A stretch of 64,000 nt of DNA from Oceanivirga miroungae (GTDB lineage: Bacteria > Fusobacteriota > Fusobacteriia > Fusobacteriales > Leptotrichiaceae): positions 186,001 through 250,000 of the forward strand of contig NZ_CABWIB010000001.1 of NCBI RefSeq assembly GCF_902505095.1, given 5' to 3'. Within the stretch, counting starts at the first letter, position 1, and every line of letters begins with the position of its first letter. Made by a program: the position numbers and the translations under genes. The notes under the pieces were generated by a model, which did not search any database, was not told the DNA's origin, and saw nothing but the letters and a program-made list of their open reading frames with translations. Positions 1 to 64,000 of this stretch are shown here, piece by piece.

Positions 1-42
1 AATAAGTTTATCAATCAAATTGTCAATTTGTTTTTTTGTCAT
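1..42 (-). CDS. Start of a gene running off the left edge
   Basis: An ATG at 42 (minus strand) opens a frame reading MTKKQIDNLIDKLI with no stop before the edge. It starts 27 bases after the XRE gene stop and is preceded by GTGAGT, so it could be the second gene of that operon. ImmA/IrrE-type metallopeptidases often follow such repressors and begin with an I-x-x-L-I-x-K-L-I pattern. That identification is a guess from 14 residues. Confidence 0.35.
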   Translation of the reverse strand, partial: MTKKQIDNLIDKLI

Positions 43-68
43 TAAAATCAACTCACTATCTATTCATA

Positions 69-503
69 TTATTTATTAGCTTCTTTTTTTCTCCTTCTCT
101 TAATAGAAGTTATAAATATATTTTGAAGAACAGATTCTAAATCTTCAGCATCTTTTTCACTAATATCTCCAGCTTCAAATAGAAGAGTAGGCATTTTAGC
201 CATTTTTTTTAATTGTTCTAATTCAATTATTTCTTCTCTATTTAATGAAAAAAACTTAATTAATTCGTCATCTGTATAAATTTTTCTTATAGAGTTAGAA
301 TCATTTTTATTTTTATGTCCTAACAGTTCATCTGTAGAATAGTCTAAAACTTCAGCTATTTTTATTAGATTATCTAATGGAATAGCCTTATTTTTACCAT
401 TTTCATATTTCCAAAGAGAATTATAGCCTATACCTGTTTTATTTTCTAAATCATACAGTGTTAGACCTCGTTTTTCTCTAAGTTGTTTAATTTTATTTTC
501 CAT
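69..503 (-). CDS. XRE-family transcriptional repressor
   Basis: A 144-residue protein with an N-terminal Cro/C1-type helix-turn-helix (about residues 4-60: IKQLREKRGLTLYDL, then GIGYNSLWKYENG). This is followed by the usual EVLDYSTDELLG tail of the domain and an acidic/basic helical C-terminus of about 80 residues. Such proteins act as phage- or ICE-type repressors. It is divergent from the replication/mobilization genes that start at 795, and its own promoter overlaps an inverted repeat, which fits autoregulation and control of the divergent operon. The start is preceded by AGGCAGGT. The target genes are inferred from position only. Confidence 0.85.
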   Translation of the reverse strand: MENKIKQLREKRGLTLYDLENKTGIGYNSLWKYENGKNKAIPLDNLIKIAEVLDYSTDELLGHKNKNDSNSIRKIYTDDELIKFFSLNREEIIELEQLKKMAKMPTLLFEAGDISEKDAEDLESVLQNIFITSIKRRRKKEANK

Positions 504-548
504 AATTTACCTGCCTTAATTATAATTTTAAATATTCCTTGCAATATT

Positions 549-576
549 ATTATAACATAATAAGATAAAATTGCAA
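549..576 (-). promoter_or_regulatory. Promoter and inverted repeat of the XRE gene
   Basis: On the minus strand TTGCAA (571-576) and TATAAT (549-554) are separated by 16 bases. The arms CCTTGCAAT (537-545) and ATTGCAAGG (570-578) form an inverted repeat that brackets the promoter, a plausible operator for autoregulation. Confidence 0.6.
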
Positions 577-583
577 GGTATTT

Positions 584-600
584 TTTTACTGATAGTAAAA
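584..600. promoter_or_regulatory. 17-bp palindrome, candidate operator
   Basis: Perfect dyad TTTTACT-GAT-AGTAAAA just upstream of the -35 box at 608. The same 17 bp (reverse complement) occurs at 24527-24543, next to an attachment-like repeat. It could be an operator for the XRE repressor or part of an element end. Confidence 0.45.
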
Positions 601-607
601 TTTTCTG

Positions 608-636
608 TTGACAATAAAAAAAAATAAAAGTATACT
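608..636 (+). promoter_or_regulatory. Strong sigma-70-type promoter of the replication/mobilization operon
   Basis: TTGACA (608-613), a 17-base spacer and TATACT (631-636). It points toward the genes starting at 795 and lies 7 bases after the 17-bp palindrome, so binding there could block it. Confidence 0.75.
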
Positions 637-794
637 AAAAATATCTAAGTGATAAAATTTTTATTTTACCCTTGTAAATATTGAAGTTTTAAATTTGATT
701 GGCGTTTTATTTAATGTGGATTTATTTATTTAGGAGTTTCAAAAAATCTTTTATTGATTTGCATATTTTTGACGTTTAATAAAACGGAGGATAT
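637..794 (+). promoter_or_regulatory. Structured 5' leader of the plasmid-like operon
   Basis: About 150 bases between the promoter and the first start codon. CGTTTTATT (703-711) is complementary to AATAAAACG (778-786), and the second arm overlaps the ribosome binding site of the next gene (785-790). Pairing could therefore mask translation. No antisense promoter was obvious. A function in replication control is speculation. Confidence 0.3.
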
Positions 795-1034
795 ATGATA
801 AAACAAATTTTAAAAGAAAATTCTATAAATTTAAGAAAGGAGAATAGCTTAAGATTTATCTTGAGTAGATATAAAATTATAAGATTAGTCCAACAAATTT
901 CCCACGTAATCTTAGGAATTTTAAAATATACTCAAATTAAATTATATAAAAATAAAGAACAGTATAAAGTGAATACTCAAAGAGTTTCATCTTTTAAAGG
1001 AGGTGAAATTCTTGAATACAAGAATAAGTGTTAA
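795..1034 (+). CDS. Small basic protein of unknown function
   Basis: 79 residues, rich in Lys and Ile, no recognised domain. A good GGAGG at 786-790 precedes the ATG. It overlaps the next gene (start 1012) by 23 bases, as expected for translationally coupled genes. It is the first gene after the strong promoter at 608 and could be a leader peptide, because its composition is not strongly protein-like. Confidence 0.4.
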   Translation: MIKQILKENSINLRKENSLRFILSRYKIIRLVQQISHVILGILKYTQIKLYKNKEQYKVNTQRVSSFKGGEILEYKNKC

Positions 1035-1278
1035 AGAAACAGCATATATTCTTAACTCAACAGAACAATTTGTAAGAATAGAACTTCAAAGAGAACTATT
1101 ACCTATAGGAATATGCCTAAAAGGTGGAAAATCAAATAGATTTACTTATTATATTTATTTAAGTAAATTAGAAGAATATTTAGATAAAAAAATAGACATA
1201 GTAGATTTAAGAAAAAAATTATATTCAAAAGGTTTTTATAGTGAAAAAGAGTGGTGCAAAATTGGCGAAGAGATATAA
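1012..1278 (+). CDS. Small helix-turn-helix, excisionase-like protein
   Basis: I place the start at TTG 1012 because AAAGGAGG ends at 1003, right on an upstream GTG; the TTG has an 8-base spacing. The 88-residue product begins NTRISVKETAYILN and continues with a basic stretch, the layout of MerR/excisionase-type DNA-binding proteins (sensor helix, turn, recognition helix at about residues 4-30). Such proteins are common next to phage-type replication genes. It overlaps the following replication gene slightly. The assignment rests on the short helix-turn-helix-like N-terminus only. Confidence 0.45.
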   Translation: MNTRISVKETAYILNSTEQFVRIELQRELLPIGICLKGGKSNRFTYYIYLSKLEEYLDKKIDIVDLRKKLYSKGFYSEKEWCKIGEEI

Positions 1279-1660
1279 ATGGCTAAAATTGCAAGATGAT
1301 TTTTTTGATAGAATATCTACAAAAAAAATTTTAAAAGAAGAAAATTCTTATGAATTGTTAATAACGTACATAATGTTACAAGTGCGATATATAAAAACAG
1401 AAGGAGTTATTAATAAAATTACAAATTATGATTTTTATGATGAAATAGCACTTAGTATTGACTGTGATGTAGGGGTATTAAAACAATTATTTAATATACT
1501 TGAAGAAACAAATGTAATTGAAATTAATACAAATAGTGAAAACGAGAGCATCACATTATTAGAAGTAGTTAGTAGTATTGGCAGTGAATCAGAATCTGCT
1601 GAAAGAGTTAGAAAACATAGGCAAAATAAAAAAGAAATATCTTTATGTAACACTATGTAA
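1262..1660 (+). CDS. Phage-type replisome organizer, N-terminal domain, probably truncated
   Basis: The product reads AKRYKWLKLQDDFFDR from the TTG at 1262, the typical start of the phage replisome-organizer N-terminal domain. A longer GTG start at 1241 is possible. The winged-helix part (residues 1-100) is followed by SAERVRKHRQNKK, also typical of the family, whose members usually continue with Cys-Asn-Val and Lys/Asp repeats. Here the frame stops at 1660, but the +1-shifted frame at 1663-1704 reads KCNVEKDKDKDIL, so a frameshift has probably cut off the tail. The role would be loading replication proteins at an origin. Confidence 0.65.
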   Translation: MAKRYKWLKLQDDFFDRISTKKILKEENSYELLITYIMLQVRYIKTEGVINKITNYDFYDEIALSIDCDVGVLKQLFNILEETNVIEINTNSENESITLLEVVSSIGSESESAERVRKHRQNKKEISLCNTM

Positions 1661-1721
1661 CTAAATGTAACGTAGAGAAAGATAAAGATAAAGATATTCT
1701 TTAACAAAATAAGGAGGAGAT

Positions 1722-1934
1722 ATGTTTATATTATACTGTAGTAAATATGATAAAATATATAATTTAATAAAAAGTAAAAATACTGATATAAATATAGTAT
1801 TAGAAGAAGAAATGGAACAAGATGAATTAAAAGAGTTGAAATATAAGCTGCCAGTATTGGTTGAAAGAAAAACTAAAAAAAATATAGTAGTAGCTATAGG
1901 AAACAAAAGAATTAAGGACAAGATGGATAGATAG
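1722..1934 (+). CDS. Small protein, possibly glutaredoxin-like fold
   Basis: 70 residues with an excellent AAGGAGG (1710-1716). The layout (FILYCSKYDKIYNLI..., then KLPVLVERK..., then VVAIGNKRI) resembles the strand-helix-strand order of glutaredoxins, including a cis-Pro-like PVLVE, but there is only one cysteine and no CxxC. I would call it unknown. It lies between the replication gene and the relaxase operon genes. Confidence 0.45.
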   Translation: MFILYCSKYDKIYNLIKSKNTDINIVLEEEMEQDELKELKYKLPVLVERKTKKNIVVAIGNKRIKDKMDR

Positions 1935-1947
1935 GAGAGTGGGATAT

Positions 1948-2307
1948 TTGTTTGAATTTAAGTTTGTAGTTGAAGATGATAATGTATATTTTTTTGCTAG
2001 AAAGATAAAAAGTTATTCTCAAAATTATGAAGAATGGAGTAGAATAGTAACAAAATTAAAAAAAGATAAAACACAGTCTAAGGAAAGACTAATAGATATG
2101 TTAAAAATGAGAAAAATAGGATTTGATATGGGTGTAGATAAAATGTTTAAACTTGATATGTATATGAATCATAAATATGTATTTGTAGATGTAAAAAAAG
2201 GTGAAAATTATGGTGAGCCAACAGGAAATGATATTGAAGGCGAAGTTATAGAATCAGCAGAAACATCAACTAATATATATGCTATTTATAAATTAAGTGA
2301 GGCTTAA
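1948..2307 (+). CDS. Hypothetical protein upstream of the relaxase
   Basis: About 119 residues from the TTG at 1948, chosen because AGGAG at 1933-1937 gives a 10-base spacing, whereas the GTG at 1939 touches the SD. The protein begins FEFKFVVEDDNVYFF, suggesting beta strands, then a basic helix around residues 25-60. No domain recognised. Its stop is 2 bases before the relaxase start, and its last codons contain the relaxase ribosome binding site (GAGG at 2299-2302), so the two are coupled. An accessory mobilization role is possible. Confidence 0.5.
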   Translation: MFEFKFVVEDDNVYFFARKIKSYSQNYEEWSRIVTKLKKDKTQSKERLIDMLKMRKIGFDMGVDKMFKLDMYMNHKYVFVDVKKGENYGEPTGNDIEGEVIESAETSTNIYAIYKLSEA

Positions 2308-2309
2308 AC

Positions 2310-3650
2310 TTGGCTATTTATAGATTACATTTAAAAAATGGCTATACTCCAATATCTCATTTATCTTATATAAACAGAAAAGAAAAATATAGTGCAAGGA
2401 AGGATTTAGTTTCAATAGGAGAAGGTAACCTTCCTACTGAATTTAAAAATATAGAGCATTTTTGGGAATCGGCTGTAAAAAATAAAAGAGCCAATGCAAG
2501 AATTTATAAAGAATTTGAAATATCCTTACCAAAGGAATTTTCTGATAAGGAAAATATAGAGCTTACAGAAAAATTTACTAGGATGGTTTTTAAGAATAAA
2601 TTTGTATATAATTATGCAATACATAATCCTAAAGGAATTCAACCTCATGCACACATAATGTTTTGTGATAGAGAATTAGATGGGATTAAAAGAAATGAAA
2701 ATATGTTTTTTGTAAGGCATAATTCTAAAAATCCTATGTTAGGAGGTGTAAAAAAAAATAGATTTATAAATACAAATAATTATTTATTAGAAATAAGAAA
2801 ATTATGGGAGGATATATTAAATGAAAAGCTTTTAGAAAAAGGATTAGATGTTGTTTCATGTAAAACTTTAGAAGAACAAAAAGAAGAGGCTATAAAAAAT
2901 AAAGATTATGAAAAAGCAAAAACATTTAATAGAAATCCAAGAAAGAAAATAAATATTAGAGATAAATCAAAAAAAGAATTATATGATGAATTAAAAGAAT
3001 CTAAAGATATTTCAGAAGAAAGATATAAGGTAGTTAATAAAATTAGGATATTAAGACTTATAGATGAAAATATAAAACAGGGATATAAAGATTTTGAAAG
3101 TTTAATAAGTAAAAAAGAAAAAATACTAAACGAAATTGAAAAACTTGATAAAAAATCTAAATCAAATAGACTAGTTAAAATTGCATATAATCAAGTATCT
3201 AAGGGAGAATATTTTAAATTATTAAATGAAAGAAAAAAAGAAAATAAAGTGAAATTAAAAGCAATAGAAAATGAATATAATGTAGATAAATTAGTTTTAA
3301 GTATGAGAGTAAAATATTTAAAAAAAATTAATGAAGAAAAAGAAAATTTAAAAATAATAGAAGCTTCATTAATTGCTTTAGAAAAGAAAATGGAAGATAA
3401 ACCTATTTATTCATTAGAAAAGCTTTATTATAAAACTAAAAAGAGTAAAAATATTAATAAGTTAAAAGAAATTAATAAAATGGATCAAAGAAATCAAAAA
3501 ATTAATTTGAAAAGAATTATGTATGATATTAAAAGATTAGAAAGAATAAAATCTAAAGAAAATAATTATTTACCAGAAGGATATATAGATTTAGATGAGT
3601 ATAGATATATTAATTTAGATGATAATTTTTCTGTTGATTTAGAATTATAA
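2310..3650 (+). CDS. MobA/MobL family relaxase (MobQ type)
   Basis: 446 residues starting at TTG 2310 with GAGG 7 bases upstream. The N-terminal 195 residues match MobA/MobL relaxases: strand IYRLHLKN, candidate catalytic tyrosine near residue 20 (HLSYINR), and the metal-binding motif PHAHIMF at about 112-118 followed by CDRELDG. These enzymes nick one strand at oriT and stay attached to the 5' end, starting mobilization of a plasmid or IME. The C-terminal 250 residues are Lys/Glu-rich and strongly coiled-coil and lack a recognisable primase or helicase. No coupling protein or type IV secretion genes are present, so the element would be mobilizable rather than self-transmissible. Confidence 0.9.
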   Translation: MAIYRLHLKNGYTPISHLSYINRKEKYSARKDLVSIGEGNLPTEFKNIEHFWESAVKNKRANARIYKEFEISLPKEFSDKENIELTEKFTRMVFKNKFVYNYAIHNPKGIQPHAHIMFCDRELDGIKRNENMFFVRHNSKNPMLGGVKKNRFINTNNYLLEIRKLWEDILNEKLLEKGLDVVSCKTLEEQKEEAIKNKDYEKAKTFNRNPRKKINIRDKSKKELYDELKESKDISEERYKVVNKIRILRLIDENIKQGYKDFESLISKKEKILNEIEKLDKKSKSNRLVKIAYNQVSKGEYFKLLNERKKENKVKLKAIENEYNVDKLVLSMRVKYLKKINEEKENLKIIEASLIALEKKMEDKPIYSLEKLYYKTKKSKNINKLKEINKMDQRNQKINLKRIMYDIKRLERIKSKENNYLPEGYIDLDEYRYINLDDNFSVDLEL

Positions 3651-3719
3651 AATTATTTTGAACTTGATATTTTTCAAGGTATAATGTTATTAGATAAAAT
3701 ACAAAAGGAGATGCCAATT

Positions 3720-4256
3720 ATGGAATATGAATTAATTAGTACAGTTATAAATATGTCTAATAATAAAGAATGGTATTTAGCTGTTCATGAATGGAATATT
3801 ATTGGATTCTATGATGATGAAGAATGTGAATCCGAATGTGTTTGTGGTAAAAAAGGGATAAGGTATTTATATAAAATAGTGAATAGGTATAACAAAAATA
3901 TTTTATATCCAATCGGAAGTAGTTGCATAAGAAAATTTGCACGTGAAGATATGAATGAGGATATATCATTGTATGAACAATTACTTAGATTGACTTCAGA
4001 ATACAGTAGAACTGGAAAAGTTTTGTTAGACTCAGAATTCTTTTCAAGAAGATTAATAAATTATTTTTATGATAAGGGATGCTTTGGTAATAATGATAAT
4101 GCTGAAAAAAATAGAGATTTTTTAATTAATATGTTTAATAAGAGAAATCAACCAACAGAAAATCAAGAAAAATATATATGGTCATTATTGAATAAAAATA
4201 TAAAACCATATTTAGATAAAGTAATTAAAGAGAATAAAGTGAGAAAAAACAACTAA
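3720..4256 (+). CDS. Cys-rich plasmid protein, putative zinc-binding
   Basis: I use ATG 3720 because AGGAG (3706-3710) is 9 bases upstream; an earlier ATG at 3684 has a poorer site. The 178-residue product has CESECVCG at about residues 36-43 and, after the segment NRYNKNILYPIG, SSCIRKF. This C-x3-C-x-C...C pattern is seen in small phage and plasmid proteins and could bind zinc. The C-terminal half is Asn/Lys-rich and helical. It follows the relaxase gene after 69 bases. No function can be assigned. Confidence 0.5.
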   Translation: MEYELISTVINMSNNKEWYLAVHEWNIIGFYDDEECESECVCGKKGIRYLYKIVNRYNKNILYPIGSSCIRKFAREDMNEDISLYEQLLRLTSEYSRTGKVLLDSEFFSRRLINYFYDKGCFGNNDNAEKNRDFLINMFNKRNQPTENQEKYIWSLLNKNIKPYLDKVIKENKVRKNN

Positions 4257-4271
4257 ATATATAAATTTTAA

Positions 4272-4300
4272 TTGCAATTTATAAATATATATTATATAAT
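4272..4300 (+). promoter_or_regulatory. Promoter of the Panacea toxin-antitoxin operon
   Basis: TTGCAA (4272-4277), 17-base spacer, TATAAT (4295-4300), 29 bases before the antitoxin ATG. The operon thus has its own promoter. Confidence 0.65.
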
Positions 4301-4328
4301 ATTGTGACTTTTAGGAGGTGATATTGAT

Positions 4329-4976
4329 ATGCTTAATTCAAGTAATAGACATTTAGAAATTCTAAGTTGGTTAAATACTAAAAAGGATATAACTCAATAC
4401 ACACATTTACAATTAGAAAAATTTTTATATTTTTATGAAATGTTTAATATGGTTGATAATAAAACATATAATATAAAAGGATTAAAAGCTTATGAAAATG
4501 GTCCAGTATACAGCAATGTATATGGTGATTATGTTTATAATAGAGAAGAATTATTTAATAGAATTAGATCTATTAATTCAGATAGTAATTTAGATAGTAA
4601 TGATAATTTAGTAAAATCTAGATTTTTAATTGAAACATTAAATGATAATGATTTGTCGTATTTAACTCATCAATTAGATATGTGGAAATGTAAAGAAAAA
4701 GAAATAAAAATGGGAGTTAAACAAATTCCTATATATGAAAGAGATATAACAATTAATGATAAAAAAATGTTAGAACAAATAAAAAGTGGATGTATGGATG
4801 TTAGCAATTATGAAGTAATAAATATATTGGATAAAAGATTTTTAATAGATAAAAATATTTTTTCTAATTTTAAACGAGAACATTATCAAACATTAGAAAA
4901 ATTAAGTAATGTTGAAGATCTTGATAACCCTGTTTATATCGATATGAGTGAAGAGGGGGTATTATTAGTTGATTAA
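4329..4976 (+). CDS. Panacea-domain (DUF4065/SocA-like) antitoxin
   Basis: 215 residues. Residues 25-75 carry the Panacea signature: LQLEKFLYFYEMF, then GLKAYENGPVYSNVYGDY. This domain is shared by a broad group of antitoxins that pair with many unrelated toxins and neutralise them by direct binding. AGGAGGTG (4313-4320) precedes the ATG. The stop overlaps the start of the next gene by 8 bases, the tight coupling usual in two-gene toxin-antitoxin operons. The C-terminal part (about 130-215) is variable and probably contacts the toxin or DNA. Confidence 0.75.
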   Translation: MLNSSNRHLEILSWLNTKKDITQYTHLQLEKFLYFYEMFNMVDNKTYNIKGLKAYENGPVYSNVYGDYVYNREELFNRIRSINSDSNLDSNDNLVKSRFLIETLNDNDLSYLTHQLDMWKCKEKEIKMGVKQIPIYERDITINDKKMLEQIKSGCMDVSNYEVINILDKRFLIDKNIFSNFKREHYQTLEKLSNVEDLDNPVYIDMSEEGVLLVD

Positions 4977-5376
4977 AGAAAAAGATGTTGTTACTCTTTA
5001 TATGCCTTTTCCTAGCATTAATTCAAATTTAGCAGTTAAGGCACACATGTATATTTGTTATAAAGCTTTAAATAAAAATAAAAAATTATTAAAAGTTCAA
5101 ACAAATAAGGCAAAAGTATTAAAAAAATTTGTAAATTATCATATAGAAAATAATGACATTAATAGAAATCCATTTTTAAGACCTTCAATAATAGATTTAG
5201 ATAAGTTGTTTATAATTGATAATATTGTTATACCTATTTCTTTAAAAACAAAATCAAGAGGAGATATTAGCCAAGATTTATATGAAGAATTAAATTCCAA
5301 AATGAAGAGTTCAATAAAAATAGAAAATGTTAATGAAACAGAATTTTTAAAAATTAATAAAAAGTGTTTTAAATAA
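4969..5376 (+). CDS. Candidate toxin of the Panacea pair
   Basis: 135 residues from TTG 4969, overlapping the antitoxin by 8 bases. The N-terminus (KDVVTLYMPFPSINSNLAVKAHMYIC) resembles the start of MazF/PemK-like toxins, which open with a G-D-V-V-x-V-x-F-P strand pair. The rest has no recognisable motif and is Lys/Asn-rich. Role as toxin is inferred from gene order, overlap and the shared promoter and terminator. A strong hairpin terminator follows at 5381. The MazF-like fold needs a structure comparison. Confidence 0.5.
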   Translation: MIKEKDVVTLYMPFPSINSNLAVKAHMYICYKALNKNKKLLKVQTNKAKVLKKFVNYHIENNDINRNPFLRPSIIDLDKLFIIDNIVIPISLKTKSRGDISQDLYEELNSKMKSSIKIENVNETEFLKINKKCFK

Positions 5377-5380
5377 AAAG

Positions 5381-5404
5381 TAGAGTTATAAACTCTATTT
5401 TTTA
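5381..5404 (+). terminator. Rho-independent terminator of the toxin-antitoxin operon
   Basis: TAGAGTT (5381-5387) and AACTCTA (5391-5397) form a 7-bp stem with a 3-base loop, followed by six T. Confidence 0.75.
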
Positions 5405-5434
5405 TTAAAAAATTATAGTGAAAGGAGTTAAGTT

Positions 5435-5912
5435 TTGGAGAAAAATAAAATTAAAATAATATTTGATTGGAATATTATTAAAAGTATAGAATTAGGTAAT
5501 GAAAAATTAATAAAAAAAATATATGAGTTTAAATTAGAGAATAACATAGATATATTTATGCTAGATTTATATTTTCAAGATTTAAATAATGATATTGTTT
5601 ATAAATATAATTATAAGATAGAAAAAGATTTAAAATTCATATATAATTTTTTTAAAGGAAATTATTATAGTACATATTTAGACAAAATAAAAAAAATAAA
5701 AGATATAAAAGAATTAAAAGATGAATATAAAATAATATTTTTAGAATATAAGAAAAATTTAGAAAATATAATTAAGCAAGTACAATGTTTAATAAATTTA
5801 CCTAATTTAGATAAAGTTTTATCTTCTGATGAAATAAAAAAAATAAGTGAATTAAAAGATAAAAAAAATTGTGAAAAAATAATAAAAAAAATTCTTCTAT
5901 ATTTTAGGGAAA
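5435..5912 (+). pseudogene. PIN-like protein, 3' end removed by an IS3-family element
   Basis: The TTG at 5435 has AAAGGAG 9-10 bases upstream. The product begins KIKIIFDWNIIKSIELG, like the first strand of PIN-like ribonuclease domains (an acidic residue right after the hydrophobic strand), then a Lys/Ile-rich helical region of about 120 residues. Native sequence ends near 5911, where the terminal repeat of the IS3-family element begins; the last 17 codons (to 5962) are IS sequence. The lost part would have carried the remaining catalytic acids, so the protein is presumably inactive. PIN-like assignment is tentative. Confidence 0.45.
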
Positions 5913-5962
5913 GAACATGTACCAATAAACTAGACACAAAAGTGAAAAATCAAATTTATTAA

Positions 5963-6799
5963 TTATATAAGGGAATTATTTCTAATAATATTAGGAGTAG
6001 TTCCCTTTAATGTTATTCTAGTTTCATTATAAAATTTAAAATAGTTTTCAATCTCTTTAATTGCTAGCTCCTTAGTTTTAAAATATTCTTTACATATTGG
6101 ATTATACACAAATTCTGACTTAAATATTCCCCAAAAACTTTCAATAGGAGAATTATCAGGACAGTGACCTGGTCTTGACATACTATGCTTAATATTTCCT
6201 CTAATATGTTTAAATCCATATGAAGTATATTGATATCCTCTATCAGTTTGTATCATCAAATTATTATTATCTATATCTATATTTTCTTTTTCTATAACAT
6301 CTTTTAAGTTAGTAAATACTAATTCATTATCATTTGTATTTCTAATTGAATAACCCAATAATTTTTTTGAATGTATATCAATTATTCCACTTATATATAT
6401 CTTTCCTTCCGCTGTTTTTACCTCAGTTACATCAGTAGACCATTTTTGATTTTCTGCTTCTACTGTAAAATCTCTATTCATTAAATTCTCTGCTGTATAT
6501 TCAGCAGCTGTTTTCTTAAATCTTTTCTTTTTAACCCTTATTACACATTCTATATTTAACTCTTTCATAATTCTTCTAATTTTTTTAGAATTATAGTTTG
6601 AATTTAGTCTTTTATTTACTTCTATAGTCATTCTATTTCTTCCGTATGTAGAAAAGACTTCTTTATCTATTTGCTTAATAGTTTCTTTTAATTCCTTATC
6701 TTTTTCATCTTTAGCATTATACTTTAAAAAGTTGTAATAAGTTGATCTATTTAATTCTAGTACTTCACACATATACTTAATATCATATTTATGCTTCAA
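5963..6799 (-). CDS. IS3-family transposase OrfB (DDE catalytic protein)
   Basis: 278 residues with an HTH_21-like start (YMCEVLELNRSTYYNF) and an rve integrase core: WSTDVTEV (first Asp), MIQTDRGYQYTS (second Asp) and SPIESFWGIFKSEF (Glu). All three catalytic residues are present. The -1 frame of orfA continues into this frame (NGKISKCLTIEALKHKYDIK), so the active product is probably an OrfAB fusion made by frameshifting at AAAAAA (6834-6839). Intact by sequence. Confidence 0.9.
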   Translation of the reverse strand: MKHKYDIKYMCEVLELNRSTYYNFLKYNAKDEKDKELKETIKQIDKEVFSTYGRNRMTIEVNKRLNSNYNSKKIRRIMKELNIECVIRVKKKRFKKTAAEYTAENLMNRDFTVEAENQKWSTDVTEVKTAEGKIYISGIIDIHSKKLLGYSIRNTNDNELVFTNLKDVIEKENIDIDNNNLMIQTDRGYQYTSYGFKHIRGNIKHSMSRPGHCPDNSPIESFWGIFKSEFVYNPICKEYFKTKELAIKEIENYFKFYNETRITLKGTTPNIIRNNSLI

Positions 6800-6822
6800 T
6801 GCCTCTATTGTTAAACATTTAC

Positions 6823-7485
6823 TTATCTTCCCATTTTTTCTAACTCGTCCATAATTTCTTCGTTTTTTTTTAATATTTCTAATTCTGCCTTTAATCTTTC
6901 AATTTCAATATCTTTTAATTTAAGAAGGATTTCGTGTTTAGCTTCAACACTAGTATTATTATCTTTTAGTTTATCTTCTAAACTCTTCTCAAAATTATTT
7001 ACCCAACGATAAATTGTAGGATAACTAACATAATATTTCTTGCAAATTTCTTTATAGTTTTTATTATTTTCAATGCATTCTTTAGTTATATTATATTTTT
7101 CTTGTTTAGTATATTTTTTAGATTTCATAGTATAAAATTCTCCTTTTGGATCATAATCCGTAAGTTCTTTATTACTATTATACAATTTTATACAATTATT
7201 TAAAACAGTTTTATTAATATTATATTCTATGATTATCTCATTTTTACTTTTACCAGATAAATATTCACATAAAATTTTTTGTTTAAATTCCTTAGTGTAT
7301 GTAGAATTTCTTACCTTTTCTTCAAATACAGAACAACCATGTTTTTTATATAGATTAATACATTGTTTTACAGTAGTGCTATTAACATCATATTTAATAG
7401 CCAATTCACTTAGTTTCATTCCTTTTTCTCTATCTTTACATAATTGTATTTTTTCTTCTTTACTTAATTTTGCTTTTCTACCCAT
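6823..7485 (-). CDS. IS3-family OrfA, helix-turn-helix protein
   Basis: 220 residues, longer than the common 90-100 because it contains about three successive helix-turn-helix units (residues 5-45, 60-105 and 120-165), followed by a leucine-zipper-like helix (EAKHEILLKLKDIEIERLKAEL). It binds the terminal repeats and dimerises. The C-terminus ELEKMGR overlaps the A6 slip site, where a -1 shift fuses it to OrfB. The start at 7485 lies just inside the right terminal repeat. Confidence 0.85.
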   Translation of the reverse strand: MGRKAKLSKEEKIQLCKDREKGMKLSELAIKYDVNSTTVKQCINLYKKHGCSVFEEKVRNSTYTKEFKQKILCEYLSGKSKNEIIIEYNINKTVLNNCIKLYNSNKELTDYDPKGEFYTMKSKKYTKQEKYNITKECIENNKNYKEICKKYYVSYPTIYRWVNNFEKSLEDKLKDNNTSVEAKHEILLKLKDIEIERLKAELEILKKNEEIMDELEKMGR

Positions 7486-7556
7486 AAAAAAACATGCACC
7501 TTACCTTTCACAAAATTTCTCTCATTTTTGTGTCTAGTTTATCGGGACATGTTCTT

Positions 7557-7637
7557 ATTTAATTATATACCATAAGAGGATTTATTCAAATGTTATTTTT
7601 TTTATTTTCTAAATTACAGACTTTTTACAGCACTCTC
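7557..7637 (-). mobile_element. Relic: left end of an IS256-family element
   Basis: The reverse complement of this 81-bp segment matches the left end of the intact IS256-family element at 22980 almost base for base, ending with the terminal GAGAGTGCTG at 7637. It is cut off by the IS3-family terminal repeat at 7556, so IS3 probably inserted into or beside an older IS256 copy and the rest was deleted. Confidence 0.8.
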
Positions 7638-7714
7638 ATTTTTTTAGTTTTTAAAAGATTGTAAATTTTTTTATTATTAGTAAAACATATAATTTTCAAA
7701 AATGATGGTGTTGC

Positions 7715-7780
7715 CTACAAATTCCCTACAAATTCCCTGCAAATTCCCTGCAAATTCCCTACAAATTCCCTACAAATGAG
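7715..7780. repeat. Six tandem 11-bp repeats beside the integrase gene
   Basis: CTACAAATTCC repeats at 7715, 7726, 7737, 7748 and 7759 (with CTGC variants) plus a partial copy at 7770. The 11-bp period is about one helical turn, so copies face the same side of the DNA, as expected for binding sites of a protein such as an integrase arm domain. It lies just downstream of the 3' end of the integrase fragment and is followed by GAGTTACAGA, similar to the repeats at 14150 and 22964. Confidence 0.75.
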
Positions 7781-7801
7781 TTACAGAAATGGATAAATTT
7801 T

Positions 7802-7833
7802 ATAAAATAAAAATAGCCGTTTTAACGACTATT
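7802..7833 (-). terminator. Terminator at the integrase 3' end
   Basis: On the minus strand AATAGTCGTT and AACGGCTATT (7812-7833) pair with one mismatch and are followed by TTTATTTT. The hairpin overlaps the integrase stop codon. Confidence 0.55.
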
Positions 7834-8236
7834 CCAATAGATCTACAGCATTTATAAATTCTGTTATTTCTTTATGTGTATATATCTTTTCTGTTATTTC
7901 ATAAGAACTATGTCCCATCATTTTTCTTATAGATGCTGTATTTGCATCAGCATTTGATAGTAGTGTTGCAAAAGTATGTCTTGTATCGTGTGGTAAATGA
8001 TTAAGACCAAGTGATAGCATTATATTACCAAATATTTCATTTAACTTACTGTATTTAATTTCTTTGTTATTTATTAATACTAATTTTCCTTTTTTCATAT
8101 CACCTATTCTATTTTTAATAAGAGGTAGTATTTTATTACTAATTGCTATATATCTATCTGTACCAGCTTCAGTTTTTCCACCACCAATTAATATTCTTTT
8201 TTCTAAATCTATATTTTCTTTATCAGAAATAAATTC
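7829..8236 (-). pseudogene. Tyrosine recombinase (integrase), 3' half only
   Basis: The open frame runs upstream past the first ATG (8098) to about 8236. It begins with EFISDKENIDLEKR, then GGGKTEAGTDRYIAISNK, then the conserved HDTRHTFATLL (Arg and His box), GHSSYEITEKIYTH (His/Tyr box with the catalytic Tyr). Only the C-terminal catalytic lobe, about 135 residues, is present. The N-terminal arm- and core-binding domains are replaced at about 8236 by an unrelated plus-strand gene fragment. Full-length relatives have about 350-400 residues. It is unlikely to be functional. Confidence 0.85.
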
Positions 8237-8396
8237 ATGGCAAGAATATGTATATGTATTTGATGGAGGAGAATGGTATGCCTGTGATGAGCCAAAAAAG
8301 ATATCTGAAAAAACACTATATGAAATATGTTGGAAACCAAGAAGCCTAGAAAAAGTAAAAAAAGATAAGAGTATAGAAAAAGAATTAGGTGATTAG
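8235..8396 (+). pseudogene. 3' remnant of an unknown gene fused to the integrase break
   Basis: From about 8238 the plus frame reads WQEYVYVFDGGEWYACDEPKK...EICWKPRSLEKVKKDK to the stop at 8396. Aromatic-rich strand-like sequence suggests a true protein end. Upstream of 8236 the same frame is only the antisense of the integrase. The next gene starts at the following base, so the two were probably coupled. The parent gene is not recognised. Confidence 0.45.
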
Positions 8397-9425
8397 TTGG
8401 ATAAATATAATTTAAAAAATGAAGATATTGAAAAGATAATTTCTGAAGCAAAAAAGTCTCTTTATTATAAAAAAGAAGATGTGATTCAAATTAATAGTTC
8501 AAATAAATTTATGGAGTATGCTAGGGATAAATTTAATCCTGAAAAAGATTTAACTATAATAGGGGTAAGTAATGATAATACCCCTTTATATATAAAGCAA
8601 TATAATAATGATACAAGAAGTTATAAAAGAATTTTAAAAGATTTATTAAATAAACATGCTAATAATTGTTTTGCTATTTATAATAATAAAAAAAAACTTA
8701 GTAAATTATATAGTGTCTTAGAAGTAGCAGAGATAAATGTTTTAGATAGAATATCATTTGAAAAGGTAAATGATAAATATAAATGTTATGTAGAGGAATC
8801 AAGAGAATATTTTGAAATAGATGAATTAGATGTAAAAAAAGAAAATATAGAAATTAAATCTAAAGAATATAAAATGAGTAATCTTTTAGAAGAAATTGTT
8901 AATAGAAATATTGAGGGTTCTTATTTTATTTTAGATAATGAATCTATAGAAAAAAATTTACAACTTAAATATCAAAATATAGATAGAGAAGTATTTGGAT
9001 TGATTATGCTTGATAAAAATAATAAGGTAATAAAATATACAGAACCTTTTGTAGGTACATTAGATAAAGCGTATGTATATATGAGAGAAGTTGTTAAAGA
9101 CATTATAAATACACAAGGAGTAAAAAATGTAGTTATGCATCATAATCATCCATCTGGTAATTTAAAAAGTTCAGATCATGATATTTCTATGACATTTAAA
9201 GTTGCGAAAGCATTAAGTAATTTAAACATTGGATTAGTAGACCATTTAATAATTAGTAAAAACGGCATAAATAAATTATCTAAAGAGATAGATGAAATAA
9301 ATTTTAATAAAATATATAAAAGTAATAAAGAAAATGAATTAGAAGAAATAACAGAAAGAAATTATGAAATATTTCCAAGAAGTAGAAATTTCATAGATGG
9401 AATAGTGATTGATAAAGAAAGGTGA
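8397..9425 (+). CDS. RadC/JAB-domain protein (MPN+ fold)
   Basis: 342 residues from TTG 8397. The C-terminal part (about residues 180-300) has the JAMM metalloprotease-like signature of RadC/DUF2466 proteins: VFGLIMLDKNNKVI, AYVYMREVVKDII, then HHNHPSGNLKSSDHD (H-x-H-x7-S-x2-D) and VDHLIIS. The N-terminal 180 residues are not recognised. Such JAB proteins are frequent on plasmids and conjugative elements; their biochemical role is unsettled. It continues directly from the gene remnant before it. Confidence 0.8.
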   Translation: MDKYNLKNEDIEKIISEAKKSLYYKKEDVIQINSSNKFMEYARDKFNPEKDLTIIGVSNDNTPLYIKQYNNDTRSYKRILKDLLNKHANNCFAIYNNKKKLSKLYSVLEVAEINVLDRISFEKVNDKYKCYVEESREYFEIDELDVKKENIEIKSKEYKMSNLLEEIVNRNIEGSYFILDNESIEKNLQLKYQNIDREVFGLIMLDKNNKVIKYTEPFVGTLDKAYVYMREVVKDIINTQGVKNVVMHHNHPSGNLKSSDHDISMTFKVAKALSNLNIGLVDHLIISKNGINKLSKEIDEINFNKIYKSNKENELEEITERNYEIFPRSRNFIDGIVIDKER

Positions 9426-9534
9426 AAATAAATGAATTAATTGATTTGTAGTAAAACAAAACAATATTATCGAAATTATAAATCATAGTATTTAATAAGA
9501 TTTTGCATGTTAAAGTCTGATATGAATCACTAAA

Positions 9535-9563
9535 TTGAAATATTATATAAAAAAATATATAAT
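9535..9563 (+). promoter_or_regulatory. Promoter before the alkylation-repair-like pseudogene
   Basis: TTGAAA (9535-9540), 17-base spacer, TATAAT (9558-9563). The surrounding 9426-9604 contains no other feature I can support. Confidence 0.5.
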
Positions 9564-9604
9564 GTTAGTGAATATTTATATAGAAAAATTTGAAACTGAA
9601 AGAG

Positions 9605-10195
9605 ATGGTTCATTTGAAAGAATATATTTTGAGTTTAGAAAAAGAATTCTCTTTGATAGAAAATGGCTTTAAATTGCAAGAAAAAAGAGCCTTTGTTGAT
9701 TATAAATCTAATAATAATGAGCATAGAAAAAAAATTGGCATTTTTAGATTATAAGTCCAATGTATATCAAGTTAGAATGTATAGCATATTTCTCTTTGGA
9801 TATTTATCATCAGATGAAGAAATTTTAATATTTATGAGAGATGAAGTTTCTAAAGACGATAATTGTAGAGTTCAAAAAGTATTAGCAAAGGCATTTGATG
9901 AATTTTGTAAGAAAATAGGATATGAAAATGCACTTTTGATTATTGATGAATGTTTACAAAATAGCAATCCAAATACAAGAAGATCAGTTACAAAGGGTTT
10001 GAGAATATGGACAAGTAGACCTTATTTCAAGGAAAATCCGAATGAAGCTATTGAAAGAATTATAAACTTAAAAGAAGATGAAAGCGAATATGTAAGAAAT
10101 TCCCAGAGTTGATAAAAATTGAACTTGATAGTTGGTATCTAGAAAGTAAAGAAATAAAACAAGTATACAAGCTGGCGAGTAAGTTGATTGAATAA
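9605..10195 (+). pseudogene. DNA alkylation repair (AlkD-like, HEAT-repeat) protein, broken
   Basis: Three frames read in order give a coherent HEAT-repeat protein: MVHLKEYILSLEKEF...EHRKK (9605-9735), then KLAFLDYKSNVYQVRMYSIFLFGYLS...IERIINLKEDESEYVRN (about 9728-10100), then KFPELIKIELDSWYLESKEIKQ...SKLIE (to 10195). The first shift lies in the A run at 9726-9733. The second is an apparent short deletion at about 10098, where family members continue before KFPELI. AlkD-like proteins remove bulky alkylated bases. This copy is not translatable as one protein. Confidence 0.65.
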
Positions 10196-10243
10196 TAACT
10201 TCAAGTTTCTTGGACTAACAATTTAATAAAAGATAATACAAGA

Positions 10244-10275
10244 ACAGTAAATTTGAAAAAGATTTACTGTTTTTT
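10244..10275 (+). terminator. Rho-independent terminator
   Basis: ACAGTAAAT (10244-10252) pairs with ATTTACTGT (10262-10270), followed by T6. It ends the alkylation-repair-like gene. Confidence 0.75.
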
Positions 10276-10323
10276 CATTGATAAAAATTAGAAATAGAGG
10301 AACAAGAAAATGAAAAACATAGA

Positions 10324-10614
10324 AGAAAAATATTTTATTGTGACGCAGGAACACCAACACAAAAACCATTTATAGAGAATATACATAGATTAGTTAGAAG
10401 AGTATATCCTAAAGGTACAAGTTTTGAAAATGTATCACAAAATGAATTGTATGATGTTGTAAGTAATATAAATAGTTTGAAAAAAGAAAAGTATAATAAT
10501 AAAACCCCTAACTAAATGTTTATTGAAAATTTTAATAAGTCTTTATTAAACAAATTATCGTTAAAGGAATGTAAATATCATGAAGTTGTTTTAAAGAAAA
10601 CAACTTGTGATTAG
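10324..10614 (+). pseudogene. IS30-family transposase, 3' fragment
   Basis: Translation gives RKIFYCDAGTPTQKPFIENI... and INSLKKEKYNNKTPN, closely matching the C-terminal quarter of the intact IS30 transposase at 43611-44810, including the last catalytic Glu in FIEN. A TAA at 10513 interrupts it and the N-terminal three quarters are missing. Confidence 0.85.
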
Positions 10615-10802
10615 ATTATAAATTATTAGTAGAAAAAAATCAAATTTTAATGTGTAAGTGGTGCAAATCAAATTTAAATCTGCAAATAAAAATATTTGAT
10701 TTTTTAAAAAATGAGAGGTATAAATTTAATGAGGAGTATATGTTTTTATAATAATATGCTCGTTAAATATGTTTTATAATTAATTATACAAGGAGAAATA
10801 AA

Positions 10803-11522
10803 ATGGACTCGATTAGATTAAAAAATGTTACAAAAATATATGGGGATTTTTGTGCAATAAATAATTTGTCTTTTAATATAAAAAAAGGTGATATTGTTGG
10901 GATAGTTGGTGCAAATGGTGCAGGGAAAACAACTTTGTTAGAAATGATGATGGGAATAAGAAAACCAACAAAAGGGAAAATAGAATTACTAGGAATTGAT
11001 TTTAAAAATAATTCTAAAAAAGTTAAAAATAATATAGGGGTTTTATTACAAGAACAATGTGTATATAAAGATGCTAAAATTATTGAATTATTTAATTTTT
11101 TTCATGATTTATACCCATTTTCATTAAATGTTGAAGAAGTTATAGAAATTGTAAATTTAGGTAAATATATAAATGTAAAATTCAAAAATTTATCTGGTGG
11201 ATTAAAACAAAGGACTTTATTAGGTTTAGCAATAATAAATAATCCTGAAATTATTTTTTTAGATGAACCAACTACAGGTTTAGATCCAGATGCAAGGAGA
11301 GCTTTATGGAAATCAATACTTAAGTTTAAAAAAGAAAATAAAACAATTATATTATCATCACATTATATGGATGAAGTGCAAAAATATTGTGATGAAGTAA
11401 TTATAATAAAAAATGGGAATATAGTAAAAAAAGATAAGCCTATTAATTTAATAAATTCTGTAGTTAAAGCAAAAACTTTAGAAGATGCATATTTTTATTA
11501 TGCAATGGGAGAGGAGTTATAA
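10803..11522 (+). CDS. ABC-2 type transporter, ATP-binding protein
   Basis: 239 residues with all ABC motifs: Walker A GANGAGKTT (about 36-44), Q-loop near residue 83 (LLQEQ), signature LSGGLKQR (about 131), Walker B IIFLDEPTTGLD and the switch His in ILSSHYMDE. The start has AAGGAG 7 bases upstream. The permease begins 3 bases after the stop. Together they form a drug- or bacteriocin-export type half-size ABC exporter on the cytoplasmic membrane. The substrate is unknown. The region before it (10615-10802) shows no gene. Confidence 0.92.
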   Translation: MDSIRLKNVTKIYGDFCAINNLSFNIKKGDIVGIVGANGAGKTTLLEMMMGIRKPTKGKIELLGIDFKNNSKKVKNNIGVLLQEQCVYKDAKIIELFNFFHDLYPFSLNVEEVIEIVNLGKYINVKFKNLSGGLKQRTLLGLAIINNPEIIFLDEPTTGLDPDARRALWKSILKFKKENKTIILSSHYMDEVQKYCDEVIIIKNGNIVKKDKPINLINSVVKAKTLEDAYFYYAMGEEL

Positions 11523-11525
11523 TAT

Positions 11526-12272
11526 ATGAATAAATCAATTTTAGCGTATTTAAAGATAGAAATAAAATTATTTTTTAGAGAACCATTACAAATCGTTTTC
11601 TCGTTTTTCTTTCCTGCAGTGATGTTTGCAATATTTGCATCAGTTTTTTCTGGAAATTTATCAAATAGTAAGGATTATTTTGCAGTATATATACCAGGAT
11701 ATTTCACAACAGTTATATATATTGTAGCTACCTTTATGATTGGTTATAGAATGGTTGAAGATAAAGCTTCAGGTATATATAAAAGGTTAAAAGTGACTCC
11801 ATTTAGTATGAAGGATATTTATAAATCTATGATTATAAAATCATTTATATTATGTACAATTGGGGTAATAGAAATATTAATATTATCAAAGTATTTATAT
11901 AAGGTATCTTTAACATCATATTGGATACAATTTATAATATCCTTTATAATAGCTAATATATTTGCTGTCGCAGCAGGATTTGTAATATTTTCATTATGTT
12001 CTAATGGGAAACAAGCGATGAGTTTAATAATTATTACATTTTATCCACTTATGATGTTAGGTGATAATGCATTTCCTTTAAAAATGATGCCTATATTTCT
12101 TCAAAAGATTGCACCAATTATAAATCCATTATATCATTTAAATCAAATTATGAGGGCTTCTTGGAAAGGAAATTTATTTGAAACAAAAACAAGTTTAATT
12201 TATATTACAATTACAATATTATTATTTTGTTATATATCATATAAATATGATAGAAATATAGATAATTTTTAA
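11526..12272 (+). CDS. ABC-2 type transporter permease
   Basis: 248 residues with six hydrophobic segments (about residues 20-42, 55-78, 104-124, 135-160, 165-190 and 223-243) and the ABC-2 permease signature RMVEDKASGIYKRLKVTPFS after TM2. Partner of the ATPase just upstream, in the order usual for two-gene export operons. A remnant of an IS3-family end begins 3 bases after its stop, so the operon boundary was shaped by an insertion. No immunity or peptide gene adjoins it. Confidence 0.9.
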   Translation: MNKSILAYLKIEIKLFFREPLQIVFSFFFPAVMFAIFASVFSGNLSNSKDYFAVYIPGYFTTVIYIVATFMIGYRMVEDKASGIYKRLKVTPFSMKDIYKSMIIKSFILCTIGVIEILILSKYLYKVSLTSYWIQFIISFIIANIFAVAAGFVIFSLCSNGKQAMSLIIITFYPLMMLGDNAFPLKMMPIFLQKIAPIINPLYHLNQIMRASWKGNLFETKTSLIYITITILLFCYISYKYDRNIDNF

Positions 12273-12275
12273 TAT

Positions 12276-12312
12276 AAGAACATATACCAGTAAACTAGAT
12301 AAAAAAATGAAA
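12276..12312 (+). mobile_element. Solo terminal repeat of the IS3-family element
   Basis: AAGAACATATACCAGTAAAC followed by TAGATAAAAAAATG is a diverged copy of the left terminal repeat at 5911. No transposase sequence follows. The region 12313-12518 contains no supported gene. Confidence 0.65.
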
Positions 12313-12518
12313 AGAATTTTAAAAAGTATAGATTTAGAAAAATAAATATTAGTAATAGATAAGAAAAAGTAATATTAAATGTAGCAGATGTAGGATCAAG
12401 ATTTATACTTTATGTTATAATGATGATTAATTAATTATTGCTAAAATAATAGATGGAAAACAAATGAAAGTAAACTATATTAATAGGAGGTATGAAGTGA
12501 TAATAAGAGGAGATTTGT

Positions 12519-13283
12519 ATGGAAATAAATGATTTATTTTTAAAAATAGATCCGAATGATTGGGAATTATTTGCAGAAGATTTTTTTAGTAATTTTGGAT
12601 ATAAAATATTGTCAAGAGCAGCAGTAGGTCAAGATGGAGGTAAAGATTTAATTATAGAAAAAGATGGTGATAAAATTTTGGTTAGTTGTAAAAGATATTC
12701 TAAATCTGTTGGTTTAAAAGATGAGATTAATATAATAGATAGAATGGAACAACATGATTGTAATGTTTTCTTAGGATTTTATTCATCAAATGTATCACAA
12801 GGTTTACACGATAGAATTAATAGTATGAATTCCAATAATAGGCAAATTAACTATTTAAACGGTTCAAATATTTATGATTATATGAAAAAAATGCCAGCAG
12901 ATGTTTTAGAAAAATATTTTGAAGAACCTCATAAACTTTCAAAAGAGTTTGGTGAAATATTTAGTAATGCTGAATTATTATGTGAAGGGTGCCATGGTAA
13001 TATATTAGAAGTTAATATGAGATATTCATCTGAAATTGGATTTGATATTAATTATGATGAAAAAGAAATAAAAATTTTATGGGGTCATAAAAAATGTATT
13101 CCAAAATTATCTTTAAGTTTAACTATTACTGAATTAATGTATACAGAAGAAAGGCAGAAATTTGATGAGTACATAAAATCGTTACTAGATGATGGATTTA
13201 AAGTTGATTATTCAAAATTATATAAAATAAAAAGAGAATTTGAAAAAATTCAAATCCCACCTTATTGGGGAACATATATATAA
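12519..13283 (+). CDS. Mrr-like PD-(D/E)xK restriction endonuclease
   Basis: 254 residues. The N-terminus has the restriction-endonuclease-like core: WELFAEDFFSNFGYKI, then GQDGGKDLIIEKDGD and ILVSCKRYSKSVG, giving the Asp (about D43) and the Cys-Lys (57-58) of an Mrr-type active site, with Glu20 as helix acid. Mrr-type enzymes cut modified or foreign DNA. The C-terminal half has CEGC at about 153-156 and HKKC near 191-194, a possible zinc ribbon. AGAGGAG precedes the ATG. A PIN-domain gene follows within 20 bases, suggesting a two-gene defence module. The target is unknown. Confidence 0.75.
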   Translation: MEINDLFLKIDPNDWELFAEDFFSNFGYKILSRAAVGQDGGKDLIIEKDGDKILVSCKRYSKSVGLKDEINIIDRMEQHDCNVFLGFYSSNVSQGLHDRINSMNSNNRQINYLNGSNIYDYMKKMPADVLEKYFEEPHKLSKEFGEIFSNAELLCEGCHGNILEVNMRYSSEIGFDINYDEKEIKILWGHKKCIPKLSLSLTITELMYTEERQKFDEYIKSLLDDGFKVDYSKLYKIKREFEKIQIPPYWGTYI

Positions 13284-13301
13284 AATTATAAAATAGGGGG
13301 T

Positions 13302-13909
13302 TTATTTATAGATACAAATATATGGTTATCTTTATATCATTTATCTTCAAATGATTTAGAACAATTTAAAAAAATAAAAGAATTATATTCTAAAAAATAA
13401 AGTTAATAATAACAAGTCAAGTGTATAATGAATTTTATAGAAATAGAGAATCTAAAATAAATGATGCATTGTCAAAATTTAAATACCAAAAAATCCAATT
13501 TCCTAATTTTATAAAAAGTTACGAAAATGAATATTTTGAAATAAAAAAAATATCTAATGAATTAGAAGAAAAAATGAAAAACATAACGGAAAAGGTTAAG
13601 TTGGAAATTAATAATTTTAAAATACCAGTTGATGAAATTTTACTAAATTTTTTTGATAGTGATAGAATAGAAGTTATCGATGATTATATAATTGATAAAG
13701 CAATTAGAAGGTTTGATTTAGGGAATCCTCCAGGGAAGGATAAAAGTTATGGAGATGCAATAAATTGGGTATATTTATTAAAAAAAATTCCTGTAGAGAA
13801 TAATTTATATTTTATAAGTGATGACAAAGATTTTGCATCTTTAGTTGATAAAAATAAGTTTAGTGTTTTTTTATCTAACGAATGGGAAAAAGAAAAAAAT
13901 AAAAAGTAA
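13302..13909 (+). pseudogene. PIN-domain (DUF4935-like) protein with a one-base frameshift
   Basis: Frame 1 reads LFIDTNIWLSLYHLSSNDLEQ...ELYSKK and stops at 13398. The next frame continues LIITSQVYNEFYRNRESK...LGNPPGKDKSYGDAINWVYLL...FISDDKDF. Together this is a complete DUF4935-type PIN domain with the expected acids (FIDTN, GDAINW, SDDKDF). Adding one A to the run AAAAAA at 13393-13398 restores the frame. There is also no clear ATG/GTG/TTG at the right spacing from the AGGGGG at 13295-13300; ATA 13308 is the best placed codon. PIN domains are ribonucleases; this may have partnered the Mrr-like nuclease. Confidence 0.7.
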
Positions 13910-13998
13910 ATCTTTGATAATTTGAAAAAAACTTTAAAAATGTTAAAATATATATAAGTTTTGTAGAAGGAGAATTAAAGATATATACAATTTAAAGA

Positions 13999-14185
13999 GT
14001 TATGATTATCTTACGTTGAATAACGTCAGACGATGTTGAATCACAAAAATTTTTAAAAATTTTTTCAAAAAAAATTAAATAAAAAATAAAAAAAATTAAA
14101 AAAACTTAAATGAGATTGCCTACACGTTGCCTACAACTTGTTGAAAGTATTGGGTTACAGAGTAATCTTTCCAGTCAAAGAGATA
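13999..14185. repeat. Attachment-like direct repeat, copy 1
   Basis: Shares its whole layout with 22829-22979 (continued at 24497-24522): TTGAATAAYGTCAGACGATG, an A-rich tract, then two spaced TGCCTACA/TACCTACA boxes, TTGAAAGTATTGG, TACAGAG and CTTTCCAGTCAAAGAG. The boxes resemble the 11-bp repeats next to the integrase at 7715. It contains no supported gene. Confidence 0.65.
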
Positions 14186-14230
14186 GTTTTTTCTACGATT
14201 TATTACAGAAATATATTATTTTGTATAATA

Positions 14231-14322
14231 AGAATAAGCCTTATAAACCAAAAGTTTATAGGGCTTTTGTTTTATGTATAGTTTTAGATAAAGTTGTTTT
14301 GGACATTTCTAATTTCTATTTC
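14231..14322. repeat. Dispersed repeat with an embedded terminator, copy 1
   Basis: About 85 bp shared with 30783-30872. It holds a hairpin AAGCCTTATAAAC / GTTTATAGGGCTT followed by T4 (14236-14268), then TTGTTTTGGACATTT and a TAATTTC motif. The last part also occurs at 21791. It looks like the end of an insertion element that I cannot name. Confidence 0.55.
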
Positions 14323-14674
14323 CATAATCAAAAATTGAACTTAAGGTATTTCAATGGTATAATAAGGCTATAAAAGAAAGTGAGATTATGATTGTATATT
14401 TAGTTTTTTAAAACTATAGAATACTCTTTAGATAAAAATAAAGAATAAAATTAATAATGAAAATATCAGAAAATATTAATTAATGTTTTTGTTAATATAA
14501 AAGTGAAAGGTTTTAATAACATTTTGTTAATATAAAAATGAAATATATTGTATAATATTACTTTAATAAACTAATAAGACTAACTATTAAAAGTCAATAA
14601 TAAAATTTAAATAATTATCTTAAAATTTATGCACAACAAAAATAACTATACTAATATAGAATTTTTTGAAATAT

Positions 14675-15847
14675 TTATTTTAGTTCTACATAAGGTTCAT
14701 TCTTTTTTAGAACAGCATAAATAATATGGCACATTTTACGAGCAACAGCATTAACAGCTACTAAATGATGTTTACCTTCAGAACGTTTTTTATCATAAAA
14801 CTCTTTGAAAACAGTATCGTTAGTACATGCAATAAATGCAGCTTGAAATAAGGCTTTTCTTAGGTGTGTTGAGCCACGTTTACTTAAATGTCCATTTGTA
14901 CCGTTAGATTCTCCTGATTGGGTAACAGTTGAATCTAAACCAGCATAAGCAACAATTTTCTTATCACTAGAAAATTTGTTAATATCACCTAATTCTGCAA
15001 GTATGGTAGCACCTGTTACAGGTCCTATACCAGGAATTGTTAGAATTGGAGTATTTAGGTCTTTGACTATTGACTCTATTTCAGATTCAAGAAGATCAAT
15101 TTGTTCTTCAATAACTTTAATTTGTTCAATTAAACATTTAATTTGAATAGAGTAAGAATCAAGAGCAAAATTAATACCAAAGGAAGTTTTAGCTGCTTTT
15201 TTTAGATTGTTTAATTTTACTTTCGCAGAATTTTTAAGAGTAACATTTTTCAATACTTTTTTAAAATCGTTTGCTTTAAGTTTTTTAAAGTCTTCTGCAG
15301 TATTAAAATTAAGAAGTATTTCTTTAGAAGTTTGTCCAAAAATATCACTAAAATGTGATGAATATTCAGGGAATACTTGATCTAAGTTAGCTATAATTTT
15401 TCTTTTTAAATCACTTGTTTGCTCAATTAAATAATGTCTAAATCTAGTCATATTACGTAGATTTAAGTATTTTTCATCAGCAAGTGAAGTTGTTTCAAAA
15501 TTGCCGTATCTAATAAAATCAGCAATCATAATAGAATCGATAATATCTGTTTTACGTTTTCTGATTTCAGTAGCACGACGCCAACCATCAGTTTGAATAG
15601 GGTTAATTACAATAATATTAAAACCTTTTTCTATTAGATATGAATATACTGATAGCCAATAATGACCAGTAGCTTCCATACCTACTAGAATATCATTTAT
15701 TGAATATTTTTCTAATTTTTCAATTAAAGAATCAGTACCTTTAATAGAATTGGAAAAAGAATGAGCTTTAAAGATTGTATTACCATTATCATCAAGCAAT
15801 GAAGCAACATGAGTATTTTTAGCAATATCAATACCTAAATAAAACAT
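14675..15847 (-). CDS. IS110-family transposase (DEDD recombinase)
   Basis: I use ATG 15847 (FYLGIDIAKNTHVASL) because GGTAGGTGA lies 5-10 bases upstream; a GTG/ATG 15 bases earlier is less likely. The N-terminal RuvC-like domain has the acids in GIDIAK, GMEATGHYW and KRKTDIIDSIMIADF. The C-terminal Transposase_20 domain has LTIPGIGPVTGATILAELGD and the catalytic-Ser region GSTHLRKALFQAAF. At 390 residues it is full length. IS110 enzymes use a non-coding bridge RNA to pick target and donor DNA. The element has no terminal inverted repeats. It looks intact. Confidence 0.92.
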   Translation of the reverse strand: MFYLGIDIAKNTHVASLLDDNGNTIFKAHSFSNSIKGTDSLIEKLEKYSINDILVGMEATGHYWLSVYSYLIEKGFNIIVINPIQTDGWRRATEIRKRKTDIIDSIMIADFIRYGNFETTSLADEKYLNLRNMTRFRHYLIEQTSDLKRKIIANLDQVFPEYSSHFSDIFGQTSKEILLNFNTAEDFKKLKANDFKKVLKNVTLKNSAKVKLNNLKKAAKTSFGINFALDSYSIQIKCLIEQIKVIEEQIDLLESEIESIVKDLNTPILTIPGIGPVTGATILAELGDINKFSSDKKIVAYAGLDSTVTQSGESNGTNGHLSKRGSTHLRKALFQAAFIACTNDTVFKEFYDKKRSEGKHHLVAVNAVARKMCHIIYAVLKKNEPYVELK

Positions 15848-16040
15848 AAAATCACCTACCATTAATATATTTATAGATAGAAGTCCTCAAAGGCTGATAA
15901 AAGTCACTACCTTGTTCTAAATGCGAAGTACACTAATATGTCAACATCTAACTAATTCGTAAACACTTTATCAGAAGAGGCATCACTCTTAATAAACGAA
16001 GTCAAGCTACAAGGAGTAAACGATGTCACTCTATCTAATT
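15848..16040 (-). ncRNA. Candidate IS110 bridge RNA region
   Basis: About 190 non-coding bases sit directly upstream of the transposase, whereas the downstream side has only about 30, the layout of the IS110 group in which the bridge RNA is made from the left end. The base composition is richer in G+C than the surroundings and contains hairpins such as AAGAG-TGATGC-CTCTT. Repeated AGTGAC (near 16030 and 15910, minus strand) may mark the ends. The guide loops were not resolved. Confidence 0.5.
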
Positions 16041-16149
16041 AAGTATATTATATATATAAAACAATATATAAACAATATTATATAAATAAAATTTAACATA
16101 TAGATTATCTAATTTTAGATAACTATATTATACAAGGAGTTAAGGTAAT

Positions 16150-17502
16150 ATGTATAAAGGAAAATTTAATAAAACTGTATATATTTAGATTAAAATAGAT
16201 AATAATAAAATTAATTGTCCTATTGAATCTTATGATGAAATAGTAAAATTAGGTGAGGTGATTAATATAAATAATGTAAAAATAAATAAAGCTAAACTTT
16301 GTAGAGACTTGAAAATATCCTATAATACTTTAAATAAAAGAATTAAAAATATACCATTAAAAGAAACTAGAAACAAGCCATCTATGATAGATCAATATAA
16401 AAGTGAAATTGTAAAATTATTAGAATATTAACTGAAGTAGTAAATAATATATGTGAAACTTCATTTAAAGAAAGTACTATGAAATATTGGGTTAATAATA
16501 ATAAAGATGTTTTAGACCTTTTTAAAATATCTAAACACGGTAATAATAAATACTCCTCAAGAGCTGTTGTTAGGTTCGAAACAGAACCTGGACAACAAGC
16601 ACAATTTGATTTCAAAGAATCCGTTAAAATTAAAATGATAGATGGTAAAGAGATGAGCGTATATATTGCATGTCTTTTATTCTCTTACTCAAGATTTAGG
16701 TTATACGTTCTAATGCCAGATTTAACTACTGAATCAGTTATACAAGCCCTTGCTATGATGTTTGAAAAAGCAGGTTGTGTACCTAAAGAAATTCTATTTG
16801 ATAATGCTAAAGCTATTATGATTGAAGCTAGAACTTCTAAAAATGAAGGTAAAGTTAATCCAAAACTAAGTGCTTTTGCTAAAGATATGGGCTTTGAAAT
16901 TAAACCTTGCGTTGCTAGAAGACCACAAACCAAAGGAAAGGTTGAGTCGCAAATGAAAGTTCTTGATGATCTTTATGCATATAGTGGTGATTTAGATTTT
17001 GATTCTTTAGTAAAACAAATAGAAAAAATAGAAACTAGAGAAAATTACAAATTTCATTCTAATTATCAAAAAGTGCCAACTTTAAATTTAAATAAAGAAA
17101 AAGAAGCCCTTCCTGCTTTAAACGAAGAACTTCTTAAATCATATTTACCTCAAAATTTTGAGCGTATAATTGATAAGTCAGGTATGATTAAATACGAAAA
17201 CAATAATTACTCAGTTGATAACAATTACATTAATAAAAAATGTAATGTTTCCATATTCGGAAATTACCTGATAATTAAGTATAGCACAAATAAATTTGTA
17301 AGTCATTTGATTTCTGATAAAATTTTTAATTATTCACAAGAATTTTATCAAAATGCCTTATCTAAAGCTACAAATTTACCTTTAAATGATTCTAAATTAA
17401 ATAAATGATTCTAAATTAAAGGAAATGGCAAAAAATAACTTGAATATATTTAATCAACAAATAATAAAAGACAATACGTTTAACAACAAATGGAAGGAAT
17501 GA
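16150..17502 (+). pseudogene. istA: istA, IS21-family transposase, multiply broken
   Basis: The native ATG at 16150 reads MYKGKFNKTVYI, then TAG at 16186. The frame reopens to 16431 (IKIDNNKINCPIE...KLLEY), then continues in another frame as ILTEVVNNICETSF and the long open part from 16479. The rve core is present with FDFKES, LFDNAKAIM and KGKVESQMK (D, D, E). A 19-bp tandem duplication (17384-17402 and 17403-17421) shifts the last 35 codons; without it the product ends KNNLNIFNQQ...NKWKE at 17502. At least three lesions make it non-functional, so the element cannot move itself. Confidence 0.85.
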
Positions 17503-17507
17503 TAAAT

Positions 17508-18251
17508 ATGACTAATTATCAAAAACTTATGAATAATTTTGAAGTACTCAAATTAAATAGTATGATAACAAACTTTAAAACTGTGCAAGATAAAATAATT
17601 GAAAATAAAGTATCTATAGTTGATTCAATGCTTGAATTAACAAATTTACAAATAGAATTCTCTAATTTAAAAAGAAAAGACACAATGGTTAAAATAGGAG
17701 CTTTCCCTCATAAAAAAAGATTAACTGATTTTGATTTTAACTTTCAGCCTGATTTAAATAAAAATAAACTTTTAGAATTTGAATCACTTGCATTTATTGA
17801 AAATAAAGAAAATATTGTTTTTTACGGTAACAGTGGTGTTGGTAAAACTCATTTATCGGTATCAATAGGTATTAGTGCTGCAGAAAAAGGAATAAAAACA
17901 TATTTTATCAAATGTAATGATTTAATACAAAATTTAAAGAAAGCTAAGTTAGAAAATGTTTTGGAAAAGAAATTAAAAAATTATAGTAGATATAAACTAT
18001 TAATAATAGATGAAGTAGGATATTTACCGATAGATAAAGAAGATAGTAAATTGCTTTTCCAATTAATAGATATGAGATATGAAGAAAAAAGCACAATAAT
18101 AACAACAAATATACATTTTTCAAAATGGAATGAGATATTTAGAGACGAAATGTTAGCAAGTGCAATATTGGATAGAATACTACATCATGCTCATGTAGTA
18201 AGTATATCAGGAAACTCTTATAGATTAAAAAATCACGTTGTAAAAGATTAA
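17508..18251 (+). CDS. istB: IstB, IS21-family AAA+ helper ATPase
   Basis: 248 residues from ATG 17508, chosen for the GGAAGGA 9-10 bases upstream. Walker A is YGNSGVGKTH, Walker B LLIIDEVGYLP, sensor 1 STIITTNIHFSKW, then the arginine-finger region SAILDRILHHAHVV. IstB remodels target DNA and activates IstA. The gene is complete although its partner istA is broken, so it is probably on its way to decay. It starts 5 bases after the istA stop. Confidence 0.92.
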   Translation: MTNYQKLMNNFEVLKLNSMITNFKTVQDKIIENKVSIVDSMLELTNLQIEFSNLKRKDTMVKIGAFPHKKRLTDFDFNFQPDLNKNKLLEFESLAFIENKENIVFYGNSGVGKTHLSVSIGISAAEKGIKTYFIKCNDLIQNLKKAKLENVLEKKLKNYSRYKLLIIDEVGYLPIDKEDSKLLFQLIDMRYEEKSTIITTNIHFSKWNEIFRDEMLASAILDRILHHAHVVSISGNSYRLKNHVVKD

Positions 18252-18338
18252 CATTTTATATTGCCAAAAATGTTAAAAACATTTCATTTTTATATTGACA
18301 TTTACAATTAACAAATCTATAGTGGAAAAGGAGTTAGA

Positions 18339-19199
18339 ATGGCAAGTTTAGTAGCTAAAGAGTATAAAAGCTTTGAAGAAATAAAACAAATTGGAGAAGA
18401 TGGCGTAGAATTTTGGAGTGCAAGAGATCTTTCAGAAGTTTTAGAATATACACAGTGGAGAAATTTTGAGAAGGTTATAGGAAGAGCAATATTATCATGT
18501 GAGAATAGTGGTCGTAATGTTTCTGACAATTTTGCTGAGGTCAGCAAAATTGTAAAAACAGGAGTTTCAACGAAAAAAATTAAGGATTATAGTCTTACAA
18601 GATATGCATGTTATTTAATAGTTCAAAATGGTGATCCAAGAAAGGAAGTTATAGCATTAGGTCAAACATATTTTGCAATACAAACATATAGACAAGAAGT
18701 AGCAGATCACTTTAATGAATTAACTGAAGATAGAAAAAGATTAGTTATTCGTGGAGACATTAAACAATGGAATCAACTCCTTGTTGAGACTGCTCATGAA
18801 GCAGGAGTAATAACAAATGATGAATTTGCAATTTTTCAAAATGCAGGATATATGGGATTATATGGGGGTTTAGATGTTGAAGATATACATGAAAGAAAAG
18901 GATTAACTGCCAAACAAAAAATATTAGATTACATGGGAAGTACAGAGTTAATTGCAAATTTATTTAGAATATCTCAAACAGAAGAAAAATTAAGAAAAGA
19001 CAATATATCTAATGCTAAAGATGCTACTAATATACATTATTCAGTAGGAGCAGAAGTAAGAAAAGCAATTGAAAAAATTGGTGGAACAATGCCCGAAGAT
19101 TTACCCACACCAACTAAGAGTATAAAAGAAATAGAAAAAGAGCAATTGAAACGTTTGAAAGATAAATCCAAAAAAGGGCAATTAATGTTAGATGAATAA
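18339..19199 (+). CDS. dinD: DinD-like DNA-damage-inducible protein
   Basis: 286 residues matching DinD along its length: an N-terminal BRO-like segment (FWSARDLSEVLEYTQWRNFEKVI), RYACYLIVQNGDPRKEVIALGQTYFAIQTYRQE and the C-terminal FQNAGYMGLYGGLDVEDIHERKGL...NLFRISQTEEKL. In E. coli DinD is LexA-controlled and limits RecA activity. AAAGGAG precedes the ATG. It begins 38 bases from the IS21 right end and shows no LexA-like box immediately upstream, so local control is unknown. Frequent on mobile DNA. Confidence 0.88.
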   Translation: MASLVAKEYKSFEEIKQIGEDGVEFWSARDLSEVLEYTQWRNFEKVIGRAILSCENSGRNVSDNFAEVSKIVKTGVSTKKIKDYSLTRYACYLIVQNGDPRKEVIALGQTYFAIQTYRQEVADHFNELTEDRKRLVIRGDIKQWNQLLVETAHEAGVITNDEFAIFQNAGYMGLYGGLDVEDIHERKGLTAKQKILDYMGSTELIANLFRISQTEEKLRKDNISNAKDATNIHYSVGAEVRKAIEKIGGTMPEDLPTPTKSIKEIEKEQLKRLKDKSKKGQLMLDE

Positions 19200-19401
19200 A
19201 AATTAGAAAGGAACTATTTTTATATAGGATATATATTTATTCAATCACTGCTATAGGAAAGGGTAGAAATTAAACTGTTTCTTAAGTAAAATCCATAAAG
19301 TTGATTAGGTAATGTTATATAAATAAATTTAAGATATAAATTATATGATTTTAGATAAGTATATATTGAAAGATAAATTACAAAAAAGTATAGGTGAAAA
19401 T

Positions 19402-20227
19402 ATGTATATAAAAATTCTAAATTGATTTGAAGTTGAAGTATATACAAAAGATTTTGAAAATGATTTTATAAGCCTTACTGATATTGCTAAGTATAAAAAT
19501 GAAGATGATCCTAGATTTGTAATTCAAAATTGGCTAAGGAATAGAAATACATTAGAGTTCATTGGACTTTGGGAAATAATAAATAATCCGAATTTTAACC
19601 GTGTGCAATTCGATACGTTTAGAAATGAATCAGGACTAAATAGATTCACTATGACGCCTACAAAATGGGTAGATTCAACAAATGCTATAGGTATAATTTC
19701 CAAAAGTGGTAGATATGGAGGGACTTATGCTCATAGTGATATAGCATTAGAATTTGCTTCTTGGATTTCTGCAGAATTTAAATTATATTTAATGCAAGAT
19801 TATAAGAGACTTAAATTAGATGAAAATTCAAAATTATCATTAACTTGGAATTTACATAGAGAAATTTCAAAAATAAATTATAAAATACATACAGATGCAA
19901 AAAAAATATTTAACAGAAGAATTAACTAATGAACAATTATCTTGTAAATATGCAAATGAAGCTGATATGTTAAATGTTGTAATATTTAATAAAATAGCAA
20001 AAGAATGGAGAAAAGAAAATCCAAATTTAAAAGGTAATTTAAGAGATTACTTAAGTATAAATGAGTTGCTTGTTTTGGCAAATATGGAAAATTATAATGC
20101 AATAATGATAGAAAAAAATATAAGTCAAAAAAATAGAATGATAGAGATAAGAAATCAAGCTAGATCACAATTACTATCGCTTGAAGAATTAAATAATAGA
20201 AGTATTAAAAGACTTGATAATAAATAA
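19402..20227 (+). pseudogene. KilA-N domain protein with a stop codon and a frameshift
   Basis: From ATG 19402 the frame reads MYIKILN, TGA (19423-19425), FEVEVYTKDFENDFISLTDIAKYKNEDDPRFVIQNWLRNRNT..., the usual start of KilA-N DNA-binding proteins, where a Gly codon GGA would replace the TGA. Later it matches GGTYAHSDIALEFASWISAEFKLYL. At the A8 run 19899-19906 the frame moves and continues YLTEELTNEQLSCKYANEADMLN...SIKRLDNK. Two lesions indicate decay. TGA is not used as sense elsewhere in this window. Confidence 0.8.
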
Positions 20228-20249
20228 TAATATTTGAATAAATAAGTTC

Positions 20250-20279
20250 TTGAATATTGTTAGTAAAATTTGCTATAAT
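20250..20279 (+). promoter_or_regulatory. Possible promoter after the KilA-N gene
   Basis: TTGAAT (20250-20255), 18-base spacer, TATAAT (20274-20279). It could serve the GIY-YIG gene at 20462 with a leader of about 180 bases. Confidence 0.35.
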
Positions 20280-20285
20280 TGACAC

Positions 20286-20349
20286 GTGATATCACCCTTT
20301 CTTGGTTGTGTTTAGCGATTCAATTATACAGGAAAATGGGAGGTATCAC
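20286..20349. repeat. Imperfect 12-bp inverted repeat
   Basis: GTGATATCACCC (20286-20297) and GGGAGGTATCAC (20338-20349) match in 9 of 12 positions with 40 bases between. This could be a small element or leader structure; nothing else is recognised. Confidence 0.35.
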
Positions 20350-20417
20350 AATTTTTTTAAAAAAGTGGTATAACCCAATGAAATCAATATATAAATTAAA
20401 ATATATACATATAAAAA

Positions 20418-20438
20418 GTACTGTATACTTTACAGTAC
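20418..20438. promoter_or_regulatory. 21-bp perfect palindrome before the GIY-YIG gene
   Basis: Arms GTACTGTA and TACAGTAC with a 5-base centre TACTT, 23 bases before the ATG. It resembles a LexA box (CTG-N-CAG) but with nine instead of ten bases between CTG and CAG. It could be an operator or a leader hairpin. Confidence 0.45.
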
Positions 20439-20461
20439 CAGTATTTGAAAGAGGATAAATT

Positions 20462-21136
20462 ATGGAAAAAGGAATAATATATATAATGACTACTGTTATT
20501 AAAGGGCTTATAAAAATTGGAAAGACTAAAACAGATCAATTTGAAAATAGAATGAAGCACCTAGAAAATAATGGATATGCTAATACAACTGGATTAAAAA
20601 GAGAGTTTGCTATAGAGGTAGAAGGATATGATGCTAAGGAAAAATTAATTCATAATATATTTAGTAAGAGTAGAATTGGTGAATCTGAACTATTTGCTTT
20701 AGATCTTGAAATTGCAAAATCTTTATTCTCGTCATTAGATGGAAAACAAATTTATCCAGTTGATAAAAGTAAAAAAGAAATATTTAAAGAAGCTACAGAA
20801 GAATTAGAAATTAAATGTATTCCAGATGGAGAATATATTCTAAAACGTACAGTAAGAGGCTTTGGAGAAATTAATGGAAAAGCTTTTGTTGAAGATGGAG
20901 TATTCACACTAAAAAAGGGTAGCATTTGTGCTAATCCTAGTAAAGGTCATATGCCATCAATTATTAAAAGAGCAAAAATGAAAAATAATGTTTTACAAGA
21001 AGATATAATATGTAGTAGCCCTTCAACTGCAGGTTGGATAGTTATTGGTAAATCTAATAATGGTTGGACAGAATGGAAGGATTTAGATGGGAATCCGATT
21101 CAAAAATATAGAAAAAATGTGAATGATAAAGATTAA
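20462..21136 (+). CDS. GIY-YIG nuclease-like protein with DUF4357
   Basis: 224 residues. The N-terminus IIYIMTTVIKGLIKIGKTK has the G-I-Y...K-I-G-x-T layout of T5orf172-type GIY-YIG nucleases, followed by ESELFAL. The C-terminus (about 150-215) is DUF4357: EDIICSSPSTAGWIVIGKSNNGWTEWKD. This two-domain architecture is known from phage and restriction contexts, where a DNA-cleaving role is suspected. A palindrome lies just upstream. Its 3' side carries a relic of an IS3-family orfB. Confidence 0.8.
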   Translation: MEKGIIYIMTTVIKGLIKIGKTKTDQFENRMKHLENNGYANTTGLKREFAIEVEGYDAKEKLIHNIFSKSRIGESELFALDLEIAKSLFSSLDGKQIYPVDKSKKEIFKEATEELEIKCIPDGEYILKRTVRGFGEINGKAFVEDGVFTLKKGSICANPSKGHMPSIIKRAKMKNNVLQEDIICSSPSTAGWIVIGKSNNGWTEWKDLDGNPIQKYRKNVNDKD

Positions 21137-21147
21137 TTAAAAAACAG

Positions 21148-21196
21148 GTAATAAATAAGGGAATTATTTCTAATAACATTAGAATTAGCTCCCTTT
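21148..21196 (-). mobile_element. Relic of IS3-family orfB 3' end
   Basis: The minus strand reads KGANSNVIRNNSLIYY, the C-terminus of the IS3-family OrfB at 5963 (KGTTPNIIRNNSLI). No other part of that element is nearby. Confidence 0.65.
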
Positions 21197-21245
21197 TATT
21201 TTAGCAAAAATTAGATTTAAGGGTATAATAGATAAAAAGGGTTAT

Positions 21246-21279
21246 GGGTGATTAAATTGGAAGATAAAATAAAAAAAGG
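21246..21279 (+). other. Short copy of the sirtuin gene start
   Basis: GGTGATTAAATTGGAAGATA followed by AAATAAAAAAA repeats the ribosome binding site and first codons of the sirtuin gene at 30942. It is then followed by unrelated sequence, so it is a relic or a recombination scar. Confidence 0.5.
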
Positions 21280-21296
21280 TACTTTAAGATTTTTAG

Positions 21297-21332
21297 GGGC
21301 AAAGCACAATTTTTAATGTGTTCTGCCTTTTT
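21297..21332. terminator. Hairpin with T run, probably an IS end or terminator
   Basis: GGCA-AA-GCACA (21298-21308) pairs with TGTG-TTC-TGCC (21317-21327), followed by TTTTT. It borders an ISL3-like transposase relic. Confidence 0.45.
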
Positions 21333-21356
21333 ATCTTAAATTACTATTATTTCACT

Positions 21357-21482
21357 TTATCCTATTTTATTAATCTTATGTTTTACTAACAAGAATGTTC
21401 TCTTTGTATTTTTAAAACCGTATGCTAATTTTTTCATTCTCTTTAATGATGTATTAATTCTTTCTGATCTTCCTATAAATGT
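21357..21482 (-). pseudogene. ISL3-family transposase, C-terminal relic
   Basis: The minus strand translates to TFIGRSERINTSLKRMKKLA, continuing YGFKNTKRTFLLVKHKINKI and a stop. Strings of the type IKxxKRxAYGFxNxxxF are the C-terminus of ISL3 transposases. The upstream part is missing. Confidence 0.6.
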
Positions 21483-21610
21483 CAATTTAAGATTCCCCAC
21501 TTTTTAAAATTTAAGATTCCTCACTTTTATGTTTAATTTTCAATTTATCTTTTATTCTATATGATGGTCCTGTAATATTAAATAAATATGAATGGTGTAA
21601 TAATCTGTAG

Positions 21611-21742
21611 GGTACTAAAATAGAAAAATATACTATAAAAGATATTATAGAAATTGAAAATTATATGAATAATTATCCAAGAAAAGTTTTAAATGGTAAA
21701 TCATCAAAAGAAATTTATTTTAAGGAAGAAAAAACAGCATAG
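21611..21742 (+). pseudogene. IS30-like transposase, C-terminal relic
   Basis: The frame reads GTKIEKYTIKDIIEIENYMN, then NYPRKVLNGKSSKEIYFKEEKTA and TAG. The N-x-x-P-R-K-V-L-x-x-x-[ST]-x-x-E pattern is the end of IS30-type transposases. A CAGCATAG/CTATGCTG inverted repeat (21735-21765) follows. Confidence 0.6.
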
Positions 21743-21790
21743 TTTAAATTTTATTTCTTCTATGCTGCATAAAACTTAATTTTTTTCAAT

Positions 21791-21816
21791 TTTGGACATT
21801 TATAATTTCCACTTAC
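21791..21816. repeat. Dispersed GGACATTTATAATTTCC motif
   Basis: The same motif is at 30853-30877 and, diverged, at 14298-14322. Here it is followed by ACTTTAAAGTACAGAC, similar to the outer end of the IS30 element at 44910. Probably insertion-element ends. Confidence 0.45.
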
Positions 21817-21852
21817 AGTAAAACTTTAAAGTACAGACATTATTACTTTCAT

Positions 21853-21881
21853 TTGACGCTCAAAATAAAACATGTTATAAT
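21853..21881 (+). promoter_or_regulatory. Promoter of the type III toxin-antitoxin locus
   Basis: TTGACG (21853-21858), 17-base spacer, TATAAT (21876-21881), placed 15-20 bases before the first antitoxin repeat. Confidence 0.75.
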
Positions 21882-21891
21882 AATATCGAAA

Positions 21892-22036
21892 ATAAATGTT
21901 TGCCGTTTTCTAATAACGGGGTATTAAGTAATTAGATTTATAAATTTCCACTTGCCGATGGTGTGGGATATAAATAATTCGGTTTGTTAATGTTTGCCAC
22001 TTGCTATATAAGTGGGGTAAAAATAATATAGTGTGT
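21892..22036 (+). ncRNA. Type III antitoxin RNA: three pseudoknot repeats
   Basis: Three units of about 47-49 nt. Each has a stem, a loop, a G-rich 3' flank (GGGGTA-like) and a downstream segment complementary to the loop. Repeat 1: CCGTT (21903-21907)/AACGG (21915-21919), loop CTAAT pairs with ATTAG (21931-21935). Repeat 2: CCAC (21948-21951)/GTGG (21963-21966), loop CCGA pairs with TCGG (21979-21982). Repeat 3: CCACTT (21997-22002)/AAGTGG (22010-22015), loop CTATAT pairs with ATATAG (22026-22031). The paired bases change together between repeats, which argues for a conserved H-type pseudoknot. In known type III systems the toxin processes this RNA and is inhibited by it. Confidence 0.8.
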
Positions 22037-22073
22037 AAATCCCCTTTCTAATATAATGTGAGGGGATTTTTTT
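22037..22073 (+). terminator. Terminator between antitoxin RNA and toxin
   Basis: AAATCCCCT (22037-22045) pairs with AGGGGATTT (22061-22069), followed by T7 in total. This partial terminator sets a high RNA-to-toxin ratio in type III systems. The toxin ribosome binding site GGAGG follows at 22074. Confidence 0.85.
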
Positions 22074-22085
22074 GGAGGAATTAAA

Positions 22086-22559
22086 ATGAAAATTATTGAA
22101 GGGTATTCTTATCATATAAAAGATAAATTTTTTAATGATATAGCAGATAAGTATTTAATGAAAAATAAAGAAAATGGAAATTATAGACCACATTATTATG
22201 CTATAAAAGATATGAAAGACCCTAGTATTTTATGGATGATACCTATTAGTTCAAAGGTAAAAAAATATGAAAAAATTATTAAAAATAAAAAAGGGAAATA
22301 TGGTAAATGTAATACTATAGTAATTGGAATATTTGCAGGAAACAAAAGTGTTTTCTTATTACAAAATGCTTTTCCAATATTACCAAAATACTTAGATCAT
22401 ATTCATACAGTACAGGGAAAAGAAATCCAAGTACATAAACTTTTAAAAAGAGAGTTAGAAGTTAATTTGAAAACACTTATTGCACTTAAAAATAGAAAAA
22501 TAAATTTATTTTTTTCAAATATTGATGAAATTTATAAATTTATAAAAAATAAATATTAA
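22086..22559 (+). CDS. Type III toxin, ToxN/CptN-like endoribonuclease
   Basis: 157 residues, the size of type III toxins. Recognisable pieces are NGNYRPHYYAIKDMKDP, LWMIPISSKVKKYEKI, CNTIVIGIFAGNKSVFLLQN and AFPILPKYLDHIHTV, which fit the CptIN/ToxIN toxin superfamily (MazF-like barrel; the W-x-I-P-I-S-S strand and a conserved Ser/Lys region near the active site). It would cut mRNA and its own precursor RNA and is held inactive by the pseudoknot RNA upstream. GGAGG 22074-22078 gives a 7-base spacing. Such loci act in phage defence and plasmid maintenance. I prefer CptIN because of the PISSKVKKY and QNAFPI motifs. Confidence 0.75.
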   Translation: MKIIEGYSYHIKDKFFNDIADKYLMKNKENGNYRPHYYAIKDMKDPSILWMIPISSKVKKYEKIIKNKKGKYGKCNTIVIGIFAGNKSVFLLQNAFPILPKYLDHIHTVQGKEIQVHKLLKRELEVNLKTLIALKNRKINLFFSNIDEIYKFIKNKY

Positions 22560-22828
22560 GTAGGAAAAGCTTGAGAATAATGAGGATATTATCATTTTTA
22601 AAAAAATGATTTTATTAAGAATTCGGAGAATTGAATAAGAATATATAAATGATAAAATAAGAATACCCAATAATGATAATTTAAGATTCCTCATTTAGAG
22701 AAAATTTAGTAACAGAGAATATGAAGTAATAACAATAAGAAGTAAATGAAAAAGAGAAAGAAATACTAAAATGGATATTATTAAATTATGAAGCATTACA
22801 CGATAAATAAATTGAAAATGTATTTACG

Positions 22829-22979
22829 TTATAATTATCTTATGTTGAATAATGTCAGACGATGTTGAATTACAAAAATTTTTTCAAAAAAATTAAATAA
22901 AAAAAATTTTAAAAAAGAGATGATTATTTTACCTACACATTACCTACAACTTATTGAAAGTATTGGACTACAGAGTTGT
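22829..22979. repeat. Attachment-like direct repeat, copy 2 (split by IS256 element)
   Basis: Matches 13999-14185 in order: TTGAATAATGTCAGACGATG, A-rich tract, TACCTACA twice, TTGAAAGTATTGG, TACAGAG. The last part (TTTCCAGTCAAAGAG) is displaced to 24505-24522 by the IS256-family insertion. The stretch 22560-22828 upstream holds no supported gene; it has a TTAAGATTCCTCA motif also seen at 21485 and 21509. Confidence 0.65.
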
Positions 22980-24496
22980 GAGAGTGCTGTAAAAAGTCTG
23001 TAATTTAGAAAATAAAAAAAATAACATTTGAATAAATCCTCTTATGGTATATAATTAAATATATCAAGGAGGATTTTTGTTATGGGAAGAACAAAAAAAG
23101 AGGTACATAAAATAGTGCCTACAGAAGGAAAAAGAGAAGTAGTAAAAGCACTACTTAATAATTATGATATTTCAAGTGTTAAAGATATAGAAGATGCACT
23201 TAAAGATTTATTAGGAAACACTTTAAAAGAAATGATGGAATCTGAAATGGATGAACATATTGGTTACGAAAAAAATAAACAAGATGATAATAGAGATAAT
23301 TATCGTAATGGTTATAGATCAAAAAAAGTAAGAAGCTCATATGGAGAATTTGATGTAGAAGTTCCACAAGATAGAAACTCAACTTTTGAACCAGTAATAG
23401 TTCCAAAAAGGAAAAAAGACATATCTAGAGTTGAGGATTTAATAATAAAACTTTATGCAAGAGGAAATTCAACAAGAGATATATCTGAAACAATAGAGGA
23501 AATGTACGGATTTGATGTAGATGATACTTTTGTATCGAGAGTAACAGATAAAATTCTTCCTATAGCCGAAGAATGGAAAATAAGACCATTAAATAGTGTT
23601 TATCCAGTAATATTTATAGATGCTACAGTATTTAGTGTAAGACACGAAGGAAAAGTAAGTAAAAAAGCAGCCTATGTAATAATGGGGATAGATAAAGAAG
23701 GGTATAAAGATGTACTTTCAATAGAAATAGGAGATAGCGAAAGTTCTAAATTTTGGTTTGGAGTTTTAAATACATTAAAGGCTCGTGGAGTTAAAGATAT
23801 ACTTGTACTTTGTTCAGATAGGCTTACAGGTATTAAAGAAGCGATAGAGGCTGTATATCCTAATACAGACTGGCAAGGCTGCATAGTACATATGATAAGA
23901 AACACAGTAAAGTATGTAAGTTATAAAGATCTTAAAGAATTTACAAAAGATTTAAAAACAATATATAATTCAAATACAGAAGAAGAAGGATTAAAAAATT
24001 TAGATATTGTAAAGGATAAATGGGATAGTAAATATAAAGGATGTATGGATGGCTGGTATAATAATTGGGATAATATAGCACCAATGTTTTCATATAGCGA
24101 AGGATTTAGAAAGATTGTATATACAACAAATGCAATAGAATCACTAAATTCTCAATATAAGAGATTAAATAAATCAAGAACAGTATTTCCAAGTAAAGAA
24201 TCATTATTTAAAGCACTATATTTATCAACAGAACAAATAACTAAAAAATGGAGAAGTCCAATATCAAATTGGGGTAAATACTATTTAGAAATGATAGCAA
24301 TATTTGGAAGAGAAAGATTAGAATCTTAAAATTTTTAACTGTATAAAAAATAGAGATAAGCTAATAAACTTACCTCATATTTTCTGTACACAAATTTAGT
24401 ACAATCAAAATAAAATATATCATAAGAGCATTAAAAAGCAAATTGTAATTTTTCAAAAATTTTAATGGAAAATTACAGACTTTTTACAGCACTCTC
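22980..24496 (+). mobile_element. IS256-family insertion sequence, complete
   Basis: 1,517 bp bounded by perfect terminal inverted repeats of about 27 bp (GAGAGTGCTGTAAAAAGTCT... at 22980 and its complement ending 24496). A direct repeat GAGTTGT flanks it (22973-22979 and 24497-24503), the target duplication. It interrupts attachment-like repeat copy 2. Confidence 0.93.
23082..24329 (+). CDS. IS256-family (mutator-type) transposase
   Basis: 415 residues, full length. It begins with the conserved N-terminal region LLGNTLKEMMESEMDEHIGYEK and VEVPQDRNSTFEP. Catalytic residues lie in VIFIDATVFSVR (D), VLCSDRLTGIKEAI (D) and TNAIESLNSQYKRLNKSR (E), and the mutator motif QGCIVHMIRN is present. AAGGAGG precedes the ATG. 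Intact, so the element may be active; an old end of a second copy is at 7557. Confidence 0.95.
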   Translation: MGRTKKEVHKIVPTEGKREVVKALLNNYDISSVKDIEDALKDLLGNTLKEMMESEMDEHIGYEKNKQDDNRDNYRNGYRSKKVRSSYGEFDVEVPQDRNSTFEPVIVPKRKKDISRVEDLIIKLYARGNSTRDISETIEEMYGFDVDDTFVSRVTDKILPIAEEWKIRPLNSVYPVIFIDATVFSVRHEGKVSKKAAYVIMGIDKEGYKDVLSIEIGDSESSKFWFGVLNTLKARGVKDILVLCSDRLTGIKEAIEAVYPNTDWQGCIVHMIRNTVKYVSYKDLKEFTKDLKTIYNSNTEEEGLKNLDIVKDKWDSKYKGCMDGWYNNWDNIAPMFSYSEGFRKIVYTTNAIESLNSQYKRLNKSRTVFPSKESLFKALYLSTEQITKKWRSPISNWGKYYLEMIAIFGRERLES

Positions 24497-24526
24497 GAGT
24501 TGTCTTTCCAGTCAAAGAGAAAGTAT

Positions 24527-24543
24527 TTTTACTATCAGTAAAA
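24527..24543. promoter_or_regulatory. Second copy of the 17-bp TTTTACT palindrome
   Basis: TTTTACT-ATC-AGTAAAA, the reverse complement of 584-600. It lies at the outer edge of attachment-like copy 2, not before a gene start, so an element-end role should be considered. The rest of 24330-24596 is IS256 end sequence and non-coding. Confidence 0.45.
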
Positions 24544-24596
24544 TTAGATTTCTTCAATATCTGTTCTATCTTTTTCTATATTTTTTTAATTCTCTT

Positions 24597-25490
24597 TTAG
24601 TCTACATCAATTTCTTCTTTAAAAACTGATAAATTTTCTATTGTTTGTTCTTTTAAAATTTTTTCATTAAAATCTTTTACAAGGGATTCTAATTTTTCTC
24701 TTACTATATTAAATCTAAAATCATTTGTACATTGAATTTTAAGGTTACTGCATATTAGATTAAAAATATTACTTTCTATATTGTCATCGATGACAAGAAT
24801 CTGATTTTGATTTATATATTTTTTAAATAAGTTTTCAATATTATTTTTTAGATTATAGTTATATTGATTTAGTGTATTCAAATAGTTAAAATTTTTTAAA
24901 TTTTGTTTATAGTTATTAATTAAAATGTTCTCTTTTAGTTTATTAAATGAAAATGGAATTGGTATATTATTTTTTAATTCATAAATTGATTTAATATTAT
25001 AATTAATATTAGAATTTTTAAAGTATTTATCCGAACTTTCTATTATAAAAGTTTCTAAAAAATATCCAGTTGATAAATTATTAGCAATACCTAATTCTAA
25101 AAAATTGTTATTTTCAATTTGTACTACTAAATAAATTGATTTTAAGCCTGTTTTTTTAGTTTTACTTACAATAAAACTATTTTCTAAATTATTAAAAAAA
25201 TCATCAATTTTATTAATTCTAGATTTGACACTTTTAAGATTATTTGCGTTATTAGTTTTTATGTTATTAAATATTTGACTATCTTTTAGATTTTTTTTCA
25301 TGATATTTGTTCCAACAATACTAGCTGGGGATTTACCTGGTAATGCATAATGCAGTCCCATTAAGTGACAAAAAGTACCAAAATCTAGTGTGAAATCTAT
25401 TTTAAAATTATTTGTAGTCTCAATTCTATATTCTCTATTAAAATATTCGTTATATTTTAATAATAAATTTTTAATTTTATAGTCGCTCAT
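24597..25490 (-). CDS. Unknown protein, possible PBECR4-type nuclease fold
   Basis: 298 residues from ATG 25490 (GTAGGA just upstream; a TTG at 25505 is the alternative). The sequence FKIDFTLDFGTFCHLMGLHYALPG, followed after about 90 residues by KTGLKSIYLVVQIENNNFLELGI, recalls the F-x-H-L-x-G-L element of PBECR4-type phage nuclease domains. The match is weak, and the C-terminal half is Asn-rich and helical. It follows the cysteine-repeat operon across a terminator, so it is separately transcribed. It lies next to the attachment-like repeat and may be cargo of the element. Confidence 0.45.
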   Translation of the reverse strand: MSDYKIKNLLLKYNEYFNREYRIETTNNFKIDFTLDFGTFCHLMGLHYALPGKSPASIVGTNIMKKNLKDSQIFNNIKTNNANNLKSVKSRINKIDDFFNNLENSFIVSKTKKTGLKSIYLVVQIENNNFLELGIANNLSTGYFLETFIIESSDKYFKNSNINYNIKSIYELKNNIPIPFSFNKLKENILINNYKQNLKNFNYLNTLNQYNYNLKNNIENLFKKYINQNQILVIDDNIESNIFNLICSNLKIQCTNDFRFNIVREKLESLVKDFNEKILKEQTIENLSVFKEEIDVD

Positions 25491-25512
25491 ACTTCCTACT
25501 TTCAAAATAAAA

Positions 25513-25531
25513 AGACTAGATCATCTAGTCT
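25513..25531 (-). terminator. Palindromic terminator
   Basis: AGACTAGAT and ATCTAGTCT form a perfect 9-bp stem; on the minus strand it is followed by TTTTATTTT. It ends transcription from the operon at 25731-28362. Confidence 0.7.
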
Positions 25532-25589
25532 AAAACTTTTTGTTTCATCTCCACTTCAGTATAAAAGTTTCAAAAATCCCACATACACT

Positions 25590-25705
25590 TATAACTTCAA
25601 CATATATTATAAGCTGTCGCTCCTATTTCCAACCCCGAAGTTTACTGGGTACACAGGTATGTACTGTGTAAGCCTTATTTGCTTATCAATTTAATATATA
25701 ATACC
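25590..25705 (-). ncRNA. Candidate structured RNA downstream of the cysteine-repeat gene
   Basis: This non-coding stretch is richer in G+C than its surroundings and self-complementary on the minus strand: an outer stem ATAAGC/GCTTAT with flanking AT pairs, an inner hairpin ACACAG-TACATAC-CTGTGT, and a C/G-rich part (CCCAGTAAACTTCGGGG). It does not match any riboswitch, SRP, tmRNA or tRNA consensus that I know. It could be a 3'-UTR sRNA, an oriT-like hairpin set or the leader of the gene at 25490. Confidence 0.4.
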
Positions 25706-25730
25706 ATACTTTTTTAATTTTGTAAATATT

Positions 25731-27152
25731 TTATATTTCTATTTCCATTTCTTTTTCTAACTTTTTATTAATTATTTCAAATTTACTATCTATATATTTT
25801 TCAATATTATCTTTCCATGTTATAGGTTTCATTTCCTCTTGTACTCTTACATCGCTTGTATAACCTGTAAATTCTTTGTTTTTAAGAGTGTCAGTAACTT
25901 TTAAATTAACTGGTTTAACACCTATTGTAGCAGTATCTACATTTCCTATAATGCTTACTGTATATCTATTATCATTTAAAATTTCATTACTAGGGACTAT
26001 TGTTTCATAAACTTGATTTGGTACAACAGTTGAATTTATAACAGCTGTTCTTATTTGTTTATAAGTTAAATTAGGCTTATCTACTACCATAGCTGTACCT
26101 TGTATTTTACGAGTAGAACCATTTACTCTAGCTGTAATTTCATATTTACTTTCTCCTGTTCTAGATGTGCTAGGTTGTTTTGTAATTCTTATATTATTTT
26201 CATTATTTAATTTAATAATATCATTTACTGTTAAAGTATCATTTTTATATACTATTGCATAAGAATTTAATTTATTTATTACATCAACTAAAGAAGTGTC
26301 ACCAGGATTTATATTTTCCCAATGCGAATTATCACGAGTACAAGTTCCAGTGTAACTATAACTTTCATCATCGCAGTCTTCATATTCTTCTGTTCTATAT
26401 CTTGTTCTAGTATCACATTCTTCATGCGAACCAGTTCTAACTCTAGTTGTTGAACATTCTCTTCTTGTTCCACCACCTGTACATTCTTCATGCGAACCAG
26501 TTCTAACTCTAGTTGTTGAACATTCTTCTCTTGTTCCACCACCTGTACATTCTTCATGAGAACCAGTTCTAACTCTAGTTGTTGTACAACTTTCTTTATC
26601 TTCATAGTCATCTACACTGTGACATTCTCTTGGTATATCAACATCATGGCATACACTCACTGTTTCATCGTCCCATTTTTGACATACATCTCTTCCTGGT
26701 CCTGTAGATGCCATACCAGAAGAACTTCCCCATACCCTACAAACTTGATGTGTCTCATCTGAACATTCTTCTCTTGTTCCACCACCTGTACATTCTTCAT
26801 GCGAACCAGTTCTAACTCTAGTTGTTGTACAGCTTTCTCTATCTTCATAATCATCTACCGTACGACAATCTTTTGGTATATTAACATCATGGCAAGTTTC
26901 TTTATCTTCATAGTCATCTACACTATGACAATTATATTCTTCTGTTCCATCTTCAACTTCTCTTGTTCTAGTTTCACAAACTTCTCTTGTATCCCATTTG
27001 GTACAAGAATATTCTTCACTGCTTGTTTTCCAAACCTTGAAATTTTGTAAATTAGTTTCTGTATTTGTATTAGAAAATACTAATATACTATTTATACAAA
27101 AAAACATTAAACTTATTAGGCTTAATGTTTTATGGAATAATTTCTTTCTCAT
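25731..27152 (-). CDS. Secreted protein with cysteine-rich 22-residue repeats
   Basis: 473 residues from ATG 27152 (AAGGAG at 27162-27167; the ATG at 27161 is too close). A signal peptide covers about residues 1-28 (LSLISLMFFCINSILVFS). Residues 45-275 are built from units such as CTTTRVRTGSHEEC plus TGGGTREEC, in tandem or preceded by CHDVDIPRECHSVDDYEDKE; more than 25 cysteines are spaced regularly. Residues 290-440 look like a beta-rich Ig-like domain (YEITARVNGSTRKIQG..., VSIIGNVDTATIGVKPVNL), and a Lys/Glu helix closes the protein. The pattern suggests a disulfide-rich surface or periplasmic stalk. I do not recognise the family. Nucleotide repeats of 66 bp show recent expansion. Confidence 0.7.
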   Translation of the reverse strand: MRKKLFHKTLSLISLMFFCINSILVFSNTNTETNLQNFKVWKTSSEEYSCTKWDTREVCETRTREVEDGTEEYNCHSVDDYEDKETCHDVNIPKDCRTVDDYEDRESCTTTRVRTGSHEECTGGGTREECSDETHQVCRVWGSSSGMASTGPGRDVCQKWDDETVSVCHDVDIPRECHSVDDYEDKESCTTTRVRTGSHEECTGGGTREECSTTRVRTGSHEECTGGGTRRECSTTRVRTGSHEECDTRTRYRTEEYEDCDDESYSYTGTCTRDNSHWENINPGDTSLVDVINKLNSYAIVYKNDTLTVNDIIKLNNENNIRITKQPSTSRTGESKYEITARVNGSTRKIQGTAMVVDKPNLTYKQIRTAVINSTVVPNQVYETIVPSNEILNDNRYTVSIIGNVDTATIGVKPVNLKVTDTLKNKEFTGYTSDVRVQEEMKPITWKDNIEKYIDSKFEIINKKLEKEMEIEI

Positions 27153-27194
27153 TTTAAACATCTCCTTTACTTATAAAAGTAAAGAGAAATTAAC

Positions 27195-28091
27195 TTATTG
27201 TTTACCAAGTGAATTTTTATTAAATCCAATTATTTTAGGTTTTGTATTTTCATTTTTTAATAATTCGCTTTTTGAAAATTTAGCATTTCTGATCTTTTCG
27301 TAATACTCAATAGCTTCTTTACTCATTTTGGTAGACATAATATATTCTTTTGGAGGAAATAAATTTTCGTTATCATAGTTATTATTATTTATTAAATAAA
27401 TTAATTGCTCCATATAATTATCATCAAAATTTTCATCAATTAGGTAATTAAAATTTATTGTCCCACTTAAAATATCATTGAAACCAGATATGTTATTATC
27501 AATATATATAGGAAAATCTATATTAGGATATTTTTCATTAATATAACTTATCAATTTAGCTGGATTACTATTAAAATCTTCTATATACATTTTTTTAGAT
27601 ACACTTAATCTATACTCTACATTATTGCTTAAAAGTTCTTTTACTTTTAAAATGTTTTTTAAATTTTTTTCTTGTAATCTTGCATATTCTTTAGGACTTT
27701 TATTATTTAATATGCCATAAGTATTATCATAAGGGAAACCAACTACTATTATGTTTTTTTTAAAAGTTTCACTAACTTTATTACCGTATAAGTCGCTATA
27801 ATCATCTAGATTATATTTAAAATAAGGTTCATGTTTTATTTTATTTTTCCATTTATTTTTTTCAGATTTAGTAGGTTTTTTTTCAACATTGACTTCTTTA
27901 CTAACTTCTAATGATTTTTGAATATAATTTCTTACTAATTTATCTTCTTCATCTTTTTGTTTTTGTTTTGTTTCTTTATATTTTGAATAAAGATTTAATA
28001 CTCCAACTTTATTCATATCCCCATAAATATACAGTATAGATGAAGCCCCTAATAAAAAACCTAATATTAAATAAAATAATCTTTTTAACAT
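27195..28091 (-). CDS. Membrane-anchored protein of unknown function
   Basis: 298 residues with one N-terminal membrane segment (LFYLILGFLLGASSILYIYG, about residues 4-23) and a Lys-rich coiled part to residue 75; the rest is probably extracytoplasmic. The C-terminal half has LISYINEKYPNIDFPIYIDNN and YMEQLIYLINNNN. No known domain. It starts 1 base from the HTH gene stop and precedes the cysteine-repeat gene by 42 bases, which contain an 8-bp hairpin (27165-27184). The three genes form one operon, so this protein may assist export or anchoring. Confidence 0.65.
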   Translation of the reverse strand: MLKRLFYLILGFLLGASSILYIYGDMNKVGVLNLYSKYKETKQKQKDEEDKLVRNYIQKSLEVSKEVNVEKKPTKSEKNKWKNKIKHEPYFKYNLDDYSDLYGNKVSETFKKNIIVVGFPYDNTYGILNNKSPKEYARLQEKNLKNILKVKELLSNNVEYRLSVSKKMYIEDFNSNPAKLISYINEKYPNIDFPIYIDNNISGFNDILSGTINFNYLIDENFDDNYMEQLIYLINNNNYDNENLFPPKEYIMSTKMSKEAIEYYEKIRNAKFSKSELLKNENTKPKIIGFNKNSLGKQ

Positions 28092-28092
28092 A

Positions 28093-28362
28093 CTAATCTA
28101 CTCCCTTTTCCATAAAGTTTATGATCTTTATTCCTTTTTCTGATACTTGATACTTACCTCTTAAATCTTTATATACTATAACATAATTTTGTTCTCTTAA
28201 TACCTGTAGCATTTTAAATACTTTAGTTTGATTAAATCCTACTATTTTACCAATTTCTGTTTGGGATAAAGGGCAGTATTTAACTTCTCCTACTTGTATT
28301 TCGTTGTCTTTCAGTGTTTTTAATAGCTTATAATAATCGTTTAAAAATAAATTAATTCCCAT
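28093..28362 (-). CDS. Winged-helix transcriptional regulator
   Basis: 89 residues: CPLSQTEIGKIVGFNQTKVFKMLQVLREQNYVIVYKDLRGKYQVSEKG is a winged helix-turn-helix of the MarR/phage-regulator kind covering residues 30-80. AAAGGAGT precedes the ATG by 7 bases. It is first in the operon with the membrane protein and the cysteine-repeat protein and probably controls that operon. The promoter at 28400-28428 lies 38 bases upstream. Confidence 0.75.
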   Translation of the reverse strand: MGINLFLNDYYKLLKTLKDNEIQVGEVKYCPLSQTEIGKIVGFNQTKVFKMLQVLREQNYVIVYKDLRGKYQVSEKGIKIINFMEKGVD

Positions 28363-28399
28363 AATATCACTCCTTTTATTTTTATCTACTTACATTATT

Positions 28400-28428
28400 A
28401 TTATAGCCTTAAAACAAAGTTAAGTCAA
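28400..28428 (-). promoter_or_regulatory. Promoter of the HTH/cysteine-repeat operon
   Basis: On the minus strand TTGACT (28423-28428), 17-base spacer, TATAAT (28400-28405). Confidence 0.75.
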
Positions 28429-28567
28429 TATGTTTTTATATGCTAAATATTTTTATTTTACGAATTAATAATTCTTGCATTAAAATGTATATGCTTAAAA
28501 CCATTTATTTTTAATATGTATAACCTATTTTTTTAATTTCTCTTTACTTGTCATTGTCCTTTTTAAT

Positions 28568-28588
28568 AATATTGTTTTTCACAATATT
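28568..28588 (-). terminator. Hairpin downstream of ssb
   Basis: AATATTGT/ACAATATT, an 8-bp stem with a 5-base loop. A second weak dyad (TTGTTAT/ATAACAA, 28594-28610) precedes it on the minus strand. Otherwise 28429-28665 is non-coding. Confidence 0.45.
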
Positions 28589-28665
28589 ATTTCTTGTTAT
28601 ATAATAACAACACTATAATTAATTTTTTCAGTATATGCTGTATTTTTATTTAATACACTCTTTTT

Positions 28666-29076
28666 TTAAAACGGAAATTCATCTTCAGTTTGTTCAATAT
28701 AGTCGTTATCATTAGTTGTATAATTTTCTTTTAAATTAGATGTATCTACTTCATTTTTCTTACTATCAGCAAAATCAACCTTATTAATTAAAACATTAGT
28801 ATAGAATTTTTTTATATTATCTACTTCATATGTACCACTAATCAATTCACCTTTTAAAGCAATTTTTCTACCTTTATCAAAATATCTAGTTATAAATTCA
28901 GCTAATTTACCCCAAGCTTCACAATTTATAAAAGTAGCTTCATTGATTACTTCTCCATTTTCTTTTTTTATAGGTTTATTTATACCAATACCAAATTTAA
29001 CATAAGCTTTTCCAGATCTTGTGTATTTCATTTCTAAATTTTTGGTTATAAAACCAATTAAAAAAACTTCATTCAT
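28666..29076 (-). CDS. ssb: Single-stranded DNA-binding protein
   Basis: 136 residues with the OB fold of bacterial SSB: NEVFLIGFITKNLEMKYTRSGKAYVKFGIGIN, then EATFINCEAWGKLAEFITRYFDKGRKIALKGELISGTYEV. The acidic C-terminal tip is EDEFPF, the protein-interaction motif. GGAGA precedes the ATG. It is isolated from core replication genes and sits with plasmid-like genes, so it is probably the accessory SSB of a mobile element. An earlier gene (29127) is separated from it by a 27-bp palindrome. Confidence 0.93.
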   Translation of the reverse strand: MNEVFLIGFITKNLEMKYTRSGKAYVKFGIGINKPIKKENGEVINEATFINCEAWGKLAEFITRYFDKGRKIALKGELISGTYEVDNIKKFYTNVLINKVDFADSKKNEVDTSNLKENYTTNDNDYIEQTEDEFPF

Positions 29077-29096
29077 TTATATTCTCCATTTCTGGT

Positions 29097-29123
29097 TATA
29101 ATGTCGCAACTTGCGACATTATA
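29097..29123. repeat. 27-bp palindrome with GTCGCAA core
   Basis: TATAATGTCGCAA and TTGCGACATTATA are perfect 13-base arms around one base. The same core and arm length recur at 29964-29990 inside the ORF6N gene, with different but still self-complementary outer bases. Confidence 0.7.
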
Positions 29124-29126
29124 GCC

Positions 29127-29438
29127 TTATATTTTCTGTTCTAAATTTTCTATTTCTTTATTAATTTCTTGTTTAAATTCTTTAGCTAAATCTTCTTTCC
29201 CTAAATCAGAAGCTAAGTCTTTTTTAATTTCTAATATACCTAATTTAGTTAAATTATCATATTCATCAATCAAGTTTTTATTTTCTATATTAGAGTTTTC
29301 TAAATAATTTCTAATAACTTTATCTATTCCTGCTTCTAATAATCTCCATTCAGTTCGTGGATAATCAATTTCTTTTTCCTTTGTTAAATATATTTCATAC
29401 AAAACAAAATTATATGAAAATTTGTATAAAGAAAACAC
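29127..29438 (-). CDS. Small hypothetical protein upstream of ssb
   Basis: 103 residues, helical, acidic-basic mixed, ending KEFKQEINKEIENLEQKI. The GTG at 29438 lacks a clear ribosome binding site, and the first 12 residues look like read-through of a repeat (TTTGTATAAAGAA also at 29487), so the true start may be the TTG near 29402 (YEIYLTKEKEIDYPRTEW...). Not recognised. It may be the 3' part of a longer lost gene. Confidence 0.4.
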   Translation of the reverse strand: MFSLYKFSYNFVLYEIYLTKEKEIDYPRTEWRLLEAGIDKVIRNYLENSNIENKNLIDEYDNLTKLGILEIKKDLASDLGKEDLAKEFKQEINKEIENLEQKI

Positions 29439-29443
29439 ATACT

Positions 29444-29478
29444 CTAAGCCTTGTAAAACAAGGTTTAGGGTATTTTTT
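29444..29478 (+). terminator. Terminator-like hairpin without an upstream plus-strand gene
   Basis: CTAAGCCTTG (29444-29453) pairs with CAAGGTTTAG (29459-29468) and is followed by GGGTATTTTTT. On the plus strand nothing is left to terminate; on the minus strand it lies in the 5' region of the gene at 29438. Confidence 0.45.
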
Positions 29479-29510
29479 ATTTCAAGTTTTGTATAAAGAA
29501 TAGTTAAATT

Positions 29511-29539
29511 TTGGAAATAAAAGTTTTTAGTGATATAAT
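29511..29539 (+). promoter_or_regulatory. Promoter before a small membrane-protein ORF
   Basis: TTGGAA (29511-29516), 17-base spacer, TATAAT (29534-29539). Confidence 0.5.
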
Positions 29540-29560
29540 ATTTATATAAGTAATGATTTT

Positions 29561-29698
29561 ATGATTATCTGGATAATAATAGCAATAACTTTTATATATT
29601 TTTTTGGAAGTATTTTACTTTCATTATTAAGATGTTTATTTATAGTTTTTATGTTAGCATTTGATTTTATAACAAAAAAGTATTTATATAATGATTAA
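29561..29698 (+). CDS. Possible 45-residue membrane peptide
   Basis: From ATG 29561 the frame gives MIIWIIIAITFIYFFGSILL, then SLLRCLFIVFMLAFDFITKKYLYND and TAA. Two hydrophobic helices with a polar, charged C-terminus form a credible small membrane protein, and a promoter lies 22 bases upstream. The ribosome binding site is weak. In A+T-rich DNA such hydrophobic frames also arise by chance. Confidence 0.35.
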   Translation: MIIWIIIAITFIYFFGSILLSLLRCLFIVFMLAFDFITKKYLYND

Positions 29699-29764
29699 AA
29701 TCTAGAAAATTAAAAATTTAAGATTTCTACTTATTAATATTAATAAAAGTATAATGGAGAAAAT

Positions 29765-30723
29765 ATGGAAAAAAATTTAGAACTACAAACTGAAAATATA
29801 AAAAACTTAATATATGAAATTAGAGGGAAACAAGTAATGTTAGATAGTGATTTAGCTAAACTATACCAAGTAGAAACCAAAAGATTAATGAGTCTGTTAA
29901 AAGAAATATAAGTAGATTCCCAGAAAAATTTATGTTTCAATTAACAGATAAAGAGGTTGAAATCTTGAGGTCGCAAATTGCGACCTCAAGTTTAGAAGAT
30001 ACATGGGGAGGTAGAAGATATAATCCAAATGTATTTACAGAGCAAGGAATAGCAATGCTTTCAGCTGTTTTAAAAAGTGATATAGCAATTAGTGTTAGTA
30101 TTTCAATAATGGATACATTTGTTGAAATGAGAAAATTTGTAAATTCTAATATATTAATGTTTGAAAAAATTAATTTATTAGAAAAAGAAACTAAAGAAAC
30201 TAGAAAGTTATTAGAATCTACATCTAAAAAGTTAAATGAGGAGATAAATTTAACTAATGAATTAACATTAGAAAATAAAGAAAGAATAGAAGAAATATTT
30301 AAAATATTCAAACCAGAAGAATCTAAAAATAAATATATTTTCTATAAAGGACAAATATATGATGCATTTAAGCTGTTAGTTGAATTAATAAAAGATGCTA
30401 AAGATAAAATAGTATTAGTTGATAATTATATAGATATAGAAACTCTTAATATACTATGTAAGAAAAATATTAATGTAGAAGTTATTATATTTGGATCAAA
30501 TAAATTAAAATTAAGTAAAATAGATATAAATAAATTTAATAAACAGTATCCAAAATTAGAGTTAAGATTAACAGATGATTTCTATGATAGATTTTTAGTT
30601 ATAGACGATGAAATTGTATACCATATAGGAGCATCAGTTAAAGATGCAGGAAGAAAAACATTTGCAATATCTAAATGGGAAGATAAGGACATAATAGATA
30701 CATTAATAAATAAATTAAAATAA
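29765..30723 (+). pseudogene. ORF6N-domain protein with PLD-like C-terminus, one-base frameshift
   Basis: The ATG at 29765 starts EKNLELQTENIKNLIYEIRGKQVMLDSDLAKLYQVETKR, the ORF6N domain (KilA/antirepressor DNA-binding family). The frame then shifts: with one extra A at about 29882 it would continue INESVKRNISRFPEKFMFQLT and join the long open part (to 30723) with WGGRRYNPNVFTEQGIAMLSAVL. The C-terminal 110 residues (KDKIVLVDNYIDIETLNIL...DRFLVIDDEIVYHIGASVKDAG) resemble a phospholipase-D-like domain usual in this family. Translation of the 3' part from an internal ATG (29932) is possible. Confidence 0.8.
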
Positions 30724-30782
30724 ACATAGGTTCAGCTAACACTGAAAATATGATAAAAGACGAAAAACAAATGAAGTTATGA

Positions 30783-30872
30783 AATAAGAATAAGCCTTAT
30801 AAACCAAAAGTTTATAGGGCTTTTGATTTATGTATAGTTTATATTAAGTTGTTTTGGACATTTATAATTTCC
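30783..30872. repeat. Dispersed repeat with embedded terminator, copy 2
   Basis: Near copy of 14231-14322: hairpin AAGCCTTATAAAC / GTTTATAGGGCTTTT (30792-30824), then TTGTTTTGGACATTTATAAT. It separates the accessory block from the sirtuin gene. Confidence 0.6.
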
Positions 30873-30951
30873 ACTTACATTACATACATTTTTAAAAAAT
30901 TTTATTTACCAAAATAAAAAATATAGTTATAATTAATTTAAGGTGATTAAA

Positions 30952-31677
30952 TTGGAAGATAAAATAAAAAAATTACAAGAAATGTATGACAAAAGTAATA
31001 ATATAGTATTTTTGGGAGGGGCTGGTGTTTCAACAGAAAGTGGAATACCAGATTTTAGAGGTGTAGATGGCTTATATAATAAAAAGTATGACTATCCACC
31101 AGAAACTATATTATCTAATAGTTTTTTTAAAAAATTTACTAAAGAATTTTTTAAATTCTATCGGGAAAAATTAATAATACATGGAGTTTTACCAAATGAT
31201 GCGCATAAAACTCTAGCTAAAATGGAAGAAAAAGGTAAATTAAAATATATAGTAACTCAAAATATAGATGGACTACATCAATTAGCAGGCAGTAAAAATG
31301 TATTAGAGCTTCATGGTAGTATTCAAAGAAATTATTGCTTGTTATGTGGTGAATTTTATAATTTATCATATATTGATAATTCAAAAGAAATTCCAAAATG
31401 TAATAAATGTGATGGTATTGTAAAACCTGATGTAACATTATATGAAGAAGCACTTAATGAAGATGTAGTTTACAAAGCAATAAAAGCAATAAGTAAAGCA
31501 GATATGTTAATAGTAGCAGGGACATCTTTATTAGTATATCCAGCAGCATCGTTTATTAGATATTTTAAAGGGCCGTACTTAGTTATTATAAATACAAGTA
31601 AAACTTCTAGTGATATTTATGCTAATCTTATAATTAGAGATAAAGTAGCTAAGGTATTGAGTAAATTAAATGTGTAA
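30952..31677 (+). CDS. Sir2-family NAD-dependent protein deacylase
   Basis: 241 residues from TTG 30952 (AAGGTGA 6-8 bases upstream; the GTG at 30943 overlaps it). All sirtuin motifs are present: GGAGVSTESGIPDFRG, VTQNIDGLHQLAG, catalytic His in LELHGS, two Cys pairs (CLLC and CNKC) for zinc, GIVKPDVTLYEE and AGTSLLVYPAASF. It removes acyl groups from lysines using NAD. It is 31 bases upstream of the SNF2 helicase gene and may be co-transcribed with it. A copy of its start is found as a scar at 21246. Confidence 0.93.
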   Translation: MEDKIKKLQEMYDKSNNIVFLGGAGVSTESGIPDFRGVDGLYNKKYDYPPETILSNSFFKKFTKEFFKFYREKLIIHGVLPNDAHKTLAKMEEKGKLKYIVTQNIDGLHQLAGSKNVLELHGSIQRNYCLLCGEFYNLSYIDNSKEIPKCNKCDGIVKPDVTLYEEALNEDVVYKAIKAISKADMLIVAGTSLLVYPAASFIRYFKGPYLVIINTSKTSSDIYANLIIRDKVAKVLSKLNV

Positions 31678-31708
31678 TGCATAAAATTAAAAAGAAATGG
31701 AGAAAATT

Positions 31709-34700
31709 ATGATAGAATATAAAACGAAGGTTTATGAAAAAATAGCACGAGATTCTACTAATTATAAACATATGACTTCAAATAAGAAAAGGTATGAAGA
31801 GGACCTAATGCAGTTTTCTATAAAAAAAAGAGGTGGATATACGTATATTGTATCAAAAATTGTTGGCATATATGATGTTGAATCTAAAGTAATATTAGAT
31901 GAAAAATATAATCTTTATGAGGTACAATGCGAATGTCCATATAATAGAAAAACTGCACCTTGTGCTCACGTTATATTTAACTATTTTTATGCTATGAATA
32001 AAAAACTTCAAATAGGATATGAATTCCCTAGCAAAGAAGAACTAGGTGATATGGACATATATGAGTATTATAGAGTTAAAAGTTATGCTACGTTAGCAGA
32101 TTTTAAAATAAAAAACTTAATTTATGATGTAACCAAATCCGAGCTTCATAGTAGTGAAGAAAAGGCTAAACTTATTCCAATCATTGATGAATCTAGCATA
32201 AGTTTTAAAATTGGGATGGATAAGCTATATTCTATTAAAAACATAACTAAAAATCTATTAACACCAGTGTTGAATGGTGAAATGATAACATTTGGTAAGA
32301 ATTTAACCTTAAATATGTCAGAAGGGAATTTTGATGAATTTTCACAAAAACTTATATCTCTATTATTTAAATACCCTTCTTGTATAAAAGGGCAATATTT
32401 TATAATAAATAAGGACACCTTTGACGATATATTAGACCTATTTTTAGAAACAGAATATGATGTATTTGAGAAAAAAGAAAATAATTTAGTACTTAATACA
32501 GAAAAAAAAGGTAAAAACCTTAGTAGAATATATATATCTTCTGATTTTAAAGCAAGACCATACGTGTCTAAAAGAAATGCTTATGCCTTCAAAGGAAATA
32601 AAATACTATATACTAATATAACGGAATTTGAGAGTAGACTAATAAGAGAAATTCAGGATTTCTATATTGAAAATGAGAAGTTACCACAGTTTATAGAATA
32701 TTTAGGTGAAAATTTAGAAAATATACAAATAAAAGATGTGGAAAAGTATGTTAGTGATTCTAAAGTTAGTATATATTGTGATATAGACGATAATGATAAT
32801 ATACTTATAAAGATAACAAAAGATTCAGACGAGATAGTAAAGATATCTAAAATAGAGAGTATATTTAAAATATTAGATATTACAGCTCTATATGATTTTG
32901 AATTTGATAAAGAGTATATAATTGATAAAAATAAGGAAAAAGAAATTTTCCTTGAAAAAGCTTTAGTTGAAATTTCAAAAGTTGCAGATGTATATTTAAG
33001 TGAATTTATGAGAAATTTCAAAAGAACCAGAAAGATTAATTTAAGTGTTGGAGTTAAGCCAAGCTCTGGGTTACTTGAATTGAAATTTAGTTCAGATGAG
33101 ATATCGGATGATGAAATATTAAATATATTAAATGAGTATAGATTAGGTAAAAAATACTATAAGTTAAAAAATGGAGAAAGATTTTTAATAGATGTAAATC
33201 AATTCCAAAAGATTGACGAAGTATTAAAAGATTTTGGGTATGAAAAGGCTGATAAATCAAAAAGTTCTAAAATAAAAGTACCTTTATTTAGAATGTATCA
33301 ACTAGATAGTCTAGATTCGGATGCTATGGCTTATGAAAAAAATCGTGAAATAGACAAACTATTTATAACAGAAGCAGAAAAAATGGCGGAAAGATTTAAT
33401 GATATACTAAGAGATTACCAAAAAGATGGAGTAAATTGGTTACTAGAATTAAGAGCTAAAAAACTTGCTGGAATATTAGCAGATGATATGGGATTAGGTA
33501 AAACTCTACAAATTATTGCTTATCTTGAAAGTATTAAAAGAAGAAGACCTTGCATTATAGTTACACCAGCTTCACTTTTATTAAACTGGGTAAATGAATT
33601 TAAAAAATTCAATTCAGAACTTGAAATTTTACCAATATATGGTCAAGTTTCTGAAAGGGAAGAAGCGATATCTAAAATAAAGAATCAAGTAGTTATAACA
33701 ACCTATGATTATTTAAAAAAAGACATTAAAAAATATGAAAAAAAATCGTTTGATACAATAATATTAGATGAGGCTCAATATATTAAGAATCATAAGACTT
33801 TAAGTTCAAATAGTGTTAAGCAAATAGAGGTTGACTATAAAATTGCACTAACGGGAACACCTATTGAAAATTCTTTATCTGAGATTTGGTCAATCTTTGA
33901 TTTTCTAATGCCAGGATATCTATTTAACTATTCATATTTTTCTAGAAACTATGAAAAACCAATAGTTTTAGAAGCTGATGAAAAAGTTTCGAATAGACTT
34001 TTAAAAATGGTAAAACCATTTATACTAAGAAGACTTAAGAAAAATGTATTACTAGAACTACCCGAGAAAATAGAAGAAAATTTCTATGTAGATATGGAAA
34101 AAGAACAAACAAAACTGTATAAGGCGAATGCAATAGATGCTGTTAAGAAAATTTCTACTTTATCTAGTAAAGATAAAATGCAAGTTTTAGCCTATATAAC
34201 AAGACTAAGACAAATTTGTATTGATCCAAAACTTGTTTATGATAATATTTTTGAAGTATCTCCTAAAATAAAAACAACTATAGAAATTATTAAAAAGAGC
34301 ATTGAAAACAATAGAAAAGTTGTAGTCTTTTCAAGTTTTACAAAGGTACTAGACTTAGTTATCGAAGAATGTGAAAAAGAAAAAATTTCATATCATTTAT
34401 TAACAGGTGAAACAACAAAAGTAAATAGAGCAAAATTAGTAGAAAGCTTTGATACGGATGATGTACCACTGTTTTTAATATCACTAAAAGCAGGTGGAAC
34501 AGGTTTAAATCTAACTAGGGCAAGTGTTGTTGTGCATTTAGATCCTTGGTGGAATATATCATCTCAAAATCAGGCTACAGATAGAACCCATAGAATAGGT
34601 CAAAAAGAAGTTGTACAAGTATTTAATATTATTACTAAAAACAGTATAGAAGAAAAAATACAAAAACTGCAAGAAAAGAAAAAGGAGTTAAGTGATACCT

Positions 34701-34771
34701 TTGTTGAAAACTCAGATGGAAGTTTTGCAAGTATGAGTAAAGAAGATTTAATAGAATTATTTAAAGTATAG
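31709..34771 (+). CDS. SWIM zinc-finger SNF2-family helicase
   Basis: About 1,020 residues from ATG 31709 (GGAGA 6 bases upstream). A SWIM zinc finger lies near residues 75-90 (CECPYNRKTAPCAH). The middle 450 residues are the SNF2-associated region. The ATPase motor begins at about 565: DYQKDGVNWL, DDMGLGKTLQ (motif I), DEAQYIKNH (motif II), LTGTPIENS, then the helicase C lobe with SLKAGGTGLNLTRA and DRTHRIGQ (motifs V-VI). It is a DNA translocase of the RapA/Swi2 superfamily; bacterial members remodel protein-DNA complexes. Intact. It ends at a strong bidirectional terminator. Confidence 0.92.
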   Translation: MIEYKTKVYEKIARDSTNYKHMTSNKKRYEEDLMQFSIKKRGGYTYIVSKIVGIYDVESKVILDEKYNLYEVQCECPYNRKTAPCAHVIFNYFYAMNKKLQIGYEFPSKEELGDMDIYEYYRVKSYATLADFKIKNLIYDVTKSELHSSEEKAKLIPIIDESSISFKIGMDKLYSIKNITKNLLTPVLNGEMITFGKNLTLNMSEGNFDEFSQKLISLLFKYPSCIKGQYFIINKDTFDDILDLFLETEYDVFEKKENNLVLNTEKKGKNLSRIYISSDFKARPYVSKRNAYAFKGNKILYTNITEFESRLIREIQDFYIENEKLPQFIEYLGENLENIQIKDVEKYVSDSKVSIYCDIDDNDNILIKITKDSDEIVKISKIESIFKILDITALYDFEFDKEYIIDKNKEKEIFLEKALVEISKVADVYLSEFMRNFKRTRKINLSVGVKPSSGLLELKFSSDEISDDEILNILNEYRLGKKYYKLKNGERFLIDVNQFQKIDEVLKDFGYEKADKSKSSKIKVPLFRMYQLDSLDSDAMAYEKNREIDKLFITEAEKMAERFNDILRDYQKDGVNWLLELRAKKLAGILADDMGLGKTLQIIAYLESIKRRRPCIIVTPASLLLNWVNEFKKFNSELEILPIYGQVSEREEAISKIKNQVVITTYDYLKKDIKKYEKKSFDTIILDEAQYIKNHKTLSSNSVKQIEVDYKIALTGTPIENSLSEIWSIFDFLMPGYLFNYSYFSRNYEKPIVLEADEKVSNRLLKMVKPFILRRLKKNVLLELPEKIEENFYVDMEKEQTKLYKANAIDAVKKISTLSSKDKMQVLAYITRLRQICIDPKLVYDNIFEVSPKIKTTIEIIKKSIENNRKVVVFSSFTKVLDLVIEECEKEKISYHLLTGETTKVNRAKLVESFDTDDVPLFLISLKAGGTGLNLTRASVVVHLDPWWNISSQNQATDRTHRIGQKEVVQVFNIITKNSIEEKIQKLQEKKKELSDTFVENSDGSFASMSKEDLIELFKV

Positions 34772-34806
34772 AAAAAAAGCTTAGACCGAGAGTTTAAGCT
34801 TTTTAA
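34772..34806. terminator. Bidirectional terminator
   Basis: AAAAGCTTA (34775-34783) and TAAGCTTTT (34795-34803) with A and T runs outside. It serves both the helicase (plus) and the maltodextrin operon (minus). Confidence 0.8.
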
Positions 34807-34809
34807 GTT

Positions 34810-35625
34810 TTAACCTTTTACAGCACCTGATGTTATTCCTTTAATTATTTGCTTTTGTGCAAAGAAATAGAATATTATAACAGGTATTATTGCAAGTGTA
34901 AGTCCAGCTAATGCTAGATGCCATTGTTTTGTATATTCTCCAAAGAAGAAGAACATTTTTAAAGGTATAGTTTCATACCCTTTTTTATTTATTACTAATG
35001 AAGGTAGTAAGTAGTCGTTCCATATCCAAATAGTATTTAGTATAGCTACAGTAACTGTCATAGGTTTTAACATTGGAAATATTATATACCAGAATACTTG
35101 AAATCTATTACAACCATCTATTATAGCGGCTTCATCTAAATCCTTAGGTATTGAATTTATTGCTCCTTGGTATAAAAAGATTGCAAGACTTGAACCAAAT
35201 CCAAGATACATAAACATTATTCCAGGTCTACTTAACATATGTAATTTTCCAAAAAAAGCAACTAATGGAATCATAACTGCTTGAAATGGTATTAACATAG
35301 CAGATATAAAAAGAAATAAAACAAAGGTACTAAGCTTATTTCTTACTCTTGATATTGCATATGCTGCCATACTTGAAAAAATAATTATAATAACAACACT
35401 GAAAAATGTTATAAACAAAGAATTTGTAAAAGTCTTAATAAAATTTAATTTGTCAGATGCAATAATATAGTTTTCTAAATTTAATCCTTTAGGAAAACTA
35501 AGAGAAGAAGAGAAAATCTCTTTTTTAGTTTTAAAAGAATTAGCTATCATTAGATAAAACGGGCTAAGCCATGTTATACCTAATATAACAGTTAAAACAT
35601 AAAGATAATTTTTTTTATTAAACAC
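34810..35625 (-). CDS. Carbohydrate ABC transporter permease (MalG-type)
   Basis: 271 residues with six membrane segments and the EAA loop DEAAIIDGCNRFQVFWYIIFPMLKP, which docks to the ATPase. It ends with the MalG-like ITSGAVKG. The GTG start overlaps the stop of the upstream permease by 1 base. With its partner it forms the membrane channel for an oligosaccharide importer. The ATPase is not in the operon, so a shared MsmX/MalK-like ATPase elsewhere is likely. Confidence 0.92.
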   Translation of the reverse strand: MFNKKNYLYVLTVILGITWLSPFYLMIANSFKTKKEIFSSSLSFPKGLNLENYIIASDKLNFIKTFTNSLFITFFSVVIIIIFSSMAAYAISRVRNKLSTFVLFLFISAMLIPFQAVMIPLVAFFGKLHMLSRPGIMFMYLGFGSSLAIFLYQGAINSIPKDLDEAAIIDGCNRFQVFWYIIFPMLKPMTVTVAILNTIWIWNDYLLPSLVINKKGYETIPLKMFFFFGEYTKQWHLALAGLTLAIIPVIIFYFFAQKQIIKGITSGAVKG

Positions 35626-36494
35626 TAATAATCAACCTCTTTTCTTCTGTTATACCATACTTGAGTTAATGATATTACTGTAATTATTATAAAAAATACT
35701 ATAGCTTTGCTTTGAGCATAAGCCATCTTATTTTCAGCAAAAGCTGTATTATATATATTCATAGCTACCATTTGTGTAGAGTTATATGGACCACCATTTG
35801 TTAATGATAAGTTTTGATCATATAGCTTAAATGAATTAGATAATGTTAAAAACATACTAACAGTAAAAGCAGGTGCTACTAATGGGAAAGTTACATTTCT
35901 AAATTTTTGCCAAGAATTAGCTCCATCTATTTCAGCTGCTTCTAGTAAGTCTTTAGGAACAGTTTCAAGGTAAGCTATATATATTATCATTATATATCCC
36001 GCCATTTGCCATGAGGTTAGAATTATAAGTCCCCAAAACCCTGTTTTAGTTGTAGATAACCAAGCTTTTAAAAATTCAAACCCTATTTTTTCACCCACAC
36101 CATAAAAAACTTCTATGAATATGAATTGCCAAATAAATCCTAATATTAATCCACCGATTAAGTTCGGCATAAAAAATATTGTTCTAAGTAAGTTAGTGCC
36201 TTTAAATTCTTGAGTAACTAATAAGGCTAAACTTAGTCCTAAAAAGTTTATTATTATAACAGATAATACTGCAAATTTAGTTGTAAACCACAAAGAGTTT
36301 AAAAATTCTTTATCCGAAAAAACCTTAATGTAGTTTCCGAGCCCTATAAAAGAAGGAGTAGTTATACCATTCCAACTTGTAAAAGAGTAATAAACTCCAT
36401 AGATAAGAGGGATAACTACTACCATCGTTAAACTAACTACACAAGGTAATATGAATAGATAAAAGAAAAGATTTTTGCTTTTAATTTTTTTCAT
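35625..36494 (-). CDS. Carbohydrate ABC transporter permease (MalF-type)
   Basis: 289 residues, six membrane segments, and the EAA loop LLEAAEIDGANSWQKFRNVTFPLVAP. TSWNG near residue 38 and TNGGPYNST in the periplasmic loop are typical of UgpA/MalF-type permeases of Firmicutes and Fusobacteria, shorter than E. coli MalF. It follows the binding-protein gene after 20 bases and overlaps the next permease. AAGTGAAG serves as ribosome binding site. Confidence 0.92.
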   Translation of the reverse strand: MKKIKSKNLFFYLFILPCVVSLTMVVVIPLIYGVYYSFTSWNGITTPSFIGLGNYIKVFSDKEFLNSLWFTTKFAVLSVIIINFLGLSLALLVTQEFKGTNLLRTIFFMPNLIGGLILGFIWQFIFIEVFYGVGEKIGFEFLKAWLSTTKTGFWGLIILTSWQMAGYIMIIYIAYLETVPKDLLEAAEIDGANSWQKFRNVTFPLVAPAFTVSMFLTLSNSFKLYDQNLSLTNGGPYNSTQMVAMNIYNTAFAENKMAYAQSKAIVFFIIITVISLTQVWYNRRKEVDY

Positions 36495-36514
36495 ATTAAC
36501 TTCACTTTCTTTTT

Positions 36515-37789
36515 TTATTTTCTGTCAGATGACCATGCATTTTGTGCTTCTTTTATAACCTCATCAAATGTTGCATTTCCAGTAACATATTTTTGTATTT
36601 GAGCACCTAAAACATTCATTCCCCAGCTTGAAGGGTAACCCATAAATACCCAGTTTAAAGTATCTCCTTTATTAGAATATTTGTATACTTCCATTGATAA
36701 TGGATCAACTATTTTTTCGTTTTCATATCCTTTGTAAGCTGGTATAAATTTAAATTCATTTACAACATATTTTTTACCTTCTTTAGATGAGTACATCCAG
36801 TTTAAAAAGTCTTTTGCAGCGTCTTTTTCTTTAGCATTTTTTTCTTTATTAACTGCCCAGTACATAGGAACACCAACAGCTAATTTACCTTCAGCAACAC
36901 CTTTTACAGGGATAGGTAACATTCCTATATTTTTAGCAAGTTCGCTATCAACACCATTTATAGAACCAAATGCCCAGTTTCCTTGTTGTATCATTGCAAC
37001 TTTACCTAAAGAGAATAATTTTTCTACTTGTTGAGAGTAGTCTAGACTTGCTGTAGGTTGCACTGAGTAGTTATTTTGTAAGTCAAGCACATTTTTAAAT
37101 TGATCTTTATATTTAAATTCTATATTTTTTGCTTCAAATGTCTTCATTATATCTCCACCAAATTCTTCAGTGATAAATACATTTGATAAATGTAATCCTG
37201 TTACCCAAGTTTCTTTAGCAGGGAATGCGAATACTGCATTTAGTCCTAATTCATCTTTTTTGCTATCAAGTAATTTAACAGCTTTTAAAAGTTCGTCATA
37301 AGTTTTAACCTTACTAGCATCTATTCCAGCTTTTTTAAATATTTCTTTATTGTATATTAGACCATAACCTTCTTGGTTGTATGGAACACCATAGATTGAA
37401 CCATTAAGTGTTACACCTTTTAATAAACTAGGTATTGCTAATTTTGCAACACTAGCTTCTTTTAAGTCTTCTAATTTACTTTCCCAATCTTTAACATCTT
37501 GTGGACCACCGATATTAAATATTGTTGGCTCATCACCAGAAACAAATTTAGCTTTTAGTGCTGCACCATAATCTGCTCCTCCACCGACTGTTGTTATGTT
37601 AATGTTTACATTTTCATGAGTTTTCATATACTCTTTAGCAAGGTCTGTAAATTGATCCTTGAATTCTACTTTAAATTGGAATATTTCCACATTTACTTTT
37701 TCTGATTCCATAGAAGAATCTGACTTTCCACAAGAAACTAATAATCCTGCAGATAAAACTGTTAATAGTGCGAATAATTTTTTCTTCAT
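36515..37789 (-). CDS. Sugar-binding lipoprotein of the maltodextrin importer
   Basis: 424 residues. The signal peptide ends in a lipobox LLVSCGKS, so Cys20 would be lipidated. The rest is a family 1 (UgpB/MalE-type) solute-binding protein: GGGADYGAALKAKF, IFNIGGPQDV, YGVPYNQEGYGLIYNKEIFKKAG, VAMIQQGNWA and YVTGNATFDEVIKEAQ. AAAGGAG lies within the last codons of malQ, and the start is 1 base after its stop, so the two are coupled. Position after malQ implies maltodextrins as substrate. Confidence 0.92.
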   Translation of the reverse strand: MKKKLFALLTVLSAGLLVSCGKSDSSMESEKVNVEIFQFKVEFKDQFTDLAKEYMKTHENVNINITTVGGGADYGAALKAKFVSGDEPTIFNIGGPQDVKDWESKLEDLKEASVAKLAIPSLLKGVTLNGSIYGVPYNQEGYGLIYNKEIFKKAGIDASKVKTYDELLKAVKLLDSKKDELGLNAVFAFPAKETWVTGLHLSNVFITEEFGGDIMKTFEAKNIEFKYKDQFKNVLDLQNNYSVQPTASLDYSQQVEKLFSLGKVAMIQQGNWAFGSINGVDSELAKNIGMLPIPVKGVAEGKLAVGVPMYWAVNKEKNAKEKDAAKDFLNWMYSSKEGKKYVVNEFKFIPAYKGYENEKIVDPLSMEVYKYSNKGDTLNWVFMGYPSSWGMNVLGAQIQKYVTGNATFDEVIKEAQNAWSSDRK

Positions 37790-37790
37790 T

Positions 37791-39302
37791 CTACTTCTCC
37801 TTTATATCTATATTTAATCTTTTATAAACTCTATTAAATTCCCTTATCTCTTTAGCTAATTCATCTGTTAAGTCATCTTTACTCATTCTATAACTCCAGT
37901 TTCCTAAAGTAGATGGAATATTCATCCTATAATCATTATCTAATTTTAAAAAGTCTTGCATTTGAGTTATCGCTATATTTGCAACACTACTCCAAGCACC
38001 TCTTAAAAAACCTTGTAAATAACCTTCTTCTTTAGTTAAATTAAGGTATTTTTTACAAAATTCAAAATGTTTAGTACCTTCGTTTGATTTTATCCAACCT
38101 AGAATTGTATCACTATCATGAGTACTTGGGTAAACAGCACAATTTCTAATATGTTCATGTGGTATAGAATCGGAATTACCACTAGGATCCCAAGCAAATT
38201 GCATCATTTTCATTCCAGGGAAACCAGTATACTCCCTAAAATCTACAACTTCTTTGGTTGTATATCCAAGATCTTCTGCTATAACGTCAATATCTCCTAA
38301 TTTTTCTTTTATTGCATCAAATAATTCATAACCAGTACCTAAAAGCCATTTACCATCTCTTGCTGTAGTAGAAGTTTTAGGTATAGCCCAGTAAGACTCA
38401 AAGCCTCTAAAGTGATCTATTCTTATTACATCATAAAGACTGTATACTCCTTTAAGTCTGTTTATCCACCAAGAAAAATTATCTTTTTTCATATATTCAT
38501 AGTCATAACAAGGATTTCCCCAAAGTTGCCCTTCAGAAGAAAAATCATCAGGTGGACAACCACCAACTAAATCCATCGAAAAGTTCTTTCTATCAACCCA
38601 GACATCACTAGAATCAAATGAACAATAAATAGGAATATCTCCAACTATTTTAATATTTTTAGAATTAGTGTATTCTTTTAGTTTTTTGTATTGTTCAAAG
38701 AACTTAAACTGCATAAAGTATATGAAATTTATTTCGTATTCAAATTCTTTTTTGTATTTTTGCATAAGTGCTTCGTCTTTGTTTTTTTCTTTTTCTTCCC
38801 AATTGTCCCAAGCTAAACCATTATTTTTATTCTTTATAACCATAAATAAGGCATAATCTTCTAACCAGGATTTCTTTTCAATAATAAAACTTTTAAATTC
38901 TTTTAAGTTAGTATCAAATTTTTCATAGGCTTTTCTTAAAACAACATATCTATTTTGATATAGCTTACCATAATCCACCCTTAATGGATTTTGCCCGAAA
39001 TCTATATTTTCATAATCGGATTTTTCAAGTAAGCCCTCGTCACATAAAATATCTAAGTCTATAAAATATGGATTTCCTGCAAACGTACTAGGTGATTGAT
39101 AAGGTGAATCACCATAACTTGTTGGGCCTAGAGGCAATATTTGCCAATAGTGAAATCCTGCCTTAGATAAAAAGTCTACAAAGTCATAACTAGCCTTTCC
39201 AAAAGTACCTATACCATAATTACTTGCAAGTGAACTTATATGTAAAATAACCCCACTTTTTCTATTTTCGTTTAATCTCGTATAATTGAAATCTTTTTCC
39301 AC
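37791..39302 (-). CDS. malQ: 4-alpha-glucanotransferase (amylomaltase)
   Basis: About 503 residues. I choose GTG 39302 because AGAGGG lies 8 bases upstream and the ATG at 39317 touches the operator. GH77 features: RKSGVILHISSLASNYGIGTFG, YWQILPLGPTSYGDSPYQSPS, VIRIDHFRGF with the nucleophile Asp, VIAEDLG with the acid/base Glu, and PSTHDSDTILGW with the third Asp. It disproportionates maltodextrins so that they can be phosphorolysed. First gene of the operon with the ABC importer; the cre-like operator upstream suggests sugar control. Confidence 0.95.
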   Translation of the reverse strand: MEKDFNYTRLNENRKSGVILHISSLASNYGIGTFGKASYDFVDFLSKAGFHYWQILPLGPTSYGDSPYQSPSTFAGNPYFIDLDILCDEGLLEKSDYENIDFGQNPLRVDYGKLYQNRYVVLRKAYEKFDTNLKEFKSFIIEKKSWLEDYALFMVIKNKNNGLAWDNWEEKEKNKDEALMQKYKKEFEYEINFIYFMQFKFFEQYKKLKEYTNSKNIKIVGDIPIYCSFDSSDVWVDRKNFSMDLVGGCPPDDFSSEGQLWGNPCYDYEYMKKDNFSWWINRLKGVYSLYDVIRIDHFRGFESYWAIPKTSTTARDGKWLLGTGYELFDAIKEKLGDIDVIAEDLGYTTKEVVDFREYTGFPGMKMMQFAWDPSGNSDSIPHEHIRNCAVYPSTHDSDTILGWIKSNEGTKHFEFCKKYLNLTKEEGYLQGFLRGAWSSVANIAITQMQDFLKLDNDYRMNIPSTLGNWSYRMSKDDLTDELAKEIREFNRVYKRLNIDIKEK

Positions 39303-39319
39303 TGTAATCCCTCTCATTT

Positions 39320-39366
39320 TGTAACCGTTTTCATTGTTAGTATATCTTGATTTTTTAATTTGTCAA
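39320..39366 (-). promoter_or_regulatory. malQ promoter with cre/LacI-type operator
   Basis: Minus strand: TTGACA (39361-39366), 16-base spacer, TATACT (39339-39344), then TGAAAACGGTTACA (39320-39333), which fits the cre consensus TGNAANCGNWWNCA. Located just after the -10 box, it would block initiation. A CcpA- or MalR-like LacI-family regulator is implied. Confidence 0.7.
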
Positions 39367-39429
39367 ATGATATTGAGTAAGATTATTTAACTTTTTTTGT
39401 CCAATTTATGGGAAATACTTCTCTTTTTA

Positions 39430-39459
39430 TTGACAAAATGGTTGGGGGGGGGGTATACT
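39430..39459 (+). promoter_or_regulatory. Phase-variable promoter with a ten-G spacer tract
   Basis: TTGACA (39430-39435) and TATACT (39454-39459) are 18 bases apart, and the spacer ends in ten G (39444-39453). Gain or loss of G during replication would change the spacing around the 17-base optimum and switch or tune the glycosyltransferase/adhesin operon. GGGAGTGG at 39481-39488 is the downstream ribosome binding site. Confidence 0.8.
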
Positions 39460-39491
39460 TATATAGACAGCTTTAAAAAAGGGAGTGGAAT

Positions 39492-41027
39492 ATGGCATAT
39501 AGGAATATATTGTTTTATTATGGTTCAACTTTTACTAAACTAGATGGTGGGATAACACAGTTAATAAATAAAGTTAAGATGTTTGAAAATATGGGTAAAT
39601 ATAACCTAGTGATAATGAATAATAGTTATGACCCAGAGAGTAAGTCAAGATTTATTAACATAACAAAATTTAGAGAAGTAGATATAAAAACTAAATTTTT
39701 TAATGAGATAGATGTTTTACTTGGAAGAGATAATATTACTAAAGATAATGACCAAAGTTTAAATCATTTACCAAATTTAAAATATGTTAAAGATGTTAAT
39801 TCTTTTGATAAAATGGGAGCAATAAATAAAAGGAAAAATGCTATAGATCATATAGTTACCTATGATGAAATAAGTGGAAGAATAAAAGAAATAGCCTATT
39901 ATGAAAAGATAAATGGCAAAATGCTTGAAATAAAAAAAGATGCATATGATTCATATGGGTATATATACTCAAGTACATATATGAATTTAAATACTACTTT
40001 TATTGAAAGAAAAGTTTTCTATAATAAAGATGGAAAAATAAAAGTTGAAATGTTTTATAAAAGAGTAGGTGAAGAAAACAAACAGTATAAAATAATAGTG
40101 TATAACGATAATTTCATGCCTGAAAATATATTTGATGACTTAGAGGATTTCAATATATATTTAAGAAACCTAATTTTTAGCAAATATAATGTAAAAGAAA
40201 CCCTAGTAATAAATGATAATATTAGTCTATATTCGGAGTTAAAAAAAATAAATGGCTTAAGAATAGTAAATCAATTACATAATATACATTTATTATCTGA
40301 TAATATAAATTCAGCTTTCTATGATAATATAGCAGATATTTCAAATGATTTAAGAAATGATAAAAATACTTTTTTAGTAACACTAACAGAAGCTCAAAAA
40401 AAAGATATAGAAAGTAGAATTGGAAAACAAAATAACATAAAAGTTATACCAAATGCTATTAGTATAAATGAAGAAACAAATTACAATAGACCAAATAATA
40501 AATTAGTAGTGATGGCAAGGTTAGATGATATAAAAAGAGTTGATTTAGCAATAAAAGTATTTAAACTTTTACATGAAAAAGATGAAAAATTAGAATTAGA
40601 GATTTATGGTGTTGGAGTTAATAGAAATAAGCTCTTGAATTTAATTTCGGAGTTAAGATTAGAAAAAAGTGTACATATGAAAGGTTTTTGTACTAACCCC
40701 AATGAAGTATTAAGTAATAGTACATTATTGATTAATACAAGTTCGTTTGAAGCATACCCTATGCTTTTAATTGAAAGTATTAACAATGGTTGTCCTGTTG
40801 TAAGTTTTGATATCCATTATGGGATAAGAGAAATTATTTCAGATAAACAAACTGGAATAATTGTAGAGAATAATAATTTAGAAAAAATGGCGGAAGAAAT
40901 TTATTTATTATTGCAAAACAAAAAAAGATACGAAGAAATGATAGATAGCTGTTATACAAAAAGACACGACTTTACATTTGACAAAGTAATTGTTAAATGG
41001 GAAGAGTTATTAAAGAATATGGAGTGA
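39492..41027 (+). CDS. GT4-family glycosyltransferase, TagE/GtfA-like
   Basis: 511 residues. The N-terminal 320 residues resemble the acceptor half of TagE/TarM/GtfA-type enzymes (YYGSTFTKLDGGITQLINKVKMF, and NQLHNIHLL). The C-terminal GT-B lobe has VVMARLDDIKRVDLAIKVF, VHMKGFCTNPNEVLSNSTLLINTSSFEAYPMLLIESINNGCPVV, with the E-x7-E motif that holds the nucleotide sugar. Related enzymes glucosylate teichoic acids or O-glycosylate serine-rich adhesins. It is transcribed from the poly-G promoter and ends 2 bases before the adhesin gene, so protein glycosylation of that adhesin is an attractive inference. Confidence 0.85.
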   Translation: MAYRNILFYYGSTFTKLDGGITQLINKVKMFENMGKYNLVIMNNSYDPESKSRFINITKFREVDIKTKFFNEIDVLLGRDNITKDNDQSLNHLPNLKYVKDVNSFDKMGAINKRKNAIDHIVTYDEISGRIKEIAYYEKINGKMLEIKKDAYDSYGYIYSSTYMNLNTTFIERKVFYNKDGKIKVEMFYKRVGEENKQYKIIVYNDNFMPENIFDDLEDFNIYLRNLIFSKYNVKETLVINDNISLYSELKKINGLRIVNQLHNIHLLSDNINSAFYDNIADISNDLRNDKNTFLVTLTEAQKKDIESRIGKQNNIKVIPNAISINEETNYNRPNNKLVVMARLDDIKRVDLAIKVFKLLHEKDEKLELEIYGVGVNRNKLLNLISELRLEKSVHMKGFCTNPNEVLSNSTLLINTSSFEAYPMLLIESINNGCPVVSFDIHYGIREIISDKQTGIIVENNNLEKMAEEIYLLLQNKKRYEEMIDSCYTKRHDFTFDKVIVKWEELLKNME

Positions 41028-41029
41028 AA

Positions 41030-43276
41030 ATGAGAGAAGAAAATAAAAGATGGTTAAAAAGAAGTTTAAAAAACAAAGTTAGAATAACAGCTGGAGTTAT
41101 TATAGGATTTATGATTACAGGAGGACTTAGTTTTGCAGAAAAAATCACAGTAGAAGAATTAGAACATAAAGAAAATTCAATTGAATTTGCTAAAAGTCCA
41201 TATGATGCTACCGATAAACAAAAATGGAACCACAAATTATTTACAATAACTAATGGGAAACATCCTGGAAAAGTTTACTTAAACTACTCTAAACTTGTAT
41301 GCGACTCTAAAGCTGTATGCGAAAAAAAAGAATTTAAAAAATTTGATAGTTTAGATTTAAGTGAATTAAAAAGAATTGACGAAACAATTTTAGTTCAAGA
41401 AGGCTATTGCTATTCTATACCTATAAAAGATGAGTTAATATTAAAAGATTTAACAATAAATGGTGATTTAAACTTATCTGGTTTAAAAGAAATAAATTCT
41501 GTTGAAGACTTAAAAAAAAAGTATGCTGAATCAGATTATGTTGAAAAAAATACAATGAACTACGAGCAATATAAGAAAGATAAGGCTGAGAATTTTGGTA
41601 AGATAATGCGTTCTGAAAACGATATGAGCATAAATAATAACACTGTAAGTGGAAATATAGTTATAGGAGTAGAAGAATTAGATAGAAGGCTAGATTTATC
41701 AAACAATAAAGTAGGAGGGAAGATAAATTTAGACAAACTAACTAGTGCTGCTTCTATGAATAATAGTTTTGAAAATACTGAAGCAGGGAAGGTTGATTTA
41801 TCTAATTTAAAGACAATAAAGAACGCTAAAAAAACTTTTTTAAATTCAAAAATAAAAGAAATTGATATGTCTAAATTAGATATTTCTTTAGCAGATGGTT
41901 ATGTTGATTTAAGCATGATGTTAGATAATGCGGAATCAGATAAAGTTAGTTTTGGTAAAATAACAAATGAAAATGTTTATAAAGCTGAAGGCGAAGATAA
42001 TAATACGTTAGGAGATATTAGTAAAATCAAAGATTTTAACTTTATTTATAACGACGTAAATGGAGAATCAATATTAGATTTAATAGAATATAAAGAAAAA
42101 AAATATTTTGTTGTACCTTATGATAAATATGTTAATAATAGTTGGAAGAGTGAAAATAATGCTAATTTAAGAGAAAATAATTATGCTAAATTAAATCCAT
42201 ATGCATTTAATAACCGTTTGTATGATAGAATATATTACAAAAATCAATATGAAAGTGGTAAAGAAAAATTAATAGAAGATACTAGATACATAATATTAGA
42301 ATCTCCATTATACGAGGATAAAAGAAAAGTTACAGTTCAAGATTTAATTGATATGGGCAAATTAATAGGCATTAATTTAAATGAAGATCACACTGGACTT
42401 AAGCTAGACCCTAAAGCTGCAGCAGGTAAATTAAGTGAGGGTGCTGATATAAATAATCCTAAGGGTATATTGGTAACAGATACTAAAGTAAAAGAGGCGT
42501 TAGAGAATATAAGTTCTGGTGGCTCAAATTCAAAAAGTATAGAGAATAACAAAGCTGGAATAGCTAATGCAATGGCTGTAGCTAATATTCCACAAGTTTC
42601 AGCAGATAAATTATTAAGTATTGGAGTTGGTGCTGGTTACTATAATAAACAAGGAGCTATAGCGGTTGGTATATCTGGTCAAGATAGAGGGAAAAATGTA
42701 GTTTTCAAAGTTTCAAGTGGAGTTGACTTTAAGGGTAATTTTAGTGTTGGTGCTGGAATAAATTACTCATTTATGGAAAATAAAAAAGAAGTAAATAATA
42801 TTAATCCTGATTTGAGAAAAACTATTGAAAAACAAGATGAAAAAACTAAAAAAGCTATAGAAGAAGCTCTAGCTAAGCAAGAAAAAAGACATAGAAAAGA
42901 AATGCAACAACTAATATATCAGTTTAAAAATGGTGATATTAATAACTATAATCCAGGTTATGAAATATATAGCGTATTAGGATTTAGATTTGATAAATTT
43001 AATTTAACAAATGAATTAGTAATGCAATTAAATTCTATTTTATCTAAAGCAAATATAAGTAGTGATAGTAAAATAGAAGTTATAGGATTTACAGATTTAA
43101 ATGGTTCAGATAAATATAATTTAAAACTTGGTTTAAATAGAGCTATGAGTGTAAAAAAATACTTAATTAGTATGGGTGTACCTAGTGATATAATTGAAAT
43201 TAAATCTCGTGGTATAAATGAAATTAATGGATTAGAATCTGTTAAATTAAGAAGAGTAGATATAATTATAAAATAA
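41030..43276 (+). CDS. Trimeric autotransporter-like adhesin with OmpA domain
   Basis: 748 residues from ATG 41030 (GGAG 5 bases upstream). A long basic signal sequence (RWLKRSLKNKVRITAGVIIGFMITGG) cleaves near AEK. Residues 90-330 hold repeating LDLS-type units (LDLSELKRID, LTINGDLNLSGLKEI, LDLSNNKVGGKINLDKL), a right-handed repeat passenger. At about 510-590 comes a YadA-type anchor (NNKAGIANAMAVANIPQVSADKLLSIGVGAGYY...AVGISGQD...VSSGVDFKGNFSVGAGINYSF), then a coiled coil (590-640) and an OmpA-C domain (VLGFRFDKFNLT, IEVIGFTDLNGSDKYNLKLGLNRA, LRRVDIIIK). The protein would trimerise in the outer membrane and grip peptidoglycan. Confidence 0.85.
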   Translation: MREENKRWLKRSLKNKVRITAGVIIGFMITGGLSFAEKITVEELEHKENSIEFAKSPYDATDKQKWNHKLFTITNGKHPGKVYLNYSKLVCDSKAVCEKKEFKKFDSLDLSELKRIDETILVQEGYCYSIPIKDELILKDLTINGDLNLSGLKEINSVEDLKKKYAESDYVEKNTMNYEQYKKDKAENFGKIMRSENDMSINNNTVSGNIVIGVEELDRRLDLSNNKVGGKINLDKLTSAASMNNSFENTEAGKVDLSNLKTIKNAKKTFLNSKIKEIDMSKLDISLADGYVDLSMMLDNAESDKVSFGKITNENVYKAEGEDNNTLGDISKIKDFNFIYNDVNGESILDLIEYKEKKYFVVPYDKYVNNSWKSENNANLRENNYAKLNPYAFNNRLYDRIYYKNQYESGKEKLIEDTRYIILESPLYEDKRKVTVQDLIDMGKLIGINLNEDHTGLKLDPKAAAGKLSEGADINNPKGILVTDTKVKEALENISSGGSNSKSIENNKAGIANAMAVANIPQVSADKLLSIGVGAGYYNKQGAIAVGISGQDRGKNVVFKVSSGVDFKGNFSVGAGINYSFMENKKEVNNINPDLRKTIEKQDEKTKKAIEEALAKQEKRHRKEMQQLIYQFKNGDINNYNPGYEIYSVLGFRFDKFNLTNELVMQLNSILSKANISSDSKIEVIGFTDLNGSDKYNLKLGLNRAMSVKKYLISMGVPSDIIEIKSRGINEINGLESVKLRRVDIIIK

Positions 43277-43287
43277 AAAAAGATGAG

Positions 43288-43332
43288 AAAGTAAGTATAA
43301 GAAGTTAGTTTAACTTAAAAAACTTACTTTTT
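43288..43332 (+). terminator. Terminator of the glycosyltransferase/adhesin operon
   Basis: AAAGTAAGT (43288-43296) pairs with ACTTACTTT (43322-43330), with an inner AAGTTA/TAACTT pair, followed by T6. Confidence 0.7.
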
Positions 43333-43384
43333 TATTTCTTAAAAAGCATAAAAACTTGCACTTTTTGAGTGTGAAATTTGCAAG

Positions 43385-44917
43385 TTAAAGTTTGATGTGC
43401 AACACATAAAAAACATGACAAACATCAGTAAAATCAATAGGTTTAGAGATTTTGATAAAAAAATTTAAACCTATTTTTTTTTGATAATTCGCTAGAACTT
43501 AATAAATTCAAGTGTTCTAAACAATAAAAATTTGATATTATTAAAGTTGATATGCAACACCCTTTTTTAAAGTTGATATGCAACACTTTGGTATTCAAGA
43601 AAGGGTAAAAATGAAATTAAAAGATAGAATAGAAATAGAAATTAGATTAAGAGAAAATACTGGTATTAGAGAAATAGCAAGATTATTAAATGTTAATCCT
43701 TCAACAGTATCAAGGGAAATTAAAAAGAATAGAATGGTATGTAGAAATAAAAAAGTAATAGAATTAAATTATAGAGATAATGAGGAAATATTAGAAACAC
43801 ATCCATGTGAATTGCTAACTAAAAGCCCAAATGTCTGCAATGGATGTCCTAGATATATAAATAATCATTGCTACTATCACTATGTAATATACAATGCAGA
43901 ACAAGCAGATAATAATTATCTTAAGTTAAAATCAGAAAGTAATTCTAAAATTAAAAATGAAGTAGTACAAATAGAGTTAAAAAAAGATATACAAAAACTG
44001 TTAAATTTAGGACAACCTATCTCACACATACATATATCATTAAAAGAAATATATAAAGACGACATGGTATCTATTCAAACAATATATGACTGGATAAGTA
44101 AAGGTATTGTTAAATATACTAAAAAGAAAATAAAGACTAGAGCAACTAATTTAAGTAAAGATAAAATAGAATATAAGAAAAGATTAGAGTTTTTAAAGAA
44201 TAAGGAATTTCAAGATTTCGTAGAATATACTAAAGGCAAGAACTTAAATATAGTTGAAATGGATTTGGTATGTGGACCTTTAGGGAGTAATGGATACATA
44301 CTAACAATATTTATTCCTAGAATACAGTTTTTAATGGCATATAAATTAAAATATAAAACGCCTTACGAAGTACTAAGAGTACTAGATGATATTGAAAATA
44401 AGATAGGGTATTCTATGTTTAAAAAGCTATTTGGAGTAATATTAACAGATAGGGGATCTGAGTTTTTAAAATTTAATGAAATAGAAATTAGCAAGAAAAC
44501 TCTTAAAAATAGAACGAAAATATTTTACTGCGATGCAGGAACACCAACACAAAAACCATTTATAGAGAATATTCATAGATTATTAAGAAAAGTGTACCCA
44601 AAAGGTGTAAGTTTAGAGAATGTATCACAAGAAGATTTATACGAAGTAGTAAGTAATATAAATAGTTTAAAGAAAAAAGCATACAATAATAAAACCCCTA
44701 ATGATATGTTTATTGAAACTTATAGTAAAACTTTACTATCAAAACTATCATTAAGGGCATATAATTGTGATGAAGTTGTTTTATTACCATTAAATACAAC
44801 CTCTAAATAATTATAAACCAAATAATAAAAAATAACAATTAGAAAATCCCAAAGTGTTGCATATCAAACTTTAAAAGTATATAAAAAAAATACTAGGTGT
44901 TGCATATCAAACTTTAA
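43385..44917 (+). mobile_element. IS30-family insertion sequence
   Basis: The motif AAAGTTTGATRTGCAACAC occurs at the left edge (43387) and twice more in shorter form (43543, 43568); its complement occurs twice on the right (44854 and 44897-44917). The 17-bp GAGTGTGAAATTTGCAA lies just outside the left end (43367) and near the right end (44924). A stem-forming 43430-43490 segment lies inside. Confidence 0.7.
43611..44810 (+). CDS. IS30-family transposase
   Basis: 399 residues from ATG 43611 (GAAAGGG upstream). N-terminal helix-turn-helix: IEIEIRLRENTGIREIARLLNVNPSTVSREIKKN, with a Cys-rich loop CNGCPRYINNHC. The DDE core has LNIVEMDLVCGPLG (D), GVILTDRGSEFL (D) and PTQKPFIENIHRLLRK (E). The end shows KKKAYNNKTPNDMFIE. 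Complete. A decayed relative is at 10324. Confidence 0.92.
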   Translation: MKLKDRIEIEIRLRENTGIREIARLLNVNPSTVSREIKKNRMVCRNKKVIELNYRDNEEILETHPCELLTKSPNVCNGCPRYINNHCYYHYVIYNAEQADNNYLKLKSESNSKIKNEVVQIELKKDIQKLLNLGQPISHIHISLKEIYKDDMVSIQTIYDWISKGIVKYTKKKIKTRATNLSKDKIEYKKRLEFLKNKEFQDFVEYTKGKNLNIVEMDLVCGPLGSNGYILTIFIPRIQFLMAYKLKYKTPYEVLRVLDDIENKIGYSMFKKLFGVILTDRGSEFLKFNEIEISKKTLKNRTKIFYCDAGTPTQKPFIENIHRLLRKVYPKGVSLENVSQEDLYEVVSNINSLKKKAYNNKTPNDMFIETYSKTLLSKLSLRAYNCDEVVLLPLNTTSK

Positions 44918-44964
44918 AGTACAGAGTGTGAAATTTGCAATTTACTTTGAAAATGTTATATAAT
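44831..44964 (+). repeat. 134-bp direct repeat, left copy
   Basis: Identical by eye to 46941-47074. It contains the right end of the IS30 element and TTGCAA-N18-TATAAT. It directly abuts the left end of the IS1634-family element, so it reads as a long target-site duplication. Confidence 0.9.
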
Positions 44965-46940
44965 CTTGAGTTTAGCAGTTTAAATTAAAATAAATAAAGC
45001 CTAGCCCTTTAAAAATAAGGGGTCTAGGCATTTTTTCTTTTGTGTAAAAGTCTGGACAATATCAAAATATTTTAAATTTTTTTAATATTTCCTATTAAGC
45101 TTCTTAAATCATTTCCATCGTATAATGTGTTATTTATTTTTAAGTTTAATGCTAATTGTATTTCAGCTATGACATTAGTTATTTTACTTATTTGGTAATA
45201 ATTATTATTTCTTAGTTTATGTAGTTTAAAGTCTAATAAATTTTCTTGTATTTTTTCTATTGAGTATTTTCTTTTCAATAATAATTGTATTATTCTTAAA
45301 AATGACAATGCTAGAAAGCCAATTAAAAAATGTCCTTCTATTCTACAATCTTTTTTTAAATAAATATTATCAATATCTAAGTCTGTTTTTAAATGTCTGA
45401 ATGATTCTTCTATTAAATACTGTTGTCTGTAGTTTTCTATTATTTCATCATCTTTTGTATTTAATTTATTTGTGATTAATAATGAATAACCTGAAGTAGT
45501 TTCGTACTTATCTAGTTTTTTCTCATCTAATTTTGCTTTTGCTTCTTTAGTGTCAGTTTTAACAAGTCCTGATGCAATGTTTTTGAATAAGTCTTTAAGT
45601 TTTTTTGGCTCTTTTATATACTTTTCAGCATTTTCTAATTCTTCCATTCTAATATGTTTTGAACGTTCATCATATTTCTTTGAGTACATAAATATATATT
45701 TTTGAGTTATAGATACTTTTGTGTTTTCTCCTTTAGTGTTTTTAACTGTTAAAGTTATATCTAATGGAATACTGAAGTAGCATCCTTTTAGATTTTCATT
45801 TGCTTTCATTATTTTTTCAATTTCAGGTTTAACAATTTTTTCAAATGTAGAATAAACATCTTTATTTACACGAAGAAGACTTTCTTTAAAGATGTAATTA
45901 TTTTTGCTAAGTAATATCTTAACAATATTATCATTTGATACAAGTCCAGCATCAGCTACAATAGTAGTCTTTTTAATATTGAATTTTTTCTTTTGATCAT
46001 CTAAAAACTCAACTAAAGTAGAAACATCATTTCTATTTCCACTAAAAAGCTTGTAATTAATAGGTAGACCCTTAGAATCAGTTAAAAGAGCCATTTGTAT
46101 TGTAGGAAGACCATTCTTAACTTTACTATATCCTGGATTTATCAGTACAGTAGTATCATCTGTATATACAAAGTAATTAGTTAAATCATAATGAGTGCAT
46201 GATAAATCATAGGGTATTAGTTTTTTTATATTTTTGTTTAAGTTTACAATTAATTCATCTTTATTTTTATTTAATAATTCTAACCCTCTATAAATATCAT
46301 CTTTAGTTAAACTAAAAACGTCAGCAAGTTTATCTTGATGATTAAAATCAGATAATTTTGAAGAAGGATAAAGTATTCTACAAATTATTGATAGTTGAAG
46401 TAGTTTAGTAAGATTAATTTTACTTCTTTGACCTGCAGATATTTTTTTTGATAACTTATCAAATCCAAGTTGGTGATAAATACTTTGAATAATTAAACTA
46501 CCTATATTTTTTTCTAACTTTTCATCAACTAAAGATAATGAGGATAAATCAGTAAGATTTATTTCTTCGTCAATAAAATCTAAAGATAAGACATTTTTCT
46601 TTTTATTAGTGAGTTTTTGAGTTCTATCCTTTTCAAATTCTTCTTTGTAGTATGCTATAGGATCAGCGTGTATTTTTTTTAGTTCTTCAAGTGTACCTAA
46701 AAGTTCTCTAACTTTTTTATATTTATTTTTCCCAACTCTAACATTTTCAGTTTTATATAGATAAGTAGCATAAGGTAATTTCCTAATATCAAGATACATG
46801 TTCAACACCTCTTTTTTATTTACATTATATCATATTTATTAAATATTGTCTATACTCTTTTTGAAAAAACTTGACAAAAAAAAGCTAATATTTTCATAGC
46901 TTACATATCATTTTATGATTTTTAAACTGCTAAACTCCCG
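44965..46940 (-). mobile_element. IS1634-family insertion sequence
   Basis: 1,976 bp with terminal inverted repeats of about 20 bp sharing GAGTTTAGCAGTTTAAA (44968-44984; complement 46921-46937). It is flanked exactly by the 134-bp direct repeat. IS1634 is known for unusually long, variable target duplications. A hairpin AAGCCTAGCCCTT / AAGGGGTCTAGGC (44998-45030) lies just inside the left end, downstream of the transposase gene. Confidence 0.85.
45072..46799 (-). CDS. IS1634-family transposase (IS4 superfamily)
   Basis: 575 residues from ATG 46799 (GAGGTG 6 bases upstream). It starts with YLDIRKLPYATYLYKTENVRVGKNKYKKVRELL, a family hallmark. The DDE core includes DLTNYFVYTD, LLTDSKGLPINYKLFSGNRNDVSTLVEFL, TTIVADAGLVSNDNI, and the Y-rich end YRQQYLIEESFRHLKTDLDI with the catalytic Glu. 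Full length with no lesion, so likely active. Confidence 0.9.
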   Translation of the reverse strand: MYLDIRKLPYATYLYKTENVRVGKNKYKKVRELLGTLEELKKIHADPIAYYKEEFEKDRTQKLTNKKKNVLSLDFIDEEINLTDLSSLSLVDEKLEKNIGSLIIQSIYHQLGFDKLSKKISAGQRSKINLTKLLQLSIICRILYPSSKLSDFNHQDKLADVFSLTKDDIYRGLELLNKNKDELIVNLNKNIKKLIPYDLSCTHYDLTNYFVYTDDTTVLINPGYSKVKNGLPTIQMALLTDSKGLPINYKLFSGNRNDVSTLVEFLDDQKKKFNIKKTTIVADAGLVSNDNIVKILLSKNNYIFKESLLRVNKDVYSTFEKIVKPEIEKIMKANENLKGCYFSIPLDITLTVKNTKGENTKVSITQKYIFMYSKKYDERSKHIRMEELENAEKYIKEPKKLKDLFKNIASGLVKTDTKEAKAKLDEKKLDKYETTSGYSLLITNKLNTKDDEIIENYRQQYLIEESFRHLKTDLDIDNIYLKKDCRIEGHFLIGFLALSFLRIIQLLLKRKYSIEKIQENLLDFKLHKLRNNNYYQISKITNVIAEIQLALNLKINNTLYDGNDLRSLIGNIKKI

Positions 46941-47074
46941 AATAACAATTAGAAAATCCCAAAGTGTTGCATATCAAACTTTAAAAGTATATAAAAAAAA
47001 TACTAGGTGTTGCATATCAAACTTTAAAGTACAGAGTGTGAAATTTGCAATTTACTTTGAAAATGTTATATAAT
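46941..47074 (+). repeat. 134-bp direct repeat, right copy
   Basis: Second copy of 44831-44964, abutting the right end of the IS1634-family element. It carries an IS30-end relic and a promoter directed at the giant adhesin gene. Confidence 0.9.
47045..47074 (+). promoter_or_regulatory. Promoter in the duplicated segment, upstream of the giant adhesin
   Basis: TTGCAA (47045-47050), 18-base spacer, TATAAT (47069-47074). The same promoter exists in the left copy (44935-44964), where it now reads into the IS1634 element. Confidence 0.5.
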
Positions 47075-47564
47075 AAGATTAGGGTAAATATAATTAAAAA
47101 TAATTAGATGAATAGAGAGTGGAAAAATGAGAACTGTTAATAATAGAAATTTATATAAATCAAGGAATTATGATTATACTTAAATTTCAAATAATGTTAT
47201 CTAATAAAATTAAAAATATACTGAAAGGAATAAAGAACATAAAAAATATTACACATCGCATATTATATAATAGATATTAAGATGTTTAATTGTTAAGGTA
47301 AAAACCTAAATAATGACGTACCAATACATTGTGAGTAAATTTAATAAACTATTATAAAAGAACTATGCATATTAGATAAATATACGTAATTCTTTCAAAT
47401 ATTAGGTAATAAGGAATTTTAAAGAATAGAAAAGGCATATTATGATTAAAATTGTATTTTAAATATCATAATATTTTGTGTTTAATAAAAAAATAAAATA
47501 AAGAATAAATAAGTATTGGAACGCATGTTAGGCTACATTAGCTTAGCGAAAAAAGGAGAAATAA
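47075..47564 (+). other. 490-base leader before the giant adhesin gene
   Basis: No convincing gene. An 18-codon frame (MRTVNNRNLYKSRNYDYT, from 47127) follows a GAGAGTGG but is too short to support. The end contains TTAGGCTACATTAGCTTAGC and then AAGGAG before the adhesin ATG. Long leaders can hold post-transcriptional control sites, but none is identified. Confidence 0.4.
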
Positions 47565-50500
47565 ATGAAAAATTTTAAAGAAATAGAAAGACAACTAAAG
47601 ACGGTTTTAAAACATAGATTTAGTATTAAAAAAAGTACCGTTATACAGTTTTTAATGTTAGGTATGGTATTTGCAACTAGTAGTAGATCATTGGCAATAA
47701 CAGAAGGGACAGCAACAAATAATGCCATTGCAATAGGTAGTGGATCAGTAGCGACATCTGAATCACTAGCTGTGGGAGTTGGTGCAAAAACAGAAAATAC
47801 GCAATCAGTTGCTATAGGAAACTACGCAAAAGCTTCAGGAGATCAATCTGTAGCTATTGGTGGAGTTAGTTATTCTAATGGAAGTAGTTTAAATACGGAA
47901 GCAAGTGGAAATCAATCAATGGCTATTGGTGGGAATGTTAAAGCTTATGGTAATTCTTCTATAGCTATTGGTGGAGATGATACTGATAAGGTTAAAGATC
48001 AGGATATTGTATATAATGGTAAAAATATGACAGTAGATGCAGCATTAATAAAAGCTTCGGGAATAAGTCTAAATGCGCAAGGGCATTGGTACCCTACTAT
48101 AACTGAAGGAGGAGGTTCTATTGCAATTGGTGTAAAAGCAAGAGCACTAAAAGCATTAAGTTTAAGTTTAGGAACAGCTTCAACAGCAGATGGTGTACTT
48201 TCATTAGCATTAGGAGCAGGAGCATATGCATCTAGAGATAACTCTATTGCATTAGGACCAGGATCATCTACAAAAGAAGAGGCTAAATTTGTTGAATTAT
48301 CGGTTATAAAAACATTAACAGAAACAGGAGAAGATACAGGTAAAACTATAACATATAAAAACTTTGCTGGAGGGTCTGAAAATTTATCACCAGGAGATCA
48401 GGTTTCAATTGGGTCAAAAGGATTTGAAAGACAAATAAAGCATTTAGCACCAGGGGAAATATCTAAAACATCTACAGATGCAATTAACGGATCACAATTA
48501 GCTTCAATAGCTGGTAGTTTACAAGGTAGTATTGCTAAAAATGCAAAAGATATTAGTAATATAAAAGCAAAAGGAACACAATTACCAATAGTATACACAG
48601 ATAAAGATGGAAACAAGTTATATAAACAAGAAGATGGAACATTTAAGAAAAATGCAGATGGTAGTGGAGATACAGTAACTGAGGTTATAACTTCATTACA
48701 AGGAGGAGATGAGTCAACAACAAATCCAGTAGAATTAGCAAATGTAAAAAGTGGAATAGATTCTGAAAAGATTGGAAAAGGTAAAATAGAAAAAGATACT
48801 GCAATAGAAGTAGCAAGTAAATTAAATGATTTAGATGACACTAAAGCATTAAATACAGCGGCAACAGTAGGTGACTTACAAGCGTTATCAGTAGCAGGAT
48901 TAACATTTACAGATAATAAAGGGAATAAGATACATAAAAAACTAGGAGAAACACTACAAATTAAAGGTGGAAATGATGGTACATCAGTATCAGATAAAAA
49001 TACATATGTTGAAGCTAGTACAGATGGTAAATTAGTAGTAAAATTTGCAGAAACTCCTTTATTTAAAGAAATTAAATTAGGAGAAGATGGAGCAAAAACT
49101 ACATTAAAAACAGATGTTGATGGAGATTTATCAATAGAAAAACCTGTTGCAAGTGGAACAGCGACACCAGAAAAAGTATTAACAGATAAAAACTATGCAG
49201 AAAAAGTTCTATTATCATATAAAGTAAATGATGAAGCAGATACAGCTGCTAAGAAAGTAACATTACAAAAAGGATTAACATTTAAAGGTGATGCTAATAT
49301 TACAGTAGAATCAGAAGCTAATGGAGTAATAACACATAAATTAAATAAAGACTTAACAGGAATAGACTCAATAGGAAAAACTGATGGAGCAAAAATCGCA
49401 ATAGGAGCAGATACGGTAACATTATCAAAAGGATCTGATCCAGTTAAATTAACAGGAATAAAATCAGGAGAAATTTCTGACACTTCAAAAGATGCAATAA
49501 CAGGAAAACAATTAAAAGGATTAGCAGATAAATTAGGATTAACACCAGATTCTAACGGAGAATTTCCAGATTTAACTGACATGCCACAGTTAAAAGGTGC
49601 AGATGGTCAAGATGCAACAGCAAGTACAAGTATATTAGATGCAATAAAAGCAAATGCAACAGCACTAAATAGAGGATTTAAAATTAGAGCAACTGATAAT
49701 ACAGGAGCAGATGATAAAACACAATATTTAGGAAGTACAACAACATTTGTAGAAGCAGGATCAACAGGAATTACTAAGAATACTGTTAAATACAATGGTT
49801 CAAACCTAACAACTAAATATACATACGATGGTGGAAATGGAAAAGTAGAAATAGGATTTAAAGAAACTCCTTTATTTAAAGGATTAGAATTAGGAGAAGA
49901 TGGAGCAAAAACTACATTAAAAACAGATGTTGATGGAGATTTATCAATAGAAAAACCTGTTGCAAGTGGAACAGCGACACCAGAAAAAGTATTAACAGAT
50001 AAAAACTATGCAGAAAAAGTTCTATTATCATATAAAGTAAATGATGAAGCAGATACAGCTGCTAAGAAAGTAACATTACAAAAAGGATTAACATTTAAAG
50101 GTGATGCTAATATTACAGTAGAATCAGAAGCTAATGGAGTAATAACACATAAATTAAATAAAGACTTAACAGGAATAGACTCAATAGGAAAAACTGATGG
50201 AGCAAAAATCGCAATAGGAGCAGATACGGTAACATTATCAAAAGGATCTGATCCAGTTAAATTAACAGGAATAAAATCAGGAGAAATTTCTGACACTTCA
50301 AAAGATGCAATAACAGGAAAACAATTAAAAGGATTAGCAGATAAATTAGGATTAACACCAGATTCTAACGGAGAATTTCCAGATTTAACTGACATGCCAC
50401 AGTTAAAAGGTGCAGATGGTCAAGATGCAACAGCAAGTACAAGTATATTAGATGCAATAAAAGCAAATGCAACAGCACTAAATAGAGGATTTAAAATTAG

Positions 50501-53500
50501 AGCAACTGATAATACAGGAGCAGATGATAAAACACAATATTTAGGAAGTACAACAATATTTGTAGAAGCAGGATCAACAGGAATTACTAAGAATACTGTT
50601 AAATACAATGGTTCAAACCTAACAACTAAATATACATATGATGGTGGAAATGGAAAAGTAGAAATAGGATTTAAAGAAACTCCTTTATTTAAAGGACTAG
50701 AATTAGGAGAAGAATCTAATAAGATAACACTAACACCAGGAACAGATGGAACATTAATATTGGCTAAAGATCCAGTGGGAACACCAACAGATGATAAAGT
50801 AGTATTAAAAGGTTTAAAAGATGGAATAGATAAAGATTCAGCAGTGACTAAAAAGGCATTAGATGATGCTAAAAGTGAATTAAAAACTGCAGCAGATTCA
50901 TTAGGAAATAAGGCATTAACAATAAGTGATGGTGGAACCGAAGATTCTCATAAGTTTGTAAGAAATAATAATGAAGATAAAACATTAAAAATAATAGCTG
51001 GTAATATTGCTACAGACTATAAAGATACAAATTTAAAGACGGAAATAGTAGATGGAGAAAATGGGAATAAGATATTAAATATAGGATTAAAAGAAAGTCC
51101 AGAATTTAAAGAAATTAAATTAGGAGAAGATGGAGCAAAAACTACATTAAAAACAGATGTTGATGGAGATTTATCAATAGAAAAACCTGTTGCAAGTGGA
51201 ACAGCGACACCAGAAAAAGTATTAACAGATAAAAACTATGCAGAAAAAGTTCTATTATCATATAAAGTAAATGATGAAGCAGATACAGCTGCTAAGAAAG
51301 TAACATTACAAAAAGGATTAACATTTAAAGGTGATGCTAATATTACAGTAGAATCAGAAGCTAATGGAGTAATAACACATAAATTAAATAAAGACTTAAC
51401 AGGAATAGACTCAATAGGAAAAACTGATGGAGCAAAAATCGCAATAGGAGCAGATACGGTAACATTATCAAAAGGATCTGATCCAGTTAAATTAACAGGA
51501 ATAAAATCAGGAGAAATTTCTGACACTTCAAAAGATGCAATAACAGGAAAACAATTAAAAGGATTAGCAGATAAATTAGGATTAACACCAGATTCTAACG
51601 GAGAATTTCCAGATTTAACTGACATGCCACAGTTAAAAGGTGCAGATGGTCAAGATGCAACAGCAAGTACAAGTATATTAGATGCAATAAAAGCAAATGC
51701 AACAGCACTAAATAGAGGATTTAAAATTAGAGCAACTGATAATACAGGAGCAGATGATAAAACACAATATTTAGGAAGTACAACAACATTTGTAGAAGCA
51801 GGATCAACAGGAATTACTAAGAATACTGTTAAATACAATGGTTCAAACCTAACAACTAAATATACATACGATGGTGGAAATGGAAAAGTAGAAATAGGAT
51901 TTAAAGAAACTCCTTTATTTAAAGGATTAGAATTAGGAGAAGAATCTAATAAGATAACACTAACACCAGGAACAGATGGAACATTAACATTAGCTAATAA
52001 TCCAGCAGGACAAGGCAATGATGGTGGAAAAGTAGAATTAAAAGGCTTAAAAGCAGGAACAGATGATGATTCAGCAGTAACTAAGGGACAATTAGATGAC
52101 CTAACTTCAAAAACAGGAGATTCAACAAAAGATGACCAAGATGCTAGAAATACAGCGGGAACTGCAGGAAATGATGGATTAAATGGTAAATCATTAAATG
52201 ACAAAATAAATGCAGTAAGAAGAGGAGAAGCTGGAACTGTTGTATATACTAATGCTGCTGGAGAAAGATTAGTAAAAGCTAAAAACGGTAAATTCTATAA
52301 ACTAGGTGAAGTAGATAAAGATGGAGAACCGGTTCAAGGAGCAAAACCAGTAGAAACTTCAGATGTAATAGCATCATTAGTAAATCCAGATGGAGAAACA
52401 ACAGAACCTACAAGATTAGCAAATATATCAAGTGGATTAGATAATACTAAGATAGGAAAAGGTTTAATAGCTGATGCTGATGCCAAAACAGCAGTAGATA
52501 AATTAAATAAGTTAGTTGACACTAATATATTAAATTCAGCAGCAACATTAGGAGATTTACAAGCAATATCAGTAGCAGGACTTAATTTTGCAGGTAATAA
52601 TAGTGTAGCAGATATACATAAAAAACTAGGAGAAACACTAGAAATACAAGGTGGATACACAGGAAATGAAAAATCATCTAAAAATACATATGTTGAAAAC
52701 GATGGTAGTAAATTAGTAGTTAAAATTGCAGAAACTCCAGAGTTTAAAGGATTAGAATTAAAAGCAAGTGAAACAGCAAAAAAAGTTAAATTTACACCAG
52801 ATGAAGCTGGAAACTTGACATTAAGTAAAGATGTAGCAGCAGGAGAAGATAATAAGGTAGTATTAAATGGACTTAAAGAAGGAACAACAGCTGATTCAGC
52901 AGTAACTAAGGGTCAATTAGATAAACTAGCAGAAAAATCAGGAGATTCAACAAAAGATGACCAAGATACTAGAAATACAGGTACTGGAGCAGCAGCAAAA
53001 GATGGATTAAATGGAAAATCATTAAATGATAAAATAAATGCAGTAAGAAGAGGAGAAGCAGGACCAGTTGTATATACTAATAAACAAGGTGATAGATTAG
53101 TAAAAGCAAAAGATGGTAAGTTCTATAAAGCAGAAGATGTAAATCCAGATGGAACAGCTATAACTGGAAAACAATCAGTAGATAATGTAGTAACATCACT
53201 AGTTAATCCAGATGGAACAACAACGGCTCCTACATCATTAGCAAATATATCAAGTGGAATAGATTCTGAAAAGATTGGAAAAGGTAAAATAGAAAAAGAT
53301 ACTGCAATAGAAGTAGCAAGTAAATTAAATGATTTAGATGACACTAAAGCATTAAATACAGCGGCAACAGTAGGTGACTTACAAGCGTTATCAGTAGCAG
53401 GATTAACATTTACAGATAATAAAGGGAATAAGATACATAAAAAACTAGGAGAAACACTACAAATTAAAGGTGGAAATGATGGTACATCAGTATCAGATAA

Positions 53501-56500
53501 AAATACATATGTTGAAGCTAGTACAGATGGTAAATTAGTAGTAAAATTTGCAGAAACTCCAGAATTTAAAGGATTAGAATTAAAAGCAAGCGATGGTGCT
53601 AAAAAAGTTAAATTTACACCAGATGCAGATGGAAACTTAACATTAAGTAATGATTCTACAGGAGAAGAAGCAGGAAAAGTAGAGCTTAAAGGATTAAAAG
53701 AAGGTACAACAGCTGATTCAGCAGTAACTAAGGGACAATTAGATAAACTAGCAGAAAAATCAGGAGATTCATCAAAAGACGCTGAGGACGCTAGAAATAC
53801 AGGTACTGGAGCAGCAGCAAAAGATGGTTTAAATGGAAAATCTCTAAATGACAAAATAAATGCAGTAAGAAGAGGGGAAGCAGGACCAGTTGTATATACT
53901 AATAAACAAGGTGATAGATTAGTAAAAGCAAAAGATGGTAAGTTCTATAAAGCAGAAGATGTAAATCCAGATGGAACAGCTATAACTGGAAAACAATCAG
54001 TAGATAATGTAGTAACATCACTAGTTAATCCAGATGGAACAACAACAAACCCAACAACATTAGGAAATATTGCAAGTGGAATAGATCCAACTAAGGTAGG
54101 AGTAGATCCAGCATCAGGAGAAGAAGCAGCACCAATAAAAGATGATGTAGCAAAAGCAGTTACAGAAACATTAAATGGAATAAAAGATAAAAACAAATTA
54201 AATACAGCAGCAACAGTAGGAGACTTACAAGCAATATCAGTAGCAGGATTAACATTTGGTGGAAATTCTGGAACAGATATACATAAAAAACTAGGAGAAA
54301 AACTAGAAATAATAGGTGCACATTCTAAAGAAAACACATCAGATAAAAATACATATGTTGAAGCTAGTACAGATGGTAAATTAGTAGTTAAATTTGCTGA
54401 TAGACCTGAATTTGATGAAATTAAGATAAAAGGAACAGATGCTAATAATCCAATAGTTATTAACTCAGACGGTATTGATTTATCAGGTAAGGCTATTACA
54501 AATGTTAAATCTAATTTAGATGATATAGCTAGTGATACAGCAGTAAAAGCAGCACCAACAGATGAAACTATTAAATCTATTAAATCTAACGCTGCAACAG
54601 TAAATGATGTATTAAACGCTGGATTTAATATACAAGGAAATGGTAATGCAGTAGACTTTGTAAAAGCTTATGATACTGTAAACTTTGTAGATGGATTAAA
54701 TACAGTTGCAAAAGTTGAAAAGGATAATAATGGAGTTGTATCAGTTAAATATGATGTTGACTTAACAGAACTAAAAGATAATAACCCATTTGAATATGTA
54801 GATGCTAACGATAAAAAAGTTGTTAAATTAGGTGATAATTATTATCCAGAAGGAACAAAATTAAAAGAAGGTAGACCAGTTGATGCTAGTGGGAATGCTA
54901 CAGAAGCATTAAATACTAAAGTTGTTAAATTAGGTGATAATTATTATCCAGCAGGAACAGTATTAAAAGAAGATAAGCCAGTTGATGCTAGTGGACAAGC
55001 TGTAGAAGCATTAAATCCTGATAAAGTAGCGTATAATATTTCTATAAAATCAAAAGGAGAAGCTAAACCACTTAAAAATATTGCAGATGGTAAAGTAGAA
55101 AAAGGATCAAAAGAAGCAGTAAATGGAGGTCAATTATTTGCAATAACGGGTGGTGTAGTATCTAACGGTGTTCCTGTAGATGAGAGTGGTAAACCAATGT
55201 TAAAAACATACAATGTTGATGGTCAAGGAGAATATGTACAAAATTCTGTTTATACAGCTATTCAACGTATGAATGAAGAAGGAATTAAATTCTTCCACGT
55301 TAATGATGGTACTAAAGAAGGAGAAACAAAAGATCAAACAAGTAACACAGAAGATGCTAGTGCTGGTGGACTATATTCAGCAGCTATTGGATATAAAGCA
55401 GATGCTAGTGGAAATGAATCGGTAGCATTAGGACATGGAGCTAAAGCCTCTGGAGAACAATCAATAGCAATAGGTACAGGAAATATAGTTACTGGAGCTC
55501 ATTCAGGAGCAATAGGGGATCCTAATACTATTAAGGCAGATAGTTCTTATGCTGTAGGTAATGATAACACTATTAATACAGAAAATACATTTGTATTAGG
55601 TAATAATGTAACAGAAACACATGAAAACTCTATATTCTTAGGTGATAGTTCAGCTTATGTAGAAGCAGATTCAACAACAGCAGGGGCTGGTAAATTAACA
55701 CAACAAACTCTTGGAGGTGGAGTAGTTAATGAATATGCAGGTGGAGATAATGTAGTTGGTGTACTAAGTGTTGGTAATAAAGGACAAACACGTCGTATTC
55801 AAAATGTAGCTCCAGGATTAATATCTAAAGACAGTAGAGATGCAATTAATGGTTCTCAACTATATTCAGTAAATGACAAAGTTAATAATGCATTAAGTGG
55901 TGTTGCAAATGCTATAGCAACTGCTAATTTAACTCAAGTAAGTTATAGAGGAGATTACAGTAAACAAATAAGTGCAGGGTATGGATATTATGGTAATGAA
56001 CATGCATTAGGACTTGGATTTAGTGGTATAACTGAAGGTGGTAAAGTAATTTACAAACTAAGCGGAAGTATTAACACAAGAGGAAAAATTGGAGTTGGAG
56101 TTGGTTTAGGTTATCAATTTGATAAGAAAAATAGAGGCTCTGATGAATATGCAGAAAAAATATCTAAATTAGAAAATCAAGTAAGAGAATTAACTGAAAA
56201 AGTTAAGGAAAACAGAGAAAGACTATATGTTATAGATAATTATGTAAATGATAAATTCAGTTTAACTAAAACTCAAATAATTAAGTTAAAAGCTATAGTT
56301 AAAGAAATAAATGAAAAATATTCAGACAGAATTATAGATATAACAGGGTATACAGATACAAATGCATCTGATAGATATAATTTAGATTTAGGATTAAAAA
56401 GAGCTAATAAGATACAAGATGTAATGATAGAATTAGGACTAAAAAATCCTCAAAATATAAGAAAAGTGTCAAGTTTTGGATTTAATAATAAAGTAAATTC

Positions 56501-56543
56501 AAGCTTTGGAGAAAATAGAAGAGTAGAAATTATAGTTAAATAA
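47565..56543 (+). CDS. Giant trimeric autotransporter adhesin with OmpA domain
   Basis: 2,992 residues, AAGGAG 7 bases before the ATG. Extended signal sequence (residues 1-46, ending SRSLA). YadA-type head repeats SVAIGxxAxASGxxS fill about 50-230, and a first neck DAINGSQLASIAGSL lies near 305. The stalk has repeated blocks: a 271-residue unit at about 505-775, 776-1046 and 1186-1456 that is nearly identical in DNA, then about 100-residue DGLNGKSLNDKINAVRRGEAG units from 1530 to 2160, and two 36-residue VVKLGDNYYPxGT units near 2425. A second head (GGLYSAAIGYKADASGNESVALG) leads to the neck DAINGSQLYSVNDKV (about 2760), the YadA anchor (to about 2855), a coiled coil and an OmpA-C domain (IIDITGYTDTNASDRYNLDLGLKRA, ENRRVEIIVK). 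It is a surface adhesin. Confidence 0.95.
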   Translation: MKNFKEIERQLKTVLKHRFSIKKSTVIQFLMLGMVFATSSRSLAITEGTATNNAIAIGSGSVATSESLAVGVGAKTENTQSVAIGNYAKASGDQSVAIGGVSYSNGSSLNTEASGNQSMAIGGNVKAYGNSSIAIGGDDTDKVKDQDIVYNGKNMTVDAALIKASGISLNAQGHWYPTITEGGGSIAIGVKARALKALSLSLGTASTADGVLSLALGAGAYASRDNSIALGPGSSTKEEAKFVELSVIKTLTETGEDTGKTITYKNFAGGSENLSPGDQVSIGSKGFERQIKHLAPGEISKTSTDAINGSQLASIAGSLQGSIAKNAKDISNIKAKGTQLPIVYTDKDGNKLYKQEDGTFKKNADGSGDTVTEVITSLQGGDESTTNPVELANVKSGIDSEKIGKGKIEKDTAIEVASKLNDLDDTKALNTAATVGDLQALSVAGLTFTDNKGNKIHKKLGETLQIKGGNDGTSVSDKNTYVEASTDGKLVVKFAETPLFKEIKLGEDGAKTTLKTDVDGDLSIEKPVASGTATPEKVLTDKNYAEKVLLSYKVNDEADTAAKKVTLQKGLTFKGDANITVESEANGVITHKLNKDLTGIDSIGKTDGAKIAIGADTVTLSKGSDPVKLTGIKSGEISDTSKDAITGKQLKGLADKLGLTPDSNGEFPDLTDMPQLKGADGQDATASTSILDAIKANATALNRGFKIRATDNTGADDKTQYLGSTTTFVEAGSTGITKNTVKYNGSNLTTKYTYDGGNGKVEIGFKETPLFKGLELGEDGAKTTLKTDVDGDLSIEKPVASGTATPEKVLTDKNYAEKVLLSYKVNDEADTAAKKVTLQKGLTFKGDANITVESEANGVITHKLNKDLTGIDSIGKTDGAKIAIGADTVTLSKGSDPVKLTGIKSGEISDTSKDAITGKQLKGLADKLGLTPDSNGEFPDLTDMPQLKGADGQDATASTSILDAIKANATALNRGFKIRATDNTGADDKTQYLGSTTIFVEAGSTGITKNTVKYNGSNLTTKYTYDGGNGKVEIGFKETPLFKGLELGEESNKITLTPGTDGTLILAKDPVGTPTDDKVVLKGLKDGIDKDSAVTKKALDDAKSELKTAADSLGNKALTISDGGTEDSHKFVRNNNEDKTLKIIAGNIATDYKDTNLKTEIVDGENGNKILNIGLKESPEFKEIKLGEDGAKTTLKTDVDGDLSIEKPVASGTATPEKVLTDKNYAEKVLLSYKVNDEADTAAKKVTLQKGLTFKGDANITVESEANGVITHKLNKDLTGIDSIGKTDGAKIAIGADTVTLSKGSDPVKLTGIKSGEISDTSKDAITGKQLKGLADKLGLTPDSNGEFPDLTDMPQLKGADGQDATASTSILDAIKANATALNRGFKIRATDNTGADDKTQYLGSTTTFVEAGSTGITKNTVKYNGSNLTTKYTYDGGNGKVEIGFKETPLFKGLELGEESNKITLTPGTDGTLTLANNPAGQGNDGGKVELKGLKAGTDDDSAVTKGQLDDLTSKTGDSTKDDQDARNTAGTAGNDGLNGKSLNDKINAVRRGEAGTVVYTNAAGERLVKAKNGKFYKLGEVDKDGEPVQGAKPVETSDVIASLVNPDGETTEPTRLANISSGLDNTKIGKGLIADADAKTAVDKLNKLVDTNILNSAATLGDLQAISVAGLNFAGNNSVADIHKKLGETLEIQGGYTGNEKSSKNTYVENDGSKLVVKIAETPEFKGLELKASETAKKVKFTPDEAGNLTLSKDVAAGEDNKVVLNGLKEGTTADSAVTKGQLDKLAEKSGDSTKDDQDTRNTGTGAAAKDGLNGKSLNDKINAVRRGEAGPVVYTNKQGDRLVKAKDGKFYKAEDVNPDGTAITGKQSVDNVVTSLVNPDGTTTAPTSLANISSGIDSEKIGKGKIEKDTAIEVASKLNDLDDTKALNTAATVGDLQALSVAGLTFTDNKGNKIHKKLGETLQIKGGNDGTSVSDKNTYVEASTDGKLVVKFAETPEFKGLELKASDGAKKVKFTPDADGNLTLSNDSTGEEAGKVELKGLKEGTTADSAVTKGQLDKLAEKSGDSSKDAEDARNTGTGAAAKDGLNGKSLNDKINAVRRGEAGPVVYTNKQGDRLVKAKDGKFYKAEDVNPDGTAITGKQSVDNVVTSLVNPDGTTTNPTTLGNIASGIDPTKVGVDPASGEEAAPIKDDVAKAVTETLNGIKDKNKLNTAATVGDLQAISVAGLTFGGNSGTDIHKKLGEKLEIIGAHSKENTSDKNTYVEASTDGKLVVKFADRPEFDEIKIKGTDANNPIVINSDGIDLSGKAITNVKSNLDDIASDTAVKAAPTDETIKSIKSNAATVNDVLNAGFNIQGNGNAVDFVKAYDTVNFVDGLNTVAKVEKDNNGVVSVKYDVDLTELKDNNPFEYVDANDKKVVKLGDNYYPEGTKLKEGRPVDASGNATEALNTKVVKLGDNYYPAGTVLKEDKPVDASGQAVEALNPDKVAYNISIKSKGEAKPLKNIADGKVEKGSKEAVNGGQLFAITGGVVSNGVPVDESGKPMLKTYNVDGQGEYVQNSVYTAIQRMNEEGIKFFHVNDGTKEGETKDQTSNTEDASAGGLYSAAIGYKADASGNESVALGHGAKASGEQSIAIGTGNIVTGAHSGAIGDPNTIKADSSYAVGNDNTINTENTFVLGNNVTETHENSIFLGDSSAYVEADSTTAGAGKLTQQTLGGGVVNEYAGGDNVVGVLSVGNKGQTRRIQNVAPGLISKDSRDAINGSQLYSVNDKVNNALSGVANAIATANLTQVSYRGDYSKQISAGYGYYGNEHALGLGFSGITEGGKVIYKLSGSINTRGKIGVGVGLGYQFDKKNRGSDEYAEKISKLENQVRELTEKVKENRERLYVIDNYVNDKFSLTKTQIIKLKAIVKEINEKYSDRIIDITGYTDTNASDRYNLDLGLKRANKIQDVMIELGLKNPQNIRKVSSFGFNNKVNSSFGENRRVEIIVK
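48750..49056. repeat. About 307-bp stalk block, copy 1 (copy 2 at 53255-53561)
   Basis: Encodes GIDSEKIGKGKIEKDTAIEV through VEASTDGKLVVKFAETP. The copy at 53255-53561 appears base-identical although 4.5 kb away, which implies recent duplication or gene conversion. Confidence 0.8.
49078..50703. repeat. Two tandem 813-bp units in the adhesin stalk
   Basis: Units 49078-49890 and 49891-50703 differ at only a few bases that I can see (for example ACAACAACA to ACAACAATA near 50554). A third copy lies at 51121-51933 after a 417-bp interval. Each unit encodes 271 residues, so recombination keeps the frame. Confidence 0.9.
51121..51933. repeat. Third copy of the 813-bp adhesin unit
   Basis: Matches 49078-49890 almost perfectly, beginning TAGGAGAAGATGGAGC and ending before TTAGGAGAAGAATC. 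Confidence 0.9.
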
Positions 56544-56554
56544 TTTTTAAAACT

Positions 56555-56598
56555 AAAAAAGGCTATTGCAGATTTAAAAAAATGCATAGCTTTTTTTC
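56555..56598 (+). terminator. Terminator of the giant adhesin gene
   Basis: AAAAAGGCTATTGCA (56556-56570) pairs with TGCATAGCTTTTT (56583-56595), a stem with one bulge followed by T7. Confidence 0.75.
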
Positions 56599-56626
56599 TT
56601 GACAAAAAAATAAATCGTAATATAAA
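56599..56626 (+). promoter_or_regulatory. Promoter of the membrane-protein gene at 56660
   Basis: TTGACA (56599-56604), 16-base spacer, TATAAA (56621-56626). Confidence 0.6.
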
Positions 56627-56659
56627 TTAGACAGATATAAAAAAAAGAGGTGTTGTTTT

Positions 56660-57568
56660 GTGGAAAATAAATTTGATGAAGCAATAAAGAATTATTTATG
56701 TATTGTTTGTATGAAAAATAAAAAGGATATGTATCTAAATACCATAGACGCAAGAATATATTGTGATGATTGCAAAAAAGATGGTATTTATAGAAAATGT
56801 GATAAGGCATATACTAAATTTATATTTACTCTAATTACAATGTTATTATTAGGTATAGGATTAGCTTATGTTGCTTATGAAATTGAGATTACAGCTCTAA
56901 GCAGAAGATATGGATATACAGAAGTAGAATCTGTTGCTAGGAAGTTAGTAGTAGCTGCTATGCTCTTTTTACCAGTATCTATTTGGAGTTTAAAAGTTAA
57001 TGAGACAGATAGGAATTTAATTGATAATATTGCTTCATATACATATTCATTTTTATATTTTATATCACCATTAGCAGTACCTTTTTTAATATTGTGGCTA
57101 ATCTTTTTAAATGAGATAGAATTATTTCATGTTATATTTTCTATTTTATCTGTAATTGTAATATTTCATGGATTAAATATAGTTTTTTTAATACCGAAAG
57201 AGAAAAAAAATCTTCAAGCTAAAAGAGATTATATAAATAGTGTTATTTCATTAATAGATGAACAAAAAAAAGCAGGAGGAATTCCACTTCGTTTATGGTA
57301 TTTTTTAGATGATCTATTTGATAAAAGAGTAGTTTCAAAAGAAGAAATTTACCAAGATTTCCAATATTTCATAAAGTTTGATAATATTAATGAAAAATTA
57401 GCTAAACAGTATTACGAACTATTGAAGGTTTTAGTTGAAATGTCAGAAGAATATGAAGATTACGATATTGAAAAACCTTACGATGAAAATTATTTTAAAA
57501 TAATATCAATTATTTCTGAAATGAGTAAAGTAGTTTTAGAAATCAAAGAAAATAAGGAAAGAGGCTAA
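56660..57568 (+). CDS. Membrane protein with N-terminal zinc-ribbon-like motif
   Basis: 302 residues from GTG 56660 (GAGGTG upstream). CIVC at about 14-17 and CDDC near 36-39 form a CxxC...CxxC ribbon. Four membrane segments follow at about 55-75, 92-112, 128-150 and 157-178, then a 115-residue cytoplasmic helical tail (EEIYQDFQYFIKF..., LLKVLVEMSEEY). No family recognised. It is a single-gene unit sharing a terminator with the SdpI-like gene opposite. Role unknown, possibly envelope-related. Confidence 0.7.
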   Translation: MENKFDEAIKNYLCIVCMKNKKDMYLNTIDARIYCDDCKKDGIYRKCDKAYTKFIFTLITMLLLGIGLAYVAYEIEITALSRRYGYTEVESVARKLVVAAMLFLPVSIWSLKVNETDRNLIDNIASYTYSFLYFISPLAVPFLILWLIFLNEIELFHVIFSILSVIVIFHGLNIVFLIPKEKKNLQAKRDYINSVISLIDEQKKAGGIPLRLWYFLDDLFDKRVVSKEEIYQDFQYFIKFDNINEKLAKQYYELLKVLVEMSEEYEDYDIEKPYDENYFKIISIISEMSKVVLEIKENKERG

Positions 57569-57590
57569 AAGCCTCTTATTTGTTTTTCTT
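57558..57590. terminator. Bidirectional terminator
   Basis: AAGAGGC (57559-57565) pairs with GCCTCTT (57571-57577) with a 5-base loop; it lies between two converging genes. Confidence 0.7.
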
Positions 57591-58202
57591 TACATATAAA
57601 ATATATGAATATATAACTGGAATAAATAGTAATGATAGTGATGACATAAATAATATTAAAAATCCTTTATTATTTTTCATCGCTATAGAAAATATTAATA
57701 TAAATCCAATAATAAATAATATCTTTCCTCCGAGCTTATTAGTTTTATTCCAAATCTCATCATCGTTTAGTGTCCAAGGTGTTTTAATACCTAGGGTATA
57801 GTTTCCTAGTATTATAAATAAAAGACCTAATATGATTTTTACTATCATAGAAATATTTACATCATAATTAAATGAAACTAGTAAAGAAACTAAATAAAGT
57901 ATGTTAAGTAGTACAGGTATAATTACGATATATATATCTTTTAATTTTGCCTTATTATCTATATTTCTAGGGTCAAGATACATAAATGTAGAAACTATAA
58001 TATTTAGTAAAAAGCTTGCAATAGGTGCTATAAAAACAAAAGCTTTTTTTGATGTATAACCATCTATATTACCATTAAAATCCCAATGTGTTGGAATAAG
58101 ACTAGGTATACTTTGGTAAATTGGTATTGAATATATAAGTGGTATTAAACATAATAATGACACAATAAAAATTTTTCTATAATTTTTAATCATCTTTTTC
58201 AT
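57576..58202 (-). CDS. sdpI: SdpI/DUF1648-family membrane protein
   Basis: 208 residues with six membrane segments. The N-terminal DUF1648 motif is YQSIPSLIPTHWDFNGNIDGYTSKKAF (P-x-H-x-x-x-x-G-x-x-D-x-x), and the C-terminal SdpI part has ILGNYTLGIKTPWTLNDDEIWNKTNKLGGKI. In Bacillus, SdpI gives immunity to the SdpC cannibalism toxin and signals to SdpR. The start overlaps the ArsR-family gene by 17 bases, the sdpRI order. No SdpC-like toxin gene is in view, so its partner or ligand is unknown. Confidence 0.88.
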   Translation of the reverse strand: MKKMIKNYRKIFIVSLLCLIPLIYSIPIYQSIPSLIPTHWDFNGNIDGYTSKKAFVFIAPIASFLLNIIVSTFMYLDPRNIDNKAKLKDIYIVIIPVLLNILYLVSLLVSFNYDVNISMIVKIILGLLFIILGNYTLGIKTPWTLNDDEIWNKTNKLGGKILFIIGFILIFSIAMKNNKGFLILFMSSLSLLFIPVIYSYILYVKKNK

Positions 58203-58458
58203 CTCCTTTTAAATTTTGAAACCATAACATCAATTCTTCAATTACAGATAAATTTATTTCGTAGTATATAAAGTTTTTGTATTTTGTTTCCGATATTAAA
58301 TCAGCATTTTTTAAAATACTTAGATGGTATGAAACCGTTGGTGCTGTAATATTAAATTTTTCTGCAATTTCTCCAGCATTCATCTTCCCAGATTTTAAAT
58401 ACATAAGAATATTTCTTCTAACTGGATCTGATAAAGCTTTAAAATATTCTTTAAACAT
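58186..58458 (-). CDS. sdpR: ArsR-family repressor (SdpR-like)
   Basis: 90 residues: FKEYFKALSDPVRRNILMYLKSGKMNAGEIAEKFNITAPTVSYHLSILKNADLISETKYKNFIYYEIN is a complete ArsR/SmtB winged helix with no metal-binding cysteines. With the SdpI-like gene it forms an autorepressed pair; in Bacillus SdpI sequesters SdpR at the membrane when toxin is present. AGGAGG precedes the ATG, and a perfect operator covers its promoter. Confidence 0.88.
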   Translation of the reverse strand: MFKEYFKALSDPVRRNILMYLKSGKMNAGEIAEKFNITAPTVSYHLSILKNADLISETKYKNFIYYEINLSVIEELMLWFQNLKGDEKDD

Positions 58459-58481
58459 TTTAGACCTCCTATTTAGATATC

Positions 58482-58520
58482 TATCTATTTAGATTAAATT
58501 CTAAATAGATTCTATTGTCA
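58482..58520 (-). promoter_or_regulatory. sdpRI promoter with perfect operator
   Basis: Minus strand TTGACA (58515-58520), 17-base spacer, TTTAAT (58492-58497). The arms ATCTATTTAGA (58482-58492) and TCTAAATAGAT (58499-58509) form a perfect 11-bp dyad over the -10 box, the expected ArsR-type operator. Confidence 0.75.
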
Positions 58521-58609
58521 ATCACATATTTTTCGTTTGCTAATTATTAGGTGTGATTTTTTTTATTGTGTTAGAATAATATATAGCAAAATAAAAGGGG
58601 GAAAACAAA

Positions 58610-60208
58610 ATGATAAAAAAAATATTAAGTATAGTAATTTTTTCTTTCGCATTAATATCTTGTGGAGGATCAAATGAAGTAATACCATTAACAATTAACG
58701 TAGGATCAGAAGGAAGAACATTAGATCCACAATTAGCAACTGATTCAACAACAACAGTTGTAAATACATTTTTACAAGAAGGGCTAACTAGACTTGATGT
58801 AAATAGTAAAAAAATAGTTCCAGGACTAGCTAAGAGTTGGGATCTAAGCAAAGATGGACTTGTTTGGACATTTTATTTAAGAGATAATATAAAGTGGTCA
58901 AATGGTGATGAAATAACAGCAAATGATTTTAAATATGCTTGGTTAAGAGCATTAAATCCTGATACTGCTTCAGAATACGCATATATGCTATTTCCAATAA
59001 AAAATGCAAAAGAATATAACGCAAAAAAAGTAAAAGAAGATGAAATTGGTATAAAGGTAATAAATGATAAAACACTAGAAGTTACGTTAAATTCAGTAAC
59101 TCCATATTTCACATCATTAACATCATTTTTAACATATTTACCAGTAAATGAGAAATTTATAAAAAAAGTTGGTTCTGAATTTTCTCTAGAAGCAGATAAA
59201 ATACTTTATTCAGGACCATACAAAATGGTAGATTGGGTACATAATGCTGAAATGAAATTAGAAAAAAATGAAAACTATTATGATAAAGATATCATAAGTG
59301 ATCATAAAGTAGTTCTTAAATTTATTGCTGACTCAACAGCAGCATTAAATATATTTAAAAATGATGAGTTAGATGTAGTGGCATTATCATCAGAACAATA
59401 TGAAAAATTTAAAGATGATAAAAGATTACATTTAGTAGAGGATGCAACTATATGGTACTTAGGGTTTAATCACATGAACTCGTCAGTATTAAAAAATAGA
59501 AAGATTAGAAAAGCAATACTACAAGCAATTGATAAAGAAAAGTTAGTTGAAATTGCAACAAATGGTATAAGTAAAGATATATATAATATAACGCCAACAG
59601 GTGTAGGAATTGAAGGATTTAAAACAAATGACTTTGCTTTAGAAGTTGGAGAAACTTTTTCTAGATTTAATAAAGAAGAAGCAAAAAAACTATTAAAAGA
59701 AGGAATGCGTGAGTTAAACATAGATAAAATGCCAACATTATCGCTAATAGTAAATGATGGTGGGGTAAACAAAAAGTTTGGTGAAATTATACAAGAAGAT
59801 TTAAGAAAAAATTTATCAATAGATATTAATGTAGAGTTAGTTACATTTAAGGAAAGACTAGCTAGAACAAATGCAGGGGATTTTGATATTGTCTTACGTG
59901 GATGGAATGCAGATTATAAAGATCCACTAACATTTTTAGACTTATTTGTAACAAATGGTGGGAATAATAGTGGTAAATATTCTAATAAAGAATATGACGA
60001 AAGTATAAGAATAGCTCAAACAGAAAAAGATCCTAAAAAAAGATTTGAAGCATTAAAAAAAGCTGAAAAAATTGCAGGAGAAGATGTAATAGTAGCAATT
60101 TTACATCAACCAAAAAAACTATACCTTGTAAATCCAAGAGTAAGTAATTATGCTTTTTATGGTATAGGTGTGAAATTTGACTTTACAAGAGCAAAAGTTA
60201 AAGAGTAA
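58610..60208 (+). CDS. OppA-like peptide-binding lipoprotein
   Basis: 532 residues. Signal peptide with lipobox ALISCGGS. The mature part is a family 5 solute-binding protein of the OppA/MppA type: GSEGRTLDPQLATDS, FLQEGLTRLD, GLAKSWDLSKDGLVWTFYLRDNIKWSNGDEITANDFKYAWLRALNP and WNADYKDPLTFLDLF. It captures peptides for an Opp importer. It is not followed by permease genes, so it is an orphan binding protein or uses a distant transporter. A stretch of AAAAGGGGG precedes the ATG. Confidence 0.92.
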   Translation: MIKKILSIVIFSFALISCGGSNEVIPLTINVGSEGRTLDPQLATDSTTTVVNTFLQEGLTRLDVNSKKIVPGLAKSWDLSKDGLVWTFYLRDNIKWSNGDEITANDFKYAWLRALNPDTASEYAYMLFPIKNAKEYNAKKVKEDEIGIKVINDKTLEVTLNSVTPYFTSLTSFLTYLPVNEKFIKKVGSEFSLEADKILYSGPYKMVDWVHNAEMKLEKNENYYDKDIISDHKVVLKFIADSTAALNIFKNDELDVVALSSEQYEKFKDDKRLHLVEDATIWYLGFNHMNSSVLKNRKIRKAILQAIDKEKLVEIATNGISKDIYNITPTGVGIEGFKTNDFALEVGETFSRFNKEEAKKLLKEGMRELNIDKMPTLSLIVNDGGVNKKFGEIIQEDLRKNLSIDINVELVTFKERLARTNAGDFDIVLRGWNADYKDPLTFLDLFVTNGGNNSGKYSNKEYDESIRIAQTEKDPKKRFEALKKAEKIAGEDVIVAILHQPKKLYLVNPRVSNYAFYGIGVKFDFTRAKVKE

Positions 60209-60275
60209 AAATTGAAAAAAATAAGTATTCATGGTACACTATATGAAACACACGTAAAGATTTTAAGGAGATATC

Positions 60276-61112
60276 ATGAATTACTTAGTAGTTATAAATA
60301 ATATAATAAATTATCTTGAAAAAAATTTAGGAAGTGAGATTGATAAAAAATACATATCAGATACATCTGCACTTCCTTATGATATTATTTCAAGATTATT
60401 TACTATACTCACTGGATTTTCAATACATCAGTATTTTAGAAATAGAAAACTTAGCGAAGCTGCAAAAACACTTAGTGAAAATAGCGAAGTAAAAATAACA
60501 GAGTTAGCTTTCTTATATGGATATGATTCGCTAGAGGCTTTTAACCTAGCTTTTAGAAAATACCATGGGAAAGCTCCATCAAGTGTTTTAAAAGGGGCTT
60601 CGTATAATTATTTAACACCTTTAGAACTTCAATTAAATGTTTTAGGCGGAGATAAGTTGAATGTTAAAATAGAAACTATTAGTGATTTAGAAGTAAGTGC
60701 ACTTAGAATTTCAGAAGCAAAAAAAATAAAAAAAGAAGATATAAAAAGTATATGGGATGACTTTAAATTAAAAATTGATGAAGTTATTGATCACAAAACA
60801 ATAGATATATATGAAATTATATGCGATGACAGCAATAATGTACCTACGTATTATGCAGCTTGTAGTAAATTAGATGATAAATTAAATAAAAAACTAAATC
60901 TTAAAAGCTTAATAATACCTAGTAGGCAGTATGCCATATTCACAATAATAGGTTCTGTTGATGATCAAATAGAAAAAGTTATACAAAATATATTAAATAC
61001 ATTTTTTGATTTAGAAGATAATAATAAATATTTTTCTCCTGAATTTGCTTACTATAAAGCAGGTAATAGATTTGATGAGAAATATGAAATTAAATTCTGT
61101 ATTGCAATCTAA
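60276..61112 (+). CDS. AraC-family regulator with GyrI-like domain (first copy)
   Basis: 278 residues. N-terminal double helix-turn-helix of the AraC type (FTILTGFSIHQYFRNRKLSEAAKTL, ITELAFLYGYDSLEAFNLAFRKYHGKAPSSV), then a GyrI-like ligand-binding domain from about 120 (KLNVKIETISDLEVSALRISEA...SIWDDFKLKI, FTIIGSVDDQIEKVI). Rob/BmrR-type regulators of this build sense drugs or other small molecules. AAGGAG precedes the ATG. A paralogue of the same architecture lies at 62756, with two membrane-related genes between them. Confidence 0.88.
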   Translation: MNYLVVINNIINYLEKNLGSEIDKKYISDTSALPYDIISRLFTILTGFSIHQYFRNRKLSEAAKTLSENSEVKITELAFLYGYDSLEAFNLAFRKYHGKAPSSVLKGASYNYLTPLELQLNVLGGDKLNVKIETISDLEVSALRISEAKKIKKEDIKSIWDDFKLKIDEVIDHKTIDIYEIICDDSNNVPTYYAACSKLDDKLNKKLNLKSLIIPSRQYAIFTIIGSVDDQIEKVIQNILNTFFDLEDNNKYFSPEFAYYKAGNRFDEKYEIKFCIAI

Positions 61113-61129
61113 AAAAGGAGGAAATTTAT

Positions 61130-61678
61130 ATGAAGGAAATAAAAAAATTAAAGCAAAAGTGTTTTGCTATTATTATTTCATTAGCGTTAATATCAACTTG
61201 GTATGTTCCTAGTATCATATCTAGTTTTATAACAGACAAAAAAGTAGTAGTTAAAAAAGGTGAAAAAGGTTCAATAAAATCATTTGATTTAGAGATTAAA
61301 TTTGATGCACCAACTAATTGGGAAAGATCAAGACAGGAATCAGACGCCATAATAAAATACGAGTCTAAGGATGAAAAAGCTAAAATAGTTGTAGAAGTAC
61401 TATCAGATTCAACTGATTTTAAAGTGACTTTAGATAGATACATAAAAAATAAAAATAGAGCTAATAAAGCAATTGCTTTAACAGATGAAAAAGTAGAAAA
61501 AAACGGATTTAAAGGTAAATACTTTTATGTTGTAGAACCAATAAAACAACTTTTTGGTAAAGGTGCTGTTTTATATAAAAATGGGACATTTTTATCAGTA
61601 ATTTCTTATGGAAATGAAAAAGAAGCTACAGATAATTTAATGAAAATTTTAGATAGCTTAGAATGGGAGGCAATATAA
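61130..61678 (+). CDS. Signal-anchored PsbP/DUF1795-like protein
   Basis: 182 residues. A hydrophobic N-terminal segment (about 10-32) anchors or exports it. The rest (SFDLEIKFDAPTNWERSRQESDAIIKYESKDEKAKIVVEVL...GKYFYVVEPIKQLFGKGAVLYKNGTFLSVISYG...ILDSLEW) has the strand pattern of PsbP-like domains that hold small lipoproteins or stress proteins in the envelope. AGGAGG precedes the ATG. The stop directly abuts the start of the PrsW-like gene, so both are co-translated. Confidence 0.65.
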   Translation: MKEIKKLKQKCFAIIISLALISTWYVPSIISSFITDKKVVVKKGEKGSIKSFDLEIKFDAPTNWERSRQESDAIIKYESKDEKAKIVVEVLSDSTDFKVTLDRYIKNKNRANKAIALTDEKVEKNGFKGKYFYVVEPIKQLFGKGAVLYKNGTFLSVISYGNEKEATDNLMKILDSLEWEAI

Positions 61679-62752
61679 ATGTTAGATAATAATAATGTAG
61701 TAGAAAGAGAATTTTTTAGACCAGATTTAGCAACTTGGTGGATATTTTGTTTGTTTGTAGCAATATGTGGAGCAGGTGTTAGTATAGAATTTGCAAGTGG
61801 ATTTATAGACACTTCTTATACAATTAAAACTCTAATTCCTTTATTTATTATTACAGCTTTAATATTTATTTCTATAATATTAATTGCAGATCCATATAAG
61901 GCTCGTAGAAATTTTGTTTTACTAATTTCTTTTATAGGAGGGTCTACTATAGCAACATATTTATCTTTACTAGGAAACGGTGAAATAGATAATATAGTAA
62001 TAAATCTTTTACCAGATGGTAAAGGTCTTGAGTGGTCAGCTGCTATTGCGGGACCAACAACAGAAGAGTGGTCAAAAATGCTTGTAATAATTCTTGTTAT
62101 GTTAATAGCATATAAAACTCTTGTAAGACCAATACATGGTTTTTTAGTTGGTGCATTTGTAGGTTTAGGCTTTCAAATGTTTGAAAATGTAAGTTATGCT
62201 ACTAATAGTGCTTTAAGTAATGCAAATAGTGATTTAATGGGAGCTTTATCAACTACAATAATGAGATCTCTTGTAGGTATCTCATCTCACTGGCTATATT
62301 CAGCAATTATAGGAGTAGGGGTTGCAATTCTTTTAAATAGAACTATTCATAAAAAGAGTTTAAAAAAACGTATATTATTATTTATTGCATTTTATTTAAT
62401 AGGATATTTTTGCCACTTTATATGGAATTCTCCACTTGGGTCTTCAAGTATTATAGGGTCTTTATTAATTCCTGTAAAAGTTATATTATGGATTGTTATT
62501 TTATACTATGTAGCAAGATATGCACTAAAAGAAGAAAGAGAGTATTTAAATCAAGTTAAGGATAAAATTGATTTATCTACATTTAAATATGATAAAGAAT
62601 TATTAAGTAAAGCAATTTTAGATAGAAAAAATAGAAAGAAATTCTACAAGGTATTCAAAAAGGAAAAAGGGAAAGAAGAGTTAAAAGCATTAAAAAATGA
62701 ACAAAATATTTATCTTGAAATGTTGCAGGAAACGGGAATAATAAGAGGCTAA
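61679..62752 (+). CDS. prsW: PrsW-family intramembrane metalloprotease
   Basis: 357 residues with about eight membrane segments. PrsW motifs are present: GPTTEEWSKMLVII (Glu-Glu), GFLVGAFVGLGFQMFENVSYA (E-N), ISSHWLYSAIIGVG (His) and FCHFIWNSP (His). These form the zinc site of a CPBP/PrsW-type protease that cuts membrane proteins; in Bacillus PrsW clips an anti-sigma factor. The substrate here could be the neighbouring anchored protein or an anti-sigma factor elsewhere. It directly follows the 61130 gene and precedes the second AraC-type gene by 3 bases. Confidence 0.85.
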   Translation: MLDNNNVVEREFFRPDLATWWIFCLFVAICGAGVSIEFASGFIDTSYTIKTLIPLFIITALIFISIILIADPYKARRNFVLLISFIGGSTIATYLSLLGNGEIDNIVINLLPDGKGLEWSAAIAGPTTEEWSKMLVIILVMLIAYKTLVRPIHGFLVGAFVGLGFQMFENVSYATNSALSNANSDLMGALSTTIMRSLVGISSHWLYSAIIGVGVAILLNRTIHKKSLKKRILLFIAFYLIGYFCHFIWNSPLGSSSIIGSLLIPVKVILWIVILYYVARYALKEEREYLNQVKDKIDLSTFKYDKELLSKAILDRKNRKKFYKVFKKEKGKEELKALKNEQNIYLEMLQETGIIRG

Positions 62753-62755
62753 TAT

Positions 62756-63604
62756 ATGGATTATTTAGCTATATTAATAGAAGTTATAGAATATATAGAA
62801 AGTGATATAAAAAGAGCTATAGACAAGGAATACATTAGTATTAGGTTTGGAGTATCTTATGAAACTTTATCAAGAGTTTCTAGCATATATATGGAAGGCA
62901 TTACCTTAACAAAATACATTAAATATAGAAGATTAAGTGAAGCTTGTAATGAATTATTAGAAACTAATAATATGATTAGCGATATGGCTATTCAATATGG
63001 GTATCAATCTAGTAATGCTTTTTCAAATGCTTTTAAAAAATATCACGGGAATTCGCCATTAGATGTAAGAAATGGTGCAAGCTATAAGAAGTTTTTATTT
63101 AATAGCACAAAACTTTATGAAAAATTAAGTGAAAAAGTAGTAATTACTGTGGAAAATATTAAATCCTATGAAGTAAGTGCTATAAAAATTGGAAACTATA
63201 AAGATTTAATAGAAAAAAAGGTTGATTTCTCATCGCTTTGGAATGATTTTACAAATGATAACGAGAAAAAAACTATGTTAAAAGATAAAAATGTATATGA
63301 AATTATTGATATAGATAACAAAAAAGAGGCTATATACTATATAGCATTTGAAAAACTAGATAAGAATTTAGAAAAAAGTTTAAATATGAAACCACTAAAA
63401 ATTAAGTCTAGTAAATACACGGTATTATCAACAAAAGTAGCTGCAAGATCAAATTTGATGCCTAAAATTTTGGATTATGTTGTATCAAAATTTTTAAGCG
63501 AAGATAATAGAAAAAATCCTAGTCAAAATAGATTTTTATGTGCAAAATCACCTGCCTGGGGCAGTGTTGATTTCGACTTAAAATACTATATAGATATGGA
63601 ATAA
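62756..63604 (+). CDS. AraC-family regulator with GyrI-like domain (second copy)
   Basis: 282 residues, the same two-domain plan as the gene at 60276: ISIRFGVSYETLSRVSSIYMEGITLTKYIKYRRLSEACNELL, DMAIQYGYQSSNAFSNAFKKYHGNSPLDV, then VITVENIKSYEVSAIKIGNY...SSLWNDF. Identity to the first copy is moderate, so this is an old duplication. It is the last gene of the cluster and starts 3 bases after the PrsW-like gene. The two could respond to different ligands. Confidence 0.88.
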   Translation: MDYLAILIEVIEYIESDIKRAIDKEYISIRFGVSYETLSRVSSIYMEGITLTKYIKYRRLSEACNELLETNNMISDMAIQYGYQSSNAFSNAFKKYHGNSPLDVRNGASYKKFLFNSTKLYEKLSEKVVITVENIKSYEVSAIKIGNYKDLIEKKVDFSSLWNDFTNDNEKKTMLKDKNVYEIIDIDNKKEAIYYIAFEKLDKNLEKSLNMKPLKIKSSKYTVLSTKVAARSNLMPKILDYVVSKFLSEDNRKNPSQNRFLCAKSPAWGSVDFDLKYYIDME

Positions 63605-63698
63605 TACATTTAGACCTCATTATTTTTTTACGAGAATGATTATGTACTGTAAAAAATAAATGTATTATACTTAAAGAAAAAACAAAAAAGGAGAAAAG

Positions 63699-64000
63699 AT
63701 GTTTAAAGAAAGAAAAGACGCTATAAAATATAGTGGTATGGGAAAAATTATTGGATTAACTTTACTAATGTTTCTTTTAGGAAATATAGTAATAGAGGGA
63801 GTAACAAGTATACTAGGTGACTTAGTATTTGGAGCTAGTGAAAGCCAAATATCTATAGGATCTACTTTTGCTATGATTTTAAATGTAGTAATAATGACAG
63901 TAATTATGATGCTAGTTAGTAAAATCAAATTAAAAGACTTAGGTCTTGATTCAAAAGCAGTTATAAAAAATATATTAATAGGTGCTATCAGTGGGATACT
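63699..64000 (+). CDS. Membrane protein start, CPBP-family protease candidate
   Basis: From ATG 63699 (AAAAGGAG at 63687-63694) the frame stays open to the right edge: FKERKDAIKYSGMGKIIGLT, LLMFLLGNIVIEGVTSIL and a second hydrophobic segment FAMILNVVIMTVIMMLVSKIKLKDLGLD. Proteins that open this way are often CPBP-type intramembrane proteases, whose catalytic motifs lie further on, outside the window. The identification is therefore weak. Confidence 0.6.
   Translation, partial: MFKERKDAIKYSGMGKIIGLTLLMFLLGNIVIEGVTSILGDLVFGASESQISIGSTFAMILNVVIMTVIMMLVSKIKLKDLGLDSKAVIKNILIGAISGI

Follow-up and report, generated by a model that had tools for sequence, protein, structure and literature searches.

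A putative poly-G slippage switch in the promoter of a glycosyltransferase-adhesin operon, one of a promoter family in Leptotrichiaceae

INTRODUCTION

The closest described system is the porA promoter of Neisseria meningitidis, in which a poly-G tract lies between the -35 and -10 hexamers and its length shifts their spacing around 17 bp (as summarized in PMC7864442, citing van der Ende 1995). The locus analyzed here shares with porA a homopolymeric G tract between the hexamers and the control of an outer-membrane or surface protein. Unlike porA, it belongs to Fusobacteriota, its tract is flush with the -10 hexamer and lies 8 to 9 nt from the -35, up to 32 such loci occur in one genome, and a putative glycosyltransferase-adhesin operon is driven. 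The family also resembles Treponema pallidum tprE/G/J/L and tp0126, where several outer-membrane protein genes are under the control of poly-G length, but the tprL tract overlaps the -10 region and leaves the -35/-10 spacing unchanged in the account given by PMC7864442.

The enzyme of the present locus differs from staphylococcal SdgA/SdgB and TarM and from streptococcal GtfA in having a diderm host and a YadA-anchored partner. SdgA/SdgB and GtfA glycosylate surface adhesins. In the Aah/AIDA-I and TibC/TibA operons, the glycosyltransferase gene lies directly 5' of the autotransporter adhesin gene, as it does here; Aah and TibC are heptosyltransferases of another family, and poly-G switching is not known for their promoters. 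The mechanism has a precedent in porA; novelty lies in the host group, in how many loci there are, and in the pairing of a glycosyltransferase with an adhesin. Across the open-access full text that was searched, no report described phase variation for Streptobacillus, Sneathia or Fusobacteria, nor did any describe a family-wide poly-G promoter set. A general homopolymer survey makes no mention of these three groups.

RESULTS

The window, the whole 64-kb stretch of DNA that was analyzed, contains a single run of at least 8 G (3 overlapping 8-mers, compared with 0.04 in shuffles). This G10 tract lies wholly between recognizable -35 and -10 hexamers, as in porA, in a promoter reading TTGACA-AAATGGTT-GGGGGGGGGG-TATACT (39430-39459). 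The features around it are as follows.

39430-39435, plus strand: -35 hexamer TTGACA, 6/6 consensus (sequence, promoter scan)
39436-39453, plus strand: spacer, AAATGGTT (8 nt) followed by G10, 18 bp in total
39444-39453, plus strand: G10 homopolymer flush with the -10 hexamer, the proposed slippage switch (sequence)
39454-39459, plus strand: -10 hexamer TATACT, 5/6 consensus, 18 bp from the -35
39480-39489, plus strand: Shine-Dalgarno-like AGGGAGTGGA, its GGGAG core 6 nt from the ATG at 39492
39339-39366, minus strand: divergent promoter TTGACA-16-TATACT without a G tract (promoter scan, ORF list)

With a sigma-70-like score of 11/12, the promoter tied for the best in a scan of the 37- to 46-kb region. 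The sequence-only reading had described a TTGACA/TATACT spacer of 18 bases with ten G, and both the sequence and the promoter scan bear this out. It had further placed the spacing around a 17-base optimum; the 18 bp stand, within 1 to 2 bp of 17 as in porA-type promoters, with the correction that 18 is already one above 17. A short leader is expected upstream of the ATG at 39492. The divergent promoter serves a minus-strand 508-aa gene resembling 4-alpha-glucanotransferase and, judged by its sequence, is a non-switching neighbor.

Two closely spaced genes and a hairpin follow the G-tract promoter.

39492-41027, plus strand: GT4/GT-B glycosyltransferase, 511 aa (Pfam PF00534, E = 8.7e-32)
41030-43276, plus strand: surface protein, 748 aa, its ATG 2 nt past the glycosyltransferase stop (ORF list, domain searches)
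43281-43337, plus strand: terminator-like hairpin with a 16-bp outer stem and a U-rich 3' arm (RNA fold)

The Pfam match confirms the GT4 enzyme that had been proposed downstream of the promoter, and the protein carries an E-x7-E motif (EAYPMLLIE). Its closest curated families are the SdgA and SdgB adhesin O-glycosyltransferases (NCBIfam E-values of 4.7e-45 and 4.9e-40), with GtfA more weakly matched (6e-21). All of these matches fall far under the curated cut-offs; since the SdgA and SdgB bit scores are 154 and 137.6 against cut-offs of 800, the enzyme is best classed as a distant relative of SdgA/SdgB, not a member. The homology spans residues 125 to 507 (SdgA), 20 to 508 (SdgB) and 134 to 507 (PDB 7ec3), and related solved structures are 7ec3 itself (1.8e-28), TarM 4x6l (4.8e-25) and Gtf1 5e9t (6.4e-20). 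The glycosyltransferase itself is cytoplasmic. No relatives of it were returned by a protein search of a genome contig collection, 98 Fusobacteriota genomes contained no full-length relative (C-terminal GT4 similarity only), and a search of IMG/VR found no second copy of the locus. AlphaFold models made from single sequences reached pLDDT values of 37 for the glycosyltransferase and 35 for the adhesin passenger, too low for a fold search.

The 748-aa protein consists of a signal-like N-terminus, a passenger, a YadA-like anchor (residues 521-581; PF03895, 36.3 bits against a cut-off of 22.7) and an OmpA peptidoglycan-binding domain (652-728). The downstream adhesin of the sequence-only reading thus holds with respect to its YadA anchor and OmpA domain, but the start at 40997, inside the glycosyltransferase gene, gives way to a likely start at 41030. 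With this anchor and OmpA domain, the second gene supplies a surface-exposed product of the kind controlled by porA-type switches. YadA head or stalk repeats were absent from the protein (PF05658 and PF05662 gave no match up to E = 10), and relatives matched only its N-terminal signal region and anchor-proximal part. The order in which the OmpA domain lies C-terminal to the YadA anchor is the same in its 2992-aa neighbor.

The hairpin 3' of the adhesin gene has a folding energy of -18.4 kcal/mol (z = -4.5 relative to shuffles). Because of the 2-nt gap, this terminator after the second gene, and a chance-level promoter count (60 sigma-70-like matches in the scanned region versus 61 in shuffles), a two-gene operon is the simplest reading of the sequence. 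It is unlikely that the promoter switches while the adhesin is made mainly from a promoter of its own inside or after the glycosyltransferase gene, which would leave only the glycosyltransferase phase-variable. Several weak sigma-70-like matches do occur within that gene, but their number is that expected from shuffles, the gene spacing and the hairpin position fit joint transcription, and in the family the first gene behind most other poly-G promoters encodes an exported protein. In the preferred two-gene operon, the glycosyltransferase and the surface protein are plausibly switched together, and from their adjacency and the distant homology to adhesin glycosyltransferases we infer that the enzyme modifies the neighboring adhesin.

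Beyond the operon, the window contains a transposase-like 410-aa ORF with an HTH_38 domain (43578-44810; IS30-like), near-identical copies of which surround a duplicated 461-aa YadA-anchor ORF elsewhere in the genome (G000:C1, near 302000-310500). The neighboring 2992-aa trimeric autotransporter (47565-56543) lacks a poly-G promoter; its internal repeats are long, and its YadA anchor is followed by an OmpA domain at the C-terminus.

The window's own genome (G000, 1.36 Mb) has more long G runs than chance would give. Four runs of at least 10 G are present, against 0.003 expected by independent-base arithmetic at the window's GC content of 25.6%. Five runs reach at least 8 G, of which four have 10 to 11 G and three sit in a promoter spacer; 8 of the 10 G9 words of the genome lie inside poly-G promoter spacers. 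In addition to the window promoter, TTGACA-8nt-G11-TATAAT is found at C1:254393, upstream of a small exported-like ORF followed by a trimeric autotransporter (open frame of 5142 aa), and at C1:677053, directly upstream of a 4700-aa trimeric autotransporter. The G8 run at C1:1205336-1205343 (L018) occupies a Shine-Dalgarno position, 5 nt ahead of the start codon (ATG) for a 5737-aa trimeric autotransporter, and may be a form of the same switch that acts on translation. The G10 run at C1:1251061-1251070 (L019, L224), with no clear -35/-10 pair around it, precedes by 116 nt a four-gene cluster encoding an HTH protein, a methyltransferase, a 180-aa protein and a 5330-aa trimeric autotransporter. 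All five long runs therefore occupy the 5' regions of trimeric-autotransporter operons. Such a run is absent from the other, mostly smaller YadA-anchor genes of the genome and from the 2992-aa gene at 47565.

Among 33 genomes of the family, taken as Leptotrichiaceae because one of them (G022) is Streptobacillus, 93 poly-G-spacer promoters were found in 10: 3 in the window's genome and 90 in relatives. Reading the sequences backward as a control gave 0 matches in all genomes except one, which had a single match. Most sites belong to Streptobacillus, namely 32 in G014, which we take to be S. moniliformis DSM 12112, 23 in G022 (S. notomytis AHL 370-1, the sites on contig 165 being identical to those of record LJRV01000165) and 20 in G005 of the same genus. 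In these three genomes, 69 of 80, 43 of 48 and 34 of 35 G9 words, respectively, fall inside poly-G spacers. The G tract is flush with the -10 hexamer in 79/93 sites and is mostly 6 to 9 nt from a near-perfect -35. A stricter pattern applied to 98 Fusobacteriota genomes gave almost no matches beyond this family, with backward controls of 0. By this sequence comparison, the locus appears to be one of a promoter family that extends through Streptobacillus, Sneathia-like genomes and the window's own genus.

Related arrangements were also seen. Four G014 promoters (C1:323675, 1072954, 1633413 and 611499) have interrupted G tracts, such as GGGGGAGGA, and resemble switches that have decayed or become locked. 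Scanning the contig collection (L081-L160) recovered poly-G-spacer promoters in Clostridia, Saccharibacteria and "Ca. Ancillula" as well as in other MAGs. Most of these promoters precede genes whose products begin with a signal or lipoprotein sequence, and fewer of them have a 17-bp spacer (6) than a spacer of 16 bp (15) or of 18 bp (18), with an uncorrected p of ~0.02. In Fusobacteriaceae, G10 to G11 runs occur just inside ORF starts (L025, L027, L028), some with an autotransporter-like signal region, and their position suggests translational rather than promoter phase variation.

The sequence-only reading had taken the downstream genes for typical phase-variable surface functions, and across the family the downstream proteins are indeed mostly exported. 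First genes encode YadA-type trimeric autotransporters (34), small outer-membrane-like proteins mostly of 165 to 230 aa (20), classical autotransporters (10; the single one scanned matched PF03797) and a small number of others. A signal-like N-terminus is present in 77/89 first genes versus 18/50 window ORFs, as called by a simple and approximate hydropathy rule.

Tract length differs in 13 of 18 pairs of similar promoters (orthologs or paralogs, mostly cross-species orthologs). The clearest pair has G10 in one species and G6 in another, with flanks identical at 160/160 positions. Further pairs, whose flanks nearly match on one or both sides, have 11/10, 9/11 and 10/9 G, a difference of one G between draft assemblies being a possible sequencing error. 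The claim of spacer-slippage phase variation is thus supported by the family comparison, with 93 sites, a control near zero and tracts that differ between orthologs.

Poly-G spacers of the family are mainly 15 to 21 bp long and cluster at 18 to 19 bp (mode, 19). In G014, 14 of 22 poly-G promoters have a 19-bp spacer, compared with 0/43 TTGACA/TATAAT promoters without a G tract (Fisher p = 5e-9), whose mode is 17 bp (21/43). The preference for 18 to 19 bp could reflect a weak or OFF state of most copies in the cells that were sequenced, or else a spacing optimum that poly-G DNA displaces. We discarded loss of mismatch repair as an overall explanation, since 33/33 genomes of the family have mutS; slippage therefore need not be very frequent. 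Action through a G-quadruplex was set aside, since a lone G10 run is unable to fold into one by itself.

DISCUSSION

We propose, with a probability of roughly 85%, that slippage of its G10 tract makes this sigma-70-type promoter a phase-variation switch and that the promoter is one of a Leptotrichiaceae family. Within populations, replication slippage would add or remove G residues in the tract, and since the -35 and -10 hexamers flank it, each G gained or lost would change the distance between them by 1 bp. The glycosyltransferase-adhesin operon would then be transcribed more or less strongly, as with the porA promoter, some exact tract length being the presumed ON length. The adhesin-type O-glycosyltransferase would probably be co-switched with its surface target. 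Across the genomes, the promoter family would randomize which exported proteins are expressed, trimeric autotransporters and autotransporters among them.

The poly-G tract might instead work through DNA shape or regulator binding, as proposed for opc and tprL, and not through simple spacing. According to PMC7864442, the poly-G/C tracts of tprL and opc act with the 17-bp spacer unchanged; most G-tract spacers of the present family, at 18 to 19 bp, lie off the same-genome optimum, and poly-G duplexes may be twisted differently from other DNA. Against this stands the geometry of spacing control, with 79/93 tracts flush with the -10 hexamer and mostly 6 to 9 nt from a near-perfect -35, and no shared regulator site is seen in the aligned promoters. 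We consider such a mechanism improbable. It is more improbable still that the tract is a fixed, ordinary spacer with length differences due to assembly error or slow divergence: some differences do amount to one base only and some related sites have decayed tracts, but chance would very rarely produce such long G runs at 25.6% GC, yet they are concentrated in promoter spacers, differences reach 4 bases between identical 160-nt flanks, and spacers of 15 to 21 bp center on 19 versus 17 in the same genome's other promoters.

It is likely that Streptobacillus and its relatives display their surface proteins at random on a genome-wide scale. Dozens of exported proteins, comprising trimeric autotransporters, autotransporters and small outer-membrane-like families, would each stand behind their own poly-G-spacer promoter, and about one-third of the perfect-consensus promoters of one genome would be switches. 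The set in the window's genome would include an adhesin co-switched with the enzyme that glycosylates it.

The roughly 90 natural promoters, with common hexamers and differing numbers of G, constitute a data set on spacing versus transcription, and could show whether poly-G shifts the spacing optimum. Surface variation is poorly described in Streptobacillus, the agent of rat-bite fever, and in its Sneathia relatives. If the promoters switch, each cell would carry a random subset of adhesins, which would have consequences for serology, for vaccine thinking and for the interpretation of any single reference genome.
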